Source of the DNA: Candidatus Didemnitutus sp. | GTDB lineage: Bacteria; Verrucomicrobiota; Verrucomicrobiia; Opitutales; Opitutaceae | Direction: 5' to 3' | Assembly (NCBI GenBank): GCA_019634575.1 | Contig: JAHCAY010000005.1 | Span: forward strand, 1 to 64,000 | Length of the DNA stretch: 64,000 nt | Part shown: positions 1-64,000 of the stretch, piece after piece | Position numbering within the stretch: position 1 is the stretch's first letter | Layout of the letters: every line of letters begins with the position of its first letter | The notes under the pieces: generated by a model | Databases searched by the model: none | What the model saw: the letters and a program-made list of their open reading frames with translations, nothing else | Told to the model about the DNA's origin: nothing | Program-made: the position numbers and the translations under genes

Positions 1-14
1 TTGGGCAAAAGACC

Positions 15-524
15 ATGAGCGAAGTGCGCGTCATCTTTCCTGAAGAAAACTGGGTTCTCGTTGATTTCCGTCAGGACGACATGCCCGGCGTGGCGATGGT
101 CAATCGTGGGCTGAAGAAGCTCGAACCGAAGAAGGTGTTTCAGTGGCACTTCTCGATCATGATCCAGCTGTCCGACATCGTTGAGAACGGCATGCCATCG
201 CAGGCGGAACGCGATGTTGTAGATCCGTTCGGTGACATGCTGGATGAGCGCATCAAGGGCGAAGAGAAGAAGCCGAATGCACTGTTTCTTGCGCGGATCA
301 CTTGGAACTCCACTCGAGAGTTGATTTGGCGGGTCTATGATCCGGAGCCGGTCGATGCCTTTTTGAAGGAGATTATCGCCGCGAAGTCACATCCTCGAGA
401 ATTCGACTATCGCATCGACCCAGACCCTGAATGGAAGCTCGCTGAGTGGCATCTTACAGCCGGCAAAGAAGAGGCCCAACCAAGCGGCACAGACAACTCC
501 GGGGCTTCGCCCCTTCGTGTCTGA
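15..524 (+). CDS. DUF695-like protein, integron cassette 1
   Basis: This 169-residue soluble protein has no signal peptide or membrane segment. The C-terminal stretch FDYRIDPDPEWKLAEW (about residues 129-144) resembles the end of DUF695 proteins, a family of unknown function; the assignment is by eye. The ATG lies 14 bases after the presumed cassette junction at position 1. The stop lies inside the following attC site, so the last 15 or so residues (PSGTDNSGASPLRV) are encoded by recombination-site DNA and are probably not functional. The cassette starts with TTGGGC and its own 3' box is GCCCAAC, an exact complement, which marks it as one mobile unit. There is no promoter of its own visible; expression would come from an upstream integron promoter outside the window. 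Confidence 0.7.
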   Translation: MSEVRVIFPEENWVLVDFRQDDMPGVAMVNRGLKKLEPKKVFQWHFSIMIQLSDIVENGMPSQAERDVVDPFGDMLDERIKGEEKKPNALFLARITWNSTRELIWRVYDPEPVDAFLKEIIAAKSHPREFDYRIDPDPEWKLAEWHLTAGKEEAQPSGTDNSGASPLRV

Positions 525-539
525 CCTTTAACGTTCGGC
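474..539 (+). repeat. attC site 1 (integron recombination site)
   Basis: The left box GCCCAAC (474-480) and right box GTTCGGC (533-539) bound a foldable core. CAGACA (490-495) pairs with TGTCTG (518-523), and an inner GGGG/CCCC hairpin lies between. The order (7-base box, 9-base spacer, stem starting CAGACA) is repeated in the other sites of this array. Recombination would be after G533. Confidence 0.82.
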
Positions 540-547
540 AAAGACCA

Positions 548-1036
548 ATGAGCGAGTCAGCTTCCACCGCCGGAAAAGAAGAGCCGACCTTTATGGCGGT
601 CTCGCGCAAGAACCCGGATATGCGGTCTGCGCACGCTAAGGCGGCAGCGACCATCCCTCGCTTCATCGAGCATACGCGCAGCGATGTTGCAGGCTTCCGC
701 AGTGCGAAGCTTCGGTTTCGCGACCCCGATGAGTCGGAGCGGTTGGGAGAGGATCGGTTTCTCTTCCTGTGGCTCACGGGAGTCCGCTATCACGCCGAAG
801 AGAAGATCTTTTCAGGCACGTTCTTTGAGGTCCCGAGTGAGTTTCAGAAGTGGCACAAAGTCGGAGATAGGCTGGGTTTCGATCCGGAAGATATTTTCGA
901 TTGGATGATGCTGACCGAAGACGGCCGATTGTTCGGAGGATATACCCTCCGGGTGAGCCGTGCTTTGTTGCCCGAAGATAAGCGCTCCGATTACGATAAG
1001 CATATCGGTGTCCGCGTTTATGAAGAAGAAGCCTAA
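548..1036 (+). CDS. DUF2314 (YegJ-like) protein, integron cassette 2
   Basis: This is a 162-residue protein starting at the ATG 14 bases after the cassette junction; a longer frame upstream would run back through the attC site and is rejected. The C-terminal half has the look of DUF2314: F...VPSEFQKWHKVGDRLGFDPEDIFDWMM followed by GRLFGGYTLRV, that is a small beta domain with the conserved I-x-DW and GG-x-T-x-R positions. The family is a common small bacterial domain of unknown function. No secretion signal is seen. The TAA stop is part of the GCCTAAC box of the next attC, typical compact cassette packing. The cassette's own ends (TTCGGC / GCCTAAC) match with one mismatch. Confidence 0.75.
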   Translation: MSESASTAGKEEPTFMAVSRKNPDMRSAHAKAAATIPRFIEHTRSDVAGFRSAKLRFRDPDESERLGEDRFLFLWLTGVRYHAEEKIFSGTFFEVPSEFQKWHKVGDRLGFDPEDIFDWMMLTEDGRLFGGYTLRVSRALLPEDKRSDYDKHIGVRVYEEEA

Positions 1037-1097
1037 CCAGGTGCCCGAGCCAACGTCCGGGCTGGCGCCCGGCCGTGGCTCATCGTAGACGATCGGC
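1031..1097 (+). repeat. attC site 2
   Basis: The left box GCCTAAC (1031-1037) and right box GATCGGC (1091-1097) enclose GAGCCA (1047-1052) pairing with TGGCTC (1076-1081), plus an inner CCGGG/CCCGG hairpin. The right box is a variant (GATC rather than GTTN). That variant belongs to cassette 3 and is matched exactly by cassette 3's own 3' box. Confidence 0.8.
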
Positions 1098-1106
1098 AGA
1101 AGAAAG

Positions 1107-1424
1107 ATGAGCTCACCATCTAAAAAATACGCGACGGTCCTGTCCATCATCGCCGCTGCATTGGTGATCGTCGGATTGGTTGGATTGCTTTTTCCCCTCC
1201 GCGACGGTCCTGCATTCTGGCTATTCACCTATCTCCCCTACGCTGCGTCGGCTGCGCTGCTGCTGACGATTCCGGTGTCTTTGATTTGGATGATCTTTGC
1301 CGCCACGAAGAAGAAGTGGGGTGTTGTGGGTCATCTAGCGGTCGCTACGATAGCGCCGCTTTTGGGATTCGCCGGTGCGATTGCCGCCACGTGGCGAATC
1401 GCAAGAGAGCTGTTTCCCGCATGA
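1107..1424 (+). CDS. Small membrane protein, integron cassette 3
   Basis: This 105-residue hydrophobic protein has about three membrane segments: residues 9-31 (ATVLSIIAAALVIVGLVGLLF), 38-62 and 70-95, separated by short charged loops such as KKKW. I do not recognise a family. The ATG lies 15 bases after the cassette junction. Small membrane proteins of unknown role are a frequent cassette cargo. The start of the cassette (ATCGGC at 1092) is exactly complementary to the left box GCCGATC of its own attC, so the unusual A has been preserved at both ends. Confidence 0.72.
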   Translation: MSSPSKKYATVLSIIAAALVIVGLVGLLFPLRDGPAFWLFTYLPYAASAALLLTIPVSLIWMIFAATKKKWGVVGHLAVATIAPLLGFAGAIAATWRIARELFPA

Positions 1425-1431
1425 CGGAAGA

Positions 1432-1501
1432 GCCGATCCAGCCACCACAGACAACGACCGGGAGCTCCGCTCCCGATCGTGTCTGAGTTCAATCGTTGGG
1501 C
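1432..1501 (+). repeat. attC site 3
   Basis: The left box GCCGATC (1432-1438) and right box GTTGGGC (1495-1501) enclose CAGACA (1448-1453) pairing with TGTCTG (1480-1485), with an inner CGGGAG/CTCCCG hairpin. The right box fits the classic GTTRRRY consensus perfectly. Confidence 0.83.
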
Positions 1502-1510
1502 ATAAGAATC

Positions 1511-1747
1511 ATGAAGCGCATGAAGCGACCTGACCCAAATCCCGTGAAGGTTACTGAGCTAGGCGTGACGCCACCCATTCCTGAGAAAGAAAAGCCGCAT
1601 CGGTTCTGGATTGGTGTGATCATTGGCGTTCTTGGTGTTATCGTTGGAGTCGCTGGATGGCTTTTTCCGCGCGCCCCATCCGCTCATAAAGATGGTAGTG
1701 ATGTTTCAGCATCGCAGCCCCGAGCAGAAGCAAAGCCACACCCATGA
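1511..1747 (+). CDS. Single-pass membrane protein, integron cassette 4
   Basis: This 78-residue protein starts with a basic segment (MKRMKRPDPNP). One strong membrane helix follows at about residues 30-52 (FWIGVIIGVLGVIVGVAGWLF), then a polar tail. A TTG start at the cassette junction is possible but would be inside the attC box, so the ATG 15 bases later is preferred; a second in-frame ATG lies 9 bases further. No family is recognised. The cassette starts TTGGGC and its own attC starts GCCCAAC, an exact complement. Confidence 0.65.
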   Translation: MKRMKRPDPNPVKVTELGVTPPIPEKEKPHRFWIGVIIGVLGVIVGVAGWLFPRAPSAHKDGSDVSASQPRAEAKPHP

Positions 1748-1769
1748 GTGTAAGCGGAAGAAAAGAAGA

Positions 1770-1880
1770 GCCCAACAAGCCATCACAGCCAATGCGGGCG
1801 CTCCGTCCTTTTTCTATCATGTTTTCTGAGTTCATAGTTTGTCCTCTTCCGGCCCGCATGGCTGACTGGTGACGTTCGGC
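1770..1880 (+). repeat. attC site 4 (long form)
   Basis: The left box GCCCAAC (1770-1776) and right box GTTCGGC (1874-1880) enclose a 14-base arm at 1786-1799 that pairs with a 13-base arm at 1852-1864. The pairing is perfect except for one extra A in the left arm. A single unpaired base of this kind is what integrases use as an extrahelical strand-choice signal. The site is 111 bases long. Confidence 0.83.
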
Positions 1881-1884
1881 AAAG

Positions 1885-2325
1885 ATGTCCTGGCGTAAGC
1901 AAGAACTAGCTCGTTTCTCGACTTCGCTGTCGTGGCTGCCCGAGGACAAAGCGCAGCGCACGTTTGCCCGCGCGAACGCGACAACGTCACGCGGGCGTTA
2001 TGGGTTGAACGAAAGCGTTTGGGACATTCGTGAGCGCTGGGATGTTGAGAAGATCGGAGCCAGTGCGACCCGCGCGAAGCTTGCGAGCTACGCGCGCGAC
2101 GAAGAGTTTTTTCTGTGCTTCGGTAGCCACGATGTTTGTCGAATCTCGCGCATCGCCTTTCTTGACCATTGGCAGGACATGTTTGCGCCGAGTCGTGATG
2201 ATGTCGTCGTCATGCCGGATTCAGAAGAGTGGTGTCTCTTTTATTGCCACGAAGACGAGTTCGAAGCTGGTCGAAAAAAAGCGCCGAACCAGACGTCAGA
2301 GCCAACGCGCGAGACGGGGCCGTAA
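1885..2325 (+). CDS. Hypothetical protein, integron cassette 5
   Basis: This 146-residue soluble protein is rich in Arg, Asp and aromatic residues, and I do not recognise it. There is no signal peptide. The start ATG is 10 bases after the junction. The last 18 or so residues (KKAPNQTSEPTRETGP) are encoded by attC DNA, as in cassette 1. The compact acidic C-terminal part (MPDSEEWCLFYCHEDEFE) looks like a folded domain of unknown type. The cassette begins TTCGGC and its attC box is GCCGAAC, an exact match, so this is an intact mobile unit. Confidence 0.65.
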   Translation: MSWRKQELARFSTSLSWLPEDKAQRTFARANATTSRGRYGLNESVWDIRERWDVEKIGASATRAKLASYARDEEFFLCFGSHDVCRISRIAFLDHWQDMFAPSRDDVVVMPDSEEWCLFYCHEDEFEAGRKKAPNQTSEPTRETGP

Positions 2326-2416
2326 TTCGTATGTGCCTCCTCCGCTCACCATCACCAGTTGCTCGAAAGAGTTCACCGCACGCTCGCCCGCGCGCGGCTC
2401 ACCTCTAACGTTCGGC
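2283..2416 (+). repeat. attC site 5 (134 bases)
   Basis: The left box GCCGAAC (2283-2289) and right box GTTCGGC (2410-2416) are perfect complements. The stem GAGCCA(A)CGCGCG near 2299-2311 pairs with CGCGCGGCTC just before the right box, with an unpaired A in the left arm. A long variable loop separates the arms. It is the longest site in the array. Confidence 0.8.
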
Positions 2417-2428
2417 GAAGAACACACG

Positions 2429-2692
2429 ATGACTAGACTTCTCAGAGTTGCCCTCGCAGCCGCAACCGTGGGCGCTTGGTGTGTGTTCCTGTATCTTGAT
2501 GCGCTGTGGAGTGAGTGCCTTCAAAGGGCAGCGGAAGACGGAAGGAAAGTTTATGGAGAGATGTATGGTCCCCTGTCTTTCTTCCGTCCCATTTCCATGT
2601 GGGCGGCTGTCACGCTCTCGACTGTTACAGCTGTGTGGCTCGCTTTGAAGAAGGAGCTCAACGAAGCACCCGAGATAACGCGGGCGAAGTGA
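2429..2692 (+). CDS. Small two-helix membrane protein, integron cassette 6
   Basis: This 87-residue protein has two likely membrane helices (about residues 5-23, RVALAAATVGAWCVFLYLD, and 56-74, SMWAAVTLSTVTAVWLALK). A polar loop between them ends in GPLSFF. No family is recognised. The ATG is 18 bases after the junction in attC site 5; the longer in-frame extension upstream overlaps cassette 5 and is rejected. This is the last recognisable cassette, and its C-terminus runs into a half attC site. Its first bases (TTCGGC) do not match its 3' box (GCTCAAC), so this cassette may have been rearranged or have decayed. Confidence 0.65.
   Translation: MTRLLRVALAAATVGAWCVFLYLDALWSECLQRAAEDGRKVYGEMYGPLSFFRPISMWAAVTLSTVTAVWLALKKELNEAPEITRAK
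2656..2690 (+). repeat. Left half of attC site 6, right half missing
   Basis: GCTCAAC (2656-2662), a 9-base spacer and a GAGATAACGCGGG arm reproduce the order and spacing of the left halves of attC sites 1-5. No matching TATCTC arm or GTT box is found before the IS66 element, so the site appears truncated or decayed. Confidence 0.5.
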
Positions 2693-2843
2693 ACATTGCT
2701 CGCAATGGCGGGCCTCCAGACCGGCTCGCCCTTCGCTCCGTGCTGCCGCGCTCCGTGCGCGAGCCTCGCCAAGAGCGATGACGGAACGCGTGTAGCCGAC
2801 GCCCTTTGGGGCGGGATAATTCAGCGATGCGCGAGCTCGCGTG
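2693..2843. other. Non-coding stretch between cassette array and IS66
   Basis: I see no gene here. It holds a short GCCC/GGGC hairpin near 2800-2812. It also holds the palindrome GCGAGCTCGC at 2832-2841, into which the IS inserted. Bases 2800-2826 resemble the IS sub-terminal bases 2860-2887 at about 19 of 27 positions. Confidence 0.6.
2836..2843. repeat. IS66 target-site duplication, left copy
   Basis: GCTCGCGT is directly next to the left inverted repeat and is identical to 5276-5283. Eight bases is the usual duplication length for IS66-family elements. Confidence 0.95.
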
Positions 2844-2866
2844 TAAGCGTCCGGTCGGCGTCCTCC
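2844..2866 (+). repeat. IS66 left terminal inverted repeat
   Basis: A 23-base end starting GTAAGCG, the usual IS66 terminus, imperfectly complementary to 5253-5275. Confidence 0.9.
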
Positions 2867-2901
2867 TAGGCGTGGATGATTGAGCGCGGTAAAGTGGCGG
2901 G

Positions 2902-3278
2902 ATGGGAACGATTGTGGCGGAGGTGATAGATGCGGGAGATCGCGATTCGCGCGGGCGGCGTCGGATGTCGGTGGCGCAGCGCGCCGACTACGTGCGGGCG
3001 TATCGCGAGAGCGGCTTGAACCAGATGGCGTTCGCGAAGCGCGAGGGGCTGCGCTACTCGACGTTTGCGCACTGGGTGCAGAAGGCCGCGAAGGGAGAGC
3101 TGCGCGTGTCGGCAATGTCGTCACCCCGCGAGGGCGCGATGCAGTTTGCGCAGGTGCAGTTGCCGGCACCAGCAGCGCCGGCGCCGCCAGCCTCGAAGTG
3201 CGCTTATCCGACGGCGTGGTCGTGCGCGGCGACGATGTGCAGAAGCTCGCCGTGCTGGTGCGGGCGTTGCGGAGCTGA
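2902..3278 (+). pseudogene. tnpA: IS66 TnpA accessory protein, frameshifted
   Basis: The N-terminal half is in one frame from the ATG at 2902. It has a helix-turn-helix-like region MSVAQRADYVRAYRESGLNQMAFAKREGLRYSTFAHWV, as in IS66 TnpA. The characteristic C-terminus (SLEVRLSDGVVVRGDDVQKLAVLVRALRS) is in the frame one base back and ends at 3278. The switch must fall in the GC-rich repeat tract around 3150-3185, where a one-base deletion or sequencing slip is easy. Read without a switch, the first frame runs on into tnpB and would give a 242-residue TnpA-TnpB fusion with a meaningless linker. A programmed -1 frameshift is possible but no convincing slippery heptamer was seen. Confidence 0.75.
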
Positions 3279-3282
3279 CGCG

Positions 3283-3630
3283 ATGCTCGCCTTCCCTGCG
3301 GCGGTGCGGATCTACGTGGCGGTGCAGCCGGTGGACATGCGCAAGCAGTTTAACGGTCTGTGGAGCGCAGTCGCGGAGCAACTCGGCGAGGATCCGCGCA
3401 GTGGCGCGGTCTTCTGCTTCATCAACCAGTCGCGCACTCGACTGAAGATGCTCTATTGGGACGGCACCGGCGTGTGGGTGTTGGCGAAGCGACTGGAGAA
3501 AGGACGCTTCTCGTGGCCGACGCCGAGTGAAGCGCGCCAGAAACTCTCGCTGGCACCGGAGGCGCTGGCGTTGCTGGTCGGTGGTGTGGAGTTGAAGCAG
3601 GGTTCGCTCAAGGCGTGGTATGAGCGCTGA
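3283..3630 (+). CDS. tnpB: IS66 TnpB accessory protein
   Basis: This is a 115-residue protein of the IS66 Orf2/TnpB family, full length for the family. It shows the expected order: VRIYVAVQPVDMRKQFNGLWSAV, then SGAVFCFINQSRTRLKMLYWDGTGVWVLAKRLEKGRFSWP, then the C-terminal LLVGGVELKQ. The RxRxKxLYWDGTGxWxLxKRLExGxFxWP core is the family signature. The protein is needed for IS66 transposition, but its biochemical role is not known. The ATG lies 4 bases after the tnpA stop, so translation is probably coupled. It is in the same frame as the 5' half of tnpA, which is why that half can read through. Confidence 0.92.
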   Translation: MLAFPAAVRIYVAVQPVDMRKQFNGLWSAVAEQLGEDPRSGAVFCFINQSRTRLKMLYWDGTGVWVLAKRLEKGRFSWPTPSEARQKLSLAPEALALLVGGVELKQGSLKAWYER

Positions 3631-3690
3631 GCGAAAATAATATACCGCGCGCGGAACTTTTGGTGCGCGCTCTGCTCTTATCGCGCCGAC

Positions 3691-5163
3691 GTGAGTGCGG
3701 CCGCGATCAACCCCGAAGAAATCCAGTTCCTGCGCGAGGAGAACGCGGTGTTGCGGGCGCAGATCGAGTGGTTGAAGAAGCAGCTCTTCGGTGCGGGCAA
3801 GAGCGAGAAGCTCGATCGGGCGCAGCTGCTGTTGAAGTTGGCCGAGCTGGAAAAGCTCACGGCCGCGGCGGAGGCGCCGACGCAGACGATCACCTATGAG
3901 CGCGCGAGTGCGCCGCGGGAAAAGCGCCCGCTCGCCGCGGAAACCTTCGCGAAGTTGCCGGTGAAGGAGACGATCGAGATCGTGCCGGAGCCGGTGCGCG
4001 CGGAGCCCGAGCGATACGAGCGCATTGGCGAGGAGCGGACCTTCGAGGTCGATGTGGTGCCGCCGCAGCTCTTCAAACGTGAGATCGTGCGGCCGAAGTT
4101 TAAGCGCCGCGACGACCGCGAGCAGCCCCCGGTGATCGCGCCCGCTCCCGCGCGTCCCGTGCAGGGCGGCTACGCGTCGGCGGGGCTGCTCGCCTGGATC
4201 GCGCTCAGCAAATACGTCGATCACGCACCGCTGTATCGCTTGGAGCAGATGTCGGCGCGCTGGGGCGCGTCGATCTCGCGACAGACGATGGCCGATTGGA
4301 TCGCGATCACCGCGCAGTGGCTGGAGCCGATTTATCGGCGGATGCAAACCGAGTTGCTCGGCGGTGGTTACGTCCAGGCCGACGAGACCCCGGTGCGATG
4401 CAACGACCCGGATGAAAAACGCGGAGGGACAACTCAAGGTTGGCTGTGGGTGATCAGCCGCCCCGGCGGTGATGTCGTCTTCGATTGGCGGCTGTCGCGC
4501 CGACACGGCGAACTCACGTCCCTGCTCGGCGACTACCGCGGACTGCTTCAGTCCGATGCGTATGCTGCGTATCCGTCGTTTGCTCGCGAGCGCGAAGGCG
4601 TCGTGTGGCTGGGTTGCTGGGCGCACGCGCGGCGTTACTGGGTCGAGGCGTTGCCGGAATCGCCGAAGGCGGTGAACTTGATGCTACGCTTGATCGGCGA
4701 ACTTTACCTGCGTGAACGCGAATGGGACGCTGCGAATGTCGGCACGGCGCGGGCCGCGCTGCGCCAGGAGCACTTTGCTCGACCCCTGCGTTGGCTGCGG
4801 CGACTCGCGATCGGCCTGCGCACGCGCCATCTGCCGCGCTCGCTCATCGGCAAGGCCTGCACGTATCTGCTCGATAACTGGGAACCGCTCACCGCGCATC
4901 TGCGCCACAGCGAGAGTCGCCTCGACAATAACCTCGTCGAAAACGCCATCCGCCCCTCGGCCATCGGAAAGAAGAACTGGCTCTTCATCGGCCATCCCGA
5001 CGCCGGTCAGCGCTCCGCCATCATCTACTCGATCGTCGTCTCCTGTCAGCGCCACGGAAAGGATCCGCTCGCTTACCTCCGCGACGTGCTCACGCGCCTG
5101 CCGCAGATGACCAACCAAGACGATATCGCAGCTCTCACTCCCGCTCGTTGGTCTGCCTCGTAA
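3691..5163 (+). CDS. tnpC: IS66 transposase TnpC (DDE type)
   Basis: This 490-residue transposase starts at a GTG. An N-terminal leucine-rich coiled coil (residues 9-60, EEIQFLREENAVLRAQIEWLKKQLFG...) is followed by the catalytic core. The acidic triad is D231 (VQADETPVRC), D289 (LLQSDAYAAYPSF) and E417 (LDNNLVENAIRPSAIGKKNWLFIG). These are the standard IS66 motifs, so the enzyme itself looks intact. One oddity is that the usual four zinc-binding cysteines between the coiled coil and the core are absent; the equivalent segment (about 98-150) has no Cys. That suggests a divergent IS66 subgroup. Confidence 0.93.
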   Translation: MSAAAINPEEIQFLREENAVLRAQIEWLKKQLFGAGKSEKLDRAQLLLKLAELEKLTAAAEAPTQTITYERASAPREKRPLAAETFAKLPVKETIEIVPEPVRAEPERYERIGEERTFEVDVVPPQLFKREIVRPKFKRRDDREQPPVIAPAPARPVQGGYASAGLLAWIALSKYVDHAPLYRLEQMSARWGASISRQTMADWIAITAQWLEPIYRRMQTELLGGGYVQADETPVRCNDPDEKRGGTTQGWLWVISRPGGDVVFDWRLSRRHGELTSLLGDYRGLLQSDAYAAYPSFAREREGVVWLGCWAHARRYWVEALPESPKAVNLMLRLIGELYLREREWDAANVGTARAALRQEHFARPLRWLRRLAIGLRTRHLPRSLIGKACTYLLDNWEPLTAHLRHSESRLDNNLVENAIRPSAIGKKNWLFIGHPDAGQRSAIIYSIVVSCQRHGKDPLAYLRDVLTRLPQMTNQDDIAALTPARWSAS

Positions 5164-5165
5164 TG

Positions 5166-5244
5166 GTGGCTACTACGAGAACGACTCGTAGGCAGTAGTC
5201 ATCATCCTCAACAGAGTCTCTGTCAGATTAGTGGCTACTACGAG
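5166..5244. repeat. Direct repeats and hairpin at IS66 right end
   Basis: GTGGCTACTACGAG occurs at 5166-5179 and again at 5231-5244. The first copy also folds with the following ACTCGTAGGCAGTAGT. The stretch lies after the tnpC stop and before the right inverted repeat. It may be a terminator or a sub-terminal protein-binding region. Confidence 0.55.
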
Positions 5245-5252
5245 TCGTCAAT

Positions 5253-5275
5253 GAGGACGCCCGTCGGACGCATAC
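5253..5275 (-). repeat. IS66 right terminal inverted repeat
   Basis: A 23-base end, read inward GTATGCGTCCGA..., pairing with 2844-2866 at about 19 of 23 positions. Confidence 0.9.
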
Positions 5276-5283
5276 GCTCGCGT
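5276..5283. repeat. IS66 target-site duplication, right copy
   Basis: GCTCGCGT, identical to 2836-2843. Confidence 0.95.
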
Positions 5284-5302
5284 CGCTGACCGCACCGTCC
5301 GA

Positions 5303-7507
5303 TCACACGTCCACGATGGCGATGCCGTGGGCTGCGAGCTTCAGGGTGCGCGTGGCGCGCGCGTTGGCGAGGGCCACGGTCGTCGACTGCGGTTCACCGG
5401 CGTTGTTGATCACGACGAGCTTCTTCACCGCCGGGAAGTAGCTGGCCTCGGTCTTCACGTTGTCCGCGTGCCAGACGCTCCACGCGGCGTCCTGCGACGC
5501 GGCCCAGTAGAGCGCGCGGTGCAGCAGTCGCGTGTTCTCAAAGTTGAACTTGAACCCGCTCAGGTAAACCGCGCGGCCGCGCCCGAAGGCGTGCGTGGCG
5601 AGACGCGGCGTGCCGTCGCGCTCGGCGAGCACGGTCGTGTCGCCGTTGAAGACGTAGATGCCGTCCACGTCCTTGCCGAGGTCGAGCGGCGTGGTGATGT
5701 CCGCCGTGATGAAGTGCGCAGCGACTGGCGCGGCGGGCGGAGCGAACTTGAACTTGCCGTTGGCGACGCGGTCGCCGGTGTCGCGGTCGAGGCCGAAGAC
5801 GCGCGCGAGCTTGAAGCACTGGCCGGGACGCGGGCGCGCCGACGGCTCGCCGATGCCGATGACGCCGCCGCCCTTTTGCGCGAACTCCGTGAGGATCGTC
5901 TCGACGCGCGGGTCGTCCCAATAATGCCCGCCGCTCCATGCCGAGCCGGCGCGGCCGCAGTTGATCACGGCTTTCACGCCGCGCGGCACGCCGTTTTTCA
6001 CCAAGTCGTCGAAGCTGATGAACTGCGCGTCGAGCGCGAGGCCGGCGAGGGATTCGAGCACGTCGTAGAGCGCGACGCCCGGCGTGAAGTGCCCCGAGCA
6101 GGTCCACGCGCGCAGGTCGCCCCACGCGGTGAGCACGGCGACCTTGAACGGTGCGACCCACGGGCGGCCGCCGGCGTGGAAGGATTTCAGGAGGCGGAAC
6201 TCGCGCGCGAGTCCCTCGATGTAGTCCTGAAAATCCGGGAACGGCTCGACGAGCGAGAGGTAGCCGCCGAGGCCGATGCGATCGATGGGCGCGCGCACGA
6301 GACCGCGGCGCGCATCGATCCAGAAATTCTTCGCGTCGAGCGTGGGGTTGCCGCCGGCCTTGAAGGTCGGTTCGCCCTTCAAGCCCGTGGGGAACAGATA
6401 CGGGTGCAGACGGAGCTCGCGGGTCTTCGCGCCGGTGGAGTGCGCACAGAGGCGCACCTCGAACGCGTTGAACACGCACTTGATCAGGCCGTCGAAGCCG
6501 AACTCCTTGAAACGCGGGCTGCTCGGCTCCACGCCAACCCAGTGGTCGTCGTAGAACACGTAGGCGAGTTTCTCGTAGCGGTGCACGAGATCGATGCACT
6601 TGCGGCCAAACTCGATCACGAAGTCGTGCACGAAATCCATGTAGTCGCGGTAGCGGCGCGACGGGGCGTTGTGCGTCGAGTTGTAGAGGCCGCCGTTGAC
6701 GAAATCCTCCGACGTGAGCCGGTAGCCGAATTTCTTCTCGAAGAGCGTGAGCGCGCGCGGGCTGACGGTCATGGCGTAGTCGCCCCAATCGGAATAGATG
6801 TCCCGGAGCTTCGCGTGATCCGCGCCCCAGAACCACGAGAAGTTGTAGAACATCGACGTGAAGCGCACGACCTTGGTGTCCGCGTGGTCGCGCAGCCATT
6901 TCTCGAGAAACTCGAGCAACACCTGCTGCGTCTCGGGCTGCATCGGATCGACGGCGGCGAGATGCTCGCGGTCACCCCAGTTGTTCGTGAGGTGATTATA
7001 CATCGAGATCTCCTCCCAAGTGCGGAAGGCGAGGAAGTTCACCGTGTATTGGTGGCCGGGCATGGTGCCCTCGATGGTGACGGTGCCTTTCTTCGCGTTG
7101 AAAGACCACTTGGTCTTCGCGACTTCCTTGCCGGTCGTGCGGTCGAAGACCTGCCACCAGCGCTTCGGGCTGTCGCCGAAGTTCACCACGAACTGCTCGG
7201 TGTAGTAACCCGCCAGCAGCGTGATCGTCGTGCGCGCCTTCGCGGCGACGACGGGGAAGCTCATGAGGAAATTCTGCTGGAGCTTGTCGCGATGCACGCG
7301 CGCCCAGGGCTGCACCGAGCGCACGAGGCAGACGGTCGAGTAGATCGCGTAGCCGGATTGCACGATCTCGGGCGAGAGCTGCGTGCCGTCGGAGTCGCGG
7401 ATGGTGTCGGCGCCCCATTTCTTGGCGAGGCGCAGCGTGAGCTGCTCGTAACCGGCTTCGCCGGGCAGCGTGAAATCACCGTGGGAGAGATCGGGAGGAT
7501 TGGTCAT
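5303..7507 (-). CDS. GH112 beta-galactoside phosphorylase
   Basis: This 734-residue cytoplasmic enzyme has no signal peptide. It matches the GH112 family along its length: the N-terminal G-DFTLPGEAGYEQLTLRLAKKWGADTIRDSDGT, then SMYNHLTNNWGDREH, VVRFTSMFYNFSWFW and FVNGGLYNSTHNAP, as in lacto-N-biose phosphorylase. GH112 enzymes split a terminal beta-galactoside with phosphate, giving galactose 1-phosphate. Known substrates are galactosyl-beta-1,3-N-acetylhexosamine or galactosyl-beta-1,4-L-rhamnose. With rhamnogalacturonan genes nearby, the rhamnose type (EC 2.4.1.247) is the likelier guess, but the sequence alone does not decide. It is last in a leftward set after GH2 and GH42, which would release or trim the galactosides. 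The 126-bp gap to GH42 holds a long hairpin repeat. Confidence 0.88.
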   Translation of the reverse strand: MTNPPDLSHGDFTLPGEAGYEQLTLRLAKKWGADTIRDSDGTQLSPEIVQSGYAIYSTVCLVRSVQPWARVHRDKLQQNFLMSFPVVAAKARTTITLLAGYYTEQFVVNFGDSPKRWWQVFDRTTGKEVAKTKWSFNAKKGTVTIEGTMPGHQYTVNFLAFRTWEEISMYNHLTNNWGDREHLAAVDPMQPETQQVLLEFLEKWLRDHADTKVVRFTSMFYNFSWFWGADHAKLRDIYSDWGDYAMTVSPRALTLFEKKFGYRLTSEDFVNGGLYNSTHNAPSRRYRDYMDFVHDFVIEFGRKCIDLVHRYEKLAYVFYDDHWVGVEPSSPRFKEFGFDGLIKCVFNAFEVRLCAHSTGAKTRELRLHPYLFPTGLKGEPTFKAGGNPTLDAKNFWIDARRGLVRAPIDRIGLGGYLSLVEPFPDFQDYIEGLAREFRLLKSFHAGGRPWVAPFKVAVLTAWGDLRAWTCSGHFTPGVALYDVLESLAGLALDAQFISFDDLVKNGVPRGVKAVINCGRAGSAWSGGHYWDDPRVETILTEFAQKGGGVIGIGEPSARPRPGQCFKLARVFGLDRDTGDRVANGKFKFAPPAAPVAAHFITADITTPLDLGKDVDGIYVFNGDTTVLAERDGTPRLATHAFGRGRAVYLSGFKFNFENTRLLHRALYWAASQDAAWSVWHADNVKTEASYFPAVKKLVVINNAGEPQSTTVALANARATRTLKLAAHGIAIVDV

Positions 7508-7530
7508 CGAGGAGAGATTTCAGAAGGAGA

Positions 7531-7611
7531 AACCACGAATGAACACAAATGGACACCAATACGGCGAGCGCCAGTGAGGGCATTCGTGTCCATTCGTGTT
7601 CATTCGTGGTT
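7531..7611. repeat. Long intergenic inverted repeat (ATTCGTGTTCATTCGTGG type)
   Basis: A left arm of about 30 bases (7531-7560, starting AACCACGAATGAACAC) is nearly complementary to a right arm at 7581-7611 (ending GTTCATTCGTGGTT), with a GC-rich loop of about 20 bases. Each arm is itself built of a repeating GAATGAACAC/GAATGGACAC unit. The repeat sits between two same-strand genes. Its role could be transcript processing or attenuation, or it could be a dispersed repeat. Confidence 0.85.
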
Positions 7612-7632
7612 AAGAAGGATCGAGTGCTCGGC

Positions 7633-9726
7633 TCAGAACCGCACCGCGCGCCACTCGTAGCGGCCGAGCTTCAGCGCGCCGGCGGCGAGCGCGGCGCCGC
7701 TGACGGCGTCGGTCGCGGCGGCGGGCAACTGCACTTCGCCGCCCGCGCCATCCATGTTCACGGCGATCCACAGCGTGTGCCCGTCCGTCGTGCGGCGCGG
7801 ACACACAATCGTGCCAGGCGTGGCCGTGTAGCGCTGGCGGACGTCCGCGCGCGCCGCGGCGTGCGCGACGAGGCGCGCGAGCAGCGCCTGGCCGGCGTCG
7901 CCCTGCGGCTGCGCCGCGAGCACGATGATCGCGCCCTTGCCGAGGGGACGTTCCGTGGCGAACGCGAGACCCGGCTCCACGCGATCGGTGAGCAGCGTGC
8001 CGAGGATCTTCGTCTCCGGCGCGGCGGGACGAAGGGCGTTGCACCAACCGGCAAGTGACGCGGTTACGCCTTCGCTCTCGGCCTTGGCATCGATGCCGTT
8101 CACGGGAAACGAATACACGACCTCCACCCCCGCGAGCTTTTCGAGCGCGCCGAGCGCGGCGTCGGTCGGCACGGTGTGCTCGGCGGTGCGTCCGCCGGAG
8201 AGCGGGCCGCAAATCCACACGCCGCCGTCGCGGACGAACTTCTCCGCTTTGGCCAGCAACTCGGCGCTGAGGTGCGGCACCATCGGGGTGACGAGCAGTT
8301 TCAAGCCGTCGAGCGAGGCGCCCTCGAAGCGGATGTCGCGCGGCACGCCCGCATCGAGCAGCAGTGAGTGCCATTCGCCGATCGCCTTCTGATAATCGAC
8401 CGTGTGCGCGCGACTCGAACCGAGCGGCTCGGTCTGCCACATGGCGCGAGCGAGATCGGACCACGTCACCGCGGCCTCGACCGGCAGCGGCTGGCTCGCC
8501 GCGATGAGCGGCTCGAGTTGCCGGCGCGCGGCCTCGACGCGCTCCACCTGCGCGTAGCCGAGCGTGGGCTTGCCCCAGGCGCTGAGCAGCGCGCTGTGCG
8601 GGAGTTCGCACCCGGTGCGTTGCTGGCGCCAGAGCCAGTAGCAGAACGCCTCCCCGCCGAGCGCGTAGTCGGCGACCGCCTCCGCCACGAGGAAGCCCGG
8701 CGGGTGCGCCGGCTCGTGGTTGCTCAGCCAGCCATTGTGCGTGGCGCTGGTTTCCATCACCCAGAACGCCCTGCCGGGTTTCGCCGCGCGAAAGAGATCG
8801 TAGTGCACGATGAGATTCCGCCAGTCCTTGCTCGACGGATAATCATCGAACGCCGCGAAATCCAACGGCGCGTGCAGGCTCTCGAGCCCGACACTGAACC
8901 AGCGCATCGTGTTGTGCGTAATCGGGGCGGCGGAATGTTTGCGGATTTCCGCGCATTGCTCGGCGACGAAATCCGCCGTGCGCTCACGATTGAACATCCG
9001 GTAAGCCGTGCTGAGCGAGGCGTTGTGGAGGAATGGCGTGCGCAGCGGCGCGGGCACCTGATCGAAGCGCTGATAACGCTGGCTCCAAATCTCCGTGCCC
9101 CACGCGGCGTTGAGCGCGTCGATGGTGCCGTAACGTTTTTCCAGCCAGCGCTGCCAGTTCGCGATGGCGGACGGGTTGAAATCCTCGCCGACGTGGCACT
9201 TCAGCTCGTTGTCGATTTGCCACGCGATGACGGCCGGGTGCCGCCCGAGCGCCGCCGCCTCGGCCGCAACGATGCGCAGACACGCCGCGCGGACCTCGGG
9301 GTTTTCATACGACATGTGCTGCCGCGCGCCGTGGATCATCACGCGGCCCTCGCCGTCGACGAACGCGCGCTCCGGGTGGCCGTGGCTCAGCCAGACCGGC
9401 GGCGTCGCCGTGGGAGTGCAGAGCACGACATCGATGCCCGCCGCGTGCAGTTGGTCGAACACGCGCTGGAAAAAACTGAAATCCACCTTGCCCTCGTCCG
9501 GCTCCATGCGCGCCCAGGCGAATTCGCCGACGCGCACGACGTTGATGCCGAGTTTCTTCATCTCGGCGATGTCGCGCGGCACTTCCGCCTCGGGCCACAA
9601 CTCCGGATAATACGCGGCGCCGTGGTAGAGTTTCGTCCCCTGCCCGACTGCCGCGCGCAAACCCAGCGGCAGCAAACCAGTCACGACCGCGGCAATGGTA
9701 ACAACGAGACGAAGGCGGATTTTCAT
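7633..9726 (-). CDS. GH42 beta-galactosidase, secreted
   Basis: This is a 697-residue enzyme, starting at the ATG that gives a signal peptide (MKIRLRLVVTIAAVVTGLLPLGLRA). The longer upstream frame encodes Arg-rich nonsense and is rejected. A TIM-barrel GH42 domain follows. YYPELWPEAEVPRDIAEMKKLGINVVRVGEFAWARMEPDEG is the typical start. The acid/base is E174 in WQIDNEL and the nucleophile is E325 in VMETSATHNGW. The C-terminal third carries a GH42 trimerisation-like domain. The enzyme would remove terminal beta-galactose from arabinogalactan or rhamnogalacturonan side chains in the periplasm or outside. It is the middle gene of GH2-GH42-GH112 and is separated from GH2 by 76 bp. Confidence 0.92.
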   Translation of the reverse strand: MKIRLRLVVTIAAVVTGLLPLGLRAAVGQGTKLYHGAAYYPELWPEAEVPRDIAEMKKLGINVVRVGEFAWARMEPDEGKVDFSFFQRVFDQLHAAGIDVVLCTPTATPPVWLSHGHPERAFVDGEGRVMIHGARQHMSYENPEVRAACLRIVAAEAAALGRHPAVIAWQIDNELKCHVGEDFNPSAIANWQRWLEKRYGTIDALNAAWGTEIWSQRYQRFDQVPAPLRTPFLHNASLSTAYRMFNRERTADFVAEQCAEIRKHSAAPITHNTMRWFSVGLESLHAPLDFAAFDDYPSSKDWRNLIVHYDLFRAAKPGRAFWVMETSATHNGWLSNHEPAHPPGFLVAEAVADYALGGEAFCYWLWRQQRTGCELPHSALLSAWGKPTLGYAQVERVEAARRQLEPLIAASQPLPVEAAVTWSDLARAMWQTEPLGSSRAHTVDYQKAIGEWHSLLLDAGVPRDIRFEGASLDGLKLLVTPMVPHLSAELLAKAEKFVRDGGVWICGPLSGGRTAEHTVPTDAALGALEKLAGVEVVYSFPVNGIDAKAESEGVTASLAGWCNALRPAAPETKILGTLLTDRVEPGLAFATERPLGKGAIIVLAAQPQGDAGQALLARLVAHAAARADVRQRYTATPGTIVCPRRTTDGHTLWIAVNMDGAGGEVQLPAAATDAVSGAALAAGALKLGRYEWRAVRF

Positions 9727-9802
9727 GGGGAGGGGTGAGCGAATGAGCCAATAGCACCACCGACCGCCGGCAAAGCCAGTCGCATTCGGATAGTCCGGCG
9801 CC

Positions 9803-12574
9803 CTATTCTGCCGCGGCCAGGAAGAGCGCCCGAACCGCCTCCGCTGTGACCTCCACCGTCGGCGCGAACGCCTCACTCGCCGCATACGCCAGCAAGCTCG
9901 CGCGCCACTGTCGCGCCACTGGGTCGCTGGCCAAGTCTGCCGTCAAATCGACGCTGCTCACCAGCAAGCGGCCCGCGCCCACGCGCGCCTCGAATGCCAG
10001 CGCCAGCCGTCGACACGTATACCAATCGTCGATCACTTCGACTAGCGGCCGCAGTTCGCGCGGCAGCGCATCCACGATCAACGCGTCGGCCCGCCGCAAC
10101 AGATGCCACCATTGCCAATCGCTGTGCGCCTCGGTCGGAAACTCCGCCAGCGCCGCGTGCCGCGGGTCGCACACCAATCCGAGCGTGTGCGGCGCCTGCC
10201 GCCGCGTGCACCACGTGTTCCAGAAGATCGGCGTGAAACCCAACTCGACGCGACCGCGCACATCGCCGCGCGCGCGACCGCGGCCGCCGGACAGCACGAC
10301 GCGTCCGCCGCCGCGCAACATCTCTTCGGCGTGCGCGTCGAGCGTGCGCGTCACAAGCACGCCGGGCGGCACCGGCGCGGGTTCGGTGGCTGGATAGACC
10401 CACACGTTCCAGTCGTTCTCGATCGCCGTGCCAGCGAGACCGGCCACGAGCCGCAACCGCTGCGCGCGCAGCGCCTCGCCGAGCGGCGCGCGGATTTTTC
10501 CGAGCGCGAAAGGCGCGCCGAGCGGCACGGCGCACGACACAAATTCACCCTGCGCGATCACGCGGCCCGCCGCATCTTCCATGCGCCAGCGCGCGACGGC
10601 ACTGGTCAGCGAGCTCGCGCCGAAGTGCGCGACTTCGAGATCGGCTTCGAGCGTATCGCCCGCGGTGAACACCCGGCATGGCAACCGCGCCAGCAGCACC
10701 GTCGGCGCGCAAAAGCGCCGGAACTCCACCGCACTCGCATAGCCCTTCGTCCGCCAGAACGGATCGAGCACGCCGACCGGCGCGTGCCCCTGACCCGTGA
10801 AATCCTGCAGGCCGAGCAACTGAAAACCCGCGAGCCCGGGCGTGCGCAGCTGCGCCTCGATCTCCTCCTTGTAGCACGCGAGCTGCAATCGCCCCGAAGC
10901 ACGTGCAAACTCCGCTGCGCGCTCCGATAATCCGCGCTCGTGCAGACGCACCGCAAGGATTTCGAGACTGCCCGGCCGCAGTGGACCGTTGTAATCCGCC
11001 GCCGCCGGATCGGGAAACGCGCACCATTGCCCAATCTCGTGACTGATGACCGGCGCATCGCGGCGCTCCACGCTCGCGCGGTAATCCGCGGTCGTCGCGG
11101 GCGGCGTGGCGTTAAGGCGACTCGCGAGTCCGTCGCCCCACTGGTGCGCGCGCGGCTCGGGCAGCACGTGAAAATCGTTTTCCGCCAGCTCCGGCCAGCC
11201 CGCCGTCCCAGTGTAGAGCCGCCGCGAGTCGAGCGCGCGCATCGCCTCGACCCAGCGCGCGAGATACTCGCGATGCTGCGGCCCGCCCGGCTCGTTGCCC
11301 GCGGCGAACAGCACGAAGCACGGATGGTTGCCGTAGACCCGGAGAATGCGCTCGCCCTCCGCGAGCGTCCACGCATCGACGGACGCGCCGTCGCCGATGC
11401 CGCGCGGCGAGTTGGCGGCGAGCACGGCGACCGCATTCGGCCAGGTGCCAGCCTCGATTTGGAAATACATTCCGAGTTCATCGCCCGCCACAAACGCGGC
11501 CTCGGGCGGACACCACGAGTGGAACCGCACGTGATTCAGCCCGTGCTCACGGATCGCGCCGAGGATGCGGCGCCACTCAGCAACGTCAGTCGACGGATAC
11601 CCTGTGAGTGGAAATTGCGCGCAGTCCAACGCCCCACGTAAGAAAAGCGGTCGACCGTTGAGCAACAGCTGGCGTCCTTCGCGCCGAATCTCGCGCAACC
11701 CGAAGCGCACCGCGCGCGCCTCGCCGTTCGGCAGCCGCGCCGTGAGCGTGTGCAGGGCAGGCGTGAACTCGCCCCAGAGCGGCGCGTCGGGGCCGAGCGC
11801 GAGCGTGGCCGCGAATCCGCCATCATCCGCCACGGGCGCGGTCGCGGCGGCGGCACCGCAGTCCAGCAGAACGGTCGCCGGTAACGGCGAAGCCGCCGCC
11901 ACAGCCACTCGCCCGCTCACACGCACGCTGCGCGCGGCGACATCCGGATAAACCTGCAAGTCGTCGATCCATGCCGCGGCGCTCGCGCGCAGCTCGATGG
12001 TGCCGACGACGCCGTTCCAGTTGCCCTGCGTGTGGTCGCTGACGCTGTGCGCGTTTTCACCCACGTCGACGATCATCCGGTTGTCGATCCGCAGCGTGAG
12101 CCGGTGACGGCCGGCAGCGGCGAAGACCCCGACCTCGTAGTCGTGCGGCGTGGCGAGGCTGTCGCGCGTGCCGAGCTCGCGTTCGCCGAGCCAGGCGCGC
12201 GTCTGCCAGTGTGGGCGCTCCAGCGAGAGCATGATGCGCTGCCCGACCCACTCGACCGGGATGTCGATTTCGCGCTGATACCACGCCGTGCCGACGTAGA
12301 CGCGCTCCGGCGTCAGCCAGAACGGCAGGCGCACCGGCGCGGGCGGGCGGAATGCCGCATACTCCGATGCCGTGAAATAGCTGCGGTCGAAAATCGTGCC
12401 CGTCCACGGCGAGTCGGGCTCGGCCGCATCGCCGTATCCTTGCGCCGCAAGCGCACCCGGCAGCTGGACGACCGTGTCGCTCGCGAGAGGACCGGCAAAC
12501 CAGCGCGCGCCCACGCCGGTGTCGGCGCGATCAAGCGCGAGTTGCCAGTCACCGTGCAGCGGGAGCGAGGACAT
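9803..12574 (-). CDS. GH2-family glycoside hydrolase
   Basis: This 923-residue protein starts at MSSLPLHGDWQLALDR; the 28 residues upstream in frame do not look like protein. The layout is a sugar-binding jelly roll (about 5-200, with LPFWLTPERVYVGTAWYQREIDIP), an immunoglobulin-like domain and a TIM barrel. The barrel has the acid/base E428 (LFAAGNEPGG) and nucleophile E513 (PVISHEIGQWC). A long C-terminal extension of about 400 residues follows. GH2 activities include beta-galactosidase, beta-glucuronidase and beta-mannosidase; the exact substrate cannot be read from the sequence. There is no obvious signal peptide, unlike the neighbouring GH42, so it may act inside the cell or use another export route. 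It is divergent from the GH3 gene across a 205-bp gap. Confidence 0.88.
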   Translation of the reverse strand: MSSLPLHGDWQLALDRADTGVGARWFAGPLASDTVVQLPGALAAQGYGDAAEPDSPWTGTIFDRSYFTASEYAAFRPPAPVRLPFWLTPERVYVGTAWYQREIDIPVEWVGQRIMLSLERPHWQTRAWLGERELGTRDSLATPHDYEVGVFAAAGRHRLTLRIDNRMIVDVGENAHSVSDHTQGNWNGVVGTIELRASAAAWIDDLQVYPDVAARSVRVSGRVAVAAASPLPATVLLDCGAAAATAPVADDGGFAATLALGPDAPLWGEFTPALHTLTARLPNGEARAVRFGLREIRREGRQLLLNGRPLFLRGALDCAQFPLTGYPSTDVAEWRRILGAIREHGLNHVRFHSWCPPEAAFVAGDELGMYFQIEAGTWPNAVAVLAANSPRGIGDGASVDAWTLAEGERILRVYGNHPCFVLFAAGNEPGGPQHREYLARWVEAMRALDSRRLYTGTAGWPELAENDFHVLPEPRAHQWGDGLASRLNATPPATTADYRASVERRDAPVISHEIGQWCAFPDPAAADYNGPLRPGSLEILAVRLHERGLSERAAEFARASGRLQLACYKEEIEAQLRTPGLAGFQLLGLQDFTGQGHAPVGVLDPFWRTKGYASAVEFRRFCAPTVLLARLPCRVFTAGDTLEADLEVAHFGASSLTSAVARWRMEDAAGRVIAQGEFVSCAVPLGAPFALGKIRAPLGEALRAQRLRLVAGLAGTAIENDWNVWVYPATEPAPVPPGVLVTRTLDAHAEEMLRGGGRVVLSGGRGRARGDVRGRVELGFTPIFWNTWCTRRQAPHTLGLVCDPRHAALAEFPTEAHSDWQWWHLLRRADALIVDALPRELRPLVEVIDDWYTCRRLALAFEARVGAGRLLVSSVDLTADLASDPVARQWRASLLAYAASEAFAPTVEVTAEAVRALFLAAAE

Positions 12575-12779
12575 GTGAGGGAGCCGGTCGCACCATGCCC
12601 CGCCCCGCTGGCGCGCGAAAGGCGAAACCGCCGGGAGTTTTGCAGGACTGTCCGGCACGCGTCGCGTCGCCCTGCGCCGGCGAGCCGGTTGAATTTGTCT
12701 TGCCCGCCCCCCTCATGAGAGGGATTCCGCCGCCGTTGCCATCGCGGTCGCTCCGCTCTTCGCTTGCCCTGCTTTCCCC

Positions 12780-15254
12780 ATGATTTCCCGCTGCTGGTTC
12801 CACCTCGCCGCACTCGCGCTGGCCGTCGGCGCTTTCGCCGCGCCGACTCCCGATCAATTCATCGATCCGCGCCCGTCGGCGGCGATCTATCACGACGGCT
12901 GGATCGACCTGAACAAAAACGGCGTGAAAGACCCCTACGAGGACGGCGCCGCGCCGCTCGAGACGCGCGTCGCCGATCTGCTCGCGCGCATGACGCTCGA
13001 GGAGAAAACCGCACAGATGGTCACGCTCTACGGTTACCCGCGCGTATTGAAGGACGAGTTGCCGACGCCAGCCTGGGCGCAGGAACTGTGGAAGGATGGC
13101 ATCGGCAACATCGACGAGCAGTCGAACGGCAACCTCGGTTGGAAAAGCGATCTCGCGAATCCGAAATACGATCTCCCCTGGGGCAACCACACGCGGCAGC
13201 TGAATGAGATTCAACGCTGGTTCATCGAGCAAACCCGCCTCGGCGTGCCGGTCGACTTCACCAACGAGGGCATCCGCGGCCTGCTGCACGCCAAGGCGAC
13301 GAGCTTTCCCTCGCAACTCGGCGTCGCCGCGGCGTTCAACCCGGAACTCGTGCGCGAGATCGGCCGCATCACCGGCCGCGAGGCGCACGCGCTCGGCTAC
13401 AGCAACATCTACTCGCCCATCCTCGACCTCGCACGCGACCCACGCTGGGGCCGCACGACCGAGACCTACGGCGAGGAGCCGTTCCTGGTCTCGACGCTCG
13501 GCGTCGAACAGGTCCGCGGCATCCAGGAGGCGTGTGTCGCGTCGACCCTGAAGCACTTCGCCGTCTACTCCATCCCGAAGGGCGGACGCGACGGCCATGT
13601 GCGCACCGATCCGGCCGCGACCTGGCGCGACGTGCAGGAGATTTATCTGGAGCCGTTCCGCCGCGCCGTGCGCGAGGGCGGCGCGATGGGCGTGATGGCT
13701 TCCTACAACGACTACGAAGGCGTGCCGGTCGAGGCATCGAAAAAATTCCTTACCGACATCCTGCGCACCGAGTGGGGCTTCAAGGGCTACGTCGTCTCCG
13801 ACAGCGACGCCGTAGAGTTCATCCACACCAAACACCGCACCGCCGCCACCTACGGCGACGCCGTGCGGCAGGCCGTCGAGGCCGGCCTGAACGTGCGCAC
13901 GACCTTCACGCCGCCGCAGGTGTTCGTGACGCCGCTGCGCGAGCAGATTCGCGCCGGCAAACTCGCGATGTCCGTCGTCGACGAGCGCGTGCGCGAAATC
14001 CTGCGCGTGAAGTTCCGCCTCGGGCTCTTCGACGCGCCGTATCGCGACCCGGCCGTCGCACAGCAGACCGTGCGCGCGCCCGCCCACCTCGCCGCCGCCC
14101 ACCTCGCCGCCCGCCAATCGATCGTATTGCTCAAAAACGACGGCGCCGCGCTGCCGCTCGACGCGAAGAAATTGAAAAAGGTCCTCGTCGCCGGGCCGCT
14201 CGCCGACGATCCGCACGGCTGGTGGTCGCGCTACGCGCCGCAGCAACTCGACTTCGTCACGCCGCTCGCCGGCCTGCGCGCCAAGCTCGGCGCGAGCGTC
14301 GAGGTGCGTTACGTGAAGGGCGTCGCGACCAAGGACGCGGCGTTTCCCGAGAGCGATCTGTTCAAGGAACCCGCCCCGGCCGACGTGCGCGCCGGCATCG
14401 CGGAGGCGGTCGCCGCGGCCGCAGACGTCGACGTGATCGTCGCGGTGCTCGGCGAGACCGACGACATCAGTCGCGAATCGGCGAGCCGTGTCAGCCTCGA
14501 CTTGCCAGGTTACCAAGAGGAGCTCCTCCGCGCGCTCCACGCCACCGGCAAGCCCGTCGTGCTCGTCCTCAGCAACGGCCGTCCGCTCAGCGTCAACTGG
14601 GCCGCGAAGCACGTGCCCGCGATCGTCGAGCTATGGTTCCCCGGCGAGGAAGCCGGTGCCGCGCTCGCCGATGTCTTGCTCGGCGACGTGAACCCGAGCG
14701 GCCATCTGCCGATCACCTTCCCGCGCAGCGCGGGCCAGGTGCCGTTCAACTTCCCCGCCCGACCCGGCGCGCAGGCCCGCGACGACGGCCAAGTCGCCGG
14801 CGCGCTGTTTCCCTTCGGCCACGGCCTGAGCTACACGACGTTCCGCTACGCCAATCTCCGCGTGACACCGGAGCGACTCGGCACCGACGACACCGTGACC
14901 GTCACGTGCGACGTCACCAACTCCGGTGCGCGCGCCGGTGACGAGATCGTGCAGCTTTATCTGCGCGACGACTACAGCTCGGTCACGACGTGGGACAAGG
15001 CGCTGCGCGGCTTCGCCCGCGTGTCGCTCGCGCCCGGCGAAACGAAGCCCGTGCGCTTCACGCTCGAGCGCCGGCACCTGCAGTTGCTCAACGCGCGCTA
15101 CGAATGGGTCGTCGAGCCCGGCCGCTTCACCGTCATGGTCGGTTCGTCGTCGGAAGACGTCCGCCTGCGCGGCCAGTTCACCGTTACGGCTCCCGACGGT
15201 TCCGCGCCGGAGGAAGTGCCGCTGAAGGATCCCGCGTTGCCCCTGCAACCATGA
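12780..15254 (+). CDS. GH3 beta-glycosidase, secreted
   Basis: This 824-residue enzyme has a signal peptide (MISRCWFHLAALALAVGAFA). The GH3 N-terminal barrel has the nucleophile D341 in GYVVSDSDAVEFIH and the substrate-binding LKHFAVYSIPKGGRDGH. The second alpha/beta domain (PGEEAGAALADVLLGDVNPSGHLPITFP) and a C-terminal fibronectin III-like domain follow. Known activities in this subgroup are beta-glucosidase and beta-xylosidase; next to GH51 and GH115 a xylosidase is plausible. It is the first gene of a rightward six-gene set ending with GH35. Its stop overlaps the start of the next gene (ATGA), so translation is coupled. GxxEPF-type segments (TYGEEPFLV) support a complete barrel. Confidence 0.93.
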   Translation: MISRCWFHLAALALAVGAFAAPTPDQFIDPRPSAAIYHDGWIDLNKNGVKDPYEDGAAPLETRVADLLARMTLEEKTAQMVTLYGYPRVLKDELPTPAWAQELWKDGIGNIDEQSNGNLGWKSDLANPKYDLPWGNHTRQLNEIQRWFIEQTRLGVPVDFTNEGIRGLLHAKATSFPSQLGVAAAFNPELVREIGRITGREAHALGYSNIYSPILDLARDPRWGRTTETYGEEPFLVSTLGVEQVRGIQEACVASTLKHFAVYSIPKGGRDGHVRTDPAATWRDVQEIYLEPFRRAVREGGAMGVMASYNDYEGVPVEASKKFLTDILRTEWGFKGYVVSDSDAVEFIHTKHRTAATYGDAVRQAVEAGLNVRTTFTPPQVFVTPLREQIRAGKLAMSVVDERVREILRVKFRLGLFDAPYRDPAVAQQTVRAPAHLAAAHLAARQSIVLLKNDGAALPLDAKKLKKVLVAGPLADDPHGWWSRYAPQQLDFVTPLAGLRAKLGASVEVRYVKGVATKDAAFPESDLFKEPAPADVRAGIAEAVAAAADVDVIVAVLGETDDISRESASRVSLDLPGYQEELLRALHATGKPVVLVLSNGRPLSVNWAAKHVPAIVELWFPGEEAGAALADVLLGDVNPSGHLPITFPRSAGQVPFNFPARPGAQARDDGQVAGALFPFGHGLSYTTFRYANLRVTPERLGTDDTVTVTCDVTNSGARAGDEIVQLYLRDDYSSVTTWDKALRGFARVSLAPGETKPVRFTLERRHLQLLNARYEWVVEPGRFTVMVGSSSEDVRLRGQFTVTAPDGSAPEEVPLKDPALPLQP

Positions 15255-17143
15255 GCCTCGCGCGCCGCCTGCTGCTGAGTCTCGCGTGCCTCGCCGGCTT
15301 CGTGCCCGCGCCGGCGGCCAGCACCGCAACAAACGACACGGCTGCGCCTGCGCCCTTGCCCGCGCACCCGCGCCTGCTCGCGCGCGAGGACGCCTGGCAA
15401 ACGCTCAGGGCGCGTATCGCCGTCGAACCGGCGCTCGCGGACTTCAACGACGCGCTCATCGCGGAGGCGCGCGCCCGCGCCGCGTTGCCCACCGTGCAGC
15501 GCGTGATGATCGGACGCCGGCTGCTGCACGTCTCGCGCGAGCTGTTGCACCGCGTGCTGCTCTTCAGCTACGCCGCACGCGTGACCGGAGAAGACGCCTT
15601 CGTGCGCCGCGCCGAAAGCGAGATGCTGGCGGCGGCGCGCTTCCCTGACTGGAACCCGGAGCATTTCCTCGACGTGGGCGAAGCCACCGCCGCACTCGCC
15701 CTCGGCTACGATTGGTTGCACGCGCGTCTGGCGCCTGCGGCGCGCGATGAGATCCGCCGCGCGATCGTCGAGAAAGGGCTGCGGCCCGGACTCGATCCGC
15801 GGGACCGCCGCAATTCGTGGCAGCGGGCCGAGAACAACTGGAACCAGGTTTGCTTCGGCGGCCTCACGCTCGGCGCGCTCGCTGTCGCCGACGAGGCGCC
15901 GGACGAGGCACGACGCCTACTCGATCTCGCTCGCGCCGGCATCGTGCACGGCCTCAAGCCTTATGGGCCTGACGGCGTTTATCCCGAGGGGCCGTCCTAC
16001 TGGGCTTACGGCACGAGTTATCAGGTGTTGATGCTCGCCGCGCTCGAATCCGCGCTCGGCACCGACTGGGGATTGAACGCGAGTCCGGGTTTTCTGGCCA
16101 GCGCAGCCGACTACCTGCAGCTCACGGGACCCAGCGGACATTCCTTCAACTTCTCCGACGGCGGCGAACGGCTGGACTTCGAGCCCGCGGTGTTCTGGTT
16201 CGCGCGCCGCACCGGCGACACAGGCCTGCTACACTTCGAAATGCAACGGTTGGCCGGTAAGCAGGGCCTCGCCGCCGCCGCGCGCGGCAATCGTTTTGCT
16301 CCCCTCGCCGCGCTCTGGTGGCCGGCGCTTCCCATCGCCGCACCGCACCTGCCGCTCGACTGGTCCGGGGACGGTCCGAATCCGGTGGTCGTTTTCCGCG
16401 AATCGTGGACCGCGCCGGGAGCCGCCTACCTCGCGGCCAAGGGCGGCTCCGCCGCGCTCAACCACGCACACATGGATGCGGGCTCATTCATCTACGAGGT
16501 CGACAGCGTGCGCTGGGCCATCGACCTCGGCATGCAGGATTACGAGTCGCTCGAGTCGAAGAAGATCGACCTCTGGAACCGCGCGCAAAACTCGCCGCGC
16601 TGGAGCGTCTACCGCCTCGCCAACGTCAGCCACAACACGCTCACGCTCGGCGGCGCACCGCATCGGGTCGCCGGCCGCGCGACCATCGAGCGCTTCGTCT
16701 CGGACGGCGCGCGTCGGGTCGCTGTGCTCGATCTCAGCCCGGTCTTCGCCGGGCAGGCGCAACGTGCGCGGCGCGGTTTCGCGCTGCAAGCCGACCGCGG
16801 TTTCATCGTGCGCGACGAAATCTCCGGACTCGCTCCCGCCAAGTCCGTCCGCTGGCAAATCGTCACCCGCGCCCAAGTCGAATTGCGCGGCGACACGGCG
16901 GTGCTGCGGCAAAACGGCCGCGCGCTCACGCTGCGCCTGCTCGACGCACCGGCTGGCGCGAAATTCGCCGCCGAACCCGCCCAGCCACCCGCCGACGGTT
17001 TCAATGCCCGCAATCCCGGCGTGACGCTCGTCCACCTCACATTCACGCCGCTCGGCTCGCCCGACGCTTCGGTCACCGTGCAGTTTTCGCCGGGCCCGCC
17101 CGCCGGGAATTCGCCGGCTGTCCGTCCGCTCGCGGACTGGTGA
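15251..17143 (+). CDS. Heparinase II/III-like polysaccharide lyase, secreted
   Basis: This 630-residue protein has a signal peptide (MSLARRLLLSLACLAGFVPAPAAS). The ATG overlaps the GH3 stop by four bases. An alpha/alpha toroid region (PLPAHPRLLAREDAWQTLRARI to about 340, with NNWNQVCFGG and YPEGPSYWAYGTSYQ) is followed by the heparinase II/III beta domain (ALNHAHMDAGSFIYEVDSVRWAIDLGMQDY). The Asn, Tyr and His positions used by heparinase II-type lyases are visible. The fold occurs in PL families acting on heparin, alginate and oligo-alginate (PL12, PL15, PL17, PL21). In this operon with alpha-glucuronidase and arabinofuranosidase a uronate-containing plant glycan is a more natural substrate, but that is inference. 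Confidence 0.85.
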   Translation: MSLARRLLLSLACLAGFVPAPAASTATNDTAAPAPLPAHPRLLAREDAWQTLRARIAVEPALADFNDALIAEARARAALPTVQRVMIGRRLLHVSRELLHRVLLFSYAARVTGEDAFVRRAESEMLAAARFPDWNPEHFLDVGEATAALALGYDWLHARLAPAARDEIRRAIVEKGLRPGLDPRDRRNSWQRAENNWNQVCFGGLTLGALAVADEAPDEARRLLDLARAGIVHGLKPYGPDGVYPEGPSYWAYGTSYQVLMLAALESALGTDWGLNASPGFLASAADYLQLTGPSGHSFNFSDGGERLDFEPAVFWFARRTGDTGLLHFEMQRLAGKQGLAAAARGNRFAPLAALWWPALPIAAPHLPLDWSGDGPNPVVVFRESWTAPGAAYLAAKGGSAALNHAHMDAGSFIYEVDSVRWAIDLGMQDYESLESKKIDLWNRAQNSPRWSVYRLANVSHNTLTLGGAPHRVAGRATIERFVSDGARRVAVLDLSPVFAGQAQRARRGFALQADRGFIVRDEISGLAPAKSVRWQIVTRAQVELRGDTAVLRQNGRALTLRLLDAPAGAKFAAEPAQPPADGFNARNPGVTLVHLTFTPLGSPDASVTVQFSPGPPAGNSPAVRPLADW

Positions 17144-17242
17144 GCGCACGGGCCCTCTGCTGCGCCCGCGGCGCGCCCAGCGTCGAACGGTCAAGCTCCG
17201 GCGCGGTTGTGCCCGCTGTGTTTTCGGCCGACGCTGCCGCCC

Positions 17243-18790
17243 ATGACACCCCGACCCCTGTTTGCGTGCGCGGCGCTCGCATTGGCGACCGCGTTTACCT
17301 CGGCGCGCGCGTCCGAAGCCACGCTTGTCCTTCGCGGCGATGAGCCTGGCCCGGCAATCAACCGGAACATCTACGGCCATTTCGCTGAGCATCTCGGCCA
17401 CTGCATCTACGAAGGCATCTGGGTCGGACCCGATTCGCCGATCCCGAACACTAAAGGTTACCGCAACGACGTCCTCGCCGCGCTGCGCGAGCTGAAGGTC
17501 CCGGTGCTGCGCTGGCCGGGCGGCTGTTTCGCCGACGAGTATCACTGGAAGGACGGCATCGGCCCGCGCGAGTCGCGCCCGTCGATGTATAACTCGCATT
17601 GGGGCGGCGTGGTGGAGAACAACCATTTCGGCACGCACGAGTTTCTCGACCTTTGCGAGATGCTCGGCATCGAGCCCTACGTCTGCCTCAACGTCGGCAG
17701 CGGCACCGTGCAGGAGGCGATGGAGTGGGTCGAATACATGACCTCGCCCGCCAGTTCGCCCATGGCCAATCTCCGCCGCGCGCACGGCCGCGCGGAACCG
17801 TGGAAGGTGAAGTATCTCGCCATCGGCAACGAGAGCTGGGGCTGCGGCGGCAGCATGACGCCGGAGTTCTACGCCGACAATTTCCGCCGCTATAACACCT
17901 TCGTCAAAAACTACACCGACACGCGTCTCTACCGCGTCGCCTGCGGCCCCGATGGTTCCAATTACAACTGGACCGAAGTGCTCATGCAGAAAGCGGCGAA
18001 GAACATGAACGGCCTCGCCCTGCATCATTACACGCTGCCGACGGGCGACTGGAAAAAAAAGGGCTCCGCCACGGATTTCCCCGAAGCCGAATGGTTCTCC
18101 ACCCTCCGCAACACGCTGCGCATGGACGAATTTGTCACGAAGCACACTGCGATCATGGACAAATACGACCCCGAGAAGAAAGTCGCGCTCGTCGTCGACG
18201 AATGGGGCACGTGGTATGACAAGACACCCGGCAGCAAGGACGGCTTCCTCGTCCAGCAAAACTCTCTGCGCGACGCGCTCGTCGCCGCGCTGAACTTCCA
18301 CATCTTCCACCGTCACGCCGACCGCGTGACGATGGCCAACATCGCGCAAATGGTGAACGTGCTCCAAGCCGTCATCCTCACCGACGGCGCGAAGATGATC
18401 CTCACGCCGACCTACCACGCGTTCGAGATGTTCAAGGTCCACCAGGACGCCACCTCGCTGCGCGTCGACCTCGTGTCGCCCGATTACGTTTTCGGCGCGG
18501 AAAAGATCCCCGCCGTCAGTGCCTCCGCCTCGCGCGACGCCGCCGGCAAGGTCCATCTCTCGCTCGTGAACTGCGATCCGCAGAGCGCCGTCACCGTCAC
18601 CTGCGCTCTTGCGGGCGTCGCGGCGAAGAGCGTCACCGGCCGCATCCTCACCGCCGACGCGATGGATGCGCATAACACGTTCGACGCGCCCGCCGTCGTG
18701 AAACCCGCCCCCTTCACCGGCGCGAAACTCGAAGGCGGCAAGCTCGTCGTCGCGCTGCCCGCGAAATCCGTCGTCGTGCTCGAACTCTGA
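17243..18790 (+). CDS. GH51 alpha-L-arabinofuranosidase, secreted
   Basis: This 515-residue enzyme starts at [24 protein letters not shown], a signal peptide; twelve upstream in-frame residues are rejected. GH51 motifs are clear: [47 protein letters not shown], acid/base E197 in [13 protein letters not shown] and nucleophile E320 in [13 protein letters not shown]-terminal beta-sandwich ends at SVVVLEL. GH51 enzymes remove alpha-linked arabinofuranose from arabinoxylan, arabinan or arabinogalactan. The gene is 99 bp after the lyase and only 4 bp before GH115, so it is in the same transcript. Confidence 0.95.
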
Positions 18791-18794
18791 GTCG

Positions 18795-21167
18795 ATGCGC
18801 CGAATCCGCCACGCCGTCGCCCTCCTGTGCGCGCTCGGCTGGACCGCGCTCAGTTCGGCGGCGGATTTTCCACTCGTTGAACACGGGCGCGCGGCGTCGC
18901 TCGTGGTTTCCCCGACCGACGCCAAGGTCGTCCAACTCGCGGCCGGCGACCTGGTCCGCGACGTCGCGACGATCACCGGCATCGAGCCGACGATCGAGTC
19001 CAGCGCGACTGGTGCCGGGCCGCGCGTGTTCGTCGGCACGCTCGGTCAATCGCCCGCCATCGACACGCTCGTGGCGACCGGTGCGCTCGACGTCGGCTCG
19101 TTGCGCGGCGCGTGGGAATCGTTCCTCATCGCTACGCTCGCACCGCCGACCGTGCCCGCACCGACGCTCGTGATCGTCGGCAGCGACCGCCGTGGCACCG
19201 CCTTCGGCGTCTACGAGCTTTCCCAGCAAATCGGCGTCTCGCCCTGGCATTGGTGGGCGGACGCAACGCCGGAAAAGAAGGGCGACCTTTCCATCGCCGA
19301 AGGCACGCGACGCTTCGGTCCACCGTCGGTGCGTTATCGCGGCATTTTTCTCAACGACGAGGATTGGGGCATGCAGCCGTGGGCGGCGAAGACCTTCGAG
19401 CCGGGGAACGGTGGCATCGGCCCGAAGACCTACGCCCGCGTGTTCGAGCTCCTGCTCCGCCTGAAGGCCAACACGCTCTGGCCCGCGATGCACGCGTGCA
19501 CCCGGCCGTTCAACGCCGACCCGCGCAACGCCGCGCTCGCCGACGACTACGCCATCGTCATGGGCTCCTCGCACGCCGAGCCGATGCTGCGGAACAATGT
19601 CGGCGAGTGGCCGCACGAACGCGCCGCCGACTACAACTACGTGACCAACCGCGACGGCGTGCGCGCTTATTGGGAGGAGCGCGTCCGCGCCAACGGTCGT
19701 TTCGAAAACCTCTGGACGCTCGGCATGCGCGGCATCCACGACAGCGCGATCCAAGGCGCGAAGACCGATGCCGAGCGCATCGCCGTGTTCGAGCAAGTCT
19801 TCGCCGATCAGCGCACGATGCTGGCACAGCACGTCACATCCGACTCCGCGCACGCACCGCAGATTTTCTGCGCCTACAAGGAAGTCCTCGACCTCTACCG
19901 CCGCGGCCTGCGCGTGCCCGATGACGTCACGATCGTCTGGCCCGACGACAATTTCGGCTACGTGCGCAGCTTCGCGTCGCCCGAGGAGCGCCAGCGCGCC
20001 GGCGGCTTCGGCGTCTACTACCACCTCTCCTACCTCGGCCGCCCGCTCTCGTATCTCTGGCTCTGCACTACGCCGCCGGCGCTCGTCTGGGAGGAGATGA
20101 CCAAATCCTACGCGCACGGCGCCGACCGCGTCTGGATCGTCAACGTCGGCGACCTGAAACCGGCCGAGATCGGCACCGAGTTCTTCCTGCGACTCGCGTG
20201 GGACGTGAAGCAGTGGGGCACCGATGCGCAGCCCCGATTCCTCCGCGAATTCGCCGCGCGCGAGTTCGGCGCTGAGCAAGCCGACCGGATCGCCGCGATC
20301 CTCGACCGCTACTACACGCTGAATTTCGCCCGCAAACCCGAGCACCTGCAATGGTGGCTGCCCGGGCAAAGCCCGCGACCGAGCGACTGGACGCAGAGCG
20401 ACTTGAATGAGCGCCGCTCCAGATTCGACGACTTGCGAACCGACGTCGACGATCTGGCCGGCAAACTGCCCGCGGCCAAGCAGGACGCTTTTTTCGAGTT
20501 GATCGGCTACCCGGTGAAAGGCGCCGCGCTGGCCAACCGCCGCTACATCCTCGGTGAGCAAGGTCGGCCCGACGCGGCCTTCGAGGCGGATGCCAAGCTC
20601 ACGCGCCTGACGCGGCGCTACAACGAGGATATCGCCGGTGGCAAGTGGCGCGGCTTCATGCGCCTCGAACCGGCCGACACCGAGTGGAAATCCATGCGCA
20701 TCGCGCGCTGGCAGCCGTTGAGTGCGCCCAAAGCCGCGGTTGACGAAGACGCAGAGCAGATCTCGCTTCCCGTGTTTCTCGCCGCCGAGGTGCAGGATCG
20801 CTCAGGCATCATCTTCGGGCTCGGTCGCTCGGGCGGGGCATTGGCTGTCACGGCCGGCCGTCATTTCACCTACGACCTCGATGCTCCCGCCGGCGCCTTC
20901 GACCTCACATTCGAGTTCCTCCCGACACATCCGCTCCGCGGGGACACGCTGCGCCTCGCGTTCTCGGTCGACGATGCGCCTCCGCAAACCCTCGCGCTGC
21001 CCGTGCGCGACGGCGGCGCGGAATGGGCGCAGGGCGTGCTCAACGGCTACCGCCCGCTCTCCACGCGCGTTCAACTCCCGAAACCGGGCCCGCACGTCCT
21101 GACGGTCCGAGGCATTGACGATGGCATCGTGCTCGACCGCATCGTTCTTTCTCCCGCTCGGCCATGA
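18795..21167 (+). CDS. GH115 alpha-glucuronidase, secreted
   Basis: This 790-residue protein has a signal peptide (MRRIRHAVALLCALGWTALSSAAD). It matches GH115: SDRRGTAFGVYELSQQIGVSPWHWWADATP, YRGIFLNDEDWGMQPWAAKTFEP, RLKANTLWPAMHACTRPFN, VMGSSHAEPMLRNN and TIVWPDDNFGYVRSF. GH115 removes 4-O-methyl- or unsubstituted glucuronic acid from glucuronoxylan, and from some arabinogalactans. It is somewhat shorter than many family members, with a compact C-terminal beta domain (EQISLPVFLAAEVQDR onward). The end overlaps the GH43 start by four bases (ATGA). The presence of GH115 is the best clue that the operon targets a glucuronic-acid-decorated glycan. Confidence 0.94.
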   Translation: MRRIRHAVALLCALGWTALSSAADFPLVEHGRAASLVVSPTDAKVVQLAAGDLVRDVATITGIEPTIESSATGAGPRVFVGTLGQSPAIDTLVATGALDVGSLRGAWESFLIATLAPPTVPAPTLVIVGSDRRGTAFGVYELSQQIGVSPWHWWADATPEKKGDLSIAEGTRRFGPPSVRYRGIFLNDEDWGMQPWAAKTFEPGNGGIGPKTYARVFELLLRLKANTLWPAMHACTRPFNADPRNAALADDYAIVMGSSHAEPMLRNNVGEWPHERAADYNYVTNRDGVRAYWEERVRANGRFENLWTLGMRGIHDSAIQGAKTDAERIAVFEQVFADQRTMLAQHVTSDSAHAPQIFCAYKEVLDLYRRGLRVPDDVTIVWPDDNFGYVRSFASPEERQRAGGFGVYYHLSYLGRPLSYLWLCTTPPALVWEEMTKSYAHGADRVWIVNVGDLKPAEIGTEFFLRLAWDVKQWGTDAQPRFLREFAAREFGAEQADRIAAILDRYYTLNFARKPEHLQWWLPGQSPRPSDWTQSDLNERRSRFDDLRTDVDDLAGKLPAAKQDAFFELIGYPVKGAALANRRYILGEQGRPDAAFEADAKLTRLTRRYNEDIAGGKWRGFMRLEPADTEWKSMRIARWQPLSAPKAAVDEDAEQISLPVFLAAEVQDRSGIIFGLGRSGGALAVTAGRHFTYDLDAPAGAFDLTFEFLPTHPLRGDTLRLAFSVDDAPPQTLALPVRDGGAEWAQGVLNGYRPLSTRVQLPKPGPHVLTVRGIDDGIVLDRIVLSPARP

Positions 21168-23254
21168 AACGCTTTCTGCTTCTCGCGCTCAATCTACTGG
21201 CACTGGTGCCCTCGCTTTTCGCCCGCGCGGAAAAAGAAGCCACGCCCCACCCGCTCTTCCGCGATCCGGTTTTCGACGGCGCCGCCGATCCCGTCGTCGT
21301 CTGGAATCCGCACGCCCGCGCGTGGTGGATGTTCTACACCAATCGCCGCGCCAACGTCCCCGGCCTCTCCGGCGTCGCGTGGGTGCACGGCACGCGCATC
21401 GGCATCGCCGAGTCGCGCGACGGCGGCACGACCTGGAACTACATCGGCATCGCCGACATCGACCTGCCCACCGAAGTCGCCGGCCCACCCGAAACCGCCA
21501 CCCTCTGGGCCCCCGAAATCGTCACCGCCGCCCAAGCGAATTGTAACCTAATAGGTTACAAAGCACCCTCGCTGCACAGTGAGGCCGCCGGAGATTGTAA
21601 CCTATTAGGTTACAAATCACCGAGGCCGGCGCGACCGGAACACCGGACGGGGGACCTGCACCACCTGTTTCTCACCGTGGTGCCGGGGGTGTTCGAGGAC
21701 TGGAAGCACCCGCGCCGTATCGTCCATCTCACGAGCCCCGACCTGCGGCACTGGACCTATCGCTCCACACTCGCGCTCAGCTCCGACCGCGTGATCGACG
21801 CCGGCGTGCACCGCCTGCCCGACGGCACGTGGCGGCTCTGGTATAACAACGAACACGATCGCAAATCCATCTACTACGCCGACAGCCCCGACCTCGCGAT
21901 ATGGACCGACCGCGGCAAGTGCGCCGGCGTCGGCGAGCGGCCGGGCGAAGGGCCGTTCGTTTTCACATGGCGCGGGCGACATTGGATGCTCGTCGATCTG
22001 TGGCGCGGGCTGGGCGTGTATCGCTCGGAAGATTTCGAACATTGGACGGCGCAGCCCGACAACCTGCTCGCGCAACCCGGCCGCGGCGTCGATGACGGTG
22101 TGAACGGCGGACACCCCTGCGTCGTCGTGAACGGCGACCGTGCATTCCTGTTCTATTTCACGCATCCGGGACGCGCCGGCACGATCAAGCCCGAGGACAA
22201 GGACTCGCTCGAGCTGCGCCGCAGTTCGATTCAGGTCGTCGAACTGCGCGAGAAGGACGGCGTGCTCTCCTGCGATCGTGACGCCCCGACGTTCGTCGAC
22301 CTGGGCGAACCCGCGTCCGCGACCTGGCCGAATCCGCTCATCGCCCAGCGCGCCGACCCGCACATCTTCCGCCACACCGACGGCTGGTATTACTTCATGG
22401 GCACGGTGCCCGAATACGACCGGCTGGAACTGCGCCGCGCGCGCACGATCGAGGCGCTCGCCACCGCCGAGCCGAAGACGATCTGGTGCCAGCACGCGAC
22501 CGGTCCGATGGGCGCGCACATCTGGGCGCCCGAACTCCATTTCATCGACGGCCGGTGGTTCATCTACTTCGCCGCCGGCGCGGCGGAGAGAGTCTGGGAC
22601 ATCCGCATCTACGCCCTCGAAAACTCCTCCGCCGATCCGCTCGACGGCGAATGGATCGAGCGCGGCCAGATCGACACCGGTTGGGAATCCTTCGCGCTCG
22701 ACGCGACGACGTTCGCGCACCGCGGTCGCCAGTATCTCGTCTGGGCGCAGAAGGACCCCGCGATCAAGGGCAACACCAACCTCTACCTCGCACCGATGGC
22801 ATCGCCGACGAAGCTCGCCGGTCCCGCGGTGCTGCTCTCGCGACCCGAGTTTCCCTGGGAACAAGTCCGCTATTGGGTCAATGAAGGTCCCGCCGTCCTC
22901 GTGCGGCACGGCCGCGTATTCATCACCTACTCCGCAGCCGGCACGGGCGCGGAATATTGCCTCGGCCTGCTCAGCGCCGACGAGAATGCCGACCTGCTCG
23001 ACCCGAAATCCTGGAGCAAGTCGCCGACACCCGTCTTCACGACGAGCGAAGCGAATCGCATCTACGGTCCCGGACACAACTCCTTCACCACCGCGCCCGA
23101 CGGCGGCGATCTGATCGTCTTCCACGCGCGCAGTTACCGCGGCATCGTGGGCGATCCGCTCAAGGATCCGAACCGCCACACGCGCGTCCAGCGAATCGAC
23201 TGGCGCCCAAACGGCATGCCCGACTTCGGGTCGCCCGCGCCCGAAACACACTGA
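21164..23254 (+). CDS. Two-domain GH43-type glycosidase with inserted palindromes
   Basis: This 696-residue protein has a signal peptide (MKRFLLLALNLLALVPSLFARA). Two five-bladed propeller domains are seen. The first (about 28-375) starts FRDPVFDGAADPVVVWNPHARAWWMFYTNRR and includes TLWAPEIV and VIDAGVHRLPDGTWRLWYNN. The second (about 385-690) has the GH43 hallmarks PLIAQRADPHIFRHTDGWYYFMGTVP and GAHIWAPELHFIDGRWFIYFAAG. The second domain is probably an alpha-arabinofuranosidase or similar. The first domain is interrupted at about residues 126-165 by NCNLIGYKAPSLHS...DCNLLGYKSPRPA, encoded by two AT-rich palindromes that read in frame. Around it the domain would read PEIVTAAQ then DLHHLFLTVVPG, so this is an insertion in a loop. 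It is coupled to GH115 upstream; GH35 follows after 32 bp. Confidence 0.88.
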   Translation: MKRFLLLALNLLALVPSLFARAEKEATPHPLFRDPVFDGAADPVVVWNPHARAWWMFYTNRRANVPGLSGVAWVHGTRIGIAESRDGGTTWNYIGIADIDLPTEVAGPPETATLWAPEIVTAAQANCNLIGYKAPSLHSEAAGDCNLLGYKSPRPARPEHRTGDLHHLFLTVVPGVFEDWKHPRRIVHLTSPDLRHWTYRSTLALSSDRVIDAGVHRLPDGTWRLWYNNEHDRKSIYYADSPDLAIWTDRGKCAGVGERPGEGPFVFTWRGRHWMLVDLWRGLGVYRSEDFEHWTAQPDNLLAQPGRGVDDGVNGGHPCVVVNGDRAFLFYFTHPGRAGTIKPEDKDSLELRRSSIQVVELREKDGVLSCDRDAPTFVDLGEPASATWPNPLIAQRADPHIFRHTDGWYYFMGTVPEYDRLELRRARTIEALATAEPKTIWCQHATGPMGAHIWAPELHFIDGRWFIYFAAGAAERVWDIRIYALENSSADPLDGEWIERGQIDTGWESFALDATTFAHRGRQYLVWAQKDPAIKGNTNLYLAPMASPTKLAGPAVLLSRPEFPWEQVRYWVNEGPAVLVRHGRVFITYSAAGTGAEYCLGLLSADENADLLDPKSWSKSPTPVFTTSEANRIYGPGHNSFTTAPDGGDLIVFHARSYRGIVGDPLKDPNRHTRVQRIDWRPNGMPDFGSPAPETH
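21541..21615 (+). repeat. Pair of AT-rich palindromes inside the GH43 gene
   Basis: Two 21-base palindromes (21541-21561 and 21595-21615), each TTGTAACCT-A/T-n-TAGGTTACAA in plan, are exact reverse complements of each other. They lie 54 bases (18 codons) apart. A 33-base GC-rich spacer, itself partly self-complementary (CCTCGCTG/CAGTGAGG), separates them. Two of the three reading frames of this palindrome contain TAA; both copies sit in the only open frame and encode CNL(I/L)GYK. They look like an inserted palindromic element that the protein tolerates. Confidence 0.9.
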
Positions 23255-23286
23255 GCCCTTCGCCTGTTCGCCAATCTCATCCGCCG

Positions 23287-25566
23287 GTGAAAATCCGCCT
23301 CATCACGCTCTCGCTGCTTCTCGCCGGAGTCGCCTCCGCCACGCCGCTCACGCTCACGGTCGCTGCGCCCGCGATGCTGGCGGCGCCCGAGTTCCATATG
23401 GGCGCCGCCACCGCGCCGAACGGCGATACGCTCACACTCGACCGCCGCAGCCTGCTGCTCAACGGACGCCGCTGGACGCCGGTGATGGGCGAGTTTCACT
23501 TCAGCCGCTATCCGGCCGCCGAGTGGCGCGCGGAGTTGGCGAAGATGAAAGCCGGCGGCGTGGACATCGTCGCGACCTACGTTTTCTGGATTCACCACGA
23601 GGAAGTCGAAGGCACCTGGAACTGGTCCGGCGACCGCAACCTCCGTGCGTTCATCGCCGCCGCCGCCGCCGAGCACCTGAGAGTCATCGTCCGCCTCGGC
23701 CCGTGGTGCCACGGCGAAGTCCGCAACGGCGGCCTGCCTGACTGGATTGTCGCTCGGGGCGGCTTCCGCTCCGATGCGCCCGCCTATCTCGCCGCCGCGC
23801 GAGCGCTCTACGCGCAAACCGCCGCGCAATGCCGCGACCTCCTCTGGAAGGACGGCGGGCCGGTCATCGGCGTGCAGCTGGAAAACGAATACGGCGGCCC
23901 CGCACAGCACCTCCTGACGTTGAAACAGATCGCGCGCGCGGTCGGCTTCGACGTCCCGCTCTACACGCGCACCGGTTGGCCGCAGCTCGCGACGCCGATG
24001 CCGTTTGGCGAAATCGTCCCGCTCTACGGCGTCTACGCGGAGGGTTTCTGGGACCGCGAAACGGCCGCGATGCCCGGCCGCTATTGGTCCGGCTTTCATT
24101 TTTCCGCGCTGCGCACCGACGCGAACATCGCCAACGAAGCGCTCGGCCGGCGCGACGTGCAGGACGCCCCCGACGTGGCGCTCTATCCGTATCTCACCTG
24201 CGAGATCGGCGGCGGCATGATGAGCAGCTATCACCGCCGCATCCTCGTCGACCCGCGCGACATCACCGCGCTGACCTTGGTGAAGCTCGGTTCGGGCTCC
24301 GTTTCGCCGGGTTACTACATGTATCACGGCGGCACCAATCCCGTCGGTCGCACGCCACTCATGGAAGCGCAGGACACGGCCATCACCAACTGGAACGACA
24401 TGCCGGTGAAAAACTACGACTTCCAGGCTCCGCTCGGCCAATACGGCCAAGTCCGACCGCACTACGCCGAGCTCCGCCGCCTGCATTCGTTCCTCCACGA
24501 CTTCGGCACGCGCCTCGCCCCGCTCGACACGTCGCTGCCCGACGCGCGCCCAACCGGGAAGGATGACCTCGCCACGCTGCGCTGGTCCGTTCGCGCCGAC
24601 GACGCGCGCGGCTTTCTCTTCGTCAACAATCACGAGCGCGGTCGCACCTTGCCGCCGAAGCCCGGCGTGCAGTTCACGATCAACTTCCCCGCGACCGGCG
24701 CGCTTACGCTACCCACCGCGCCCGTCACGATTCCCGCGTCCGCCCACTTCATCTGGCCCTTGAATCTCGACCTCGACGGCGCCGGCACACTCGCCTGGGC
24801 CACCGCCCAGCCGCTCGCCGTCGTCCGTAACGGCGCGGAGGAAACCTGGTATTTCGCCGCCACGCCGGGCGTGCCGACCGAGTTCGTGTTCCGCGGCACG
24901 CGCGTCGTCGCCCACCGCGGCCGCATCGAGCTTCCCGGCGACGGCTCCACGCGCGTGCTCGATCTCACGCCCGGACGCGAAGCCGCGATGATTCTCAACT
25001 CCACCGTGCGTCTCGTGGTGATGGACGAAGCCGACTCGCTCGCCTTCGAACGCGATCCACGCGACGGGTCCGTGCGCTTCGCCCCGCCACCGCGCGAAAC
25101 GGCGACGCCGCTGGACACAGAGCTCGTGCATGCCGCCGGTGCGGCCCGAGCGGTTCCGCTCGGCCGCGCGCCCAAGCCGGTCGCCGCCATGCCGACCGAC
25201 GCCGATTTCGCCGCCGCCGCAGTCTGGCGCATCAAATTGCCGACTGGTCTGCGGACCGAGACGCGTCCGCGGTTGCGGCTCCACTACACCGGCGACGTGG
25301 CGCGCGTGTTTGTCGACGGCGAATTCGTGAACGACGACTACTATAACGGCGCGCCCCTCGAAATCGGGCTGTGGCGTCATCCCGCGGCGCTGCGCGGCGG
25401 CGAGGTCACCGTGGCGATTCTTCCGCTCGCCCGCGAAAGTGTCAGCGGTCCCGCGCCCAAAATCTACTTTTCGTCGTCGGCCGCTCTCCCCGATTTCGGC
25501 GACCGCGATGCGGTGGCCGAGTTGCTCGCGGCCGAGCTAATCACGACCGGCGGCGAGCAGAAATAG
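23287..25566 (+). CDS. GH35 beta-galactosidase, secreted
   Basis: This 759-residue enzyme starts at a GTG (VKIRLITLSLLLAGVASATP, a signal peptide). The longer frame upstream overlaps GH43 and is rejected. The GH35 barrel shows LLLNGRRWTPVMGEFHFSRYPAAEW, then GGVDIVATYVFWIHHEEVEGTWNWSGDRNL. Next come the acid/base E201 in VQLENEYGGP and nucleophile E306 in YLTCEIGGGM. C-terminal beta domains end in a galactose-binding-like module (WRIKLPTG...DGEFVNDDYYNGAPLEIGLWR). It would release beta-galactose from galactan or arabinogalactan side chains. It is the last gene of the rightward operon; a short GTCGCCGC/GCGGCGAC hairpin lies 11 bases downstream. Confidence 0.93.
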   Translation: MKIRLITLSLLLAGVASATPLTLTVAAPAMLAAPEFHMGAATAPNGDTLTLDRRSLLLNGRRWTPVMGEFHFSRYPAAEWRAELAKMKAGGVDIVATYVFWIHHEEVEGTWNWSGDRNLRAFIAAAAAEHLRVIVRLGPWCHGEVRNGGLPDWIVARGGFRSDAPAYLAAARALYAQTAAQCRDLLWKDGGPVIGVQLENEYGGPAQHLLTLKQIARAVGFDVPLYTRTGWPQLATPMPFGEIVPLYGVYAEGFWDRETAAMPGRYWSGFHFSALRTDANIANEALGRRDVQDAPDVALYPYLTCEIGGGMMSSYHRRILVDPRDITALTLVKLGSGSVSPGYYMYHGGTNPVGRTPLMEAQDTAITNWNDMPVKNYDFQAPLGQYGQVRPHYAELRRLHSFLHDFGTRLAPLDTSLPDARPTGKDDLATLRWSVRADDARGFLFVNNHERGRTLPPKPGVQFTINFPATGALTLPTAPVTIPASAHFIWPLNLDLDGAGTLAWATAQPLAVVRNGAEETWYFAATPGVPTEFVFRGTRVVAHRGRIELPGDGSTRVLDLTPGREAAMILNSTVRLVVMDEADSLAFERDPRDGSVRFAPPPRETATPLDTELVHAAGAARAVPLGRAPKPVAAMPTDADFAAAAVWRIKLPTGLRTETRPRLRLHYTGDVARVFVDGEFVNDDYYNGAPLEIGLWRHPAALRGGEVTVAILPLARESVSGPAPKIYFSSSAALPDFGDRDAVAELLAAELITTGGEQK

Positions 25567-25576
25567 CTGAGAGGCG

Positions 25577-25599
25577 GTCGCCGCTCGGATGGCGGCGAC
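25577..25599 (+). terminator. Possible hairpin between convergent genes
   Basis: GTCGCCGC (25577-25584) pairs perfectly with GCGGCGAC (25592-25599) over a 7-base loop. It lies between the end of GH35 and the end of the convergent PL26-like gene. There is no T-run on either side, so it is at best a weak or factor-dependent terminator. Confidence 0.35.
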
Positions 25600-25623
25600 A
25601 GCGCCCACGCCAGCCACCCTTGC

Positions 25624-28365
25624 TCAGTCGCGCGGCAGCTGATCGCCGACCAGCGCGAGGCACTGCATCGCGGCCAAACCCCATTGCGCCGTGTCGTTGG
25701 TCGACACGCCGAACGCCTCGTCAACTGGCCGCAGAACCGCAGGGCCCTCGATGTGTTTCGTCTCGTTGCGTGGACGGTTGCGACTCGGGCGTCCACCCGG
25801 ACCAGGCGGATGGAGAAACTCATTCCAGGCGCGCGCGGCGAGCGCCGTGTCGCCCGTCTGCCGCGCCGCGAAAGCGGTGAGGCGCGAGTGACCTTGCTCG
25901 AGATTCGTGCCCGTGAGCGGTGCGCCGAAACGCGCTGCCTGCTCCGCCTTCGGCGCATTATAGAGTCGGCAGTAGTCGAGCCACGCGGTCTTGAATTCCG
26001 GCACCTCGGGCAGCAACTGCACGAGTTCGGCGCAGACCTCGACGAGGCCGAACACCGCCGAGAGATGCGACACCACCGGTTTATCGAAGGTCGAGTGCGC
26101 GAACGCGCCGGTCGCCAACTCGAGCCGCGCGCCGCCGGTGAAAAAGCCGAGCGGCTGCGAGGCGATCGTCCGCATGCTCGCGAGGAGCCGGTCGCGCATT
26201 TTCGGATCCGCCGTGCGTTCCCATTCCGTGAGCCACGCGCCCGCCAGCGAGCCCCAGTCGGTGCCGAAGCCGGCGTAGACTTCGCGCGCGTTCGGATCGG
26301 GCGCGGTCACGCGATCCTTCGCGACCTTGCGGTTCGCCTGGGTCGTCGCGAGCGCGCGCGCCGCCTCGATCTGTTCGCGCATGAGATCGCCGACGCGCTC
26401 GTCACCGGTCAGGTAGTAATAGAATCGCCGGTTCAGCGCCGTGCTGATGCGCAGCTGCTTCGCGCTGCAGCCCCAGTGCAGAACGTTGTGCCGCGAGCCG
26501 AGCGGCGCAAAGCGTCCGAGGTGGTGCACGTCGACTTCGCCGGTATGACGAGTCATCGCCTCGGCAAAACGGAACACGTCGGCGCGTCCGGTGCGGAGAA
26601 AGTAGAACCACAACCAGAGATCGGTAGAGAGCTCCGAGTTGTCCCAGGCAAAACCGCCGACATCGTAACGCCACTCGTGACGGTCCGCGTCGTAGGTGTG
26701 CATGACGTCGCCGTAGTTCCAGAAACCATACCAACGGCGACTCTCGCGTTCCTGTTGGTAGAAGCCGAAGAGCCAGCTCAACCGGTCCTCAATGGCCATC
26801 TTGCCCGGAGCGCTGCGATCGACCGGCGCCCAGAGATCGCCGAACACCGCGCAGCGGTGCAGGTGCTCCGGCGTCGTCACGAGCACGGGCGGCGTGCGCA
26901 CGACCTCGGCAAATTCGACCAGACGCTCGCGCGTCGGCGTCGCGGCGACCGGGAAAAGGAACAGCTCGCTCGTCCGCGCCACGCCTTCGGGTTTGTCGAA
27001 GCCCGGCTCGTAGTCCTCGTAGGTGATGTCGAGACCCTCGAGCTGTTTCTCGTAGGTGTCCTGACCCATCCCATCATGATAGCCGCGCAAGTCCATCGCC
27101 GCGGCATCCGGCGCCCAGAGCCACGCGGTCAACTCGGCCGTCTCGCCCGTCGCCCCTCGCACGTCGAGTTGAGCCGGGTAACTTTGCCAGAAATTGCGAA
27201 TGCCCATCGCGAGCCCACCCGACGGCGTGCCGATGTAGGCGAGTCCACCCGCGCGCTGACCACGTGACGGCGTAAGCCAGGTGCGTCCTTCTTTCGTGCG
27301 TTTGCGAATCTCGAACCCGTCACAGCTCGACTGAAAGAGCGTCCAATCCGCGTAGGCGGGCACATATTTCAGCAGCTGCGGCACGGGCGCACGCCACTCG
27401 GCCAACGGCGGCGTGGCCGCACCGGCGAGTTGCGCTTCACGGATCTCCTTGCCCGGATCGCGGCGCAGGCCGGTGATGCCCCGCACGGCCTCGGCGAACA
27501 AACCCGCTTCCTGCCCGGAAAAACGCACATGCCGGTCGTGCAGCTCGCCGCGCATCGGCACCTCGAACCGCACACCGAGTCCGCGAATGAAATCCCGGTT
27601 CTCGTCGCCGTCGTGCACGATCGTGTGCAGCACGCGGATCGCCTCGCCGCCCGCATGGAAGTAGAAGCGCACCACAAAAGGCAGCCAAGCGCGGCCCGCG
27701 CGCGCGTGTTTTCCCTCCACTTTCACGACCGCGCGAATCGGGCCGGACTGCTCGAGCGTGACGCGCTCGATGGCGCCGCTGAATTCCTCGATCACGGGCG
27801 CACCGCTGCGATCCTCACGCAGGCAAACGAGCCGCCCGGCGCGCGCGACCTCCGCGCCGCCGCGCACAAGCGACGCGACGAGACGGTCGCCGGACCTGTT
27901 GAGGCGGCAAGTCACCACACCGGTGTCCACCGTGATGCTCGCCGCGTCTTCGGCGACATGCAGCGGCGTGGCGGGCGCGGCCGGCTGGCCGGCGGAAATC
28001 TCGATTTCGTGCGGCACGACGCCCGCGGGCAGCGCGTGCGCAGTCCATTTCAGCGAGCCATCGGGCCACGTGGCGAGCGGCCAGCTTTGGGTGGGGAAAT
28101 TGGCACCGTCGGTGCCGCGCAGCGCGAAGCTCGTGCCAGCGGCCTGCGTGCCGCGCGGCCACGCTACGCCCCACGTCGCACCGGGGAAATACCTCGGCGG
28201 CGCCACATCGAGCCAGCGCACGGGAGCGATTCCCGGTTTCAGAGGGGCTGACGTCCGTGCGGCGGCCGATGGCGGCGAGTCGGCCTGGAGTTGCGAGACG
28301 AGGTTGAGCGCGGCGGCACCGAGCACGGTGCTGCGCACGAATTCCCTGCGAGTGAAGTGTGCCAT
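25624..28365 (-). CDS. PL26-like exo-rhamnogalacturonan lyase family protein, Tat-exported
   Basis: This 913-residue protein starts at MAHFTRREFVRSTVLGAAALNLVSQL, a twin-arginine signal (RREF plus hydrophobic stretch). The following domain (VRWLDVAPPRYFPGATWGVAWPRGTQ, then FPTQSWPLATWPDGSLKWTAHALPAG) is the recognisable first domain of the PcRGLX/YetA-like family. Its founder is a fungal exo-rhamnogalacturonan lyase (PL26). The central and C-terminal parts (YGDVMHTYDADRHEWRYDVGGFAWDNSELSTDLWLWFYFLRTG) look like an alpha/alpha barrel. It would remove disaccharide units from the rhamnogalacturonan I backbone. It is transcribed divergently from the LacI regulator across 157 bp, so it is a likely direct target. 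Bacterial members are mostly uncharacterised, so the lyase activity is inferred. Confidence 0.78.
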   Translation of the reverse strand: MAHFTRREFVRSTVLGAAALNLVSQLQADSPPSAAARTSAPLKPGIAPVRWLDVAPPRYFPGATWGVAWPRGTQAAGTSFALRGTDGANFPTQSWPLATWPDGSLKWTAHALPAGVVPHEIEISAGQPAAPATPLHVAEDAASITVDTGVVTCRLNRSGDRLVASLVRGGAEVARAGRLVCLREDRSGAPVIEEFSGAIERVTLEQSGPIRAVVKVEGKHARAGRAWLPFVVRFYFHAGGEAIRVLHTIVHDGDENRDFIRGLGVRFEVPMRGELHDRHVRFSGQEAGLFAEAVRGITGLRRDPGKEIREAQLAGAATPPLAEWRAPVPQLLKYVPAYADWTLFQSSCDGFEIRKRTKEGRTWLTPSRGQRAGGLAYIGTPSGGLAMGIRNFWQSYPAQLDVRGATGETAELTAWLWAPDAAAMDLRGYHDGMGQDTYEKQLEGLDITYEDYEPGFDKPEGVARTSELFLFPVAATPTRERLVEFAEVVRTPPVLVTTPEHLHRCAVFGDLWAPVDRSAPGKMAIEDRLSWLFGFYQQERESRRWYGFWNYGDVMHTYDADRHEWRYDVGGFAWDNSELSTDLWLWFYFLRTGRADVFRFAEAMTRHTGEVDVHHLGRFAPLGSRHNVLHWGCSAKQLRISTALNRRFYYYLTGDERVGDLMREQIEAARALATTQANRKVAKDRVTAPDPNAREVYAGFGTDWGSLAGAWLTEWERTADPKMRDRLLASMRTIASQPLGFFTGGARLELATGAFAHSTFDKPVVSHLSAVFGLVEVCAELVQLLPEVPEFKTAWLDYCRLYNAPKAEQAARFGAPLTGTNLEQGHSRLTAFAARQTGDTALAARAWNEFLHPPGPGGRPSRNRPRNETKHIEGPAVLRPVDEAFGVSTNDTAQWGLAAMQCLALVGDQLPRD

Positions 28366-28457
28366 GGGGTTGGGGATGGTCCGCGTGGGGACGGCGCGGG
28401 AAGAGGGAGACGGCGGAACTATGGACAAGGTCACGTCATTTGCCGGAGCTTAAAATT

Positions 28458-28468
28458 CGGACCGTCCG
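28458..28468. promoter_or_regulatory. Candidate LacI-type operator
   Basis: CGGACCGTCCG is a perfect inverted repeat around a central C. It sits between the divergent PL26-like and lacI-type genes, 55 bases before the regulator start. A partial AAATT/AATTT symmetry extends outward. LacI-family operators are usually palindromes with a central CG, so the fit is only approximate. A second CGGCCG lies at about 28485. Confidence 0.4.
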
Positions 28469-28522
28469 AGGAATTTCGTTGAATCGGCCGGTCGGTGTGG
28501 CTCCCTGAAACGAGCCTATCCC

Positions 28523-29608
28523 ATGGCCACCCCGACCCTGCGCACCCTGGCCCGCGAACTGGGCCTCTCCCGCACCACGGTATCCGACGCGCTGCGCGGC
28601 TCGCCGCGCGTGAAACCCGAGACCGTCGAGCGCGTCCGCGCCGCCGCCAAAGCCGCGGGTTACGACCGCAATCCACTCGCCGGCGCGGTCATGTCGTTCC
28701 TGCGCCGTTCCTGCGGGCAGCAATTCCGCGGCGTGCTGGCCGTCATCGAAATCGTCGCCGACAACCAGTCGGAGAATGCCCAGCGCTACAATGACGCGGT
28801 GTTCCGCGGCGTATCCGACAAGGCGGCGCAACTCGGCTTCAAGGTCGATCGTTTCCAGATCGGCGCGGCGGGACTCAAGCTCAGCCGGCTCGACTCCATT
28901 CTTCAGACCCGCGGCATCAACGGCCTGATCGTGCTGCCCGCCGCCGGATTTCCCGACCTCACCGGACTCAGCTGGTCGCGCTACACGGCGGTCTACGTCG
29001 ACTACTTCGTCGACAGCCCGCCGATGCACTGCGTGTGCTCGGACCACTATCGCTCGATGATCGGCCTGCTGCGCGACCTGCATGCGCGCGGCTTCCGTCG
29101 GCCCGGGATGTTCATCGAGACCTCGCTCGACGAGCGCCTGCACTTTCGCTGGGAAGGCGCGTTCCTCGCCCTCCAGCACTACCTGCCGGAAATCTCCAAA
29201 GTGCCGATCCTCCGCGCGGAGGGCGTGAATTTCGACGTGTTCCGTCCGTGGTTCGAGCAATACAAGCCCGACGTCGTGCTCGGCCATTTTCCGGACGCGC
29301 TGGCCTGGATGAAGCGCTGCGGCGCAAAGGTCCCGCGCACCCACAGCTTCGTCTGCCTGAACTCGCTGCGCACCGACGGCAGCTGCGCCGCGATGGATTT
29401 CCAGGCGCCCCAACTCGGCGCCCGCGCGACGGAGCTCGTCACCGGTCACCTGATGCACAGCGAATTCGGCATCCCGTCGCAGCCGTCGCTCACGACCATC
29501 CCCGCCCGCCTCATCGAAGGCCCGACGCTGCGCCCGCGCGAGGCGTCGGCCGAGCAAGACGCTCCTCCGCGTCGCCGCCGCGCGGCAACGAGAGCAACCG
29601 TCAGTTAA
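28523..29608 (+). CDS. LacI-family transcriptional regulator
   Basis: This 361-residue regulator has an N-terminal LacI-type helix-turn-helix (PTLRTLARELGLSRTTVSDALRGSPRVKPETVERVRAAAKAAGYDRNPLA, residues 4-53). A periplasmic-binding-like effector domain follows (about 68-340, RGVLAVIEIVADNQ, GINGLIVLPAAG, FVCLNSLRTDGSCAAMDFQAPQLGARATELV). The Arg/Lys-rich tail (RRRRAATRAT) is unstructured. It probably senses a sugar released from rhamnogalacturonan and controls the divergent lyase and perhaps the acetylesterase cluster. Its stop codon overlaps the stop of the convergent CE12 gene by four bases, leaving no room for a separate terminator. Confidence 0.93.
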   Translation: MATPTLRTLARELGLSRTTVSDALRGSPRVKPETVERVRAAAKAAGYDRNPLAGAVMSFLRRSCGQQFRGVLAVIEIVADNQSENAQRYNDAVFRGVSDKAAQLGFKVDRFQIGAAGLKLSRLDSILQTRGINGLIVLPAAGFPDLTGLSWSRYTAVYVDYFVDSPPMHCVCSDHYRSMIGLLRDLHARGFRRPGMFIETSLDERLHFRWEGAFLALQHYLPEISKVPILRAEGVNFDVFRPWFEQYKPDVVLGHFPDALAWMKRCGAKVPRTHSFVCLNSLRTDGSCAAMDFQAPQLGARATELVTGHLMHSEFGIPSQPSLTTIPARLIEGPTLRPREASAEQDAPPRRRRAATRATVS

Positions 29609-31227
29609 TTTTCCGACCGAAAGGCCGCGAGGCTGGCGTCGCTCGCAACGAAACCTGCCAGCGCGTGCGCGACGATTGAGGCGTTCAGTTCGGCGCCGGC
29701 GCGGCTGGTGTGGGTGTGCTCGTCCGCGAAGAGGGCGTCGACGGCCGCTTGACCGAGCTCGTCGTAGCGGGTGGCGACGAGTTCGTTGAGATCGATGCAG
29801 CGGACGCCTTCATGCCGGGCGACTTCGCGCGCCCACGCGGCATAGCTGTCGTTGCTCCGGACAATCTTGCCGTCCTTCCACGTCTTGCGGGGCACAAGGG
29901 TGCAGATGATCGGCGTGGCACCCGCCGCCTTCGCGTCGCGGATGTAGCGGCGCAAATAGGAGCCGTAGGTGCCGACGGTTTCCCGCGTGTGCGTAAATTG
30001 GTTGTCGATCGTCTCCGTCTCCTCGCCGACACCCTTGATCGTGCCGCGCGCCCGCGTGGTGTCGTTGAGCGGCCCGTTGTCGTTATGGCCGAATTGCATC
30101 AACACCACGTCGCCGCGCTTCAGTAAGGTCAGCGCGCGTTCCCAGTGGCCTTGCGTCAAAAATGTGCGGCTGCTCAGGCCGCCGATGGCCCGATTGACGA
30201 CGTTGATCTTGCTCGGATCGAAATGCGTCGCGAGCGGCTCGCCCCACCCCCATTGCCCGCCAGCACCGTCGCCGCGACCGTTGCGCACGGTGGAATCGCC
30301 GATGAGGAGCAGCGTGGGGAGCTTCGGATCGCGAGGCTCCGGGAGGTTCAGCCAGCCGATCGGGTCCGGCTGGATCGCGGCACCGGCGGGCGCGAGCCAG
30401 CGCGCGAAGTTCGCTTCCTTTGCCTTCAAGCCGAGGAGTCCTGCGACGACTTGCTGTGCGACGGCATCGGCACCGGTGACGTTCGTGTGGGTGTGATCGG
30501 CGGGGAAGAAGGTTTTCACTTTCTCCTCTCCGAGTTTTTGAAACGCGTCGGCAACGAGCCGGCTCACGTCGACGAACCACACGCCCTCCGCCTGGGCCAG
30601 TTCGCGCGTCCAATCGCGATGCGGCGCGCCGCGTTCGATTTTGCCGTCCGGCCACTGGCAGCGGATGGTGCGCGAGAGGAGAATCGGCGTGGCGCCCTTC
30701 GCGCGGACATCGCGGATCATCTCGCGCAGGTAGCTGCCGAAGGTGCGCACGGTTTCCGGTTTTCCCGTCAGGACGTTCACGATGTCTTGCGTCTCCTCGC
30801 CGAGTCCGGGCAACGAGCCGCGCGAACGCATCTTCTCGCGGGGCGTCGCGGCATCTTCGTTCACCGGACTGCTGTCGTTGTGCCCGAACTGAATCAGCAC
30901 CCAATCGCCCGGCTTCACGTCGGCGAGCAGCTTCGCCCACCACCCTTGCGTGATGAAAGTCCGCGAGCTGCGGCCGCCGAGCGCGCGATTGGAGACGTTC
31001 ACCTTGGAGAGATCGAGGTATTTGGCGAACTCGACCGCCCAACCCTGCTGCGGCGCCTTCGCGCGCGCGGCAGTCGAATCGCCAGCGACGAAGATCGTCG
31101 GCAACGCGGGGTCGATCTTGCCGGGATTTTCGGGCGGGGCGTCGGGCAGGCCGGCCGGAGGTGGCGTCTGCGCCGAGGCGAGAACAAGGGAACTCATGGC
31201 GAGGAGGGCGAGCGCGGGGAGTTTCAT
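29605..31227 (-). CDS. Tandem CE12-type rhamnogalacturonan acetylesterase, secreted
   Basis: This 540-residue protein has a signal peptide (MKLPALALLAMSSLVLASAQ) and two SGNH-hydrolase domains. Domain 1 (about 43-270) has IFVAGDSTAA, ALGGRSSRTF, VLIQFGHNDSSP and FPADHTHTN. Domain 2 (about 305-525) has LLLIGDSTVRNG, AIGGLSSRTF, VLMQFGHNDNGP and FADEHTHTS. Each keeps the catalytic Ser, the GHND block and the terminal D/E-HTH, so both sites could work. CE12 enzymes remove acetyl groups from rhamnogalacturonan I, which opens the backbone to lyases such as the PL26-like neighbour. Most CE12 proteins have one domain. The start overlaps the stop of the upstream GH2 gene by four bases. Confidence 0.92.
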   Translation of the reverse strand: MKLPALALLAMSSLVLASAQTPPPAGLPDAPPENPGKIDPALPTIFVAGDSTAARAKAPQQGWAVEFAKYLDLSKVNVSNRALGGRSSRTFITQGWWAKLLADVKPGDWVLIQFGHNDSSPVNEDAATPREKMRSRGSLPGLGEETQDIVNVLTGKPETVRTFGSYLREMIRDVRAKGATPILLSRTIRCQWPDGKIERGAPHRDWTRELAQAEGVWFVDVSRLVADAFQKLGEEKVKTFFPADHTHTNVTGADAVAQQVVAGLLGLKAKEANFARWLAPAGAAIQPDPIGWLNLPEPRDPKLPTLLLIGDSTVRNGRGDGAGGQWGWGEPLATHFDPSKINVVNRAIGGLSSRTFLTQGHWERALTLLKRGDVVLMQFGHNDNGPLNDTTRARGTIKGVGEETETIDNQFTHTRETVGTYGSYLRRYIRDAKAAGATPIICTLVPRKTWKDGKIVRSNDSYAAWAREVARHEGVRCIDLNELVATRYDELGQAAVDALFADEHTHTSRAGAELNASIVAHALAGFVASDASLAAFRSEN

Positions 31228-33845
31228 TGGGCGGTGACTTCGATTTGTCCGGTGGTGAGACCTGCGGAAGTGGCGAGAATCCTGATGCCGCCACCCGCTC
31301 CGGCGCGAGGACGGACAACAATGAGCGCAAGACCGTTGAAGACCGCGCGCTCCGGGCTTTGGAACGACACATGGCTGGTCGCGTCGCCGTTGTCGGTCGC
31401 CACCAAATCGGCGGGCCCTTCCACGGAAACTTTCAGCAACGACTTCGCGCGCGGCACGACATCGCCGCGCGCGTCGACGATTTCAGCAGTGACGAAAACC
31501 AAGTCCTGTCCATCGGCGCGCAGCGCAGTGCGGTCCGCCTTCAGGCGCACGGCTGCGGCTGGACCGGTGGTGCGCACGACGGCGTCGGCCCACGGCTGAC
31601 CGTGCTTGTAGGTCACGACCTTCAATTCGCCGGGCTGATACTTCACGTCGTCCCAGCGGAAGCGGTATTCGAAGGCGCCGCGTTTCCTGCGACCGAGCGA
31701 CTGGCCGTTGAGGAAAAGCTCGGCTTCGTCGCCCGAGCTGTAGACGTGCACCGGCGTCACCTGCCCGATGCGTTCCGGCCAGTTCCAGTGCGGGAGAATG
31801 TGCGCCATGCGGAGGTCCGGGCGCCAGCGGGATTGGTAGAGGTAGAAGCGGTCCTTCGGAAACCCGGCGAGGTCCACGATGCCGAAGTAACTGCTGCGCG
31901 ACGGCACGCGAATGCGGCCAAGGTCGGCGAGCTCCTTCGCGGCTTTCTCGCGCGCAGCCTGATCGGCGAAGTTGAGGAGGTTCGTGGCGTCGGCGTTGAA
32001 AGGCGTCGGCTCGCCGAGATAGTCGAAACCGGTCCAAACGAACTCGCCGAGCACACTCGGATTCGCATCGAGCCCTTTCCATTCCGCATCCGGCGGGAAG
32101 GCCCACCGCGGCGCGGCGAGATCGTAGCTGCTCACCTGAAAGTCCGAACGTCCCTCCGCCTTGTCGTCCGACACCGGGAAGAAATACTCGCCGCGCGAGC
32201 TGATCGTCGACGCGGTTTCAGAGCCCATGAGCACGATGTGCGGGTAGTGCGCGCGGACCTTCGCGTAGTCTTCCGGCTTGTAGTTGTAGCCGACGACGTC
32301 GAGGACGTCAGCAAAACCCATGTAGGGCGCGTTCACGTTGTGCAGGCCCATCACGACGGAACGCGTGCGGTCCTCCTCGCGCACGATCGCGGCGAGGTGC
32401 GCGGCCAGCTTCCAACCGTCGGCTTCGAAGATCTCGCGCACTTCGTTGCCGATGCTCCATTGCACGATGCAGGGGTGGTTGCGGTCGCGGCGCACCATGG
32501 CGCGCAGATCCTTCTCGTGCCAGTCGTCGAAGACACGGCTGTAGTCGTCGCGCTTCTTGCCCAATCGCCAGGCATCGAACGCCTCGACCATGACGACGAA
32601 GCCCATGCGATCGCACAATTCGAGGAGCTCGGGTGCCGGCGGATTGTGGCTCGTGCGGAGCGCATTGCAGCCCACGGCCTGAAGAATCTCCAATTGCCGC
32701 TCCAAAGCGCGCACGTTGATCGCCGTGCCGAGCGCGCCGAGATCGTGGTGATTGCACACGCCGTTGAGGACGACGCGCTCGCCGTTGAGCAAAAAACCCT
32801 TCGTGGACGAGACGACGAGCGAGCGAATGCCGAAGGGCGTGCGCACTTCGTCGATCACGCGGCCGTCGCGCACTATCCGCGTCTCGGCGACGTAGCGGTT
32901 CCGCTCGTGTAAGCTCCAGAGCCGCGGTGCGGGCACCACGAGCGAGTGCGCGGCGTTGGCTTGGCGGCCGGCCGGGATGCGCGCCGCTTGCCCGCCGCTC
33001 TCAGCCACCGGTGCGCCGATGGCGCGACCCTCGGCGTCCGCCGCAAAAATCCGCACGCTGGCTTCCACCTCGGCCGGCTCGGCCGAGAGATTGTCGAGCG
33101 TGATTGCGACGTGAACCAGCGCGGACTGCGCGCTCACTTGCGGCGTGGTCACCGCGACGCCCCAATGCGCAACCGAGACGTCGGCAGTCTTTGTCAGCCA
33201 GACATTGCGGTAGATCCCCGCACCGGGATACCAACGCGAGGATTCGCGCGGATTATCGAGTCGCACTGCGAGCGTGTTCTCCGCGCCGGGCTTGAGGAAG
33301 CGCGTGAGGTCGACGCGCCACGAGGTGTAGCCGTAGGGCCAGCCGCCGACGAACTCGCCGTTGCACCAGACGAGCGCGTAGGACATCGCGCCGTCGAACT
33401 CGAGGTGGATGCGTCGGCCGGCGTCGCTCGCGGGCAGCATGAATTTTTTCCGATACCAACCGACGCCGGCGTAGGGCAGCTTGCCCGTGTCGCCGGAAAG
33501 CTCCTGCTGGAACGGCCCCTCGATCGCCCAGTCGTGCGGCAATGTCACGGCACGCCACGCGTCGTCCTTGAATTCGGGGCGCGAATATTGAATCGGGCGT
33601 CCGCCCGGCATCCCTTCGCTCCGCGCACGCGGTGCCGGCAGGTAGTTGAGCAGCTCGTCGCCCGTCGGCAGCACCCACGCGCGCACGCGTTCGTAGTCCA
33701 ATGCGCCGCCCGTGTCGGGCTGATCGCCGCGCGTGAATTTCCATCCGTCGTTGAGGGGCAGGCGCTCGCGCGGCGAATCGGTGACGGCGGCGAACACGCC
33801 AGTCGACAATGTGGCCGCAAGGAGAAGACAGCGGGAGAGATTCAT
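31224..33845 (-). CDS. GH2 beta-galactosidase, secreted
   Basis: This 873-residue enzyme has a signal peptide (MNLSRCLLLAATLSTGVFA). The sugar-binding domain (LNDGWKFTRGDQPD to 220) includes LPHDWAIEGPF and GVGWYRKKFMLP. After an immunoglobulin-like domain comes the catalytic barrel (LLNGERVVLNGVCNHHDLGALGTAIN), with acid/base E468 in WSIGNEVREI and nucleophile E543 in MGSETASTIS. C-terminal Ig-like domains (DUF4982-type layout) end in a Big-like domain. It belongs to the secreted GH2 beta-galactosidases common in pectin loci. It is coupled to the CE12 gene downstream, so galactose trimming and deacetylation are co-expressed. A DUF6250 gene starts 47 bp away on the other strand. Confidence 0.93.
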   Translation of the reverse strand: MNLSRCLLLAATLSTGVFAAVTDSPRERLPLNDGWKFTRGDQPDTGGALDYERVRAWVLPTGDELLNYLPAPRARSEGMPGGRPIQYSRPEFKDDAWRAVTLPHDWAIEGPFQQELSGDTGKLPYAGVGWYRKKFMLPASDAGRRIHLEFDGAMSYALVWCNGEFVGGWPYGYTSWRVDLTRFLKPGAENTLAVRLDNPRESSRWYPGAGIYRNVWLTKTADVSVAHWGVAVTTPQVSAQSALVHVAITLDNLSAEPAEVEASVRIFAADAEGRAIGAPVAESGGQAARIPAGRQANAAHSLVVPAPRLWSLHERNRYVAETRIVRDGRVIDEVRTPFGIRSLVVSSTKGFLLNGERVVLNGVCNHHDLGALGTAINVRALERQLEILQAVGCNALRTSHNPPAPELLELCDRMGFVVMVEAFDAWRLGKKRDDYSRVFDDWHEKDLRAMVRRDRNHPCIVQWSIGNEVREIFEADGWKLAAHLAAIVREEDRTRSVVMGLHNVNAPYMGFADVLDVVGYNYKPEDYAKVRAHYPHIVLMGSETASTISSRGEYFFPVSDDKAEGRSDFQVSSYDLAAPRWAFPPDAEWKGLDANPSVLGEFVWTGFDYLGEPTPFNADATNLLNFADQAAREKAAKELADLGRIRVPSRSSYFGIVDLAGFPKDRFYLYQSRWRPDLRMAHILPHWNWPERIGQVTPVHVYSSGDEAELFLNGQSLGRRKRGAFEYRFRWDDVKYQPGELKVVTYKHGQPWADAVVRTTGPAAAVRLKADRTALRADGQDLVFVTAEIVDARGDVVPRAKSLLKVSVEGPADLVATDNGDATSHVSFQSPERAVFNGLALIVVRPRAGAGGGIRILATSAGLTTGQIEVTAQ

Positions 33846-33892
33846 GGGAAAAACCGTTCGCGTCGGCGGCGAAGCACGCTTTCGCTGGAGGG

Positions 33893-34585
33893 GTGAGAAT
33901 TCGCTGGCTGATTTCGTTGCTCTCGCTGTCCGTCACCCTCGCATCCGGCACCGAGCGCGTGGTGCATGCGGATGACTTCACGCACGGTCTGTCGCGCTGG
34001 AGCGTCGAGCAGATGCCCGGCGGACGCGTGTTCAGCGAAGCGGGGCGACTCGTGATCGAGGACACCGCCGGTTGCACGGTGTGGTTTCGCGAAAAACTCC
34101 GCGCACCGGTGACAATCCGCTATCGTGCGACGGTCAGTGCGCGCAGCCGCGTGTCGGATTTGAACTGCTTCTGGATGGCCAGCGATCCGGCGCATCCGGG
34201 GCCGCTGTGGGAAAACGCCGCGCGGCGCACCGGGAAGTTCGAAGACTACGATCGCCTCGCCACTTACTATGTCGGCTGCGGGGGCAACGAGAACACGACC
34301 ACGCGGTTCCGGCGCTACGACGGCCAAGGCGCAAAACCGTTGTTGCCCGAACATGACCGACGCGACCGTGGCTCGCTGCTGGAAGCGGACCGCACCTATT
34401 TGATCGAGATCAGCGTCACGGCCGACGGCCGCGTGCGCTGGAGCCGCGACGGAGTGGTCGTGTTCGAGTTCAATGATCCGCAGCCGCTGCGCGAAGGCTG
34501 GTTTGGGCTGCGGACGGTGCATAGCCGGATCGAGATCGCGGATTTCGCGGTTACGGCGCCAACTTCAGCTGTTGCAACGCCGTGA
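33893..34585 (+). CDS. DUF6250 protein, secreted
   Basis: This 230-residue protein uses the GTG start that gives a signal peptide (VRIRWLISLLSLSVTLASG). A GGAGG lies only one or two bases upstream, so the start is uncertain. The body is a beta-sandwich of the DUF6250 type: DDFTHGLSRWSVEQMPGGRV, GCTVWFREKL, SDLNCFWMASDP, DRLATYYVGCGGNENTTTRFRRYDG, PEHDRR, VVFEFNDPQPLREGWFGLRT. These proteins are frequent in rhamnogalacturonan loci but have no established activity; a lectin-like or lyase-like role is possible. Its 3' end overlaps the convergent GH43-like gene by 35 bases. Confidence 0.82.
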   Translation: MRIRWLISLLSLSVTLASGTERVVHADDFTHGLSRWSVEQMPGGRVFSEAGRLVIEDTAGCTVWFREKLRAPVTIRYRATVSARSRVSDLNCFWMASDPAHPGPLWENAARRTGKFEDYDRLATYYVGCGGNENTTTRFRRYDGQGAKPLLPEHDRRDRGSLLEADRTYLIEISVTADGRVRWSRDGVVVFEFNDPQPLREGWFGLRTVHSRIEIADFAVTAPTSAVATP

Positions 34586-35525
34586 CGATCTCGCGCGGCA
34601 CCGCAATCACGGTGCCGTGGCGCGGACGCTGAGGAGTGCCTTCGTCGGGCAGGCGCAGCTGGCGCGTCGCGTCTTCCCAGTGCGCAAGGTCGCGGGAGCG
34701 CAGAACACCGTAGTGTTTTTCGATGTAAGCGTCGAAATAGAGCAGGTATTCGTCACCGACGCAGACCACCGACGGCCCCTCGACCCAGAGTTTCGCCGGC
34801 GAGAACGGCGGCGAAACATGCGTGAACGGACCGCGCGGATTCGCACCGATGGCGTGCAGGAGATTCTTCGCCGGCTGCGGGTAGCGTGTCTCGTCCTTGA
34901 AGAACAGATGCCAGTCCCGTCCGACTTTGAGCAGCGTGGCGTCGATGGCACTGAAGCCGAAATCGAACAAGACACGAGCGGGCGTGAAGGTCGCGAAATC
35001 CTTCGTCGCGGTATAGTAAATGCGATGGTTGAGTCCGTTTTCCGAGCTCTCGGCTCCGGCGGAAAAACATCCCGGTATCGTGGTCGCCCAGAGGATGAGA
35101 AACTCCGCCGCGTCCGGATCCCAGACGATCTCGGGCGCCCAGCAATTCCGCGCCGCCGACTCGCGCGCCATCACGGAAATCTCCCGCGGCGTGCTCCAAT
35201 GGACGAAATCCCGGGTCGACGCGTAGCCGATGCCGTGTTCCCACCAGCCCGACGTCCACACGACGTGAAAAACGCCGTCCGGGCCGCGTGCGACCGAGGG
35301 GTCGCGGATGAGTTTCTCCTTCGCGCCGATCGTCGGCCGCAGCACGCTCGCGCCGCCCACGAGTTTCTCCCACCGGAAACCATCGTCGCTCCAGGCGAGA
35401 TGCAGGCCATCGGCGCCGTTCTGTGTGAAGTAGGCGAAAAGCAGCGCTTCCGAGTCGGCACTGCGCGCCGCGACCCACGCGGAAAACGCGAGGCAGCAAA
35501 CCAGGGCGAGACGGCGCGGGATCAT
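34551..35525 (-). CDS. GH43-like five-bladed propeller glycosidase, secreted
   Basis: This 324-residue protein starts at MIPRRLALVCCLAFSAWVAARSAD, a signal peptide. It shows propeller repeats: LLFAYFTQNGADGLHLAWSDDGFRWEKL, LIRDPSVARGPDGVFHVVWTSGWWEHGIGYASTRDFVHWS, NCWAPEIVWDPDAAEFLILWATT, SAIDATLLKVGRDWHLFFKDE and WVEGPSVVCVGDEYLLYFDAY. Acidic residues in RDP, APE and EGP are at the positions of the GH43 catalytic triad. An arabinosidase or galactosidase acting on pectin side chains is likely. It overlaps the DUF6250 gene tail to tail. It sits 74 bp after the membrane/TPR gene on the same strand. Confidence 0.82.
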   Translation of the reverse strand: MIPRRLALVCCLAFSAWVAARSADSEALLFAYFTQNGADGLHLAWSDDGFRWEKLVGGASVLRPTIGAKEKLIRDPSVARGPDGVFHVVWTSGWWEHGIGYASTRDFVHWSTPREISVMARESAARNCWAPEIVWDPDAAEFLILWATTIPGCFSAGAESSENGLNHRIYYTATKDFATFTPARVLFDFGFSAIDATLLKVGRDWHLFFKDETRYPQPAKNLLHAIGANPRGPFTHVSPPFSPAKLWVEGPSVVCVGDEYLLYFDAYIEKHYGVLRSRDLAHWEDATRQLRLPDEGTPQRPRHGTVIAVPREIVTALQQLKLAP

Positions 35526-35599
35526 CGGCAACAGCGATGCAAGGGAGCAGGTGGGCTTGCGGCGCGACAATCGCCGCGACGGCGGACAGTTCAATGCGG

Positions 35600-37657
35600 T
35601 CAAGGTGAAGCAAGCATCGCGCGCGCGATGCCGAGATTGGCGCGCACGGCGGTGTCGTTCGGCCGGGCTTGCAGGATGAGTTCGTATTCGGCGACCGCCT
35701 CGGGGAAGCGGCGCAGCGCGAGGTAGCAATTGGCGAGATTGTTGCGCGCCTGATAATGCTCCGGCTCGGCGGCGAGCGCGGCGCGGAAGGAGTCGATGGC
35801 TTCGGCGAATCGGCCTTGCCGCGCGACGAGATTACCCAACGCGACTGCGGCCGCGGCATAGGCGGGCCGCATGCGCAAGGCGCTGCGCAGCTCACGCTCG
35901 GCAGTCGCGGCATCGCCGGCGCGTTCGCGCAGACGCGCCAAATAGAAATGCGCTTCGGGCAACTCGGGAGGTTCGGCGAGCGCTTGCTCGAGCAGCGGCG
36001 CCGCTTCGCCGACACGTCCGAGCGGGAGCAACAGCCCGGCGAGGCTCACGCGGATGTCGTTCGCCGGCTGCAATGCGAGCGCAGCGCGCAGTTGCATGAC
36101 CGCCTCCTCCGCCCTGCCCTGCCGCTCGAGCGCTTGCGCGAGGTTCACATGCGCGTCGACGTAGCCGGGGTCGGCCTGCAATGCGGCCTGAAAACGATCC
36201 TGCGCCTCGGACCAATGTCCGGCGAGCAGCGCCATCTTGCCGAGCTCGAAGTGCGCGAACGCGTGATTGGGCTGCAAGAGCAGCGTCCGCTGGAATTGCT
36301 CCCGCGCTTCGTCGAGCCGGCCCGCTTGGGCCAGCGCGACGCCGAGGTTATGGTGCGCACGCGGATTGTTCGGCCGCTTTTGGACCGTGTCGCCCCAAAG
36401 CGCGATGGCCGAAGCGTAATCGCTGTTGCGCTGGAAAGTAGCGACCCCGAGCGCGACGACGATCGCCGCCGCCGCGAGCGTTCCCACGAGCGGCGGCGCG
36501 GCCAGACGGTGCACACCCCAACGAATGGCCGCCGCTCCGGCCACGATGACGGCGGCGAGCGGCAAATACAGACGATGCTCGACGATCATCTGGTCGACGC
36601 CCGGCAGAAGGCTGCTCGGCGCGAGCAGAGCGAAAAACCAGAGTCCCAGGAATCCCCAGCCCGGCCAGCGCCACAGTGCGATCGCCGCCAGCACGACCAA
36701 AGGCAGCACGAGCAGCGCGAACGGAAGCACCTCAGTCACATTGCCCACTCGATACGCCTCGTATTCGAAAACCAAAGGTGTCGGCCAGACGGCGAGCTGG
36801 AGATACGTCGCGATGGCTCTGAACTGGGTCAACCAGCGCGCGGTCCACGCCGCCGGATCGCTCAACACGAAGGTGCCGCCGCGATCGCCACCGGTCATGG
36901 CCAGGCAACCGGCGACCACCAGCCACGAGGACGCAAGCGCGAGGTAGTAACCGCGGCGCGTCCGCCAAGCGGTGGCCAAGTCCCCCGCGAAAAACGCGCG
37001 ATCGAAAAACAACACCAGCACGGGCACGACGACCATCACCTCCTTCGTGCCGGCACCGAGTAGGCAGCAGACGACGGAGAGTGCAGACCAAGTGCGAGCG
37101 CCGAAGCGCGCCGGTGCCACATCGGCGGCCGCAGGCGCGGCGGCGCGCGCAAAACAATACAGAGTCAGCAGGCAAAACAGCCCCATGAGCGATTCGGCCC
37201 GCTGCACGATGTAGGTCACCGACTCGGTTTGGAGCGGGTGCAGCATCCACGCGAACGCGACGGCGACGGCCAAACCGCTGCTGCGCCGTCCGGCGATCGG
37301 GACTCGGCGCACGACGCCGAAAAGCGCCAGCGCTCCCGCCCAATGCATGAGGAGATTCGTCAGGTGATAGCCGCGCACGTCGAGTCCGCCGAGAGCGTGA
37401 TTGAGGGCGAACGTGAAGTTGAGCACTGGCCGGCCGCTCACGGTTTCCCCGCCTTGGTGCGGCGGAGTCAGCCAGGCGAACGAGCCCAGATCGCGCAGGC
37501 TGCGATTTTCCAGAATCGAAGCGTGGTCGTCGAAAACGAAGGGGGCGCGCCATGTGTTCGCCCACGCGAGCGCCGCCGCCGCGAGGAGCAGGACGGCGAC
37601 GAGCAGAGGACGTTCGTGCCACTCGGGGCGCGAAGCCGGGGCGTCGGATTTTTTCAT
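35600..37657 (-). CDS. Membrane protein with C-terminal TPR repeats (TMTC-like)
   Basis: This 685-residue protein has about ten membrane helices in residues 15-410 and roughly seven tetratricopeptide repeats in 415-680 (for example NPRAHHNLGVALAQAGRLDEAREQFQRTLLLQPNHA). The lumen-side motif APFVFDDHASILENRSL and HPLQTESVTYIVQRAESLMG are those of the TMTC / GT39-like TPR family. Eukaryotic members are O-mannosyltransferases; bacterial members are uncharacterised. A protein- or lipid-linked glycosyl transfer role is possible. It does not look like a pectin enzyme and its link with this locus is unclear. Confidence 0.8.
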   Translation of the reverse strand: MKKSDAPASRPEWHERPLLVAVLLLAAAALAWANTWRAPFVFDDHASILENRSLRDLGSFAWLTPPHQGGETVSGRPVLNFTFALNHALGGLDVRGYHLTNLLMHWAGALALFGVVRRVPIAGRRSSGLAVAVAFAWMLHPLQTESVTYIVQRAESLMGLFCLLTLYCFARAAAPAAADVAPARFGARTWSALSVVCCLLGAGTKEVMVVVPVLVLFFDRAFFAGDLATAWRTRRGYYLALASSWLVVAGCLAMTGGDRGGTFVLSDPAAWTARWLTQFRAIATYLQLAVWPTPLVFEYEAYRVGNVTEVLPFALLVLPLVVLAAIALWRWPGWGFLGLWFFALLAPSSLLPGVDQMIVEHRLYLPLAAVIVAGAAAIRWGVHRLAAPPLVGTLAAAAIVVALGVATFQRNSDYASAIALWGDTVQKRPNNPRAHHNLGVALAQAGRLDEAREQFQRTLLLQPNHAFAHFELGKMALLAGHWSEAQDRFQAALQADPGYVDAHVNLAQALERQGRAEEAVMQLRAALALQPANDIRVSLAGLLLPLGRVGEAAPLLEQALAEPPELPEAHFYLARLRERAGDAATAERELRSALRMRPAYAAAAVALGNLVARQGRFAEAIDSFRAALAAEPEHYQARNNLANCYLALRRFPEAVAEYELILQARPNDTAVRANLGIARAMLASP

Positions 37658-37723
37658 GGGCGCGCGAACGGGCCGTGTTGGCGCGACAGTTTTCGTGGGG
37701 CGGCGCGAGGGAACAACATGAAA

Positions 37724-37748
37724 AGCCCTCCGGGGACACCGGAGGGCT
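37724..37748 (-). terminator. Rho-independent terminator after the TonB receptor
   Basis: AGCCCTCCGG (37724-37733) pairs perfectly with CCGGAGGGCT (37739-37748) over a 5-base loop. Read leftward it is followed by a short T-run. It ends the receptor transcript 30 bases past its stop. Confidence 0.88.
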
Positions 37749-37778
37749 GAAGGGCGCGAAGTTGTTCGCTCGTTTCGA

Positions 37779-40700
37779 TCAGAAGTCGAACGTCGTCGTC
37801 AGCGTGAACTGGCGCGGGTCGATGATGCGGAACGAATACGGCGAGCCGTCGTAGTTGACCGCGACGGGGCGGAGGCCGCCGTTCTCGAAGACGTTGGAGA
37901 CGTTGAGCTGGACCTTGGCGCGGACCTTGTTGCTCCAAGTCGTGAAGCGGTAGCTGATCCAGAGATCGGTGTAATAGTGCTCCTTGTCGTAGTAGGGCTT
38001 GGTCACGTCGGCGTAGTCGAGGACGGGCACGCCGTTGTAGAGATTCACGCCGCTGGACTTGCCGGCGTAGCCGATGACGGCCTTGTCTTCCCAGCGCAGG
38101 CTGCCGCCGACGCTGACACCCTTGAGCTTGCCGGTGCTGAAGGTGTAGTTGCTGAGCATCGACCAGCGGTATTTGCGCTGCCCCTGGACCGACTGGCCTT
38201 GGAGGTCGCGGTCGAGCGTGAGTTGCGGGACGACGACGCCGTTCCAGTTGGCTTCGGGATTGGCGAACGCGTTGGCCTGTTCGGGGAACAGGGCGCTGTT
38301 GTAGCCGAAGGAGCTCCAGAAGTTCGTCAGGTTCACCTGGCGGCCCGTGCCGTCGCTCTTGGTCTGATAGGTCGCCATGCTCTGGTATTGCGGGAGCAGG
38401 TAGTCGCTCGCCTTGGCGGCCTTCCACACGGCCATGCGCTCGGCGGCCCAGGGATCGAATTCCTTGAGCACGCTGGAGTATTTCGTGTCCTGCTTGCCGA
38501 AGGTGAACTTCAGGGTCCAGTTGCGGGTCGGGTTGTAGCTGATTTCCGCTTCCAAGCCCTTGGCTTGGGCATTGCGCGTGGCGCCGGTGGTGTAAGGCAG
38601 CGTGCTGTAGTAGTCGTAAGGCAGCTTCCAGATCTTCGCGGCGGCGGCCTGGACCTCGGCTTCTTCCGCCGTGCTCAGGTTGGCGCCGAAGTTCGTGGAA
38701 TCGACCGGATTGTAGCGCGTGTCGCCCGGGTGCGTGGCCTGGAGGTTGATCAGCGAGATGGTGCGCGCCCAGTTGCGGAACAGGGTTTGGTCGATGTTGT
38801 TCGAGAGACGGCCGAAGACGACCGGGGCGGAGATGTTCTCGTTGAGATTCGAGGCGTCGAACCAAGTGACGCGGGCGAAGAGCTTGTTGTCGAAGAGCGA
38901 GAACTGGACGCCGATGTCCTTGCCTTCGCCGACGGGCTTTGCGAGCTGCTTGCCGTAGAAGTCGCCGAGGGCGGAGGACGGCGGGTTGAAGTTGTCGGAC
39001 TTGTTGAAGCTCACGCCGAAGTCGCGAACGAACTGCCAGAGCAGCGAGCCGTTATCGGCGCGGCGATCAATGTTGGCCCAGCCTTGGAACGGGCGCAGAA
39101 CGCCGCCGATCGTCTTGGTGCGGCCCGTGAGTTCGGCGTAGGGGCCCCAGCGGTTGAAGAGGAAGTCGCGTTGGAACACGCCGTTGACCCACTTCTGCGG
39201 GGCGGTGATGGCGTCGGCGACGATGTTGCCGTTGGAGTCCTTGACGGCGGGCAGACCGGTGTTGGTGACGCGCGCCTTGTATTTGTCCTCGCGGAAACCG
39301 AAGGTCGCGATGAGGCGGTTGCCCCAGAGGTAGCTGGTCATGCCGCCGCTCTTGGAGTCGACGATGCGCTGATTGCGGCCGGTGCCGGCATCGAAGTCGT
39401 CGAAGGCGGTGGTGACGCCGATCGGGATGAACTGGCTTTGATCGTAGTCGTAGGCGCGGATGGTGCCGCTGTAGTCGAGGTAATCCCAGTAGCCGGCCGA
39501 GCGAGTGACGACGCCGTTCGGGTCGGTGGGCGAGGCGAGGTAATACGTGCGGCGGAGCGAGGTGGTCTGGCGGTTCCAGCCGGAGGGGGTGCCGTCGGCG
39601 AGGTTGTTCGGATTGCGCAGATAGCGATAGGCACCCGTGGCGCTGGTGCTCGACATGTATTCGAGGCGCTGGCGGATGGTCGTGGCGAGGTATTCGTCGC
39701 GCGACCACAGGCCGAGGATCTGGTGTTTGCCGAGCCATTTGGTCCAGCCGCTGTTGCGGGTGAAGTCAGGCGTCCACGCGAGCATCGCGCGATAGTGGTC
39801 GTCGAGTTCGGCGTTGTAGTAGGCGTCGGGGTCCTGGTCTTCGACGTAGGGCTTGCCGAAGTAGGGATTCGCGGAGCCGTCGGGCAGGGTCTTGTTGGTG
39901 TCGACGAAGAGCGTGGCGACGTTGAGCTGAGCGACGGTGTAGTTGGTGCGCTGGCTCCAATCCTGGCGGAACCAGCCGGCGTTGACGTAGAGGTTCCAGG
40001 GGAGTTCCTGCTCGAGCTCGACGTTGTAGTTCTTGTTCTTCGCAACGCCGAAGTTCATCGAGTTGATGTTCACGCTGGTCCAATCGTAGATCGATTTGTC
40101 GGTGACGCTCGGGTAGCGATAGCTCGAAGCGAGGATGCCGTTGCCGGCGGCGGTCCACCCGGCGGACGAGGTGTAGGTGCGCGTGTAGATGTCAGATTGC
40201 GCGGGGTTGGCCCAGATCGTGGCTTCGGCGGGGCCGACGCTCGGGTTGCCCGCGGGATTGCCGGCGACGCCGTAGTTCGGCAGGTAGCGGTAATTGTAGG
40301 TGGGCTGGAACCAGTTCACGAGCTGGCCGCCGGCGATCTGCATGATGCTGCGGGCCTGGTTGACCTCGCCGATGCCGGGAACGAACAGGATGTTGGCGGA
40401 CGTGGTGCCGGCTTTCCAATTGGCGGGGATGCCCCAGTTGGTGTTACCGAAAATGCTGAGACCATTGTAGAACGTGAAGTTCGTGTCGGTGCCGTTGAAG
40501 TTCGTGGCGGAGGTGCCGCGTTTGGTCGGGTCGTAGCCCGGTTGCGCGCGCACGAAGTCGCGGAGTGCCTGGGCGTAGGTGGTGTTCGCCGAATTGTTCA
40601 CCATCATCGAGAGCACCTGACCGGTCTTCAGGCTGTAGATCTTGTGTGACGGAGCGTCGTAGTAGGGCTGGCCGGCGAGATTCCACTGCGTGACGTAGTC

Positions 40701-41651
40701 GCGCGGCGTGAGGCTGTTCGGGCGATGGTTGTCGTTGTCGTAGCTCTCGAAGTTCGCCCGGATGGTCGTCTTGCTGAACGGCTTGAACGTGAACGCGGCG
40801 TAGTAGCGCTCGGTCTTGTCGTAGGACGGCTTGCGCTGGAAGCGGCGGTCGTCGTAGAGCGCGGCGCCGTAGATGGCCAGCTTGTCGTGGATGAGGCCCT
40901 GATTGAAATTCAACGAACTGCGGAACGAACCGTATTGATCCGTGCGGAACGAGAGGCTCGTCGTGTCGCGGTTGAGCAGCGCCGAGGCCGTGCTTTGGTT
41001 CGCGATGCCGGCGGGACTGCCGAGACCGAAGAGCATCGAGTTCGGGCCGCGGCTGATTTCGATCGACTGCGTATTGTAGGAATCGAACGGCACCGACGAG
41101 ATCGCGGGATAGTAGTTGATCGCCGCGCTCGGGGAACCGAGGCCGCGGACGCGATTCGCGCCGGCGTTGGTGTAGGACGCGACGGCGTTGCCTTGCGTGC
41201 CGCCGGCGATGGTGTCGAGCACACCGTCGTTGCGGAAGCTCTGCGTGCCTGGCGTGTAGGTAAGCGAGCCCTCCGTGTTTACCTCGTAGCGGAAGATGTC
41301 ATTGATGTCCGTCGAAGCGGTATCGTCCATCTGCTGCTTCGTGATGACTGAGATCGACGCACCGAGGTCGGCGAGATTCGTGTTGAGGCGGCTGCCGGCC
41401 AGCGTGTTCGCGGCGAAGTAGCCCTTGTCGTTGTTGGTCGTCACGGTGAACGGCGACAGCACGACGGGCTCTTCCTCCTTGCGCGCGTTTTCCTTCACCG
41501 TCTCCACCGGGACGGGTTTGCGGTTTTCGGGCTGCCGATCGGCAGCCGCAGGCGCCGCTTGCTGCGCCATGCCCGACGGAGCGAGCAGGACGGCAATCAC
41601 CGGCGCGAGGTAACGAACTCCGTGAAGGAGCCTCGAGGGTAGGTTCAGCAT
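37779..41651 (-). CDS. TonB-dependent outer-membrane receptor
   Basis: This 1290-residue protein starts at MLNLPSRLLHGVRYLAPVIAVLLAPSGMAQQ, a signal peptide. The plug region begins VVLSPFTVTTNNDKGYFAANTLAGSRLNTNLADLGASISVITKQQMDD. IEISRGPNSMLFGLGSPAGIANQST is the typical plug end. A long beta-barrel follows and ends in the terminal aromatic motif FTLTTTFDF. It would import glycan fragments or a siderophore using TonB energy. No SusD-like lipoprotein is present, which is usual for Opitutaceae and unlike Bacteroidetes. Placement beside the pectin genes suggests oligosaccharide uptake. It is a single-gene unit ending in a clear terminator. The upstream TTG-start extension is rejected because it would displace the signal peptide. 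Confidence 0.93.
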   Translation of the reverse strand: MLNLPSRLLHGVRYLAPVIAVLLAPSGMAQQAAPAAADRQPENRKPVPVETVKENARKEEEPVVLSPFTVTTNNDKGYFAANTLAGSRLNTNLADLGASISVITKQQMDDTASTDINDIFRYEVNTEGSLTYTPGTQSFRNDGVLDTIAGGTQGNAVASYTNAGANRVRGLGSPSAAINYYPAISSVPFDSYNTQSIEISRGPNSMLFGLGSPAGIANQSTASALLNRDTTSLSFRTDQYGSFRSSLNFNQGLIHDKLAIYGAALYDDRRFQRKPSYDKTERYYAAFTFKPFSKTTIRANFESYDNDNHRPNSLTPRDYVTQWNLAGQPYYDAPSHKIYSLKTGQVLSMMVNNSANTTYAQALRDFVRAQPGYDPTKRGTSATNFNGTDTNFTFYNGLSIFGNTNWGIPANWKAGTTSANILFVPGIGEVNQARSIMQIAGGQLVNWFQPTYNYRYLPNYGVAGNPAGNPSVGPAEATIWANPAQSDIYTRTYTSSAGWTAAGNGILASSYRYPSVTDKSIYDWTSVNINSMNFGVAKNKNYNVELEQELPWNLYVNAGWFRQDWSQRTNYTVAQLNVATLFVDTNKTLPDGSANPYFGKPYVEDQDPDAYYNAELDDHYRAMLAWTPDFTRNSGWTKWLGKHQILGLWSRDEYLATTIRQRLEYMSSTSATGAYRYLRNPNNLADGTPSGWNRQTTSLRRTYYLASPTDPNGVVTRSAGYWDYLDYSGTIRAYDYDQSQFIPIGVTTAFDDFDAGTGRNQRIVDSKSGGMTSYLWGNRLIATFGFREDKYKARVTNTGLPAVKDSNGNIVADAITAPQKWVNGVFQRDFLFNRWGPYAELTGRTKTIGGVLRPFQGWANIDRRADNGSLLWQFVRDFGVSFNKSDNFNPPSSALGDFYGKQLAKPVGEGKDIGVQFSLFDNKLFARVTWFDASNLNENISAPVVFGRLSNNIDQTLFRNWARTISLINLQATHPGDTRYNPVDSTNFGANLSTAEEAEVQAAAAKIWKLPYDYYSTLPYTTGATRNAQAKGLEAEISYNPTRNWTLKFTFGKQDTKYSSVLKEFDPWAAERMAVWKAAKASDYLLPQYQSMATYQTKSDGTGRQVNLTNFWSSFGYNSALFPEQANAFANPEANWNGVVVPQLTLDRDLQGQSVQGQRKYRWSMLSNYTFSTGKLKGVSVGGSLRWEDKAVIGYAGKSSGVNLYNGVPVLDYADVTKPYYDKEHYYTDLWISYRFTTWSNKVRAKVQLNVSNVFENGGLRPVAVNYDGSPYSFRIIDPRQFTLTTTFDF

Positions 41652-41873
41652 AAGGGTGCGGGGTCGATTCGCTGGGGAAGCGAAGTGCTTGTATCGGATC
41701 GCGCGTGAGGAGGGGTGCGCGAGGTGCGGAGCTTTCCTGCACCCGCCGCATATGAACGACAAATCAGGCGCACCTCAGACAGTTCGAAATCTCCGGACTC
41801 GCGCGCGAAATCCGCGCGGCGAAGATCACGTCGCAGTTGCCGCCGCGCGCCGACGCGCTTCTGCTAACACGTC
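41652..41873. other. Divergent intergenic region
   Basis: A 222-bp stretch between the receptor and the first oxidoreductase, transcribed away from each other. It must hold both promoters, but I see no convincing -35/-10 pair or palindromic operator. Confidence 0.5.
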
Positions 41874-42959
41874 ATGCCCCACCGCCCCGCCCCATCCGAT
41901 TTGCTCCCCGGAGAAAAACCGCGCCCGGTAGTCGCGGGTGACGATTTCGTGTTCGCCGCCGCGCATCTCGATCACGGCCACATCTTCGGCCAATGCGAGG
42001 GACTCGTGGCCGCCGGCGGACAACTGAAGTGGATCCACGACCCGGACGCGCAGCGCGCCGCGGCGCTGCAGGCGAAGCACCCCGGAGCCAGAATCGCGCG
42101 CGCGTTCGACGAGATTCTCGACGACGGTGCCGTTCGCCTGGTCGCAGCCGCTGCGGTGCCGAGTGAGCGCGGCCCGCTCGGGTGCCGCGTGATGCGCGCC
42201 GGCAAGGACTACTTTACCGACAAGACGCCCTTCACCACGCTCGCGCAACTGGCCGACGCGCGGCGGACCGCCGCCGAGACCGGCCGCAAGTATGCGGTCT
42301 ATTTCAGCGAGCGGCTCCACAACGAAGCTGCGATGCACGCCACCGACCTCATCGCGCGCGGCGCGATCGGCAAAGTGCTCCAGGTGATCGGCCTCGGACC
42401 GCATCGACTCGGCAAGGCGGGTCGCCCCGCGTGGTTTTTCGAGAAAGCCAAATACGGCGGCATCCTCTGCGACATCGGCTCGCACCAGTTCGAGCAGTTC
42501 CTCACGTGGTCCGGTGCGCGTTCCGCCGAGGTGACGCACGCGGCCGTCGCCAATCACGCGCATCCCGCAACGCCGGAGCTCGAGGACTACGGCGAGGCGT
42601 CGCTCGTCGGCGACAATGGCGCGACGAACTTCGTGCGCGTCGACTGGTTCACGCCCGACGGCCTCGGCACTTGGGGCGACGGACGCAATTTCGTCCTCGG
42701 CACGCGCGGCTACCTCGAGCTGCGCAAATACATCGATGTCGCGCGCGATGCGGTGGGCAACCAAGTCTATCTCGTCGACGAACGCGGCGAACACCATCTG
42801 TCCGTCGACGGCCAAGTCGGCTACCGCTTCTTCGGCGAACTCATCCTCGATTGCCTGAATCGCACCGAACGCGCCATGACGCAGGAACACGCCTTCGCCG
42901 CCGCCGAGCTTTGCCTCCGCGCGCAAGCCGCCGCGCGTCGGCTGCCGACTGTGCGCTGA
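41874..42959 (+). CDS. Gfo/Idh/MocA-family oxidoreductase (first copy)
   Basis: This 361-residue protein lacks the usual N-terminal GxGxxG start. It begins with an extra 25 residues, and the Rossmann region reads DDFVFAAAHLDHGHIFGQCEGLVAAGGQLKWIHDPDAQRAAAL. The conserved KxPF lysine motif (DYFTDKTPFTTLAQL) and a C-terminal dehydrogenase domain (GGILCDIGSHQFEQFLTWSGA, HAAVANHAHP) are present. Members oxidise or epimerise sugars or their derivatives with NAD(P). It is monocistronic, ending 19 bp from the convergent SDR gene. The weak glycine motif means cofactor binding may differ from the family norm. Confidence 0.82.
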   Translation: MPHRPAPSDLLPGEKPRPVVAGDDFVFAAAHLDHGHIFGQCEGLVAAGGQLKWIHDPDAQRAAALQAKHPGARIARAFDEILDDGAVRLVAAAAVPSERGPLGCRVMRAGKDYFTDKTPFTTLAQLADARRTAAETGRKYAVYFSERLHNEAAMHATDLIARGAIGKVLQVIGLGPHRLGKAGRPAWFFEKAKYGGILCDIGSHQFEQFLTWSGARSAEVTHAAVANHAHPATPELEDYGEASLVGDNGATNFVRVDWFTPDGLGTWGDGRNFVLGTRGYLELRKYIDVARDAVGNQVYLVDERGEHHLSVDGQVGYRFFGELILDCLNRTERAMTQEHAFAAAELCLRAQAAARRLPTVR

Positions 42960-42978
42960 ACGGCGCGGATCGCGCGAC

Positions 42979-43755
42979 TCAGAGACGCGGGATCGTGAGG
43001 CCGCCGTCGACGAGGATCACCTGGCCGGTGGAATACGGAAAATCGCCGCGCGCGAGCGCGGCCACGGCGCGGCCGACGTCATCGGGGAAACCCCAGCGCG
43101 GCTGCACGAACGCGCCGCCGGCAATGAGCTTGTCGTATTTCTCAGTCACCGCCGCGGTCATGTCGGTTTTGATTACACCGGGACGAATCTCGAAGGATGG
43201 AATGCCGTCGGCGCCGAGCCGGGCGGCGAAGAGCTCGTTGAGCATCGCGAGACCGGCTTTCGCGATGCAGTATTCGCCGCGGTTGACGCTGGCCATCGTC
43301 GCTGAGACGGAACTGACGGTGACAATCGCAGCGCTGAAGGAAGCGTCGGCTTTCTTCTCGGCGACCATGTCGCGCGCGATCGCCTGCGTGAGGAAGAACA
43401 CGCCGCGAAGGTTCGTGTTCATCACGTAGTCGTAGCTCTCCTCGGTGGTTTCGAGAAGATCGGCGCGGATTTTCGGCGCGACGCCTGCGTTATTGACGAG
43501 GAGGTTCAGCGCACGGCCGCCGGTGAACTCGCGGCAGACGGCGAGGATCGCCGCGCGGCCCTCGGCGGAACCGACGTCGCCGCGCGCGTAGGCGACGCGG
43601 ATGCCGTGCTTCGCGAGCGCGGCGAGCGGTTCGGCGACCTGATCCTCGGGGCGCATGCCGTTGACGATGAGGTCCCACTTTTCGGCGGCGAGTTTCTCGG
43701 CAATGCCGAAGCCGATGCCGCGCGAGCCACCCGTTACTAGAGCTACTTTGTTCAT
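42979..43755 (-). CDS. Short-chain dehydrogenase/reductase
   Basis: This 258-residue classical SDR has the NAD(P) motif TGGSRGIGFGIAEKL (residues 8-22) and LLVNNAGVAP. The catalytic Ser is in IVTVSSVSATMA, with Tyr and Lys in YCIAKAG. The C-terminus QVILVDGGLTIPRL is typical of FabG-like reductases. In a set with a Gfo/Idh/MocA enzyme and a sugar isomerase, a sugar or sugar-acid oxidoreductase is more likely than fatty-acid synthesis. It is last in a leftward set, and the gap before it holds a hairpin repeat. Confidence 0.9.
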   Translation of the reverse strand: MNKVALVTGGSRGIGFGIAEKLAAEKWDLIVNGMRPEDQVAEPLAALAKHGIRVAYARGDVGSAEGRAAILAVCREFTGGRALNLLVNNAGVAPKIRADLLETTEESYDYVMNTNLRGVFFLTQAIARDMVAEKKADASFSAAIVTVSSVSATMASVNRGEYCIAKAGLAMLNELFAARLGADGIPSFEIRPGVIKTDMTAAVTEKYDKLIAGGAFVQPRWGFPDDVGRAVAALARGDFPYSTGQVILVDGGLTIPRL

Positions 43756-43767
43756 CGGAAGATCCTG

Positions 43768-43837
43768 TTTTAACGCAATGGCGCAAAGACGCTAAGGATC
43801 GCTTGGTCTTCGCGCCTTGGCGTCTTCGCGTTTAATT
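43768..43837. repeat. Intergenic inverted repeat (AACGC-AAGACGC type)
   Basis: The left arm (TTTAACGCAATGGCGCAAAG from 43768) and the right arm (ending GGCGTCTTCGCGTTTAATTT at 43837) are imperfectly complementary. Both are built from a GCGCAAAGACGC-type unit. The repeat lies between two genes of one leftward set. This style of repeat is dispersed in many bacterial genomes. Confidence 0.8.
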
Positions 43838-43842
43838 TGAAA

Positions 43843-44991
<1,149 letters not shown>

Positions 44992-44994
44992 AAA

Positions 44995-45088
44995 AGCGGT
45001 AAGCAGTAAGCGATAAGCTTTAAGCTGGGTTTGCGGTGAGTGGGTTTGAGAGAGCTGGGCTTACAGCTTTGAGCTTACTGCTTAAGCT
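44995..45088. repeat. Intergenic inverted repeat (TAAGC-type, first copy)
   Basis: The left arm 44995-45026 (AGCGGTAAGCAGTAAGCGAT...) and right arm 45053-45088 (...GAGCTTACTGCTTAAGCT) are made of short TAAGC/GCTTA units and can pair. A second copy of the same type lies at 45923-46010. Confidence 0.8.
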
Positions 45089-45099
45089 GCGCGAAGCGC

Positions 45100-45924
45100 T
45101 CAGACGTGGTCGCGGTAGGCTTGGACGATTTTCTGGAGGTAGTCGTCCTGGTCAGTCGCCCAGAGGCGCGTGGAGAAGACTTCGACTTCGTTGAAGCCGC
45201 GATAGCCGGTTGCCTCGACCCACGCGCGGATTTGGCGGAGCGGAATGCAACCTTCGCCCATGAGGCCGCGATCATTGAGCATATCGACAGTCGGCGTGCG
45301 CCAATCGCAGACGTGATAGGCGAAGAGCGCGCCGAGTTTTCCGCAGCGGGCGATTTCCTGCTCGAGCGCTGGATCCCACCAGAGGTGGTAAACGTCCGCC
45401 GCGACGCCGACGAACGGCGAGCGGAGTTGCTCCACCATGTCGTTGGCTTGCGCGAGCGTGTTCACGGCGGAGCGGTCGCCGGCATACATCGGGTGCAGCG
45501 GCTCGATGGCGAGCTTCACGCCGGCGGCTTGGCAATCGGGGAGCAGCGCGGCGATACCGTCGGCGATCTGCTTGCGCGACTCGACAAGCGACTGGCCGGG
45601 CACGGCGCCGCAGACGAGCACGATGAGCGGCGCGCCGAGCGCGTGCGCCTCGGCGATGGCGCGGCGGTTGTCGTCGAGCGCCTTAGCGCGGCCCTCAGCG
45701 GTGAGCGCTGGGAAAAAGCCACCGCGGCAGAGCGACACGATGCTGAGATCGTGATCACGGAGCATTTTCCCCGTGGCGGCGATGTCGCGCCCGGCGAGCG
45801 CGTCGCGCCAGACGGTGATGCCCTTCACGCCGGCGGCGGAGAATTTCGCCGCAGCGGTCTCGATCGGCCACGGCTTCGTGGTGATCGTGTGGATGCAGAG
45901 GCGGGAGAGATCGGCAGTAGCCAT
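45100..45924 (-). CDS. Sugar phosphate isomerase/epimerase family protein
   Basis: This 274-residue TIM-barrel protein is of the xylose-isomerase-like (AP endonuclease 2) superfamily. Metal-ligand positions are visible in VKLAIEPLHPMYAGDRSAVN (Glu), VGVAADVYHLWWDPAL (Asp and His), FAYHVCDWRTP (His) and GFNEVEVFS (Glu). Such enzymes epimerise or isomerise ketoses, or act on oxidised sugars. Placed between a GH88-like glycosidase and a Gfo/Idh/MocA dehydrogenase, it likely processes the monosaccharide released by that glycosidase. Confidence 0.85.
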   Translation of the reverse strand: MATADLSRLCIHTITTKPWPIETAAAKFSAAGVKGITVWRDALAGRDIAATGKMLRDHDLSIVSLCRGGFFPALTAEGRAKALDDNRRAIAEAHALGAPLIVLVCGAVPGQSLVESRKQIADGIAALLPDCQAAGVKLAIEPLHPMYAGDRSAVNTLAQANDMVEQLRSPFVGVAADVYHLWWDPALEQEIARCGKLGALFAYHVCDWRTPTVDMLNDRGLMGEGCIPLRQIRAWVEATGYRGFNEVEVFSTRLWATDQDDYLQKIVQAYRDHV

Positions 45925-46010
45925 AAGCGATAAGCGGTAAGCTTTAAGCGGGGTGTGGGCGGATTCAGCGGCTCTGAGCTTTCAGCTTTGCGCTTAGAGC
46001 TCACCGCTGA
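45923..46010. repeat. Intergenic inverted repeat (TAAGC-type, second copy)
   Basis: The left arm starts at 45923 (ATAAGCGATAAGCGGTAAGC...) and the right arm (45966-46010) contains TTTGCGCTTAGAGCTCACCGC. It is the same type as 44995-45088. It starts on the last codon of the isomerase start region. Confidence 0.78.
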
Positions 46011-46016
46011 GCGGCC

Positions 46017-47396
46017 TCAGCCGCGCAGGCAGCCGAAGAAGGTGTAGTAGGGCTTGTTCTCGATCACGCGTTGCAGGTAGAGCGCGGCTTCGCGGAGGTG
46101 GTAATCGCCCCATTGGCAGGCTTCGCCGCACGGCACTTTCTGGCCGGGCGGGATGTAGTCCCAACCGTTCGGGCGGTGATAGACAGTGTGGACGAGCAGG
46201 CCTTGGTGGTCGGGCGCGGTGGCTAGATACGCGTCGCTGAGGAGCGTGCGCATCGTCGTGAGACCGGCTTGCCAGTAGGTTTTGCCTTCGGCGGTTTCGC
46301 CGAGATAACGGCCGAGGCGGAGCAGGCCTTGCGCGCCGATCGCGGCGGCGGACGAGTCCACCGGCTCGAAATCGTTGAAAGGCTCGGCCGGGCGCGAGCG
46401 CCAGTCGCCGAGGCGGTGCAGGTGCGGCGCGCCGCCGTCCCAATACGGGATGCCGTCGGTGGCGGTGTTGGCGATGAACCAGTCGCAGGTCGCGCGCGCG
46501 CCCTTGAGGAGCACGGACTCCCACTTGGCGCGGCCACCGAGTGGCGCGAGTTCGGCATCGCTGACGGTTTTGAGAAACTCGAGTTCCTCGGCGAAGCCCA
46601 CCATCGCCCACGAGAGACCGCGCGTCCAGGTCGTGAAACCGGAGAAACCCTGCTGCGAATTCGGACAGCGGAAACGTCCGTCGTTGCGGTTGAAGACCGC
46701 CTCGTGCGTCGTGCGGCCGCGCTCGGCGGGCACATCGTAGCTGTCGCGGCCTTCGCCGTAGTAGATCGAGTATTTCGCCGTGGCGTCGATGTGCTGGAGG
46801 CCGCGATCGAGGAGCGAATGCGCGGCGTCATTTTCGCCCATGAGGCGGTGGCCGAGGCGATGCGCGACCATGAGGATGCGGACCGAGCGGATCGTATCCA
46901 CGAAGAGGGAGTGCGGGCCGTTGAACGAGTAGATGTAGCCGCCGCCGCCGAAGAGCGTGGACCAGCGCGCGGCTTGGACGGCGCCGGAGGTTTTCAGCGC
47001 GAGCTCGCAGAAGTCGATGTGCGTCGCGGGGAGCTTGCCCTCGCGCTGGAGGCGCAGCCAGTTGCCGTAGGTCGAGAGATTGTTGAAGCCGTGGTCGTGC
47101 ACGCCGAAGTGCGAGACGTGCGAGGCCATGCGGTCGACGGTGAGCTGCTGCGCGGTGTCGGCGAAGCGTCGCTCGCCGGTCGCATCGAACTGGAGGAACG
47201 CGGAGCCGTAGTTGAACCCTTCGGTCCACTCGGTCCAGCCGCGCGCGGTGTATTGTCCGGCCACGGTGAAAACGGGCGAGCCCTTCGCCGGATCGTAGCT
47301 GTGGAAGATGGAATCAATCTTCGAACCAGAGAGCTGCCAGAAGCGCGTCAGAGCGGACGTGAGCGCGGCGGGTTGGAGGACGGGGTCGATTTGCAT
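46017..47396 (-). CDS. GH88-like unsaturated uronyl hydrolase family protein
   Basis: This 459-residue protein has no signal peptide. An alpha/alpha-barrel layout is suggested by repeated helical segments and aromatic-rich motifs: HGFNNLSTYGNWLRL, SLFVDTIRSVRILMVAHRLGHRLMGEND, SIYYGEGRDSYDVPAERGRTTHEAVFNRNDGRFRCPNSQQGFSGFTTWTRGLSWAMVGFAEELEFL and VPCGEACQWGDYHLREAALYLQRVI. The TWTRGLSWA segment resembles the WARGQAWA block of GH88/GH105 enzymes, which hydrate unsaturated uronates left by lyases. That role fits a pathway downstream of the PL26-like and heparinase-like lyases. The family call is moderate: the catalytic Asp pair was not placed with certainty. Confidence 0.62.
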   Translation of the reverse strand: MQIDPVLQPAALTSALTRFWQLSGSKIDSIFHSYDPAKGSPVFTVAGQYTARGWTEWTEGFNYGSAFLQFDATGERRFADTAQQLTVDRMASHVSHFGVHDHGFNNLSTYGNWLRLQREGKLPATHIDFCELALKTSGAVQAARWSTLFGGGGYIYSFNGPHSLFVDTIRSVRILMVAHRLGHRLMGENDAAHSLLDRGLQHIDATAKYSIYYGEGRDSYDVPAERGRTTHEAVFNRNDGRFRCPNSQQGFSGFTTWTRGLSWAMVGFAEELEFLKTVSDAELAPLGGRAKWESVLLKGARATCDWFIANTATDGIPYWDGGAPHLHRLGDWRSRPAEPFNDFEPVDSSAAAIGAQGLLRLGRYLGETAEGKTYWQAGLTTMRTLLSDAYLATAPDHQGLLVHTVYHRPNGWDYIPPGQKVPCGEACQWGDYHLREAALYLQRVIENKPYYTFFGCLRG

Positions 47397-47418
47397 CGGG
47401 AGGAAAGGCGGAGAGGGC

Positions 47419-47952
47419 TCAGTAGCGTTTGTCTTTGCGCAGGTGCAGAATCACGAACTGCGAATCCGCGAGCGCCTCGTAGGTGTGTTGCTGGATGGCG
47501 TCGAACTGGATGCTCTCGCCGGCCTCGAGCACGCACGTCTCGTGCGGCAGCATCAGGCGCAGCTTGCCCTCGGTGACCCAGCAAACCTCGGTGTCGTCGT
47601 GGTGGATCTCCGGCCGCGAGACCTTCGCGCCTTTCGGCGCCGTGCCGAGCAGGCCGACGACATTCGCGTATTTGATCTGCCGGAATTTGAACTCGCCCGA
47701 GCGGTAATTTTTCTCGGCCGTGCGGTGTGCCAGTTGCGACTCCGCCATGGCGAGCAAGTCCGTCGCGCTGAGGCCAAAGGCGCGCGCCAGGCGGAAAAGC
47801 GTCTCCAACTCGGCCGACTGCTGATTGCGCTCGAGCTTCGAGATCACCGCCACCGAGACGCCGGAGGCATCCGAGAGTTGGACCAGCGTCAACTCGCGCT
47901 GCTCGCGGAGCGTGCGCAGGACGGAAAAGTCGAATTTTGGCGCTTCCGGCAT
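47419..47952 (-). CDS. XRE-family regulator with C-terminal cupin domain
   Basis: This protein is 177 residues long from the ATG chosen here; a TTG at 47994 would add 14 residues. The helix-turn-helix (VLRTLREQRELTLVQLSDASGVSVAVISKLERNQQSAELETLFRLARAFGL) is followed by a small cupin barrel (SRPEIHHDDTEVCWVTEGKLRLMLPHETCVLEAGESIQFDAIQQHTYEALAD). The cupin probably binds a small metabolite or metal. Regulators of this type usually control the adjacent catabolic genes. It is first in the leftward set and lies 22 bp before the GH88-like gene, so it likely autoregulates that operon. The TTG start coincides with a perfect TTGACA hexamer, which favours the internal ATG. Confidence 0.85.
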   Translation of the reverse strand: MPEAPKFDFSVLRTLREQRELTLVQLSDASGVSVAVISKLERNQQSAELETLFRLARAFGLSATDLLAMAESQLAHRTAEKNYRSGEFKFRQIKYANVVGLLGTAPKGAKVSRPEIHHDDTEVCWVTEGKLRLMLPHETCVLEAGESIQFDAIQQHTYEALADSQFVILHLRKDKRY

Positions 47953-47965
47953 GATTTCGCCGGCG

Positions 47966-47994
47966 ATAAATGATAGCCTCTTTTTTTCTGTCAA
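47966..47994 (-). promoter_or_regulatory. Weak candidate promoter for the XRE-cupin operon
   Basis: A perfect -35 hexamer TTGACA occupies 47994-47989 on the minus strand. At 17-base spacing the -10 would be ATTTAT (3 of 6 matches). The better TATCAT comes only 13 bases after, which is too close. It lies in a locally AT-rich patch of an otherwise GC-rich region. Confidence 0.3.
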
Positions 47995-48098
47995 CGAAAA
48001 CCACTAAAACCGGATTGCAACACCTGCCCAGCCCCACCGGACCGCGCCGGCGCAGGATTGGCTTGTCCCCTCCCCGCGCTGTGGTGTGCTCGGCGCGA

Positions 48099-49994
48099 AT
48101 GTGCGGTATTGCCGGAGTCCTCAGCCCTGAACTGGACGCCGGGCGGCGCGAGGACGCTGTCCGCCGCATGGTCGCGCGCCAGCGCCCGCGGGGTCCTGAC
48201 GACGACGGCCTCATCTCCGACGGCCCGGCGACGATCGGCATGTGCCGACTAGCGATCTTCGATCCCGCGCACGGCCACCAACCGATGGTCAGCGCGGGCG
48301 GACGCTTCAGTCTCGTTTTCAACGGCGCGATCTACAACTTCCGGGAGTTGCGCGAACGGCTCGCCACCGGCGGGGCGCAGTTCCACACCGAGTGCGACAC
48401 CGAGGTGCTGCTCGCCGCCTACGAACGCTACGGCGACGACTGCGTGCATCATCTCCGCGGCATGTTCGCCTTCGCGGTCTGGGATCGGCTGCATCAGCGG
48501 CTGTTCGCGGCGCGCGATTCGCTGGGCATCAAGCCGCTCTATTATGCGCGCCGCGCCGACGACACCTTCATCTTCGGTTCGGAGCTGAACGCCCTGCTCG
48601 CCAGCGAGCTGTTGGAACGCGAGATCGATCCGGTCGCGGTGGGCGATTTCCTGGCATGGTTCGCCGTGCCGGCACCGCGCACGATTTATCGCGGCATCGC
48701 CAACCTCCCGCCGGGGCACTCCCTGATCGTCGAACGCGAGGGACGCTGCCGCATCAACAAGTGGTGGCGCCTGCCCGCCGCGCAACACGCCGCGCCGAAA
48801 GGCACGTATCTCCAGTTTGTCGGCGAGTTGCGCGAACGGCTCGACGATACGATCCGTGCGCATCGCTTGGCTGATGTGCCAGTGGGCGCATTCCTGTCGG
48901 GCGGCTTGGATTCGACCGCGGTAGTCGCACTCATGTCGAAAACAGGCGGCGGCCGCCTGAAGACCTTCTCCCTCGTCTTCAACGAAGCGGACTACTCCGA
49001 GGCCGAGCAAGCGCGCCTCGCGGCCCGCGAGATTGGCACGGACCACCACGAAGAGGTGCTGACCGGCGATCGCATCGCTGCCGACATGCCGCGCATCCTC
49101 GATCTGTTCGATCAACCGACCGGCGACGGTATCAACACCTACTACGTGAGCCGCGCCGCGAAGGCAGGCGGCGTGAAGGTCGCGCTGTCGGGCTTGGGTG
49201 GCGACGAGCTGTTCGGCGGCTATCCGTCGTTCACCGACATGCCGCGCCTCGCCCGGTGGCTGCCCGTCTGGCGACAACTGCCGGAAAGGATACGCCTGCG
49301 CCTCGTGGCTCCGCTGCGCCGCCGCGGCACCTGGTCGCGGAAGCTCGCGGACTTTCTCGAGAACGCGCGCGACCTGCACGAGCTGTGCGCGCTACGCCGT
49401 CGCGTGCTCTCGGAATCAGTGCGCCTGGAACTCCTTTCGCCGGAGGCACGCCGCCTCGCCGTGCGGCAGGGCGCAAGCCACCCGATGCTCGACGACTTTG
49501 TGTTCGATCTGCTCGGTGCCGACTCGACGCAAATCGTCAGCGCGTGGGAGATGCGCACCTACATGACCGACGTGCTGCTGCGCGACAGCGACGTCTTCTC
49601 GATGGCCAACTCGCTCGAATTGCGCGTGCCGTTCGTCGACCGCGCGTTCGTCGAGTGGTGGTGGAACCAGCCGCGCGCGTATCGTTTCGACCCGCGGCGG
49701 CCGAAGTCCGCCCTCGCGGACGCCGTGGCCGACTGCGTGCCGGAAGCCATTCGCGCACGGCGCAAGCGCGGCTTCACCCTGCCCTACCCGGTCTGGATGC
49801 GGGCGCAGCTCCGACCGTTCCTCGCCGAGACTTTTTCCGCGTCGTCGCTCGAACGCTGTCCATGGTTGGACACCGCGACCGCCCAGCGGGAATGGGTGCG
49901 CTTCGACACGGGGCGCGACGACGCCAATTGGGGCCGGGTGTGGACGCTCGCGATCCTGATCGCGTTCGCCAACCGCCGGGAGGTGCGCGCATGA
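48099..49994 (+). CDS. Asparagine-synthase-like glutamine amidotransferase
   Basis: This 631-residue enzyme starts at MCGIAGVL, which makes Cys2 the catalytic nucleophile after removal of Met1; a 43-residue upstream extension is rejected for that reason. The glutaminase half includes RGPDDDG, FNGAIYNFRELRERL and GMFAFAVWD. The ATP-pyrophosphatase half has the P-loop SGGLDSTA (about 267-274), ALSGLGGDELFGGY and SLELRVPFVDRAFVEW. Paralogues in exopolysaccharide loci are thought to amidate sugars or peptides rather than make free asparagine. It is coupled to the GT4 gene downstream by an ATGA overlap. Confidence 0.93.
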   Translation: MCGIAGVLSPELDAGRREDAVRRMVARQRPRGPDDDGLISDGPATIGMCRLAIFDPAHGHQPMVSAGGRFSLVFNGAIYNFRELRERLATGGAQFHTECDTEVLLAAYERYGDDCVHHLRGMFAFAVWDRLHQRLFAARDSLGIKPLYYARRADDTFIFGSELNALLASELLEREIDPVAVGDFLAWFAVPAPRTIYRGIANLPPGHSLIVEREGRCRINKWWRLPAAQHAAPKGTYLQFVGELRERLDDTIRAHRLADVPVGAFLSGGLDSTAVVALMSKTGGGRLKTFSLVFNEADYSEAEQARLAAREIGTDHHEEVLTGDRIAADMPRILDLFDQPTGDGINTYYVSRAAKAGGVKVALSGLGGDELFGGYPSFTDMPRLARWLPVWRQLPERIRLRLVAPLRRRGTWSRKLADFLENARDLHELCALRRRVLSESVRLELLSPEARRLAVRQGASHPMLDDFVFDLLGADSTQIVSAWEMRTYMTDVLLRDSDVFSMANSLELRVPFVDRAFVEWWWNQPRAYRFDPRRPKSALADAVADCVPEAIRARRKRGFTLPYPVWMRAQLRPFLAETFSASSLERCPWLDTATAQREWVRFDTGRDDANWGRVWTLAILIAFANRREVRA

Positions 49995-51076
49995 AGACCC
50001 TGTTGATCTGTCCGGATCTGTTCAACGCGGAGGGCGGCATCGCGCGCATCATGCGCCAATACCTGCGCGCGCTCTGCGACCTCGCCGGCCCGGGCGACAC
50101 AGTGGAATGCGTGGCGATGATGGACTCGGGCGACACCTCGGCCCGCGTGGCGACGCTGCTCGGCGGGCGCAAGGCCCGCGTCGAGAACTGCGAGCGCAGT
50201 CGTTTCGGTTTTCTCTTCGTGGTGCTGATTCGCGCATTCACCTGTCAGCGGATCGTCTGCGGGCATTTGCACCAGCTGCTGATCGCGCGCATGGCGAAAA
50301 TCTTCAACCCGCGGCTCGACTACATCCTGATCGCGCACGGCATCGAAGTGTGGCGGCCCTACACATTGCTCGAGCGCGCCGCGCTGCGCGGGGCCAAACG
50401 AATTCTCTGCGTGAGCGAACACACCCGCCGCCAGATGTTGCGGTTCGATCCGTCGCTCGCGCCCGAGAAACTCCTCGTGTTGCCGAATACGTTCGACCCC
50501 GGCTTCAAGCCAGCACCCCATGCCCGGGCAACGGGTGCAGCCGATACCGACGCGCGTCCGCGCCTCCTGGTCGTCTCGCGTCTCTCGACGATCGATCCCT
50601 ACAAGGGCGTGGATCTCATGATCGAAGCGATGCCCGCCATTCTCCGACAATTTCCCCGCGCGCAGTTGCGCATCGTCGGCGGCGGCGACGCCCGTCCGCG
50701 CCTCGAGGCGCTCGCCCACGGCCGCGTCGCGGCGGAAGCGGTCGCATTCCTCGGCCCGATCGACGACGCCGCACTGCGCGCCGAATACGAAGCGTGCGAC
50801 CTGTTCGCGCTACCGAGCCGCAAGGAGGGTTTCGGCTTGGTCTACCTCGAGGCGATGAGCTACGGCAAACCATGCCTCGCCGCGCGCGCCGGCGGCGCAC
50901 CGGAAGTAGTCGACGATGATGTCGGCGCCGTCGTGGAATACGGCAACACCGAGCAGATCGCGCTCGCCGTAGCCGATCTGGTTTACCATCCGCGCAGTGC
51001 CGATGCGATCGCCGCACGCGTGACCTATTTCGCCTACCCGCAATTCGTCCAGCGTCTGACCCGGGCGCTAACGTGA
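49991..51076 (+). CDS. Glycosyltransferase family 4
   Basis: This 361-residue GT-B glycosyltransferase starts at MKTLLICPDLFNAEGGIARIMRQYLRAL. The C-terminal nucleotide-sugar domain shows RLLVVSRLSTIDPYKGVDLMIEAMPAIL, LRIVGGGDARPRLEALA, VAFLGPIDDAALRAEYEACDLFALPSRKEGFGLVYLEAMSYGKPCLAARAGGAPEVV. The E-x7-E (KEGFGLVYLE) is the retaining GT4 signature. It would add a sugar to the exopolysaccharide repeat unit at the cytoplasmic membrane face. The start codon overlaps the stop of the amidotransferase. Long open frames overlapping the 5' gene in other frames are ignored. Confidence 0.92.
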   Translation: MKTLLICPDLFNAEGGIARIMRQYLRALCDLAGPGDTVECVAMMDSGDTSARVATLLGGRKARVENCERSRFGFLFVVLIRAFTCQRIVCGHLHQLLIARMAKIFNPRLDYILIAHGIEVWRPYTLLERAALRGAKRILCVSEHTRRQMLRFDPSLAPEKLLVLPNTFDPGFKPAPHARATGAADTDARPRLLVVSRLSTIDPYKGVDLMIEAMPAILRQFPRAQLRIVGGGDARPRLEALAHGRVAAEAVAFLGPIDDAALRAEYEACDLFALPSRKEGFGLVYLEAMSYGKPCLAARAGGAPEVVDDDVGAVVEYGNTEQIALAVADLVYHPRSADAIAARVTYFAYPQFVQRLTRALT

Positions 51077-51656
51077 CGGAGCGCTTCGCCCTGGAACCGC
51101 GGAGAACTTCTTCAGCGAAAATCAGAAAGGACGTCTGCCCTCAGAAGAGACGCGCGAGCTAGGCGCCCGCGAAACCGACCAGAGGGAAAGCCCCGTGAGC
51201 GGTCGAAAGCCCCGCCACACGAGCAAGTTTTTCGCCTCATCTTTCCCTTGCCCAACCTGACCGTTACAGCGAAGCACCGCGCCCGCGGGATCGCCAGCGC
51301 TATATGCGCGGTGGTCTCGATCCTAGCGCTTCCCGCTCGGGCTGTCGGTCACCACGACTGCAGCCAAAATCAGGACGATTACCATGGCACTGCTAACGAT
51401 GAGACTCGGCGTGAGCACGCCAACACAGTTTACATTCTCGCGATTTCGTCAAAGGCGCACCCTGTGCAATTTCTGTGAAAAACTAATGCAGGAATATCCT
51501 ATCCTGCTCCGAAATATACGGAACACGGGCTCCACGCCCCAAGATTCACTCGTCAACCGTCTTCGGCCACACCGCAACAGCGAAGGCTGCGACAAGGAGA
51601 CAGGAGACGATCATGCTTACGGGCATGCCCGTAGTTCGACGCAACCGCACCGAACT
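51077..51656. other. 580-bp stretch without a confident gene
   Basis: Less GC-rich than its surroundings, especially 51400-51560. On the minus strand two very short frames start with ATG and have hydrophobic starts: 51546-51626 (26 residues, MPVSMIVSCLLVAAFAVAVW...) and 51323-51385 (20 residues, MVIVLILAAVVV...). No tRNA fold or known riboswitch was recognised. It may be the downstream region of the convergent DUF4838 operon or a decayed gene. Confidence 0.5.
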
Positions 51657-54119
51657 TTAGTGGAAAAGCGAAGAATCGACTTCCCGCAGCGATAACTGGT
51701 CCAATTCCAGCCAGTCGCCGGGCGCTTGATTGTAGACACCGGGAGACATTCCCACCCAAGCGGTTTTGGCAGGCGCGCGCACGATGATCTCTAGCGTCAC
51801 CCCATCGTTCCACTCTCCGACGGGCAGACGATCGACGTGGATTTGGCCGACGCGTTCGCCCTTCGCATCCAGACATGAAAGCGAGAGCATCACCATCGAA
51901 CCGGAACTCACCCGGCCTTTCATGCGCACCGTCGTCCGATAGACGAGACCCGGCGTCGCCGATACCCACTGCGAAAGGCTTTCATTCATGCAGCCCACGT
52001 AGCGCACGCGCTTGCTGCCGTCGGCGTTCGCCAAGAGGGAAAGTTCACGCGTTTCCGCGGGCTCAGTTCGTCCCTGCCAGGCCGGCCGCCCCCAGTCAGT
52101 GAAGGCAAAGGGATGAGAGGGCGCGATCGCCACGTTGCGCAGCTGAGAGTCGACGAGCCTCTCGCGGCCCGGTGCGGTCAACTCCGCTTCGGTAGGAGCC
52201 GCACCCTCGAACAATGAAGCCGTGAAACGGGGTTCGACTTGCGCGAGTGCGCCTTGCGCCGCCAAGGCCGCGGCGATCTTGGGGCGCGGATCGTTGCGCA
52301 GGTAAACTTCCAGATCGGACTGGATCGCAAGCGGCGCGCGCGCTTTGAGGGATTTGAGTTGAGCGATGATCGACTCGCGCGCAGCGGTGTAATCGGCGAA
52401 CGCGGCTCGCAGCGCTTCGCCCGAAGCCACGCCCGAAAACACGAGCCGATTGACCTCTTCGCGCACTTCATCGTGCTCGCAAAACGCATCGGAAACGGCG
52501 AATGCATCGGACACGAAGCGCACCCGATCGCGCACAATGGCCGATCCGGCATCCGTCGCCGCTTCGCTTAGCAGGGCGCGCAGCCGCTGGCGCACTTTCG
52601 AGGAGAACAGACGGCGTTGGTCTTCGTCCTTGAGGTATTTTACCCAGCGCAGCGGACGCGGCTGATTTCTCCATTGCTCATCGCAGAGCTCGTGGAAAGC
52701 ACGCATCGGAACGGCCGCCTCTTTCCAAAAGCGCGCGTAGTATTCGTCCAAAAGAGTCTGCGGGTTCAGCTGCGGATTCCACAAGAGCTGCGCTGCCAGC
52801 CACGGCTTGGGCCCATCGAGCGCCCAATTCGGCGTCATCTCGGCGTAGTAGGCTCGGGCACCTTGTTGCCACGCGTAAGGAATTGGCTCGGCGATCGCCC
52901 AGAGCGCAGGCCGCGGGACAAAAAAGGGCGCCCCGTAAAGATAGTCGTAGAGTGCGATGAAGTTGGGGCCGGCATGCCCCCAGCGAGCGATCAACGCGCG
53001 ATCTTCGCGCGCAAACTCCGGATCGATCCACATGGTGCGATCGGCGGTGAGATAGGGCACGACGTTGGATGCGACACGGAGCGACGGAGTATTCTCGGTC
53101 CAGTAGTAGGCGTAAGTGGTGACGAAGCGGTCGGGGTGTTCGCGCGCCACGCCGGCGGCAACGCCGTTCAGGAAACGATAAAACAGTTCCGAGTAGTTGG
53201 GCCGGCCGCGAAAATACTGCACGGGAGACACCGCGTGCAGCGTCGCCGTCGACTGGTCGAAACGGTTCGCGTCGTTCAGCCCGAACTGCACGGCGGGAAG
53301 ATCGGGCGAGGCAGCGAAACGGCGATTGATCTCCTGAGCGACAAAGTCCGCAAACCCCGGGGCCAGGAGATTGGGTTGCCACAAGCCGACCGAACGCGCC
53401 GACCATTTGACGCGAGCCCCGTTGATTACCGACGCGAAGTCCGGGTGAGCGGCGAGGACCTGCTCGGTCGTGAACTCAGCAGCGGTGTGCCCCGAGGAGA
53501 GCCAACTCATCAGCCGATTCGCTCGCGTCCAAGACGATCCGCCCGGACCGTTACCAGTGCCGCCCAAGAGCCGCGAACTGTAGCCGGGAATGTCGATAAC
53601 CTCCCGCGGCGCTAGCGCCAGCGCGCGTTGACGCCGAACTTCCACGCCTGACTCACCAGGCATGAACCAGCGCGCCCCTACCGCATCCTCGAGAAAAGCG
53701 CTCGCAGCCGCTCCGATATCGCCGCGATGAAAGCTGCGCACGACCACGCAGTCTGCATCGATCGAGAAACCGACCGTGCGCTCAATCTGCGAGCCAGCGA
53801 GCGGCCTCAAGGAGGCCGCGAGATGGGTCCGACCCACATGGATGACTCGTCTCGCCGATGCCATCAGATCGGACTCCTCGACGATGGGAAAATGGCGCGC
53901 GGATGTTTCGGCGCTCAAAGCGAGCGTCTCGGCAATAAGCTTCGCCGCCTCGCGTTCCTCGGCGATGCTGCGCTTCGGAACGACGATTACACAGCCCGAA
54001 CCGAAGCGATCAAACGCGACGAACGCCTTAGCTCTCGCCCCCGATTCTGCCGTCCGCCAGACAGCCACCGCCCCCAGGATAAGCAGGGCAACTACGACGA
54101 CGTGGAGAAAGCGAGGCAC
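51657..54119 (-). CDS. DUF4838 protein, membrane-anchored or secreted
   Basis: This 820-residue protein starts at a GTG with an N-terminal hydrophobic segment (MPRFLHVVVVALLILGAVAVW). An alpha-glucuronidase-like N-terminal domain (IVVPKRSIAEEREAAKLIAETLAL, FLEDAVGARWFMPGESGVEV) precedes the DUF4838 barrel (NDANRFDQST, PDRFVTTYAYYWTENTPSL, WNPQLNPQTLLDEYYARFWKEAA). A C-terminal jelly-roll (about 660-815) ends GDWLELDQLSLREV. DUF4838 proteins are frequent in Verrucomicrobiota and are thought to be glycosidases related to GH20/GH67-like N-domains, but activity is not known. It is last in the exopolysaccharide gene chain. Confidence 0.82.
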   Translation of the reverse strand: MPRFLHVVVVALLILGAVAVWRTAESGARAKAFVAFDRFGSGCVIVVPKRSIAEEREAAKLIAETLALSAETSARHFPIVEESDLMASARRVIHVGRTHLAASLRPLAGSQIERTVGFSIDADCVVVRSFHRGDIGAAASAFLEDAVGARWFMPGESGVEVRRQRALALAPREVIDIPGYSSRLLGGTGNGPGGSSWTRANRLMSWLSSGHTAAEFTTEQVLAAHPDFASVINGARVKWSARSVGLWQPNLLAPGFADFVAQEINRRFAASPDLPAVQFGLNDANRFDQSTATLHAVSPVQYFRGRPNYSELFYRFLNGVAAGVAREHPDRFVTTYAYYWTENTPSLRVASNVVPYLTADRTMWIDPEFAREDRALIARWGHAGPNFIALYDYLYGAPFFVPRPALWAIAEPIPYAWQQGARAYYAEMTPNWALDGPKPWLAAQLLWNPQLNPQTLLDEYYARFWKEAAVPMRAFHELCDEQWRNQPRPLRWVKYLKDEDQRRLFSSKVRQRLRALLSEAATDAGSAIVRDRVRFVSDAFAVSDAFCEHDEVREEVNRLVFSGVASGEALRAAFADYTAARESIIAQLKSLKARAPLAIQSDLEVYLRNDPRPKIAAALAAQGALAQVEPRFTASLFEGAAPTEAELTAPGRERLVDSQLRNVAIAPSHPFAFTDWGRPAWQGRTEPAETRELSLLANADGSKRVRYVGCMNESLSQWVSATPGLVYRTTVRMKGRVSSGSMVMLSLSCLDAKGERVGQIHVDRLPVGEWNDGVTLEIIVRAPAKTAWVGMSPGVYNQAPGDWLELDQLSLREVDSSLFH

Positions 54120-54175
54120 CGTTCTTCATGAAGCGGGCGAACGCCTCCGCTGTCCAGCACGTCGTCCCTGCCCAC

Positions 54176-55624
54176 CTATTTCCCAGCGGTTCCTCGTTCT
54201 GGAGTTTCCAACTCGAGCCACCGCAAGGCGACGACAAGCAGGACGGCCCATGTCACCAAAACCGCGGGATTCTTGAATGGGAAATCGATCAAGGCATGCA
54301 GCATCGTCTGTCCGCAGCCCAAGAAAATCATCAAGGCTATCGGGTGACGCCAACCGGCTTGACGGAAAAAACGAGCGAGACACCAAACCAAAATGCCGCC
54401 GATGAGCAGGATTCCAGGTAGGCCGAGCTCAATGGGAATCTCCAACCAGTCGATGTGCGCAGCATCCCACCAGACGCCCCGCGGCACATCGGGGTGCGAG
54501 GCAAGATACATCGGGAAAATGTAGCGGAAACTGCCTGCACCGGTGCCCAGCACCCAGTGGTCGGTATACATGTCCCACGCCGCATTTCGCACGGCAGCCC
54601 GGCTTGTCACACTGGCCTCATTGGGCTCCGTCAGGCGGCGGAAGTTTTTCTCGATAGGAGCGAAATCCACATAACGCAAAATCCCGAAAAGCGCGCCGGC
54701 AAAGATGATTGCCAAGGCCACTCCAACGGCCCGAGGGATGGTGGAAGGCACCGGATTAGCGGATCGCAAAACGAAATACGCCCCAACAGCGCTCGCGACA
54801 AACACCGCGAAGGTGATCGCCGCCCCTCGGGAGAACGAAAAAAGGACGGCGAGGAACAGCACGACCGTGAGCAGAATCCAGAGCGGCGCCGGAGACGACC
54901 TTGCCATGCGCTTCCGCGATTCAAAATGATGCCACAGCGCCAGCCCCAAGCTCACCGAGGCGAGCAAGCCGAGATACGCTCCGGCGTGATTCCGGTAAAT
55001 AAAACTCGAGAAATGGGCCCCCGGCACATCCCAAACCCAAAGGAGTTTCGTCTCGCCGACCATACGATGGATGAAGCCCACGCCAGCCAAGAGCACAGCG
55101 TTGGCTCCGAGTATGGTCAGCAACAGCTGAAGCGAACGCCGGCGTGTCAGCCCGATCCAGGCGGCGCAGGCCGAAAGCCATACGGTGGCGTAGATGATGA
55201 AAGCCCGCCAGACATCGAAAATCTCATACGGCGCGGCCGCACTGGAAGGCAGCCATCGAACATGAGGAACGCCTTCCATCCACCAGACGCGTGTATTCAC
55301 GCGATATACCCAAGCCGGATTGAGCGCTTGGACCAAAATGAGCGCCAGCAGGCCTGCCCCCATCCAGAAGGGAACGAAACGCACCAAGCGCGGCCATGCG
55401 AGAAGCCGGAACGCCCCCGATACCACAAGGTCGCCCGAATAGTCGCGCGGCCAGAGCGACAGAACAAAAGCGGTCAGCGCGAGTGCGGCGGCGATCGCCT
55501 GGCTCCACCAACGGGTCGACCCGAAGGCCCAAGGCAGGAAAAGCAAGTCCACCACGAGAGCGACCAACAGCGCCCGCTCAAGGGGGTGCAAGCTGGGTCG
55601 TTGCTTGTGTGCCGCGACGTTCAC
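54176..55624 (-). CDS. O-antigen ligase / polymerase-like membrane protein
   Basis: This 482-residue membrane protein starts at a GTG and has about eleven helices. The Wzy_C / O-antigen ligase block is FSSFIYRNHAGAYLGLLASVSLGLALW and SFSRGAAITFAVFVASAVGAY, followed by the large periplasmic loop with GTGAGSFRYIFPMYLASHPDVPRGVWWDAAHIDWLEIPIELGLPG. The H-x-D-W-L-E motif near the last helices is characteristic. It would polymerise or ligate lipid-linked repeat units in the periplasm. The dehydratase upstream ends four bases before, so the two are one operon. Confidence 0.88.
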   Translation of the reverse strand: MNVAAHKQRPSLHPLERALLVALVVDLLFLPWAFGSTRWWSQAIAAALALTAFVLSLWPRDYSGDLVVSGAFRLLAWPRLVRFVPFWMGAGLLALILVQALNPAWVYRVNTRVWWMEGVPHVRWLPSSAAAPYEIFDVWRAFIIYATVWLSACAAWIGLTRRRSLQLLLTILGANAVLLAGVGFIHRMVGETKLLWVWDVPGAHFSSFIYRNHAGAYLGLLASVSLGLALWHHFESRKRMARSSPAPLWILLTVVLFLAVLFSFSRGAAITFAVFVASAVGAYFVLRSANPVPSTIPRAVGVALAIIFAGALFGILRYVDFAPIEKNFRRLTEPNEASVTSRAAVRNAAWDMYTDHWVLGTGAGSFRYIFPMYLASHPDVPRGVWWDAAHIDWLEIPIELGLPGILLIGGILVWCLARFFRQAGWRHPIALMIFLGCGQTMLHALIDFPFKNPAVLVTWAVLLVVALRWLELETPERGTAGK

Positions 55625-55628
55625 GCGC

Positions 55629-57533
55629 TCACGCAGAATCCAGATGCGGATGATACTCGGGCACCAGTTCCTTGATCACCAGTTTGACCTGATTTGCCTC
55701 GAGGGTGGTAACCTTGCGCTCCAGCGATTCGAGACAACGCCCATGCCATTCTCCCGAAACCGGCGTCTGCACACCAAGCCGCGTGATGCGCGGGTGCGGA
55801 GTGGGCAGCAGCGCCTCCGAGCGATGCTGGAGTTCTTCGAAAAGTTTTTCCCCCGGCCGCAGTCCGATGAACTCGAGTTCGATGTCCTCCCCTACTTTCA
55901 GCCCGCTGAGCTCGATAAGTTGCTTGGCGAGGTCCACGATTTTGACCGGCTTGCCCATATCGAGAACGAAGATTTCTCCGCCCGAGCCGAGGTGTGCCGT
56001 TTGCAACACCAACCCGACCGCCTCGGGGATCGTCATGAAATACCGGGTGACGTCGGGGTGCGTGACCGTGATCGGGCCACCGGCCTCGATCTGACGCTTG
56101 AAAATCGGAATCACGCTCCCGGACGAGCCGAGGACGTTGCCGAAGCGAACCGCGATGAACTTCGTCCGGTTGCCAGGCCGATTTTGGACATGCTGGAGGC
56201 ACATCTCCGCCAGCCGCTTCGTGGCCCCCATGACACTGGTCGGATTGATGGCCTTGTCCGTGGAGATGAAAACCATCGTTTCCACGCCCGCAGAGGAAGC
56301 CAGTTCCGCCAGTAGCCGCGTTCCCGTCGTGTTGTTTTTCACCGCCTCGCTCGGCTGCCGCTCCATCATGAACACGTGCTTGTGCGCCGCAGCATGAAAC
56401 ACGATCTGCGGACGAAAGCGTTCGAAGATGAACTGCATGCGCGGGGTATCGAGGATATCCGCGACCAAGGGCATGATCGTGTTGCGGTGCCCACGCTCGT
56501 TGAGCTCGCTCTCGATCGTGAAAAGGGCGCCCTCCGCCTGCTCGACCATGAGCAAGCGTTCCGGATGATAGGTAAGCAGCTGACGGCAAAGCTCGCTGCC
56601 GATGCTGCCCCCCGCTCCGGTGACCAGCACTACTTTGCCGGCCACAATTTTGGCGACCTCCTCCGATCGCAGATCGACCGATTCACGGCCAAGCAGGTCC
56701 TCCACCTGCACCGGCCGGATTTTTGTCACCTGGATCCGTCCGCTCGCGAGTTCCGACATGGAGGGAATGATCTCAACATGCAGGCCTTCGGTTCGGAGCA
56801 GCTTGTAAAGCTCCTGCAGACGCTTGCCGGGCACCGAAGGCATCGCGATTACGCACGCGTCGACGGCATTTTCCTTTCGCAGCCGACCGATTTCCTCCGG
56901 AGCGCCTAAAACGGGAATGCCGTGGATTTGGTGGCCATGCTTGCGCCAGTCATCGTCGAGAAAGAAAGCCGGCTTCAGTCCCAAGGACGGTCGCGCTTGC
57001 GCCTCCTGTGCGAATTGTGCGCCGGCGTCGCCTGCACCCAAAACGACGACATGGCGGACTTTTTTCTTTTCCTCGCCTTTCCCGCTCGAGCGGTAGCGCT
57101 CGCGGTAAATTCTGAAGCTGAGGCGCATGAAACTGAGCGCACCGACACTGAGCACAAAATCGATCAGGACAACCCCACGAGGCGAAGGCGCACCGGGAGT
57201 GATGCCCTGTCGCAGCAGATACGAGACGAGGTTCGCGCTGGCCATCGCCGCAGCGATGCGCAGCAAGTCCGGCACACTAAAATACGTCAGCAGGCTCCCG
57301 AACTGGCGGAAGAGAACCAGAAACAGCAGCTTGACCGGGATGTTCACGATCAGGGACAGCAGGCGTTCGTCCTGAAACGTGGCCGGCACCAGAAAGTCGA
57401 ACCGAAGTTCGTAGGCGAAGAAGCGACACGCGCCCAGCAGGAACCCGTAGAGCGCCAGCAGAGCGATGGCCCGCAGCGTGGGCTGCGTGAAACTGCTCCA
57501 CGAACCTGCGCCGCGCTGGCTAGTGCTTTTCAT
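55629..57533 (-). CDS. Membrane nucleotide-sugar 4,6-dehydratase (CapD/WbpM/FlaA1-like)
   Basis: This 634-residue protein has four N-terminal membrane helices, then a CoA-binding-like Rossmann domain (HVVVLGAGDAGAQFAQEA). The catalytic SDR domain has NAD motif VLVTGAGGSIGSELCRQL, HAAAHKHVFMME and FISTDKAINPTSVMGATKRLAE. In that last motif Met replaces the usual catalytic Tyr, as in WbpM-type UDP-GlcNAc 4,6-dehydratases. The product would be a 4-keto-6-deoxy sugar nucleotide, substrate for the DegT aminotransferase encoded in the same operon. It overlaps the upstream sugar transferase by 14 bases. Confidence 0.93.
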   Translation of the reverse strand: MKSTSQRGAGSWSSFTQPTLRAIALLALYGFLLGACRFFAYELRFDFLVPATFQDERLLSLIVNIPVKLLFLVLFRQFGSLLTYFSVPDLLRIAAAMASANLVSYLLRQGITPGAPSPRGVVLIDFVLSVGALSFMRLSFRIYRERYRSSGKGEEKKKVRHVVVLGAGDAGAQFAQEAQARPSLGLKPAFFLDDDWRKHGHQIHGIPVLGAPEEIGRLRKENAVDACVIAMPSVPGKRLQELYKLLRTEGLHVEIIPSMSELASGRIQVTKIRPVQVEDLLGRESVDLRSEEVAKIVAGKVVLVTGAGGSIGSELCRQLLTYHPERLLMVEQAEGALFTIESELNERGHRNTIMPLVADILDTPRMQFIFERFRPQIVFHAAAHKHVFMMERQPSEAVKNNTTGTRLLAELASSAGVETMVFISTDKAINPTSVMGATKRLAEMCLQHVQNRPGNRTKFIAVRFGNVLGSSGSVIPIFKRQIEAGGPITVTHPDVTRYFMTIPEAVGLVLQTAHLGSGGEIFVLDMGKPVKIVDLAKQLIELSGLKVGEDIELEFIGLRPGEKLFEELQHRSEALLPTPHPRITRLGVQTPVSGEWHGRCLESLERKVTTLEANQVKLVIKELVPEYHPHLDSA

Positions 57534-58140
57534 CGCGGTGCAAAGTGCGATCCGGGTTGAATTCCCGCATCGTGGCCTCTCCCTGCGCCGATATGCCGCG
57601 CCGGGCGATGACCTGCCAGAAAGTGAGGAAGAGAATTTTCAAATCGAGCCCCGTAGTCTGGTTGTCGACATACCAGACATCCAGCGCGAACTTCTCGTCC
57701 CACGACAACGCGTTTCGTCCATTGATCTGTGCCCATCCCGTCAACCCCGGAACCACCTCGTGACGTCGACGCTGCACCTCCGAATAGCGCGACAGATACT
57801 GAACGAGCAGCGGACGCGGTCCAACCAGACTCATCTCGCCTTTCAACACGTTCCAAAGCTCCGGGAGTTCGTCCAGCGAGGTCGCGCGCAGGAGTCGTCC
57901 GAACCGCGTGAGACGCTCGCCATCGGAAAGCAGGTTTCCGTCTCGGCCACACGCGTCCGTCATGGTGCGGAATTTCACCAGTTCGAAAATACGCTCGTCT
58001 TTTCCCGGTCGTTTTTGGCGGAACAGCACCGGCGCGCCCAAGTTCACACGCACCACGACTGCCAGAAGCAGCAACAGCGGAACCCAAAGCGGTGCGGACA
58101 GCAGCACCAGCAACAGATCGAGACACCGTTTCGCCGTCAT
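57520..58140 (-). CDS. Undecaprenyl-phosphate sugar phosphotransferase (PglC-like)
   Basis: This 206-residue monotopic phosphoglycosyltransferase starts at MTAKRCLDLLLVLLSAPLWVPLLLLLAVVVRVNLGAPVLFRQKRPG, the re-entrant membrane helix and RxKRxG motif. Next come FELVKFRTM, the catalytic Asp-Glu in LRATSLDELPELWNVLKGEMSLVGPRPLL and PGLTGWAQINGRN. It transfers a sugar 1-phosphate to undecaprenyl phosphate, the first membrane step of glycan assembly. Its length matches the minimal PglC form. The ATG overlaps the stop of the aminotransferase (ATGA). Confidence 0.95.
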   Translation of the reverse strand: MTAKRCLDLLLVLLSAPLWVPLLLLLAVVVRVNLGAPVLFRQKRPGKDERIFELVKFRTMTDACGRDGNLLSDGERLTRFGRLLRATSLDELPELWNVLKGEMSLVGPRPLLVQYLSRYSEVQRRRHEVVPGLTGWAQINGRNALSWDEKFALDVWYVDNQTTGLDLKILFLTFWQVIARRGISAQGEATMREFNPDRTLHRDEKH

Positions 58141-59282
58141 CGTCGGTCGCTTCCGCCGAAACACTTGCGCACCGCTGCCGCCACCCGTTCGAGATCCGCC
58201 GTGGTCAAGTTGGAGCCGGAGGGAAGACACAAACCGTCGCGGAAAAGCCGCTCCGAAACCTCGCCGCCGTAGCAGCGCGCATCCTTGAAGATCGGTTGGA
58301 GGTGCATCGGCTTCCAGACAGGCCTTGCTTCGATATTCTCCTGCGCGAGCGCGAGCCGCACTTTCTCGCGATCGATGCCGGCAAGCGCCGGGTCAATTGT
58401 GATGCAGGTGAGCCAGCGCGTGCACCGGCCGAAATCCGCCTCCGGCATGAAGACGACTCCCGGCAGATCGGCGAACGCCTGCTGATAGAACGCGCAGTTC
58501 GCGCGGCGTGCGTTCACGCGTTCCTCAAGCACGCGCAACTGGCCGCGACCGATCGCCGCGAGGACGTTGCTCATGCGGTAATTGAAGCCCACTTCCGAAT
58601 GCTCGTAGTGCGGTGCAGGGTCCCGCGCCTGCGTCGCCCAATAACGTGCCTTCGCAATCAGCGCCTCATCGTTCGAGACCAGCATGCCACCGCCGGACGT
58701 CGTGATGATTTTGTTGCCGTTGAACGAGTGAACGCCGCAGACGCCGAAGGAACCCGGAGCCTTGCCCTTGTAAGTCGCACCCAATGCCTCCGCCGCGTCT
58801 TCGATCAAGGGAACGCCGTGTTGCGCGCAAATTTTCGCGATCGGATCGATGTCCGCGCTCTGGCCGTAGAGATGGACGAGCACGACGGCTTTCGGTATCC
58901 GCCCTCGTTTCAAACCGTCTTCCACCGCCTCCGCCAACCGCACCGGATCCATGTTCCAAGTGCGCTCGTCGGAATCGACGAACACCGGCGTCGCACGCTC
59001 ATAGAGCACGGGGTTGACACTGGCAGAGAACGTCAGGGACGAACAAATCACCTCGTCGCCCGGCTCAAGGGCCAACCAACGCATCGCCAAGTGCAGCGCC
59101 GCCGTGCCGGAGGAAAGGCCCGCCGCGTGCGTCGTGCCGGCCCGCCCCGCGAACTCCTTTTCGAACGCGTCGACGTGCGGCCCGAGCGGAGCGATCCAAT
59201 TAGACGCGAACGCCTCCTGAACGAGTCCGAACTCGTCGGGACCCATGTGCGGCGAAGAAAGGTAGATGCGTGGCGCGCTCAA
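58137..59282 (-). CDS. DegT/DnrJ/EryC1-type sugar aminotransferase
   Basis: This 381-residue PLP enzyme uses a TTG start, chosen because RIYLSSPHMGPDE is the conserved family N-terminus. PLP-binding residues are D162 in EDAAEALGATY and K191 in SFNGNKIITTSGGGM. The family aminates 4-keto or 3-keto nucleotide sugars; together with the 4,6-dehydratase and PglC-like transferase this is the arrangement of bacillosamine-type (PglF-PglE-PglC) pathways. A diamino- or amino-trideoxy sugar at the reducing end of the glycan is the natural inference. It is first in the tightly packed leftward operon. Confidence 0.94.
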   Translation of the reverse strand: MSAPRIYLSSPHMGPDEFGLVQEAFASNWIAPLGPHVDAFEKEFAGRAGTTHAAGLSSGTAALHLAMRWLALEPGDEVICSSLTFSASVNPVLYERATPVFVDSDERTWNMDPVRLAEAVEDGLKRGRIPKAVVLVHLYGQSADIDPIAKICAQHGVPLIEDAAEALGATYKGKAPGSFGVCGVHSFNGNKIITTSGGGMLVSNDEALIAKARYWATQARDPAPHYEHSEVGFNYRMSNVLAAIGRGQLRVLEERVNARRANCAFYQQAFADLPGVVFMPEADFGRCTRWLTCITIDPALAGIDREKVRLALAQENIEARPVWKPMHLQPIFKDARCYGGEVSERLFRDGLCLPSGSNLTTADLERVAAAVRKCFGGSDRR

Positions 59283-59369
59283 ACCATATCAACCACGCAA
59301 GCGGCGCGGCACACGTCAACAAGGCTTTCCACCCGCCGCTGTCTCCCCGCACCGTGCCGCTACCGCGGT

Positions 59370-62213
59370 TCAAAGCGAACGACCGAAGAGTCTCCGCAAC
59401 CCAAGTAAGAGAGCGACCGCCAAGCCAAACGTCCCCGACGCGCCCCCTCCTCCTCCGCCGCCCCCGCTCCCTCCGCCTGTAGCTGCGGGGACGCTGTTCG
59501 CGGGCGCCACGGGAGCCACTGGCGCTGCCGCACTCACGCCCACTAGCGTGACCGGCACCGTCACGACGTCGCCGCCAGTGGAAATCCGGCGGAGCACACC
59601 GTTGCCGGCGTCCGCAACCAAAAGCTCTCCACTCGCCAATCGGGCCACTCCTCCGGGGCTGCTGAACAGTGCGCTCAATCCCGAGCCGTCCCGCAAACCA
59701 GATACTGTCGGCACGCCGGCCAACGTCACCGTGGTGCCATCCGCAAGCACCTTTCGGATCGTCGAGTTCCCGGCATCGGCCACATAAATCTCGCCCGCCG
59801 AGCCGACCGACAGCCCGCTCGGACGATTAAACAATGCAGTCGCCCCGCGCCCATCGAGCGCACCGCTGACGCCGGCCAGGCCGGCGAGCGTCGACACGGT
59901 CCCATTGACCGAAATACGCCGGATGGTGTGATTGCCCGTGTCGGCCACAAAAATTTCTCCGTTGTTGCTGACCGCGATGCCAGCCGGCGCATTGAACCTC
60001 GCGCTCCCGCGCGGGCCATCATTGTCGCCGCGCACGCCGCCCGCCCCTGCCCACGTCGTGACCGCCCCGTCGGGCGCGATTCTGCGCACGGTGTGGTTGC
60101 CCGCGTCAGCCAGCCAAAGGTTACCGGTCGCGTCGACCGCCAGAGCAGCCGGAGTTGAGAACGTCGCGGCCACACCGGTGCCGTCGGCCCAACCACGGTC
60201 GGCCACGGAGCCCGCGAACGTGCGGACGATACGGTCAGTGGCGATCGCACGCACCAGGGCATTTCCCGAGTCCGCGACCAAAATCGTCCCATCCGTGAGG
60301 AGACCGACGCCGCGAGGTTGATTGAATCGTGCGTTCGCCGCCGATCCGTCCGAACTTCCTGCCTGCTGCGAGGAACCGGCAAGCATCGTGGCCACATTGT
60401 CGGCCCCGATCTGAAAGACCGTGTGATTTGTCGCGTCGACGACCAAGGTGCGTCCCGCGCCATCGAGCGCGAGAGCCGAGGTCTCGGCAAAAACCCCGGG
60501 GCCGACCATGACCTGAATCGTCCCCGATGCCGTGGTTCCCCGCGGTGAGGTCACCTCCACAGAGTAGCTTCCAGCGTCATTGGCTGACGCCGAGCGAATG
60601 ACGTAGAATTCCGCTGTGGCCCCGGGAATGGGAACGCCGTTGCGTCGCCACTGGAAAGTCATCGGCCCCTGTCCGGTCGCACGGCAGGAAAGCGTCGCCG
60701 TGCCGTTGGTGGGCACGAATTGAGTCGAGGACAAAAGGCGGACCTCCGGCGCCGCCCCGGCATTCACGGTGACGTCGGAGAACCAAACATCCACGCCGCG
60801 GGCCCCGAAAGTCACGTAGGTTCCACGATTGATTGTCTCGTTAAGTTCGAGTGAAACGCTCGCGTCTTCCCGCCAGAAAACGATCTTGGAAGCTTGGCGA
60901 CTTAGACGCACCCGAACGGTGGCCCCGGTGGCGATCGGCTTCCCGGTATCGACGCTGCCCACCAGTGACGGAATGCCACCATTATAACTCATGGCCTGAA
61001 GCCGTCCCTGTTTCGTCAGTTGGAAATGCAGGCCGTAGATCGCATTTACCGGGAGTAGCTCGTCGCCGATCGCCTGATCCGAGGTGGTGAGCCAGATTCC
61101 CGCCCAGCGATCGTCGGATACCGCGGCTCCCATGGTCACACTAAGCGCCAGCTCGAAGGGTGCCGCGCCGTCGCCGGCATTGAGTGGCGAGCACCAGCCC
61201 TGCAAGCAGCCGGAATATCGATCGCTGGCATGATCGTCGTAGCCCCAGCGGTTGGGCGCGGAATAGACGCCGCGACGGTCGGAATTGGCAGGCAGCTGTC
61301 CGTGATACCAGGTTTGGTTGGCGAACGGATCGGTCGAACGCGCAGCCGGCGTCCGGTCGATGCCTTCCAGATAGAGCGAGTTATTGCTATAAAAGCCGGA
61401 GATCCCGAGTCGCAGCAAGCGATCACGCTCCTGCTGTCGATCGACGGTGTAGATGATCACCTTAATGCCACGCGCGGTGATTTGTTGGAGCAGCGCCTCG
61501 TCCGTCGCCGCGTTCAGCGCGGCAAAATTGTAGGGGAAACTCTCGAACCGCCCCACCGACGCGACGACATCGAAATTCAGGCAGGTTCGGTAGCCGGCGG
61601 CCCGCGCCGCCTCGAGCTCCGACTCGTTGAAAGAGTTCACCAGCGCCATGTCCCTGCGAACTCCAAATCGCTGCAACGCCTGCACAATCGGTGTCCCCGT
61701 GCCCGGGCCCTTCGCCTCGACGACCACGGGCGTCTTGTTCGCAAACTCGGCCAAAACATCGTCCAAAGTCGGGGCGGAGAATAGCCGGCCCGGGAACACG
61801 GGGATCAGTTTGCTGCCGTCGATTCGCACCTGGCGCCACGCGGCCAGATTCGGGACCGCACTGGTGGGACCAGCCTGCGTCGTGGTGCGATTTAGCGTGT
61901 CGTCGTGCATGATCGCCAGCGTCTGGTCGCCGAGGAGAAAGCAATCGACCTCCACACAATACGCCCCATCCGCAACGGCCGCGCGATAGGCCTCCATGGT
62001 GTGTTCGGGATAGACGTTCATGTCCCCCCGGTGCGCGATGTAGAATGGAGCCGGCAGCGTGTCCAAGGTTAAGCTCCGAGGCGCACCCTCCGCCTGCATC
62101 GCGCTCCAACCGATCAGGAGCAAAATGCCGAATGCCCAACACCAGCGCACAGGAATGGACACGCAGCACGTGCCACGCTTTTCGCGGCCAGCTCGGCGGG
62201 AGTAAAGAGTCAT
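59370..62213 (-). CDS. Multidomain surface protein: GDPD, Ig-like, NHL repeats, sorting tail
   Basis: This protein is about 947 residues long, with an N-terminal membrane or signal segment (WCWAFGILLLIGWSAMQAEG). The glycerophosphodiester phosphodiesterase domain (about 58-300) has FYIAHRGDMNVYPEHTMEAYRAAV, CVEVDCFLL and MHDDTLNRTT. A jelly-roll domain, an Ig-like domain (GQGPMTFQWRRNGVPIPGAT) and five NHL-type propeller repeats (for example GEIFVADTGNHTIRRI, GEIYVADAGNSTIRKV) follow. The tail is a glycine run, then a hydrophobic helix and Arg residues (GASGTFGLAVALLLGLRRLFGRSL), the plan of a GlyGly- or exosortase-type sorting signal. It adjoins an EpsI gene. The exact start is uncertain: an in-frame alternative lies 15 bases upstream. 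Confidence 0.85.
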   Translation of the reverse strand: MTLYSRRAGREKRGTCCVSIPVRWCWAFGILLLIGWSAMQAEGAPRSLTLDTLPAPFYIAHRGDMNVYPEHTMEAYRAAVADGAYCVEVDCFLLGDQTLAIMHDDTLNRTTTQAGPTSAVPNLAAWRQVRIDGSKLIPVFPGRLFSAPTLDDVLAEFANKTPVVVEAKGPGTGTPIVQALQRFGVRRDMALVNSFNESELEAARAAGYRTCLNFDVVASVGRFESFPYNFAALNAATDEALLQQITARGIKVIIYTVDRQQERDRLLRLGISGFYSNNSLYLEGIDRTPAARSTDPFANQTWYHGQLPANSDRRGVYSAPNRWGYDDHASDRYSGCLQGWCSPLNAGDGAAPFELALSVTMGAAVSDDRWAGIWLTTSDQAIGDELLPVNAIYGLHFQLTKQGRLQAMSYNGGIPSLVGSVDTGKPIATGATVRVRLSRQASKIVFWREDASVSLELNETINRGTYVTFGARGVDVWFSDVTVNAGAAPEVRLLSSTQFVPTNGTATLSCRATGQGPMTFQWRRNGVPIPGATAEFYVIRSASANDAGSYSVEVTSPRGTTASGTIQVMVGPGVFAETSALALDGAGRTLVVDATNHTVFQIGADNVATMLAGSSQQAGSSDGSAANARFNQPRGVGLLTDGTILVADSGNALVRAIATDRIVRTFAGSVADRGWADGTGVAATFSTPAALAVDATGNLWLADAGNHTVRRIAPDGAVTTWAGAGGVRGDNDGPRGSARFNAPAGIAVSNNGEIFVADTGNHTIRRISVNGTVSTLAGLAGVSGALDGRGATALFNRPSGLSVGSAGEIYVADAGNSTIRKVLADGTTVTLAGVPTVSGLRDGSGLSALFSSPGGVARLASGELLVADAGNGVLRRISTGGDVVTVPVTLVGVSAAAPVAPVAPANSVPAATGGGSGGGGGGGGASGTFGLAVALLLGLRRLFGRSL

Positions 62214-62436
62214 GGGAGGGGCTACCAACGCGCGTCGCCGGACCGAGGTCGACGCGCGCCGACAATTGAGCGCCCGCGATAAGTGCCGTCAACCTCCCGT
62301 AAGGTGCAACTTGGCTCCCGATGCATCGACCGGCCCAGGAGTGAGGAGGTTACCGGCGACCGGGAGCACCGCCCCAGACCCGTCATTTTCACCGGAGAAT
62401 CGGCTGGAAGAATCCGGCGAAACACGCAGACACAGC

Positions 62437-63135
62437 GTGGTGTTCCGTCCCCTCCCTGCCATCGTTGCAGCCGCCGGCCTGTTGCTGATCAGTGCCATCG
62501 GACTTCAATTTTTCAGTGCCGCCCCGCCGGCGGCGACTCTCCACGTTCCGCTGGAAAAATTGGTCCCCCGCGACCTACCTGGCTGGTCCGTTCGCGACGT
62601 GCCCCTTGCCGACACCGCCGAGGGACGCAATGCGGTGGAGGGAATCCTGCATTACGATGATTTCATCAGTCGATCCTATCGCCGCGGGGCAACCGAAGTC
62701 ACACTCTACATCGCCTACTGGGCCCCTGAACGCGTGCCCCCGCGCTTGGTCGGACGCCACACGCCGGATCGCTGCTGGATAACCAACGGCTGGACGTGTG
62801 ACTCGCGTCAACGCTCCGTCATCCTGACCGGCAGCGATGGCGCTCCTCTTCAGCCCGCCGAAGCAGGAACCTACTCCTTCAACAGTCAGACGACCCTTCA
62901 TGTTGCCTTCTGGCATCTTGTCGGCGGCAAGGCTTATGCCTACGGCCCAGAGCAGTCCGACATGGTGGCGTTGGCCCCGCTGACCGATCTCAAGACCTTC
63001 GGCCTGAATCAGCGCCAAGAGCAGTTCTTCATTCGCATCGCCAGCAACGAAAAACTGGAGGCCTTCTGGACCGATCCGGCGTTCCGCACCTTGCTTCGCT
63101 CGATCGAGTCGCTGGGCATCGCCCGAGCGAACTGA
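62437..63135 (+). CDS. Exosortase-associated EpsI-like protein
   Basis: This protein is about 232 residues long if the GTG at 62437 is used (another GTG follows at 62440). An N-terminal membrane anchor VVFRPLPAIVAAAGLLLISAIGLQFF follows. The EpsI/DUF3485 domain begins VPLEKLVPRDLPGWSVRDVPLADT and continues with YDDFISRSYRRGATEVTLYIAYWAPERVPPRLVGRHTPDRCWITNGW. The R-H-x-P-x-x-C-W motif is the family hallmark. EpsI proteins accompany exosortases and exopolysaccharide export. No exosortase membrane protein is visible in the window, so it would lie elsewhere or to the right. The longer frame reaching back over the neighbouring gene start is rejected. Confidence 0.85.
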   Translation: MVFRPLPAIVAAAGLLLISAIGLQFFSAAPPAATLHVPLEKLVPRDLPGWSVRDVPLADTAEGRNAVEGILHYDDFISRSYRRGATEVTLYIAYWAPERVPPRLVGRHTPDRCWITNGWTCDSRQRSVILTGSDGAPLQPAEAGTYSFNSQTTLHVAFWHLVGGKAYAYGPEQSDMVALAPLTDLKTFGLNQRQEQFFIRIASNEKLEAFWTDPAFRTLLRSIESLGIARAN

Positions 63136-63819
63136 TCAGAGCTCCAGCCAGGCGCGCAAATCGGCCATCGAGGCGACTTCCGCCTCGGCGGCTTCGGCCG
63201 CGCTCCCGACGTAAGCGGCATGCTCCCCTCCCGCGCGCCGGAAGCGCACTGTCCGCCAGCCGAGAGCCCGCGGCGCGATGAAGTCCTTCCGCGGATTGTC
63301 GGCGATGTAGACGTATCCCGCCGGCGAGCCGGGCAGCTGCCGCATCACTTCCCGGAACGGACGCTCAGACGGCTTCCAGGCCTCGCGCCCCCATTGATCC
63401 GAAAATACTTGCACATCGATCCAGCGCGAAACACCGAGCGCCGACGCCTTCCGTTTTTGGACCTCAAGAATACCGTCACTCAAAAGCGCCAGACGATAGC
63501 GCCCACGCGCCGCCGCGAGGATGGCCGCGCTTTCCGCCGGAAGGTCGATCGCGGGTCGATGGCCCCGGTAGACTGCGACCAGACGGCCAACCAATCCGTC
63601 TTCCCGCACTCCGAGTGCCGCGAGCGCTTCATCAAAAATCTGTCCCCGCCCACCAGCTGCGAACAGCGCCTCCGCCTGCGCGATAAACCCCTTCACTCCG
63701 CGTTCTGCGACCAACCACTCGTCGACGGTGCGAAAGCCGCTGAAGACATATTCACGCTCGGGATAAAGCGTGTCATCCAAATCGAAGACGAGCGTGTGCA
63801 GTCGTTCACTCTCCCTCAT
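63136..63819 (-). CDS. HAD-family hydrolase
   Basis: This 227-residue protein starts at MRESERLHTLVFDLDDTLYPEREYVFSGF. The HAD nucleophile Asp and DxD (FDLDDTLYPE) are near the N-terminus. Motif II Ser is in LALLSDGILEVQKRKAS, and motif III/IV is KPSERPFREVM with YIADNPRKDF. The cap-domain helices lie between. It would dephosphorylate a sugar phosphate or nucleotide. The start overlaps the end of the upstream ATP-grasp gene by 14 bases, so they are a pair, as in several capsule loci. An upstream ATG at 63858 lies inside the ATP-grasp gene and is less likely. Confidence 0.88.
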   Translation of the reverse strand: MRESERLHTLVFDLDDTLYPEREYVFSGFRTVDEWLVAERGVKGFIAQAEALFAAGGRGQIFDEALAALGVREDGLVGRLVAVYRGHRPAIDLPAESAAILAAARGRYRLALLSDGILEVQKRKASALGVSRWIDVQVFSDQWGREAWKPSERPFREVMRQLPGSPAGYVYIADNPRKDFIAPRALGWRTVRFRRAGGEHAAYVGSAAEAAEAEVASMADLRAWLEL

Positions 63820-64000
63820 GCAGAAACACGGCAGCGTCATACCGCAGCATCGTGACACCCGCCCGCCATTCGCGGGAGTAGCTCGGCGCGCGGCCCAGGG
63901 ATTCCTCCAGCAACCACTTGGTGAAGCGCGCCCCGGCTTGATGCGCGAGCGGGAAGCCTCCGCCGAAACGGGCGTTGATCTCGAAGACCGCGAAGCTCCC
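63806..64000 (-). CDS. ATP-grasp protein, C-terminal end only (runs off the window)
   Basis: Only the last 64 residues are inside the window. They read GSFAVFEINARFGGGFPLAHQAGARF and continue to a TGA at 63806. The EINARFGGGFPLAHQAGA segment is the metal- and ATP-binding end of carbamoyl-phosphate-synthase-like ATP-grasp enzymes, which ligate a carboxylate to an amine. Its gene overlaps the HAD hydrolase downstream by 14 bases. The function within the exopolysaccharide region cannot be told from the fragment. Confidence 0.82.
   Translation of the reverse strand, partial: GSFAVFEINARFGGGFPLAHQAGARFTKWLLEESLGRAPSYSREWRAGVTMLRYDAAVFLHEGE

Follow-up and report, generated by a model that had tools for sequence, protein, structure and literature searches.

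The window analyzed here comprises the first 64,000 bases of contig C5 (C5:1-64000) of a 5.25-Mb genome in seven contigs, so its left edge is also a contig end. The first 2,692 bases contain six ORFs, all on the same strand, arranged as a tandem array of short cassettes (Table 1), and the contig opens exactly on the first base of the first cassette. The GC content of the array is 56%, compared with 66% in the window to the right of base 5300. The initial annotation had described six genes, each followed by a recombination site. The five complete attC sites fall exactly at the positions that it gave (474, 1031, 1432, 1770, and 2283), while the last gene (2429-2692) retains just half of a site, past which come insertion sequence (IS) remnants and an element with the three features of the IS66 family: TnpB (TnpB_IS66 in ORF 2902-3630, 3e-33), a DDE_Tnp_IS66 transposase (3691-5163; NF033517, 337 bits with a cut-off of 180), and inverted ends. 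Beyond it lies the lacto-N-biose phosphorylase-like gene, which occupies the equivalent place in two congeners. The proximity to a plant-glycan locus noted by the initial annotation is in this sense conserved, but the tie is only positional; this neighbor stands past the IS66 element.

Table 1. Features of the cassette array and its right flank (window coordinates; lengths of attC sites are from R'' to R').
Feature	Coordinates	Strand	Description
Cassette 1	1..533	+	Starts TTGGGC at contig base 1; ORF 15-524, DUF695 protein (Pfam 1e-13)
attC 1	474..539	+	66 nt; R'' GCCCAAC at 474, R' GTTCGGC at 533; R2 59.2 bits, E 5.9e-13
Cassette 2	534..1091	+	ORF 548-1036, DUF2314 protein (Pfam 1.1e-13)
attC 2	1031..1097	+	67 nt; R'' GCCTAAC, R' GATCGGC; R2 63 bits, E 6e-14
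Cassette 3	1092..1495	+	ORF 1107-1424, putative small membrane protein (read from sequence); families all below cut-off
attC 3	1432..1501	+	70 nt; R'' GCCGATC, R' GTTGGGC; R2 64.6 bits, E 2.3e-14
Cassette 4	1496..1874	+	ORF 1511-1747, 78 aa; without Pfam family
attC 4	1770..1880	+	111 nt; long loop; R2 66.6 bits, E 6.9e-15
Cassette 5	1875..2410	+	ORF 1885-2325; no Pfam family above cut-off
attC 5	2283..2416	+	134 nt; long loop; R2 69.1 bits, E 1.5e-15
Cassette 6 (last, truncated)	2411..2692	+	ORF 2429-2692; start TTCGGC after R' at 2410; without complete attC
Half attC of cassette 6	~2656..2690	+	R''/L'' side only, GCTCAAC...ACGCGGGCG; sequence reading, under model threshold
84-bp repeat	2700..2783	+	Single other copy (73%) at C2:1619-1712
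IS66-family element	2838..5280	+	Inverted ends 2838-2872 / 5246-5280, 74% complementary
Lacto-N-biose phosphorylase-like gene (GH112)	5303..7507	-	Right flank of integron; Pfam 3.7e-189

The domains recognized in the cassettes of this genome were DUF695, DUF2314, DUF6869 (on contig C2), and a Tdi1-type immunity-like domain in the cassette at the left end of contig C4, together with small putative membrane proteins. None of the 10 cassette proteins tested with PADLOC gave a match. The DUF695 cassette was found in one other genome among 150 of the family searched; this homolog, from another genus and 64% identical, likewise sits among attC sites.

To recognize attC sites, we built a covariance model (R1) on five sites, three of the window and two of C2, and it found 145 sites in 19 loci from relatives. 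A second model (R2), trained on those 145 sites of other genomes and none of the present one, recovered all five window sites (59 to 69 bits, E values of 1e-12 to 1e-15) and no other in the 64 kb. Genome wide, R2 placed attC at the left ends of C5 (five), C2 (three), and C1 (one, partial) and nowhere else among the 150 first-look candidates scored, a limit that weak sites elsewhere could escape; genome-wide statements refer to all contigs but C7 (2.6 kb). A pattern-based finder was too strict, retrieving two of the eight complete sites at the left ends of C5 and C2, plus one doubtful match on C6. The tandem sites have the R''/L''/L'/R' plan and the extrahelical base, as seen with R1, R2, and base-pair counts. 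Covariation supported the structure, with 435 cells changed on both sides versus 142 in shuffles and 92.6% of cells paired versus 73.4%, values to be read knowing that A2 was fitted to the model and leans towards structure.

In cassettes 1, 3, 4, and 5, R'' complements the six bases that open its own cassette without a mismatch (6/6 each), just as had been read from the sequence at the outset; in cassette 2 the match is 5/6. Across 117 cassettes of relatives, R'' matched its own start at a mean of 5.64 of 6 positions, versus 4.63 for the start of the next cassette and 4.67 (sd, 0.07; maximum, 4.88; 2000 shuffles) when starts were permuted within arrays. The signature of entry as closed circles, proposed by the initial annotation, holds quantitatively.

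The integrase platform on contig C1

The integrase gene, expected to the left of the window, was located across the assembly gap by synteny in two congeners (see below), at the left end of C1. It is an intact open frame (C1:492-1841, 449 amino acids), the only IntI in the genome, with a TIGR02249 match of 371.7 bits (cut-off, 265) over residues 141-449. The insert specific to IntI among tyrosine recombinases is present in its sequence, and the nearest solved structure was IntI4 (2a3v; profile E value of 8.8e-101). As also anticipated, intI points away from the cassettes, and an attI site (C1:318-510, minus strand) lies upstream of it, between gene and cassettes; the genome holds both the intI and the attC sites on which the initial annotation had made its integron depend. 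This attI is nearly identical to that of congener G003 through ...GAATAACACTG, beyond which the cassettes differ; the junction, which is the crossover point where cassettes begin, reads ...AGTGAGGTTTTTCACTGAATCTGAATAACACTG/ATCGGC in both genomes, with different cassettes thereafter. C1 terminates within the attC of its first cassette. Among relatives, attC sites were on the strand opposite intI in all 14 loci holding both.

Residues 1-83 of the integrase are conserved (SFPxW...FLxHCK...PAT...ALRWFF) and followed by a proline-rich linker. This N-terminal domain of ca. 80 residues, shared by some 30 of 34 different IntI aligned from relatives, is absent from canonical IntI; searched against 80 named IntI of other taxa, its profile gave one strong match (a Syntrophus MAG, E 2e-15) and four weak ones. 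Profile comparison with the IntI core-binding domain aligned 68 columns (pairwise E 8e-4, probability 25%), a suggestive similarity by which the extension may be a second, duplicated core-binding domain. For a distant relative (L161), AlphaFold models the domain as helical, at a poor pLDDT of ca. 45 to 70.

On contig C16 of congener G001, the C1 flank is succeeded by what is left of intI (just its N-terminal half, 47%), then by 18 attC sites, and finally by the right flank of the window; contig C13 of congener G007 holds both flanks and a broken intI, with zero attC sites. Because these two congeners have both flanks on one contig, the left ends of C1 and C5 appear as two sides of one integron, which by this synteny is at a fixed chromosomal position. 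The left end of C2 was ruled out as distal flank of this integron, since the syntenic partner of C1 is C5 and that of C2 is C4. The broken intI in both congeners shows that the system is decaying in the genus.

We therefore regard the array in the window as almost certainly the distal end of a sedentary chromosomal integron, with its platform (intI, attI, and first cassette) at the left end of C1. Five attributes of such integrons were found, namely an integrase of the IntI subfamily, attI beside intI, tandem attC sites, a divergent and linked intI, and the circle signature, the linkage of intI to the array being by synteny only in the present genome. In the proposed scheme, the left end of C1 would be the platform, with intI directed outward, and the assembly would have broken inside the array. 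IntI would fold the bottom strand of attC in circular cassettes and insert them at attI; old cassettes would accumulate distally, the last one being sealed off beside IS elements. The C1 integrase is probably active today.

A CALIN, here a free attC cluster unrelated to the intI of C1, is a very improbable reading of the array in the window. Neither the window nor the rest of C5 has any intI, and the genome does have other array pieces away from the integrase gene; however, the two congeners join the C1 flank to the right flank of the window with intI remnants in between, so that the neighboring integrase that a CALIN lacks is placed by synteny just across the gap. Still less credible, to the point of being negligible, is that the sites are not attC at all and represent chance or other repeats (REP elements or terminators) between small genes: by z-score, two of the five sites folded no better than shuffles (single-strand DNA folding is not discriminating alone) and Rfam gave zero matches in the window at gathering thresholds, but the independent covariance model, the whole-genome specificity, the closed-circle permutation, and the covariation all contradict it.

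attI copies without an integrase gene

A search with the 193-bp attI region as query revealed two further copies in the genome, C4:455-644 (86%) and C1:97801-97904 (89%), making three attI for one intI. No IntI match was present in the stretches searched around either copy. The C4 attI leads into a cassette start (TTGGGC), and the last bases of the contig, GGCCC, are the beginning of the R'' of that cassette. In G007, the C4 flank, an attI-like site, and the C2 flank are contiguous, which places a second array between the left ends of C4 and C2. The latter contributes three attC sites, and the other copy of the 84-bp repeat lies past its last cassette. With at least two attC sites and no neighboring integrase, this second array is a CALIN, its two ends being linked through the synteny of G007.

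The copy at C1:97801 has a counterpart in G001 (C16:365053), and the 6.2 kb leading to the crossover are 91% identical between the two. Beyond it, the loci carry different cassettes (about 600 and 540 bp), followed after R'' by the same IS110-like sequence and then by shared flank again; in the present genome, R'' complements the start of its own cassette exactly. Since intI is missing at this locus in both species, the simplest reading is that cassettes were exchanged in trans after the species parted. Other causes, e.g., homologous import of the locus, are possible.

Arrays headed by attI and without intI were found in at least six genera. Of 13 heads without intI, picked solely by attC clusters, five had the attI core motif upstream of their first attC, at a distance of one cassette length. 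Counting both strands, the motif occurred 11 times in 419 kb of these loci, and 9 of these occurrences were at array heads, so ca. 0.1 would be expected by chance in the 13 heads; it was missing in 8 of the 17 heads examined. In genome G063, two orphan copies match the attI adjacent to its own intI (~165 bp, E 1e-36) and share a 470-bp segment at 98%. Genomes G012, G015, G039, and G082 have attI, at least one cassette, and attC without intI nearby, although they do not count as independent cases because they were found by attI similarity.

Platforms of attI without intI do exist, and their use in trans is what we infer from them. On balance, we lean towards one integrase with several landing sites, in which attI copies of ~70 to 190 bp would have spread without intI to fixed loci and gathered their arrays in trans. 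Many of the attC clusters that lack an integrase, in at least six genera of the family, would be explained in this way. In the present genome, the C1 integrase would serve the attI copies at C4:455-644 and C1:97801-97904.

The orphan attI could instead be dead relics left after the loss of intI, with cassettes that predate the loss and nothing happening in trans, a reading that we hold to be less probable but that has considerable weight. The intI coding sequence persists in the C4 copy for approximately its first 17 bp, several relatives have two to four intI genes, intI is decaying in G001 and G007, and attI still heads cassettes in the complete genomes G015 and G082, which gave zero IntI matches at 1e-50. 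Nevertheless, none of 11 attI-like loci had an intI remnant (tblastn, E < 1e-3), every match covers the crossover side of attI and not just the intI side, and the 470-bp segment of G063, already without intI, is itself duplicated. The C1:97801 locus also speaks against relics, with flanks shared between two species, intI in neither, and different cassettes. Should orphan attI be used in trans, several arrays would be maintained by a single integrase, and many of the known CALINs would be live platforms rather than fossils.

Comparison with known systems

Integrase-less attC clusters outnumber complete integrons. Verrucomicrobiota is among the phyla with recorded integrons (PMC8618304). By itself, the array in the window belongs to an ordinary integron of the sedentary chromosomal type; like the Vibrio superintegron and the Xanthomonas ilvD integron, it has IntI, attI, homogeneous attC, same-strand cassettes of unknown function, a fixed chromosomal position, and intI decay in sister species (PMC8618304, PMC12444791). 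Unlike them, its IntI has a conserved extra N-terminal domain and its genome three attI for one intI. The interest lies in this extended IntI, a ready subject for what an extra domain adds to recombination, and in the set of intI-less attI platforms.

The array between C4 and C2 resembles CALINs in lacking intI but is headed by a recognizable attI, whereas CALINs are defined on attC alone. Outside class 1, attI sites are poorly described and go undetected by IntegronFinder (PMC9024848), so solitary attI would go unseen. In Xanthomonas, CALINs occupy conserved loci, which have been contrasted with scattered attG insertion (PMC12444791). The bare idea of an attI-headed CALIN has precedent, since one has been reported in a cryptic prophage, M16-3, of Shewanella M13 (PMC9892861). 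In comparison with that single case, the arrays described here are chromosomal, recurrent across genera, and syntenic between species, and at one such site the cassette content differs between species. In the literature covered, most subscription journals being outside its scope, we saw no description of orphan attI that recur and whose cassettes turn over between species. The decayed remnants that start directly after the R'' of the last cassette in loci L215, L217, and L092 are IS110-like and may be related to the IS1111-attC group of IS110 elements, which are inserted at a fixed place in attC; the last cassette of the window instead precedes an IS66 element.

attI copies lacking intI and the second array

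The second cassette array of the genome under study (G000) adjoins a core ABC-transporter operon and is headed by an attI copy without the integrase gene intI. At a further such copy there is just one cassette, with an IS110-like remnant interrupting its attC. In a relative with its own intI-adjacent attI (G063), two copies of an intI-less attI segment, 98% alike, lie in the same genome, each of them heading a separate run of attC sites. The extra N-terminal domain of IntI, rare outside the host family, is possibly a duplicated core-binding domain.

Coordinates of integron-associated features
Feature	Location	Details
84-bp repeat	window 2700-2783; G000 C2:1619-1712
Second cassette array	G000 C2:1-1500 (L007)	attC at 412-483, 839-978, 1298-1370
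Extra N-terminal IntI domain, conserved	G000 C1:492-740	residues 1-83
attI segment without intI, 470 bp, two copies	G063 C1, L229:5832-5995 and L229:16563-16729
attI copy without intI	G000 C4:455-644(-) (L009)	heads second array
attI copy without intI	G000 C1:97801-97904(-) (= L215:7802-7905)	single cassette

Array ends and contig breaks

The 84-bp repeat occurs only twice in the G000 genome, both times immediately past the last cassette of an array. At several loci, the R'' of the terminal cassette is directly followed by IS110-like sequence (L215 ~7190, L217 ~7690, and L092 ~11815), a pattern expected of attC-targeting IS elements. In the congener G008, contigs C84 (at 16361) and C116 (at 1) end a few bases from the attI crossover (L218 and L219), and G000 contigs C2, from its first base, and C5 likewise begin at cassette boundaries. 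Assemblies may break at such points through heterogeneity of the arrays or through repeats.
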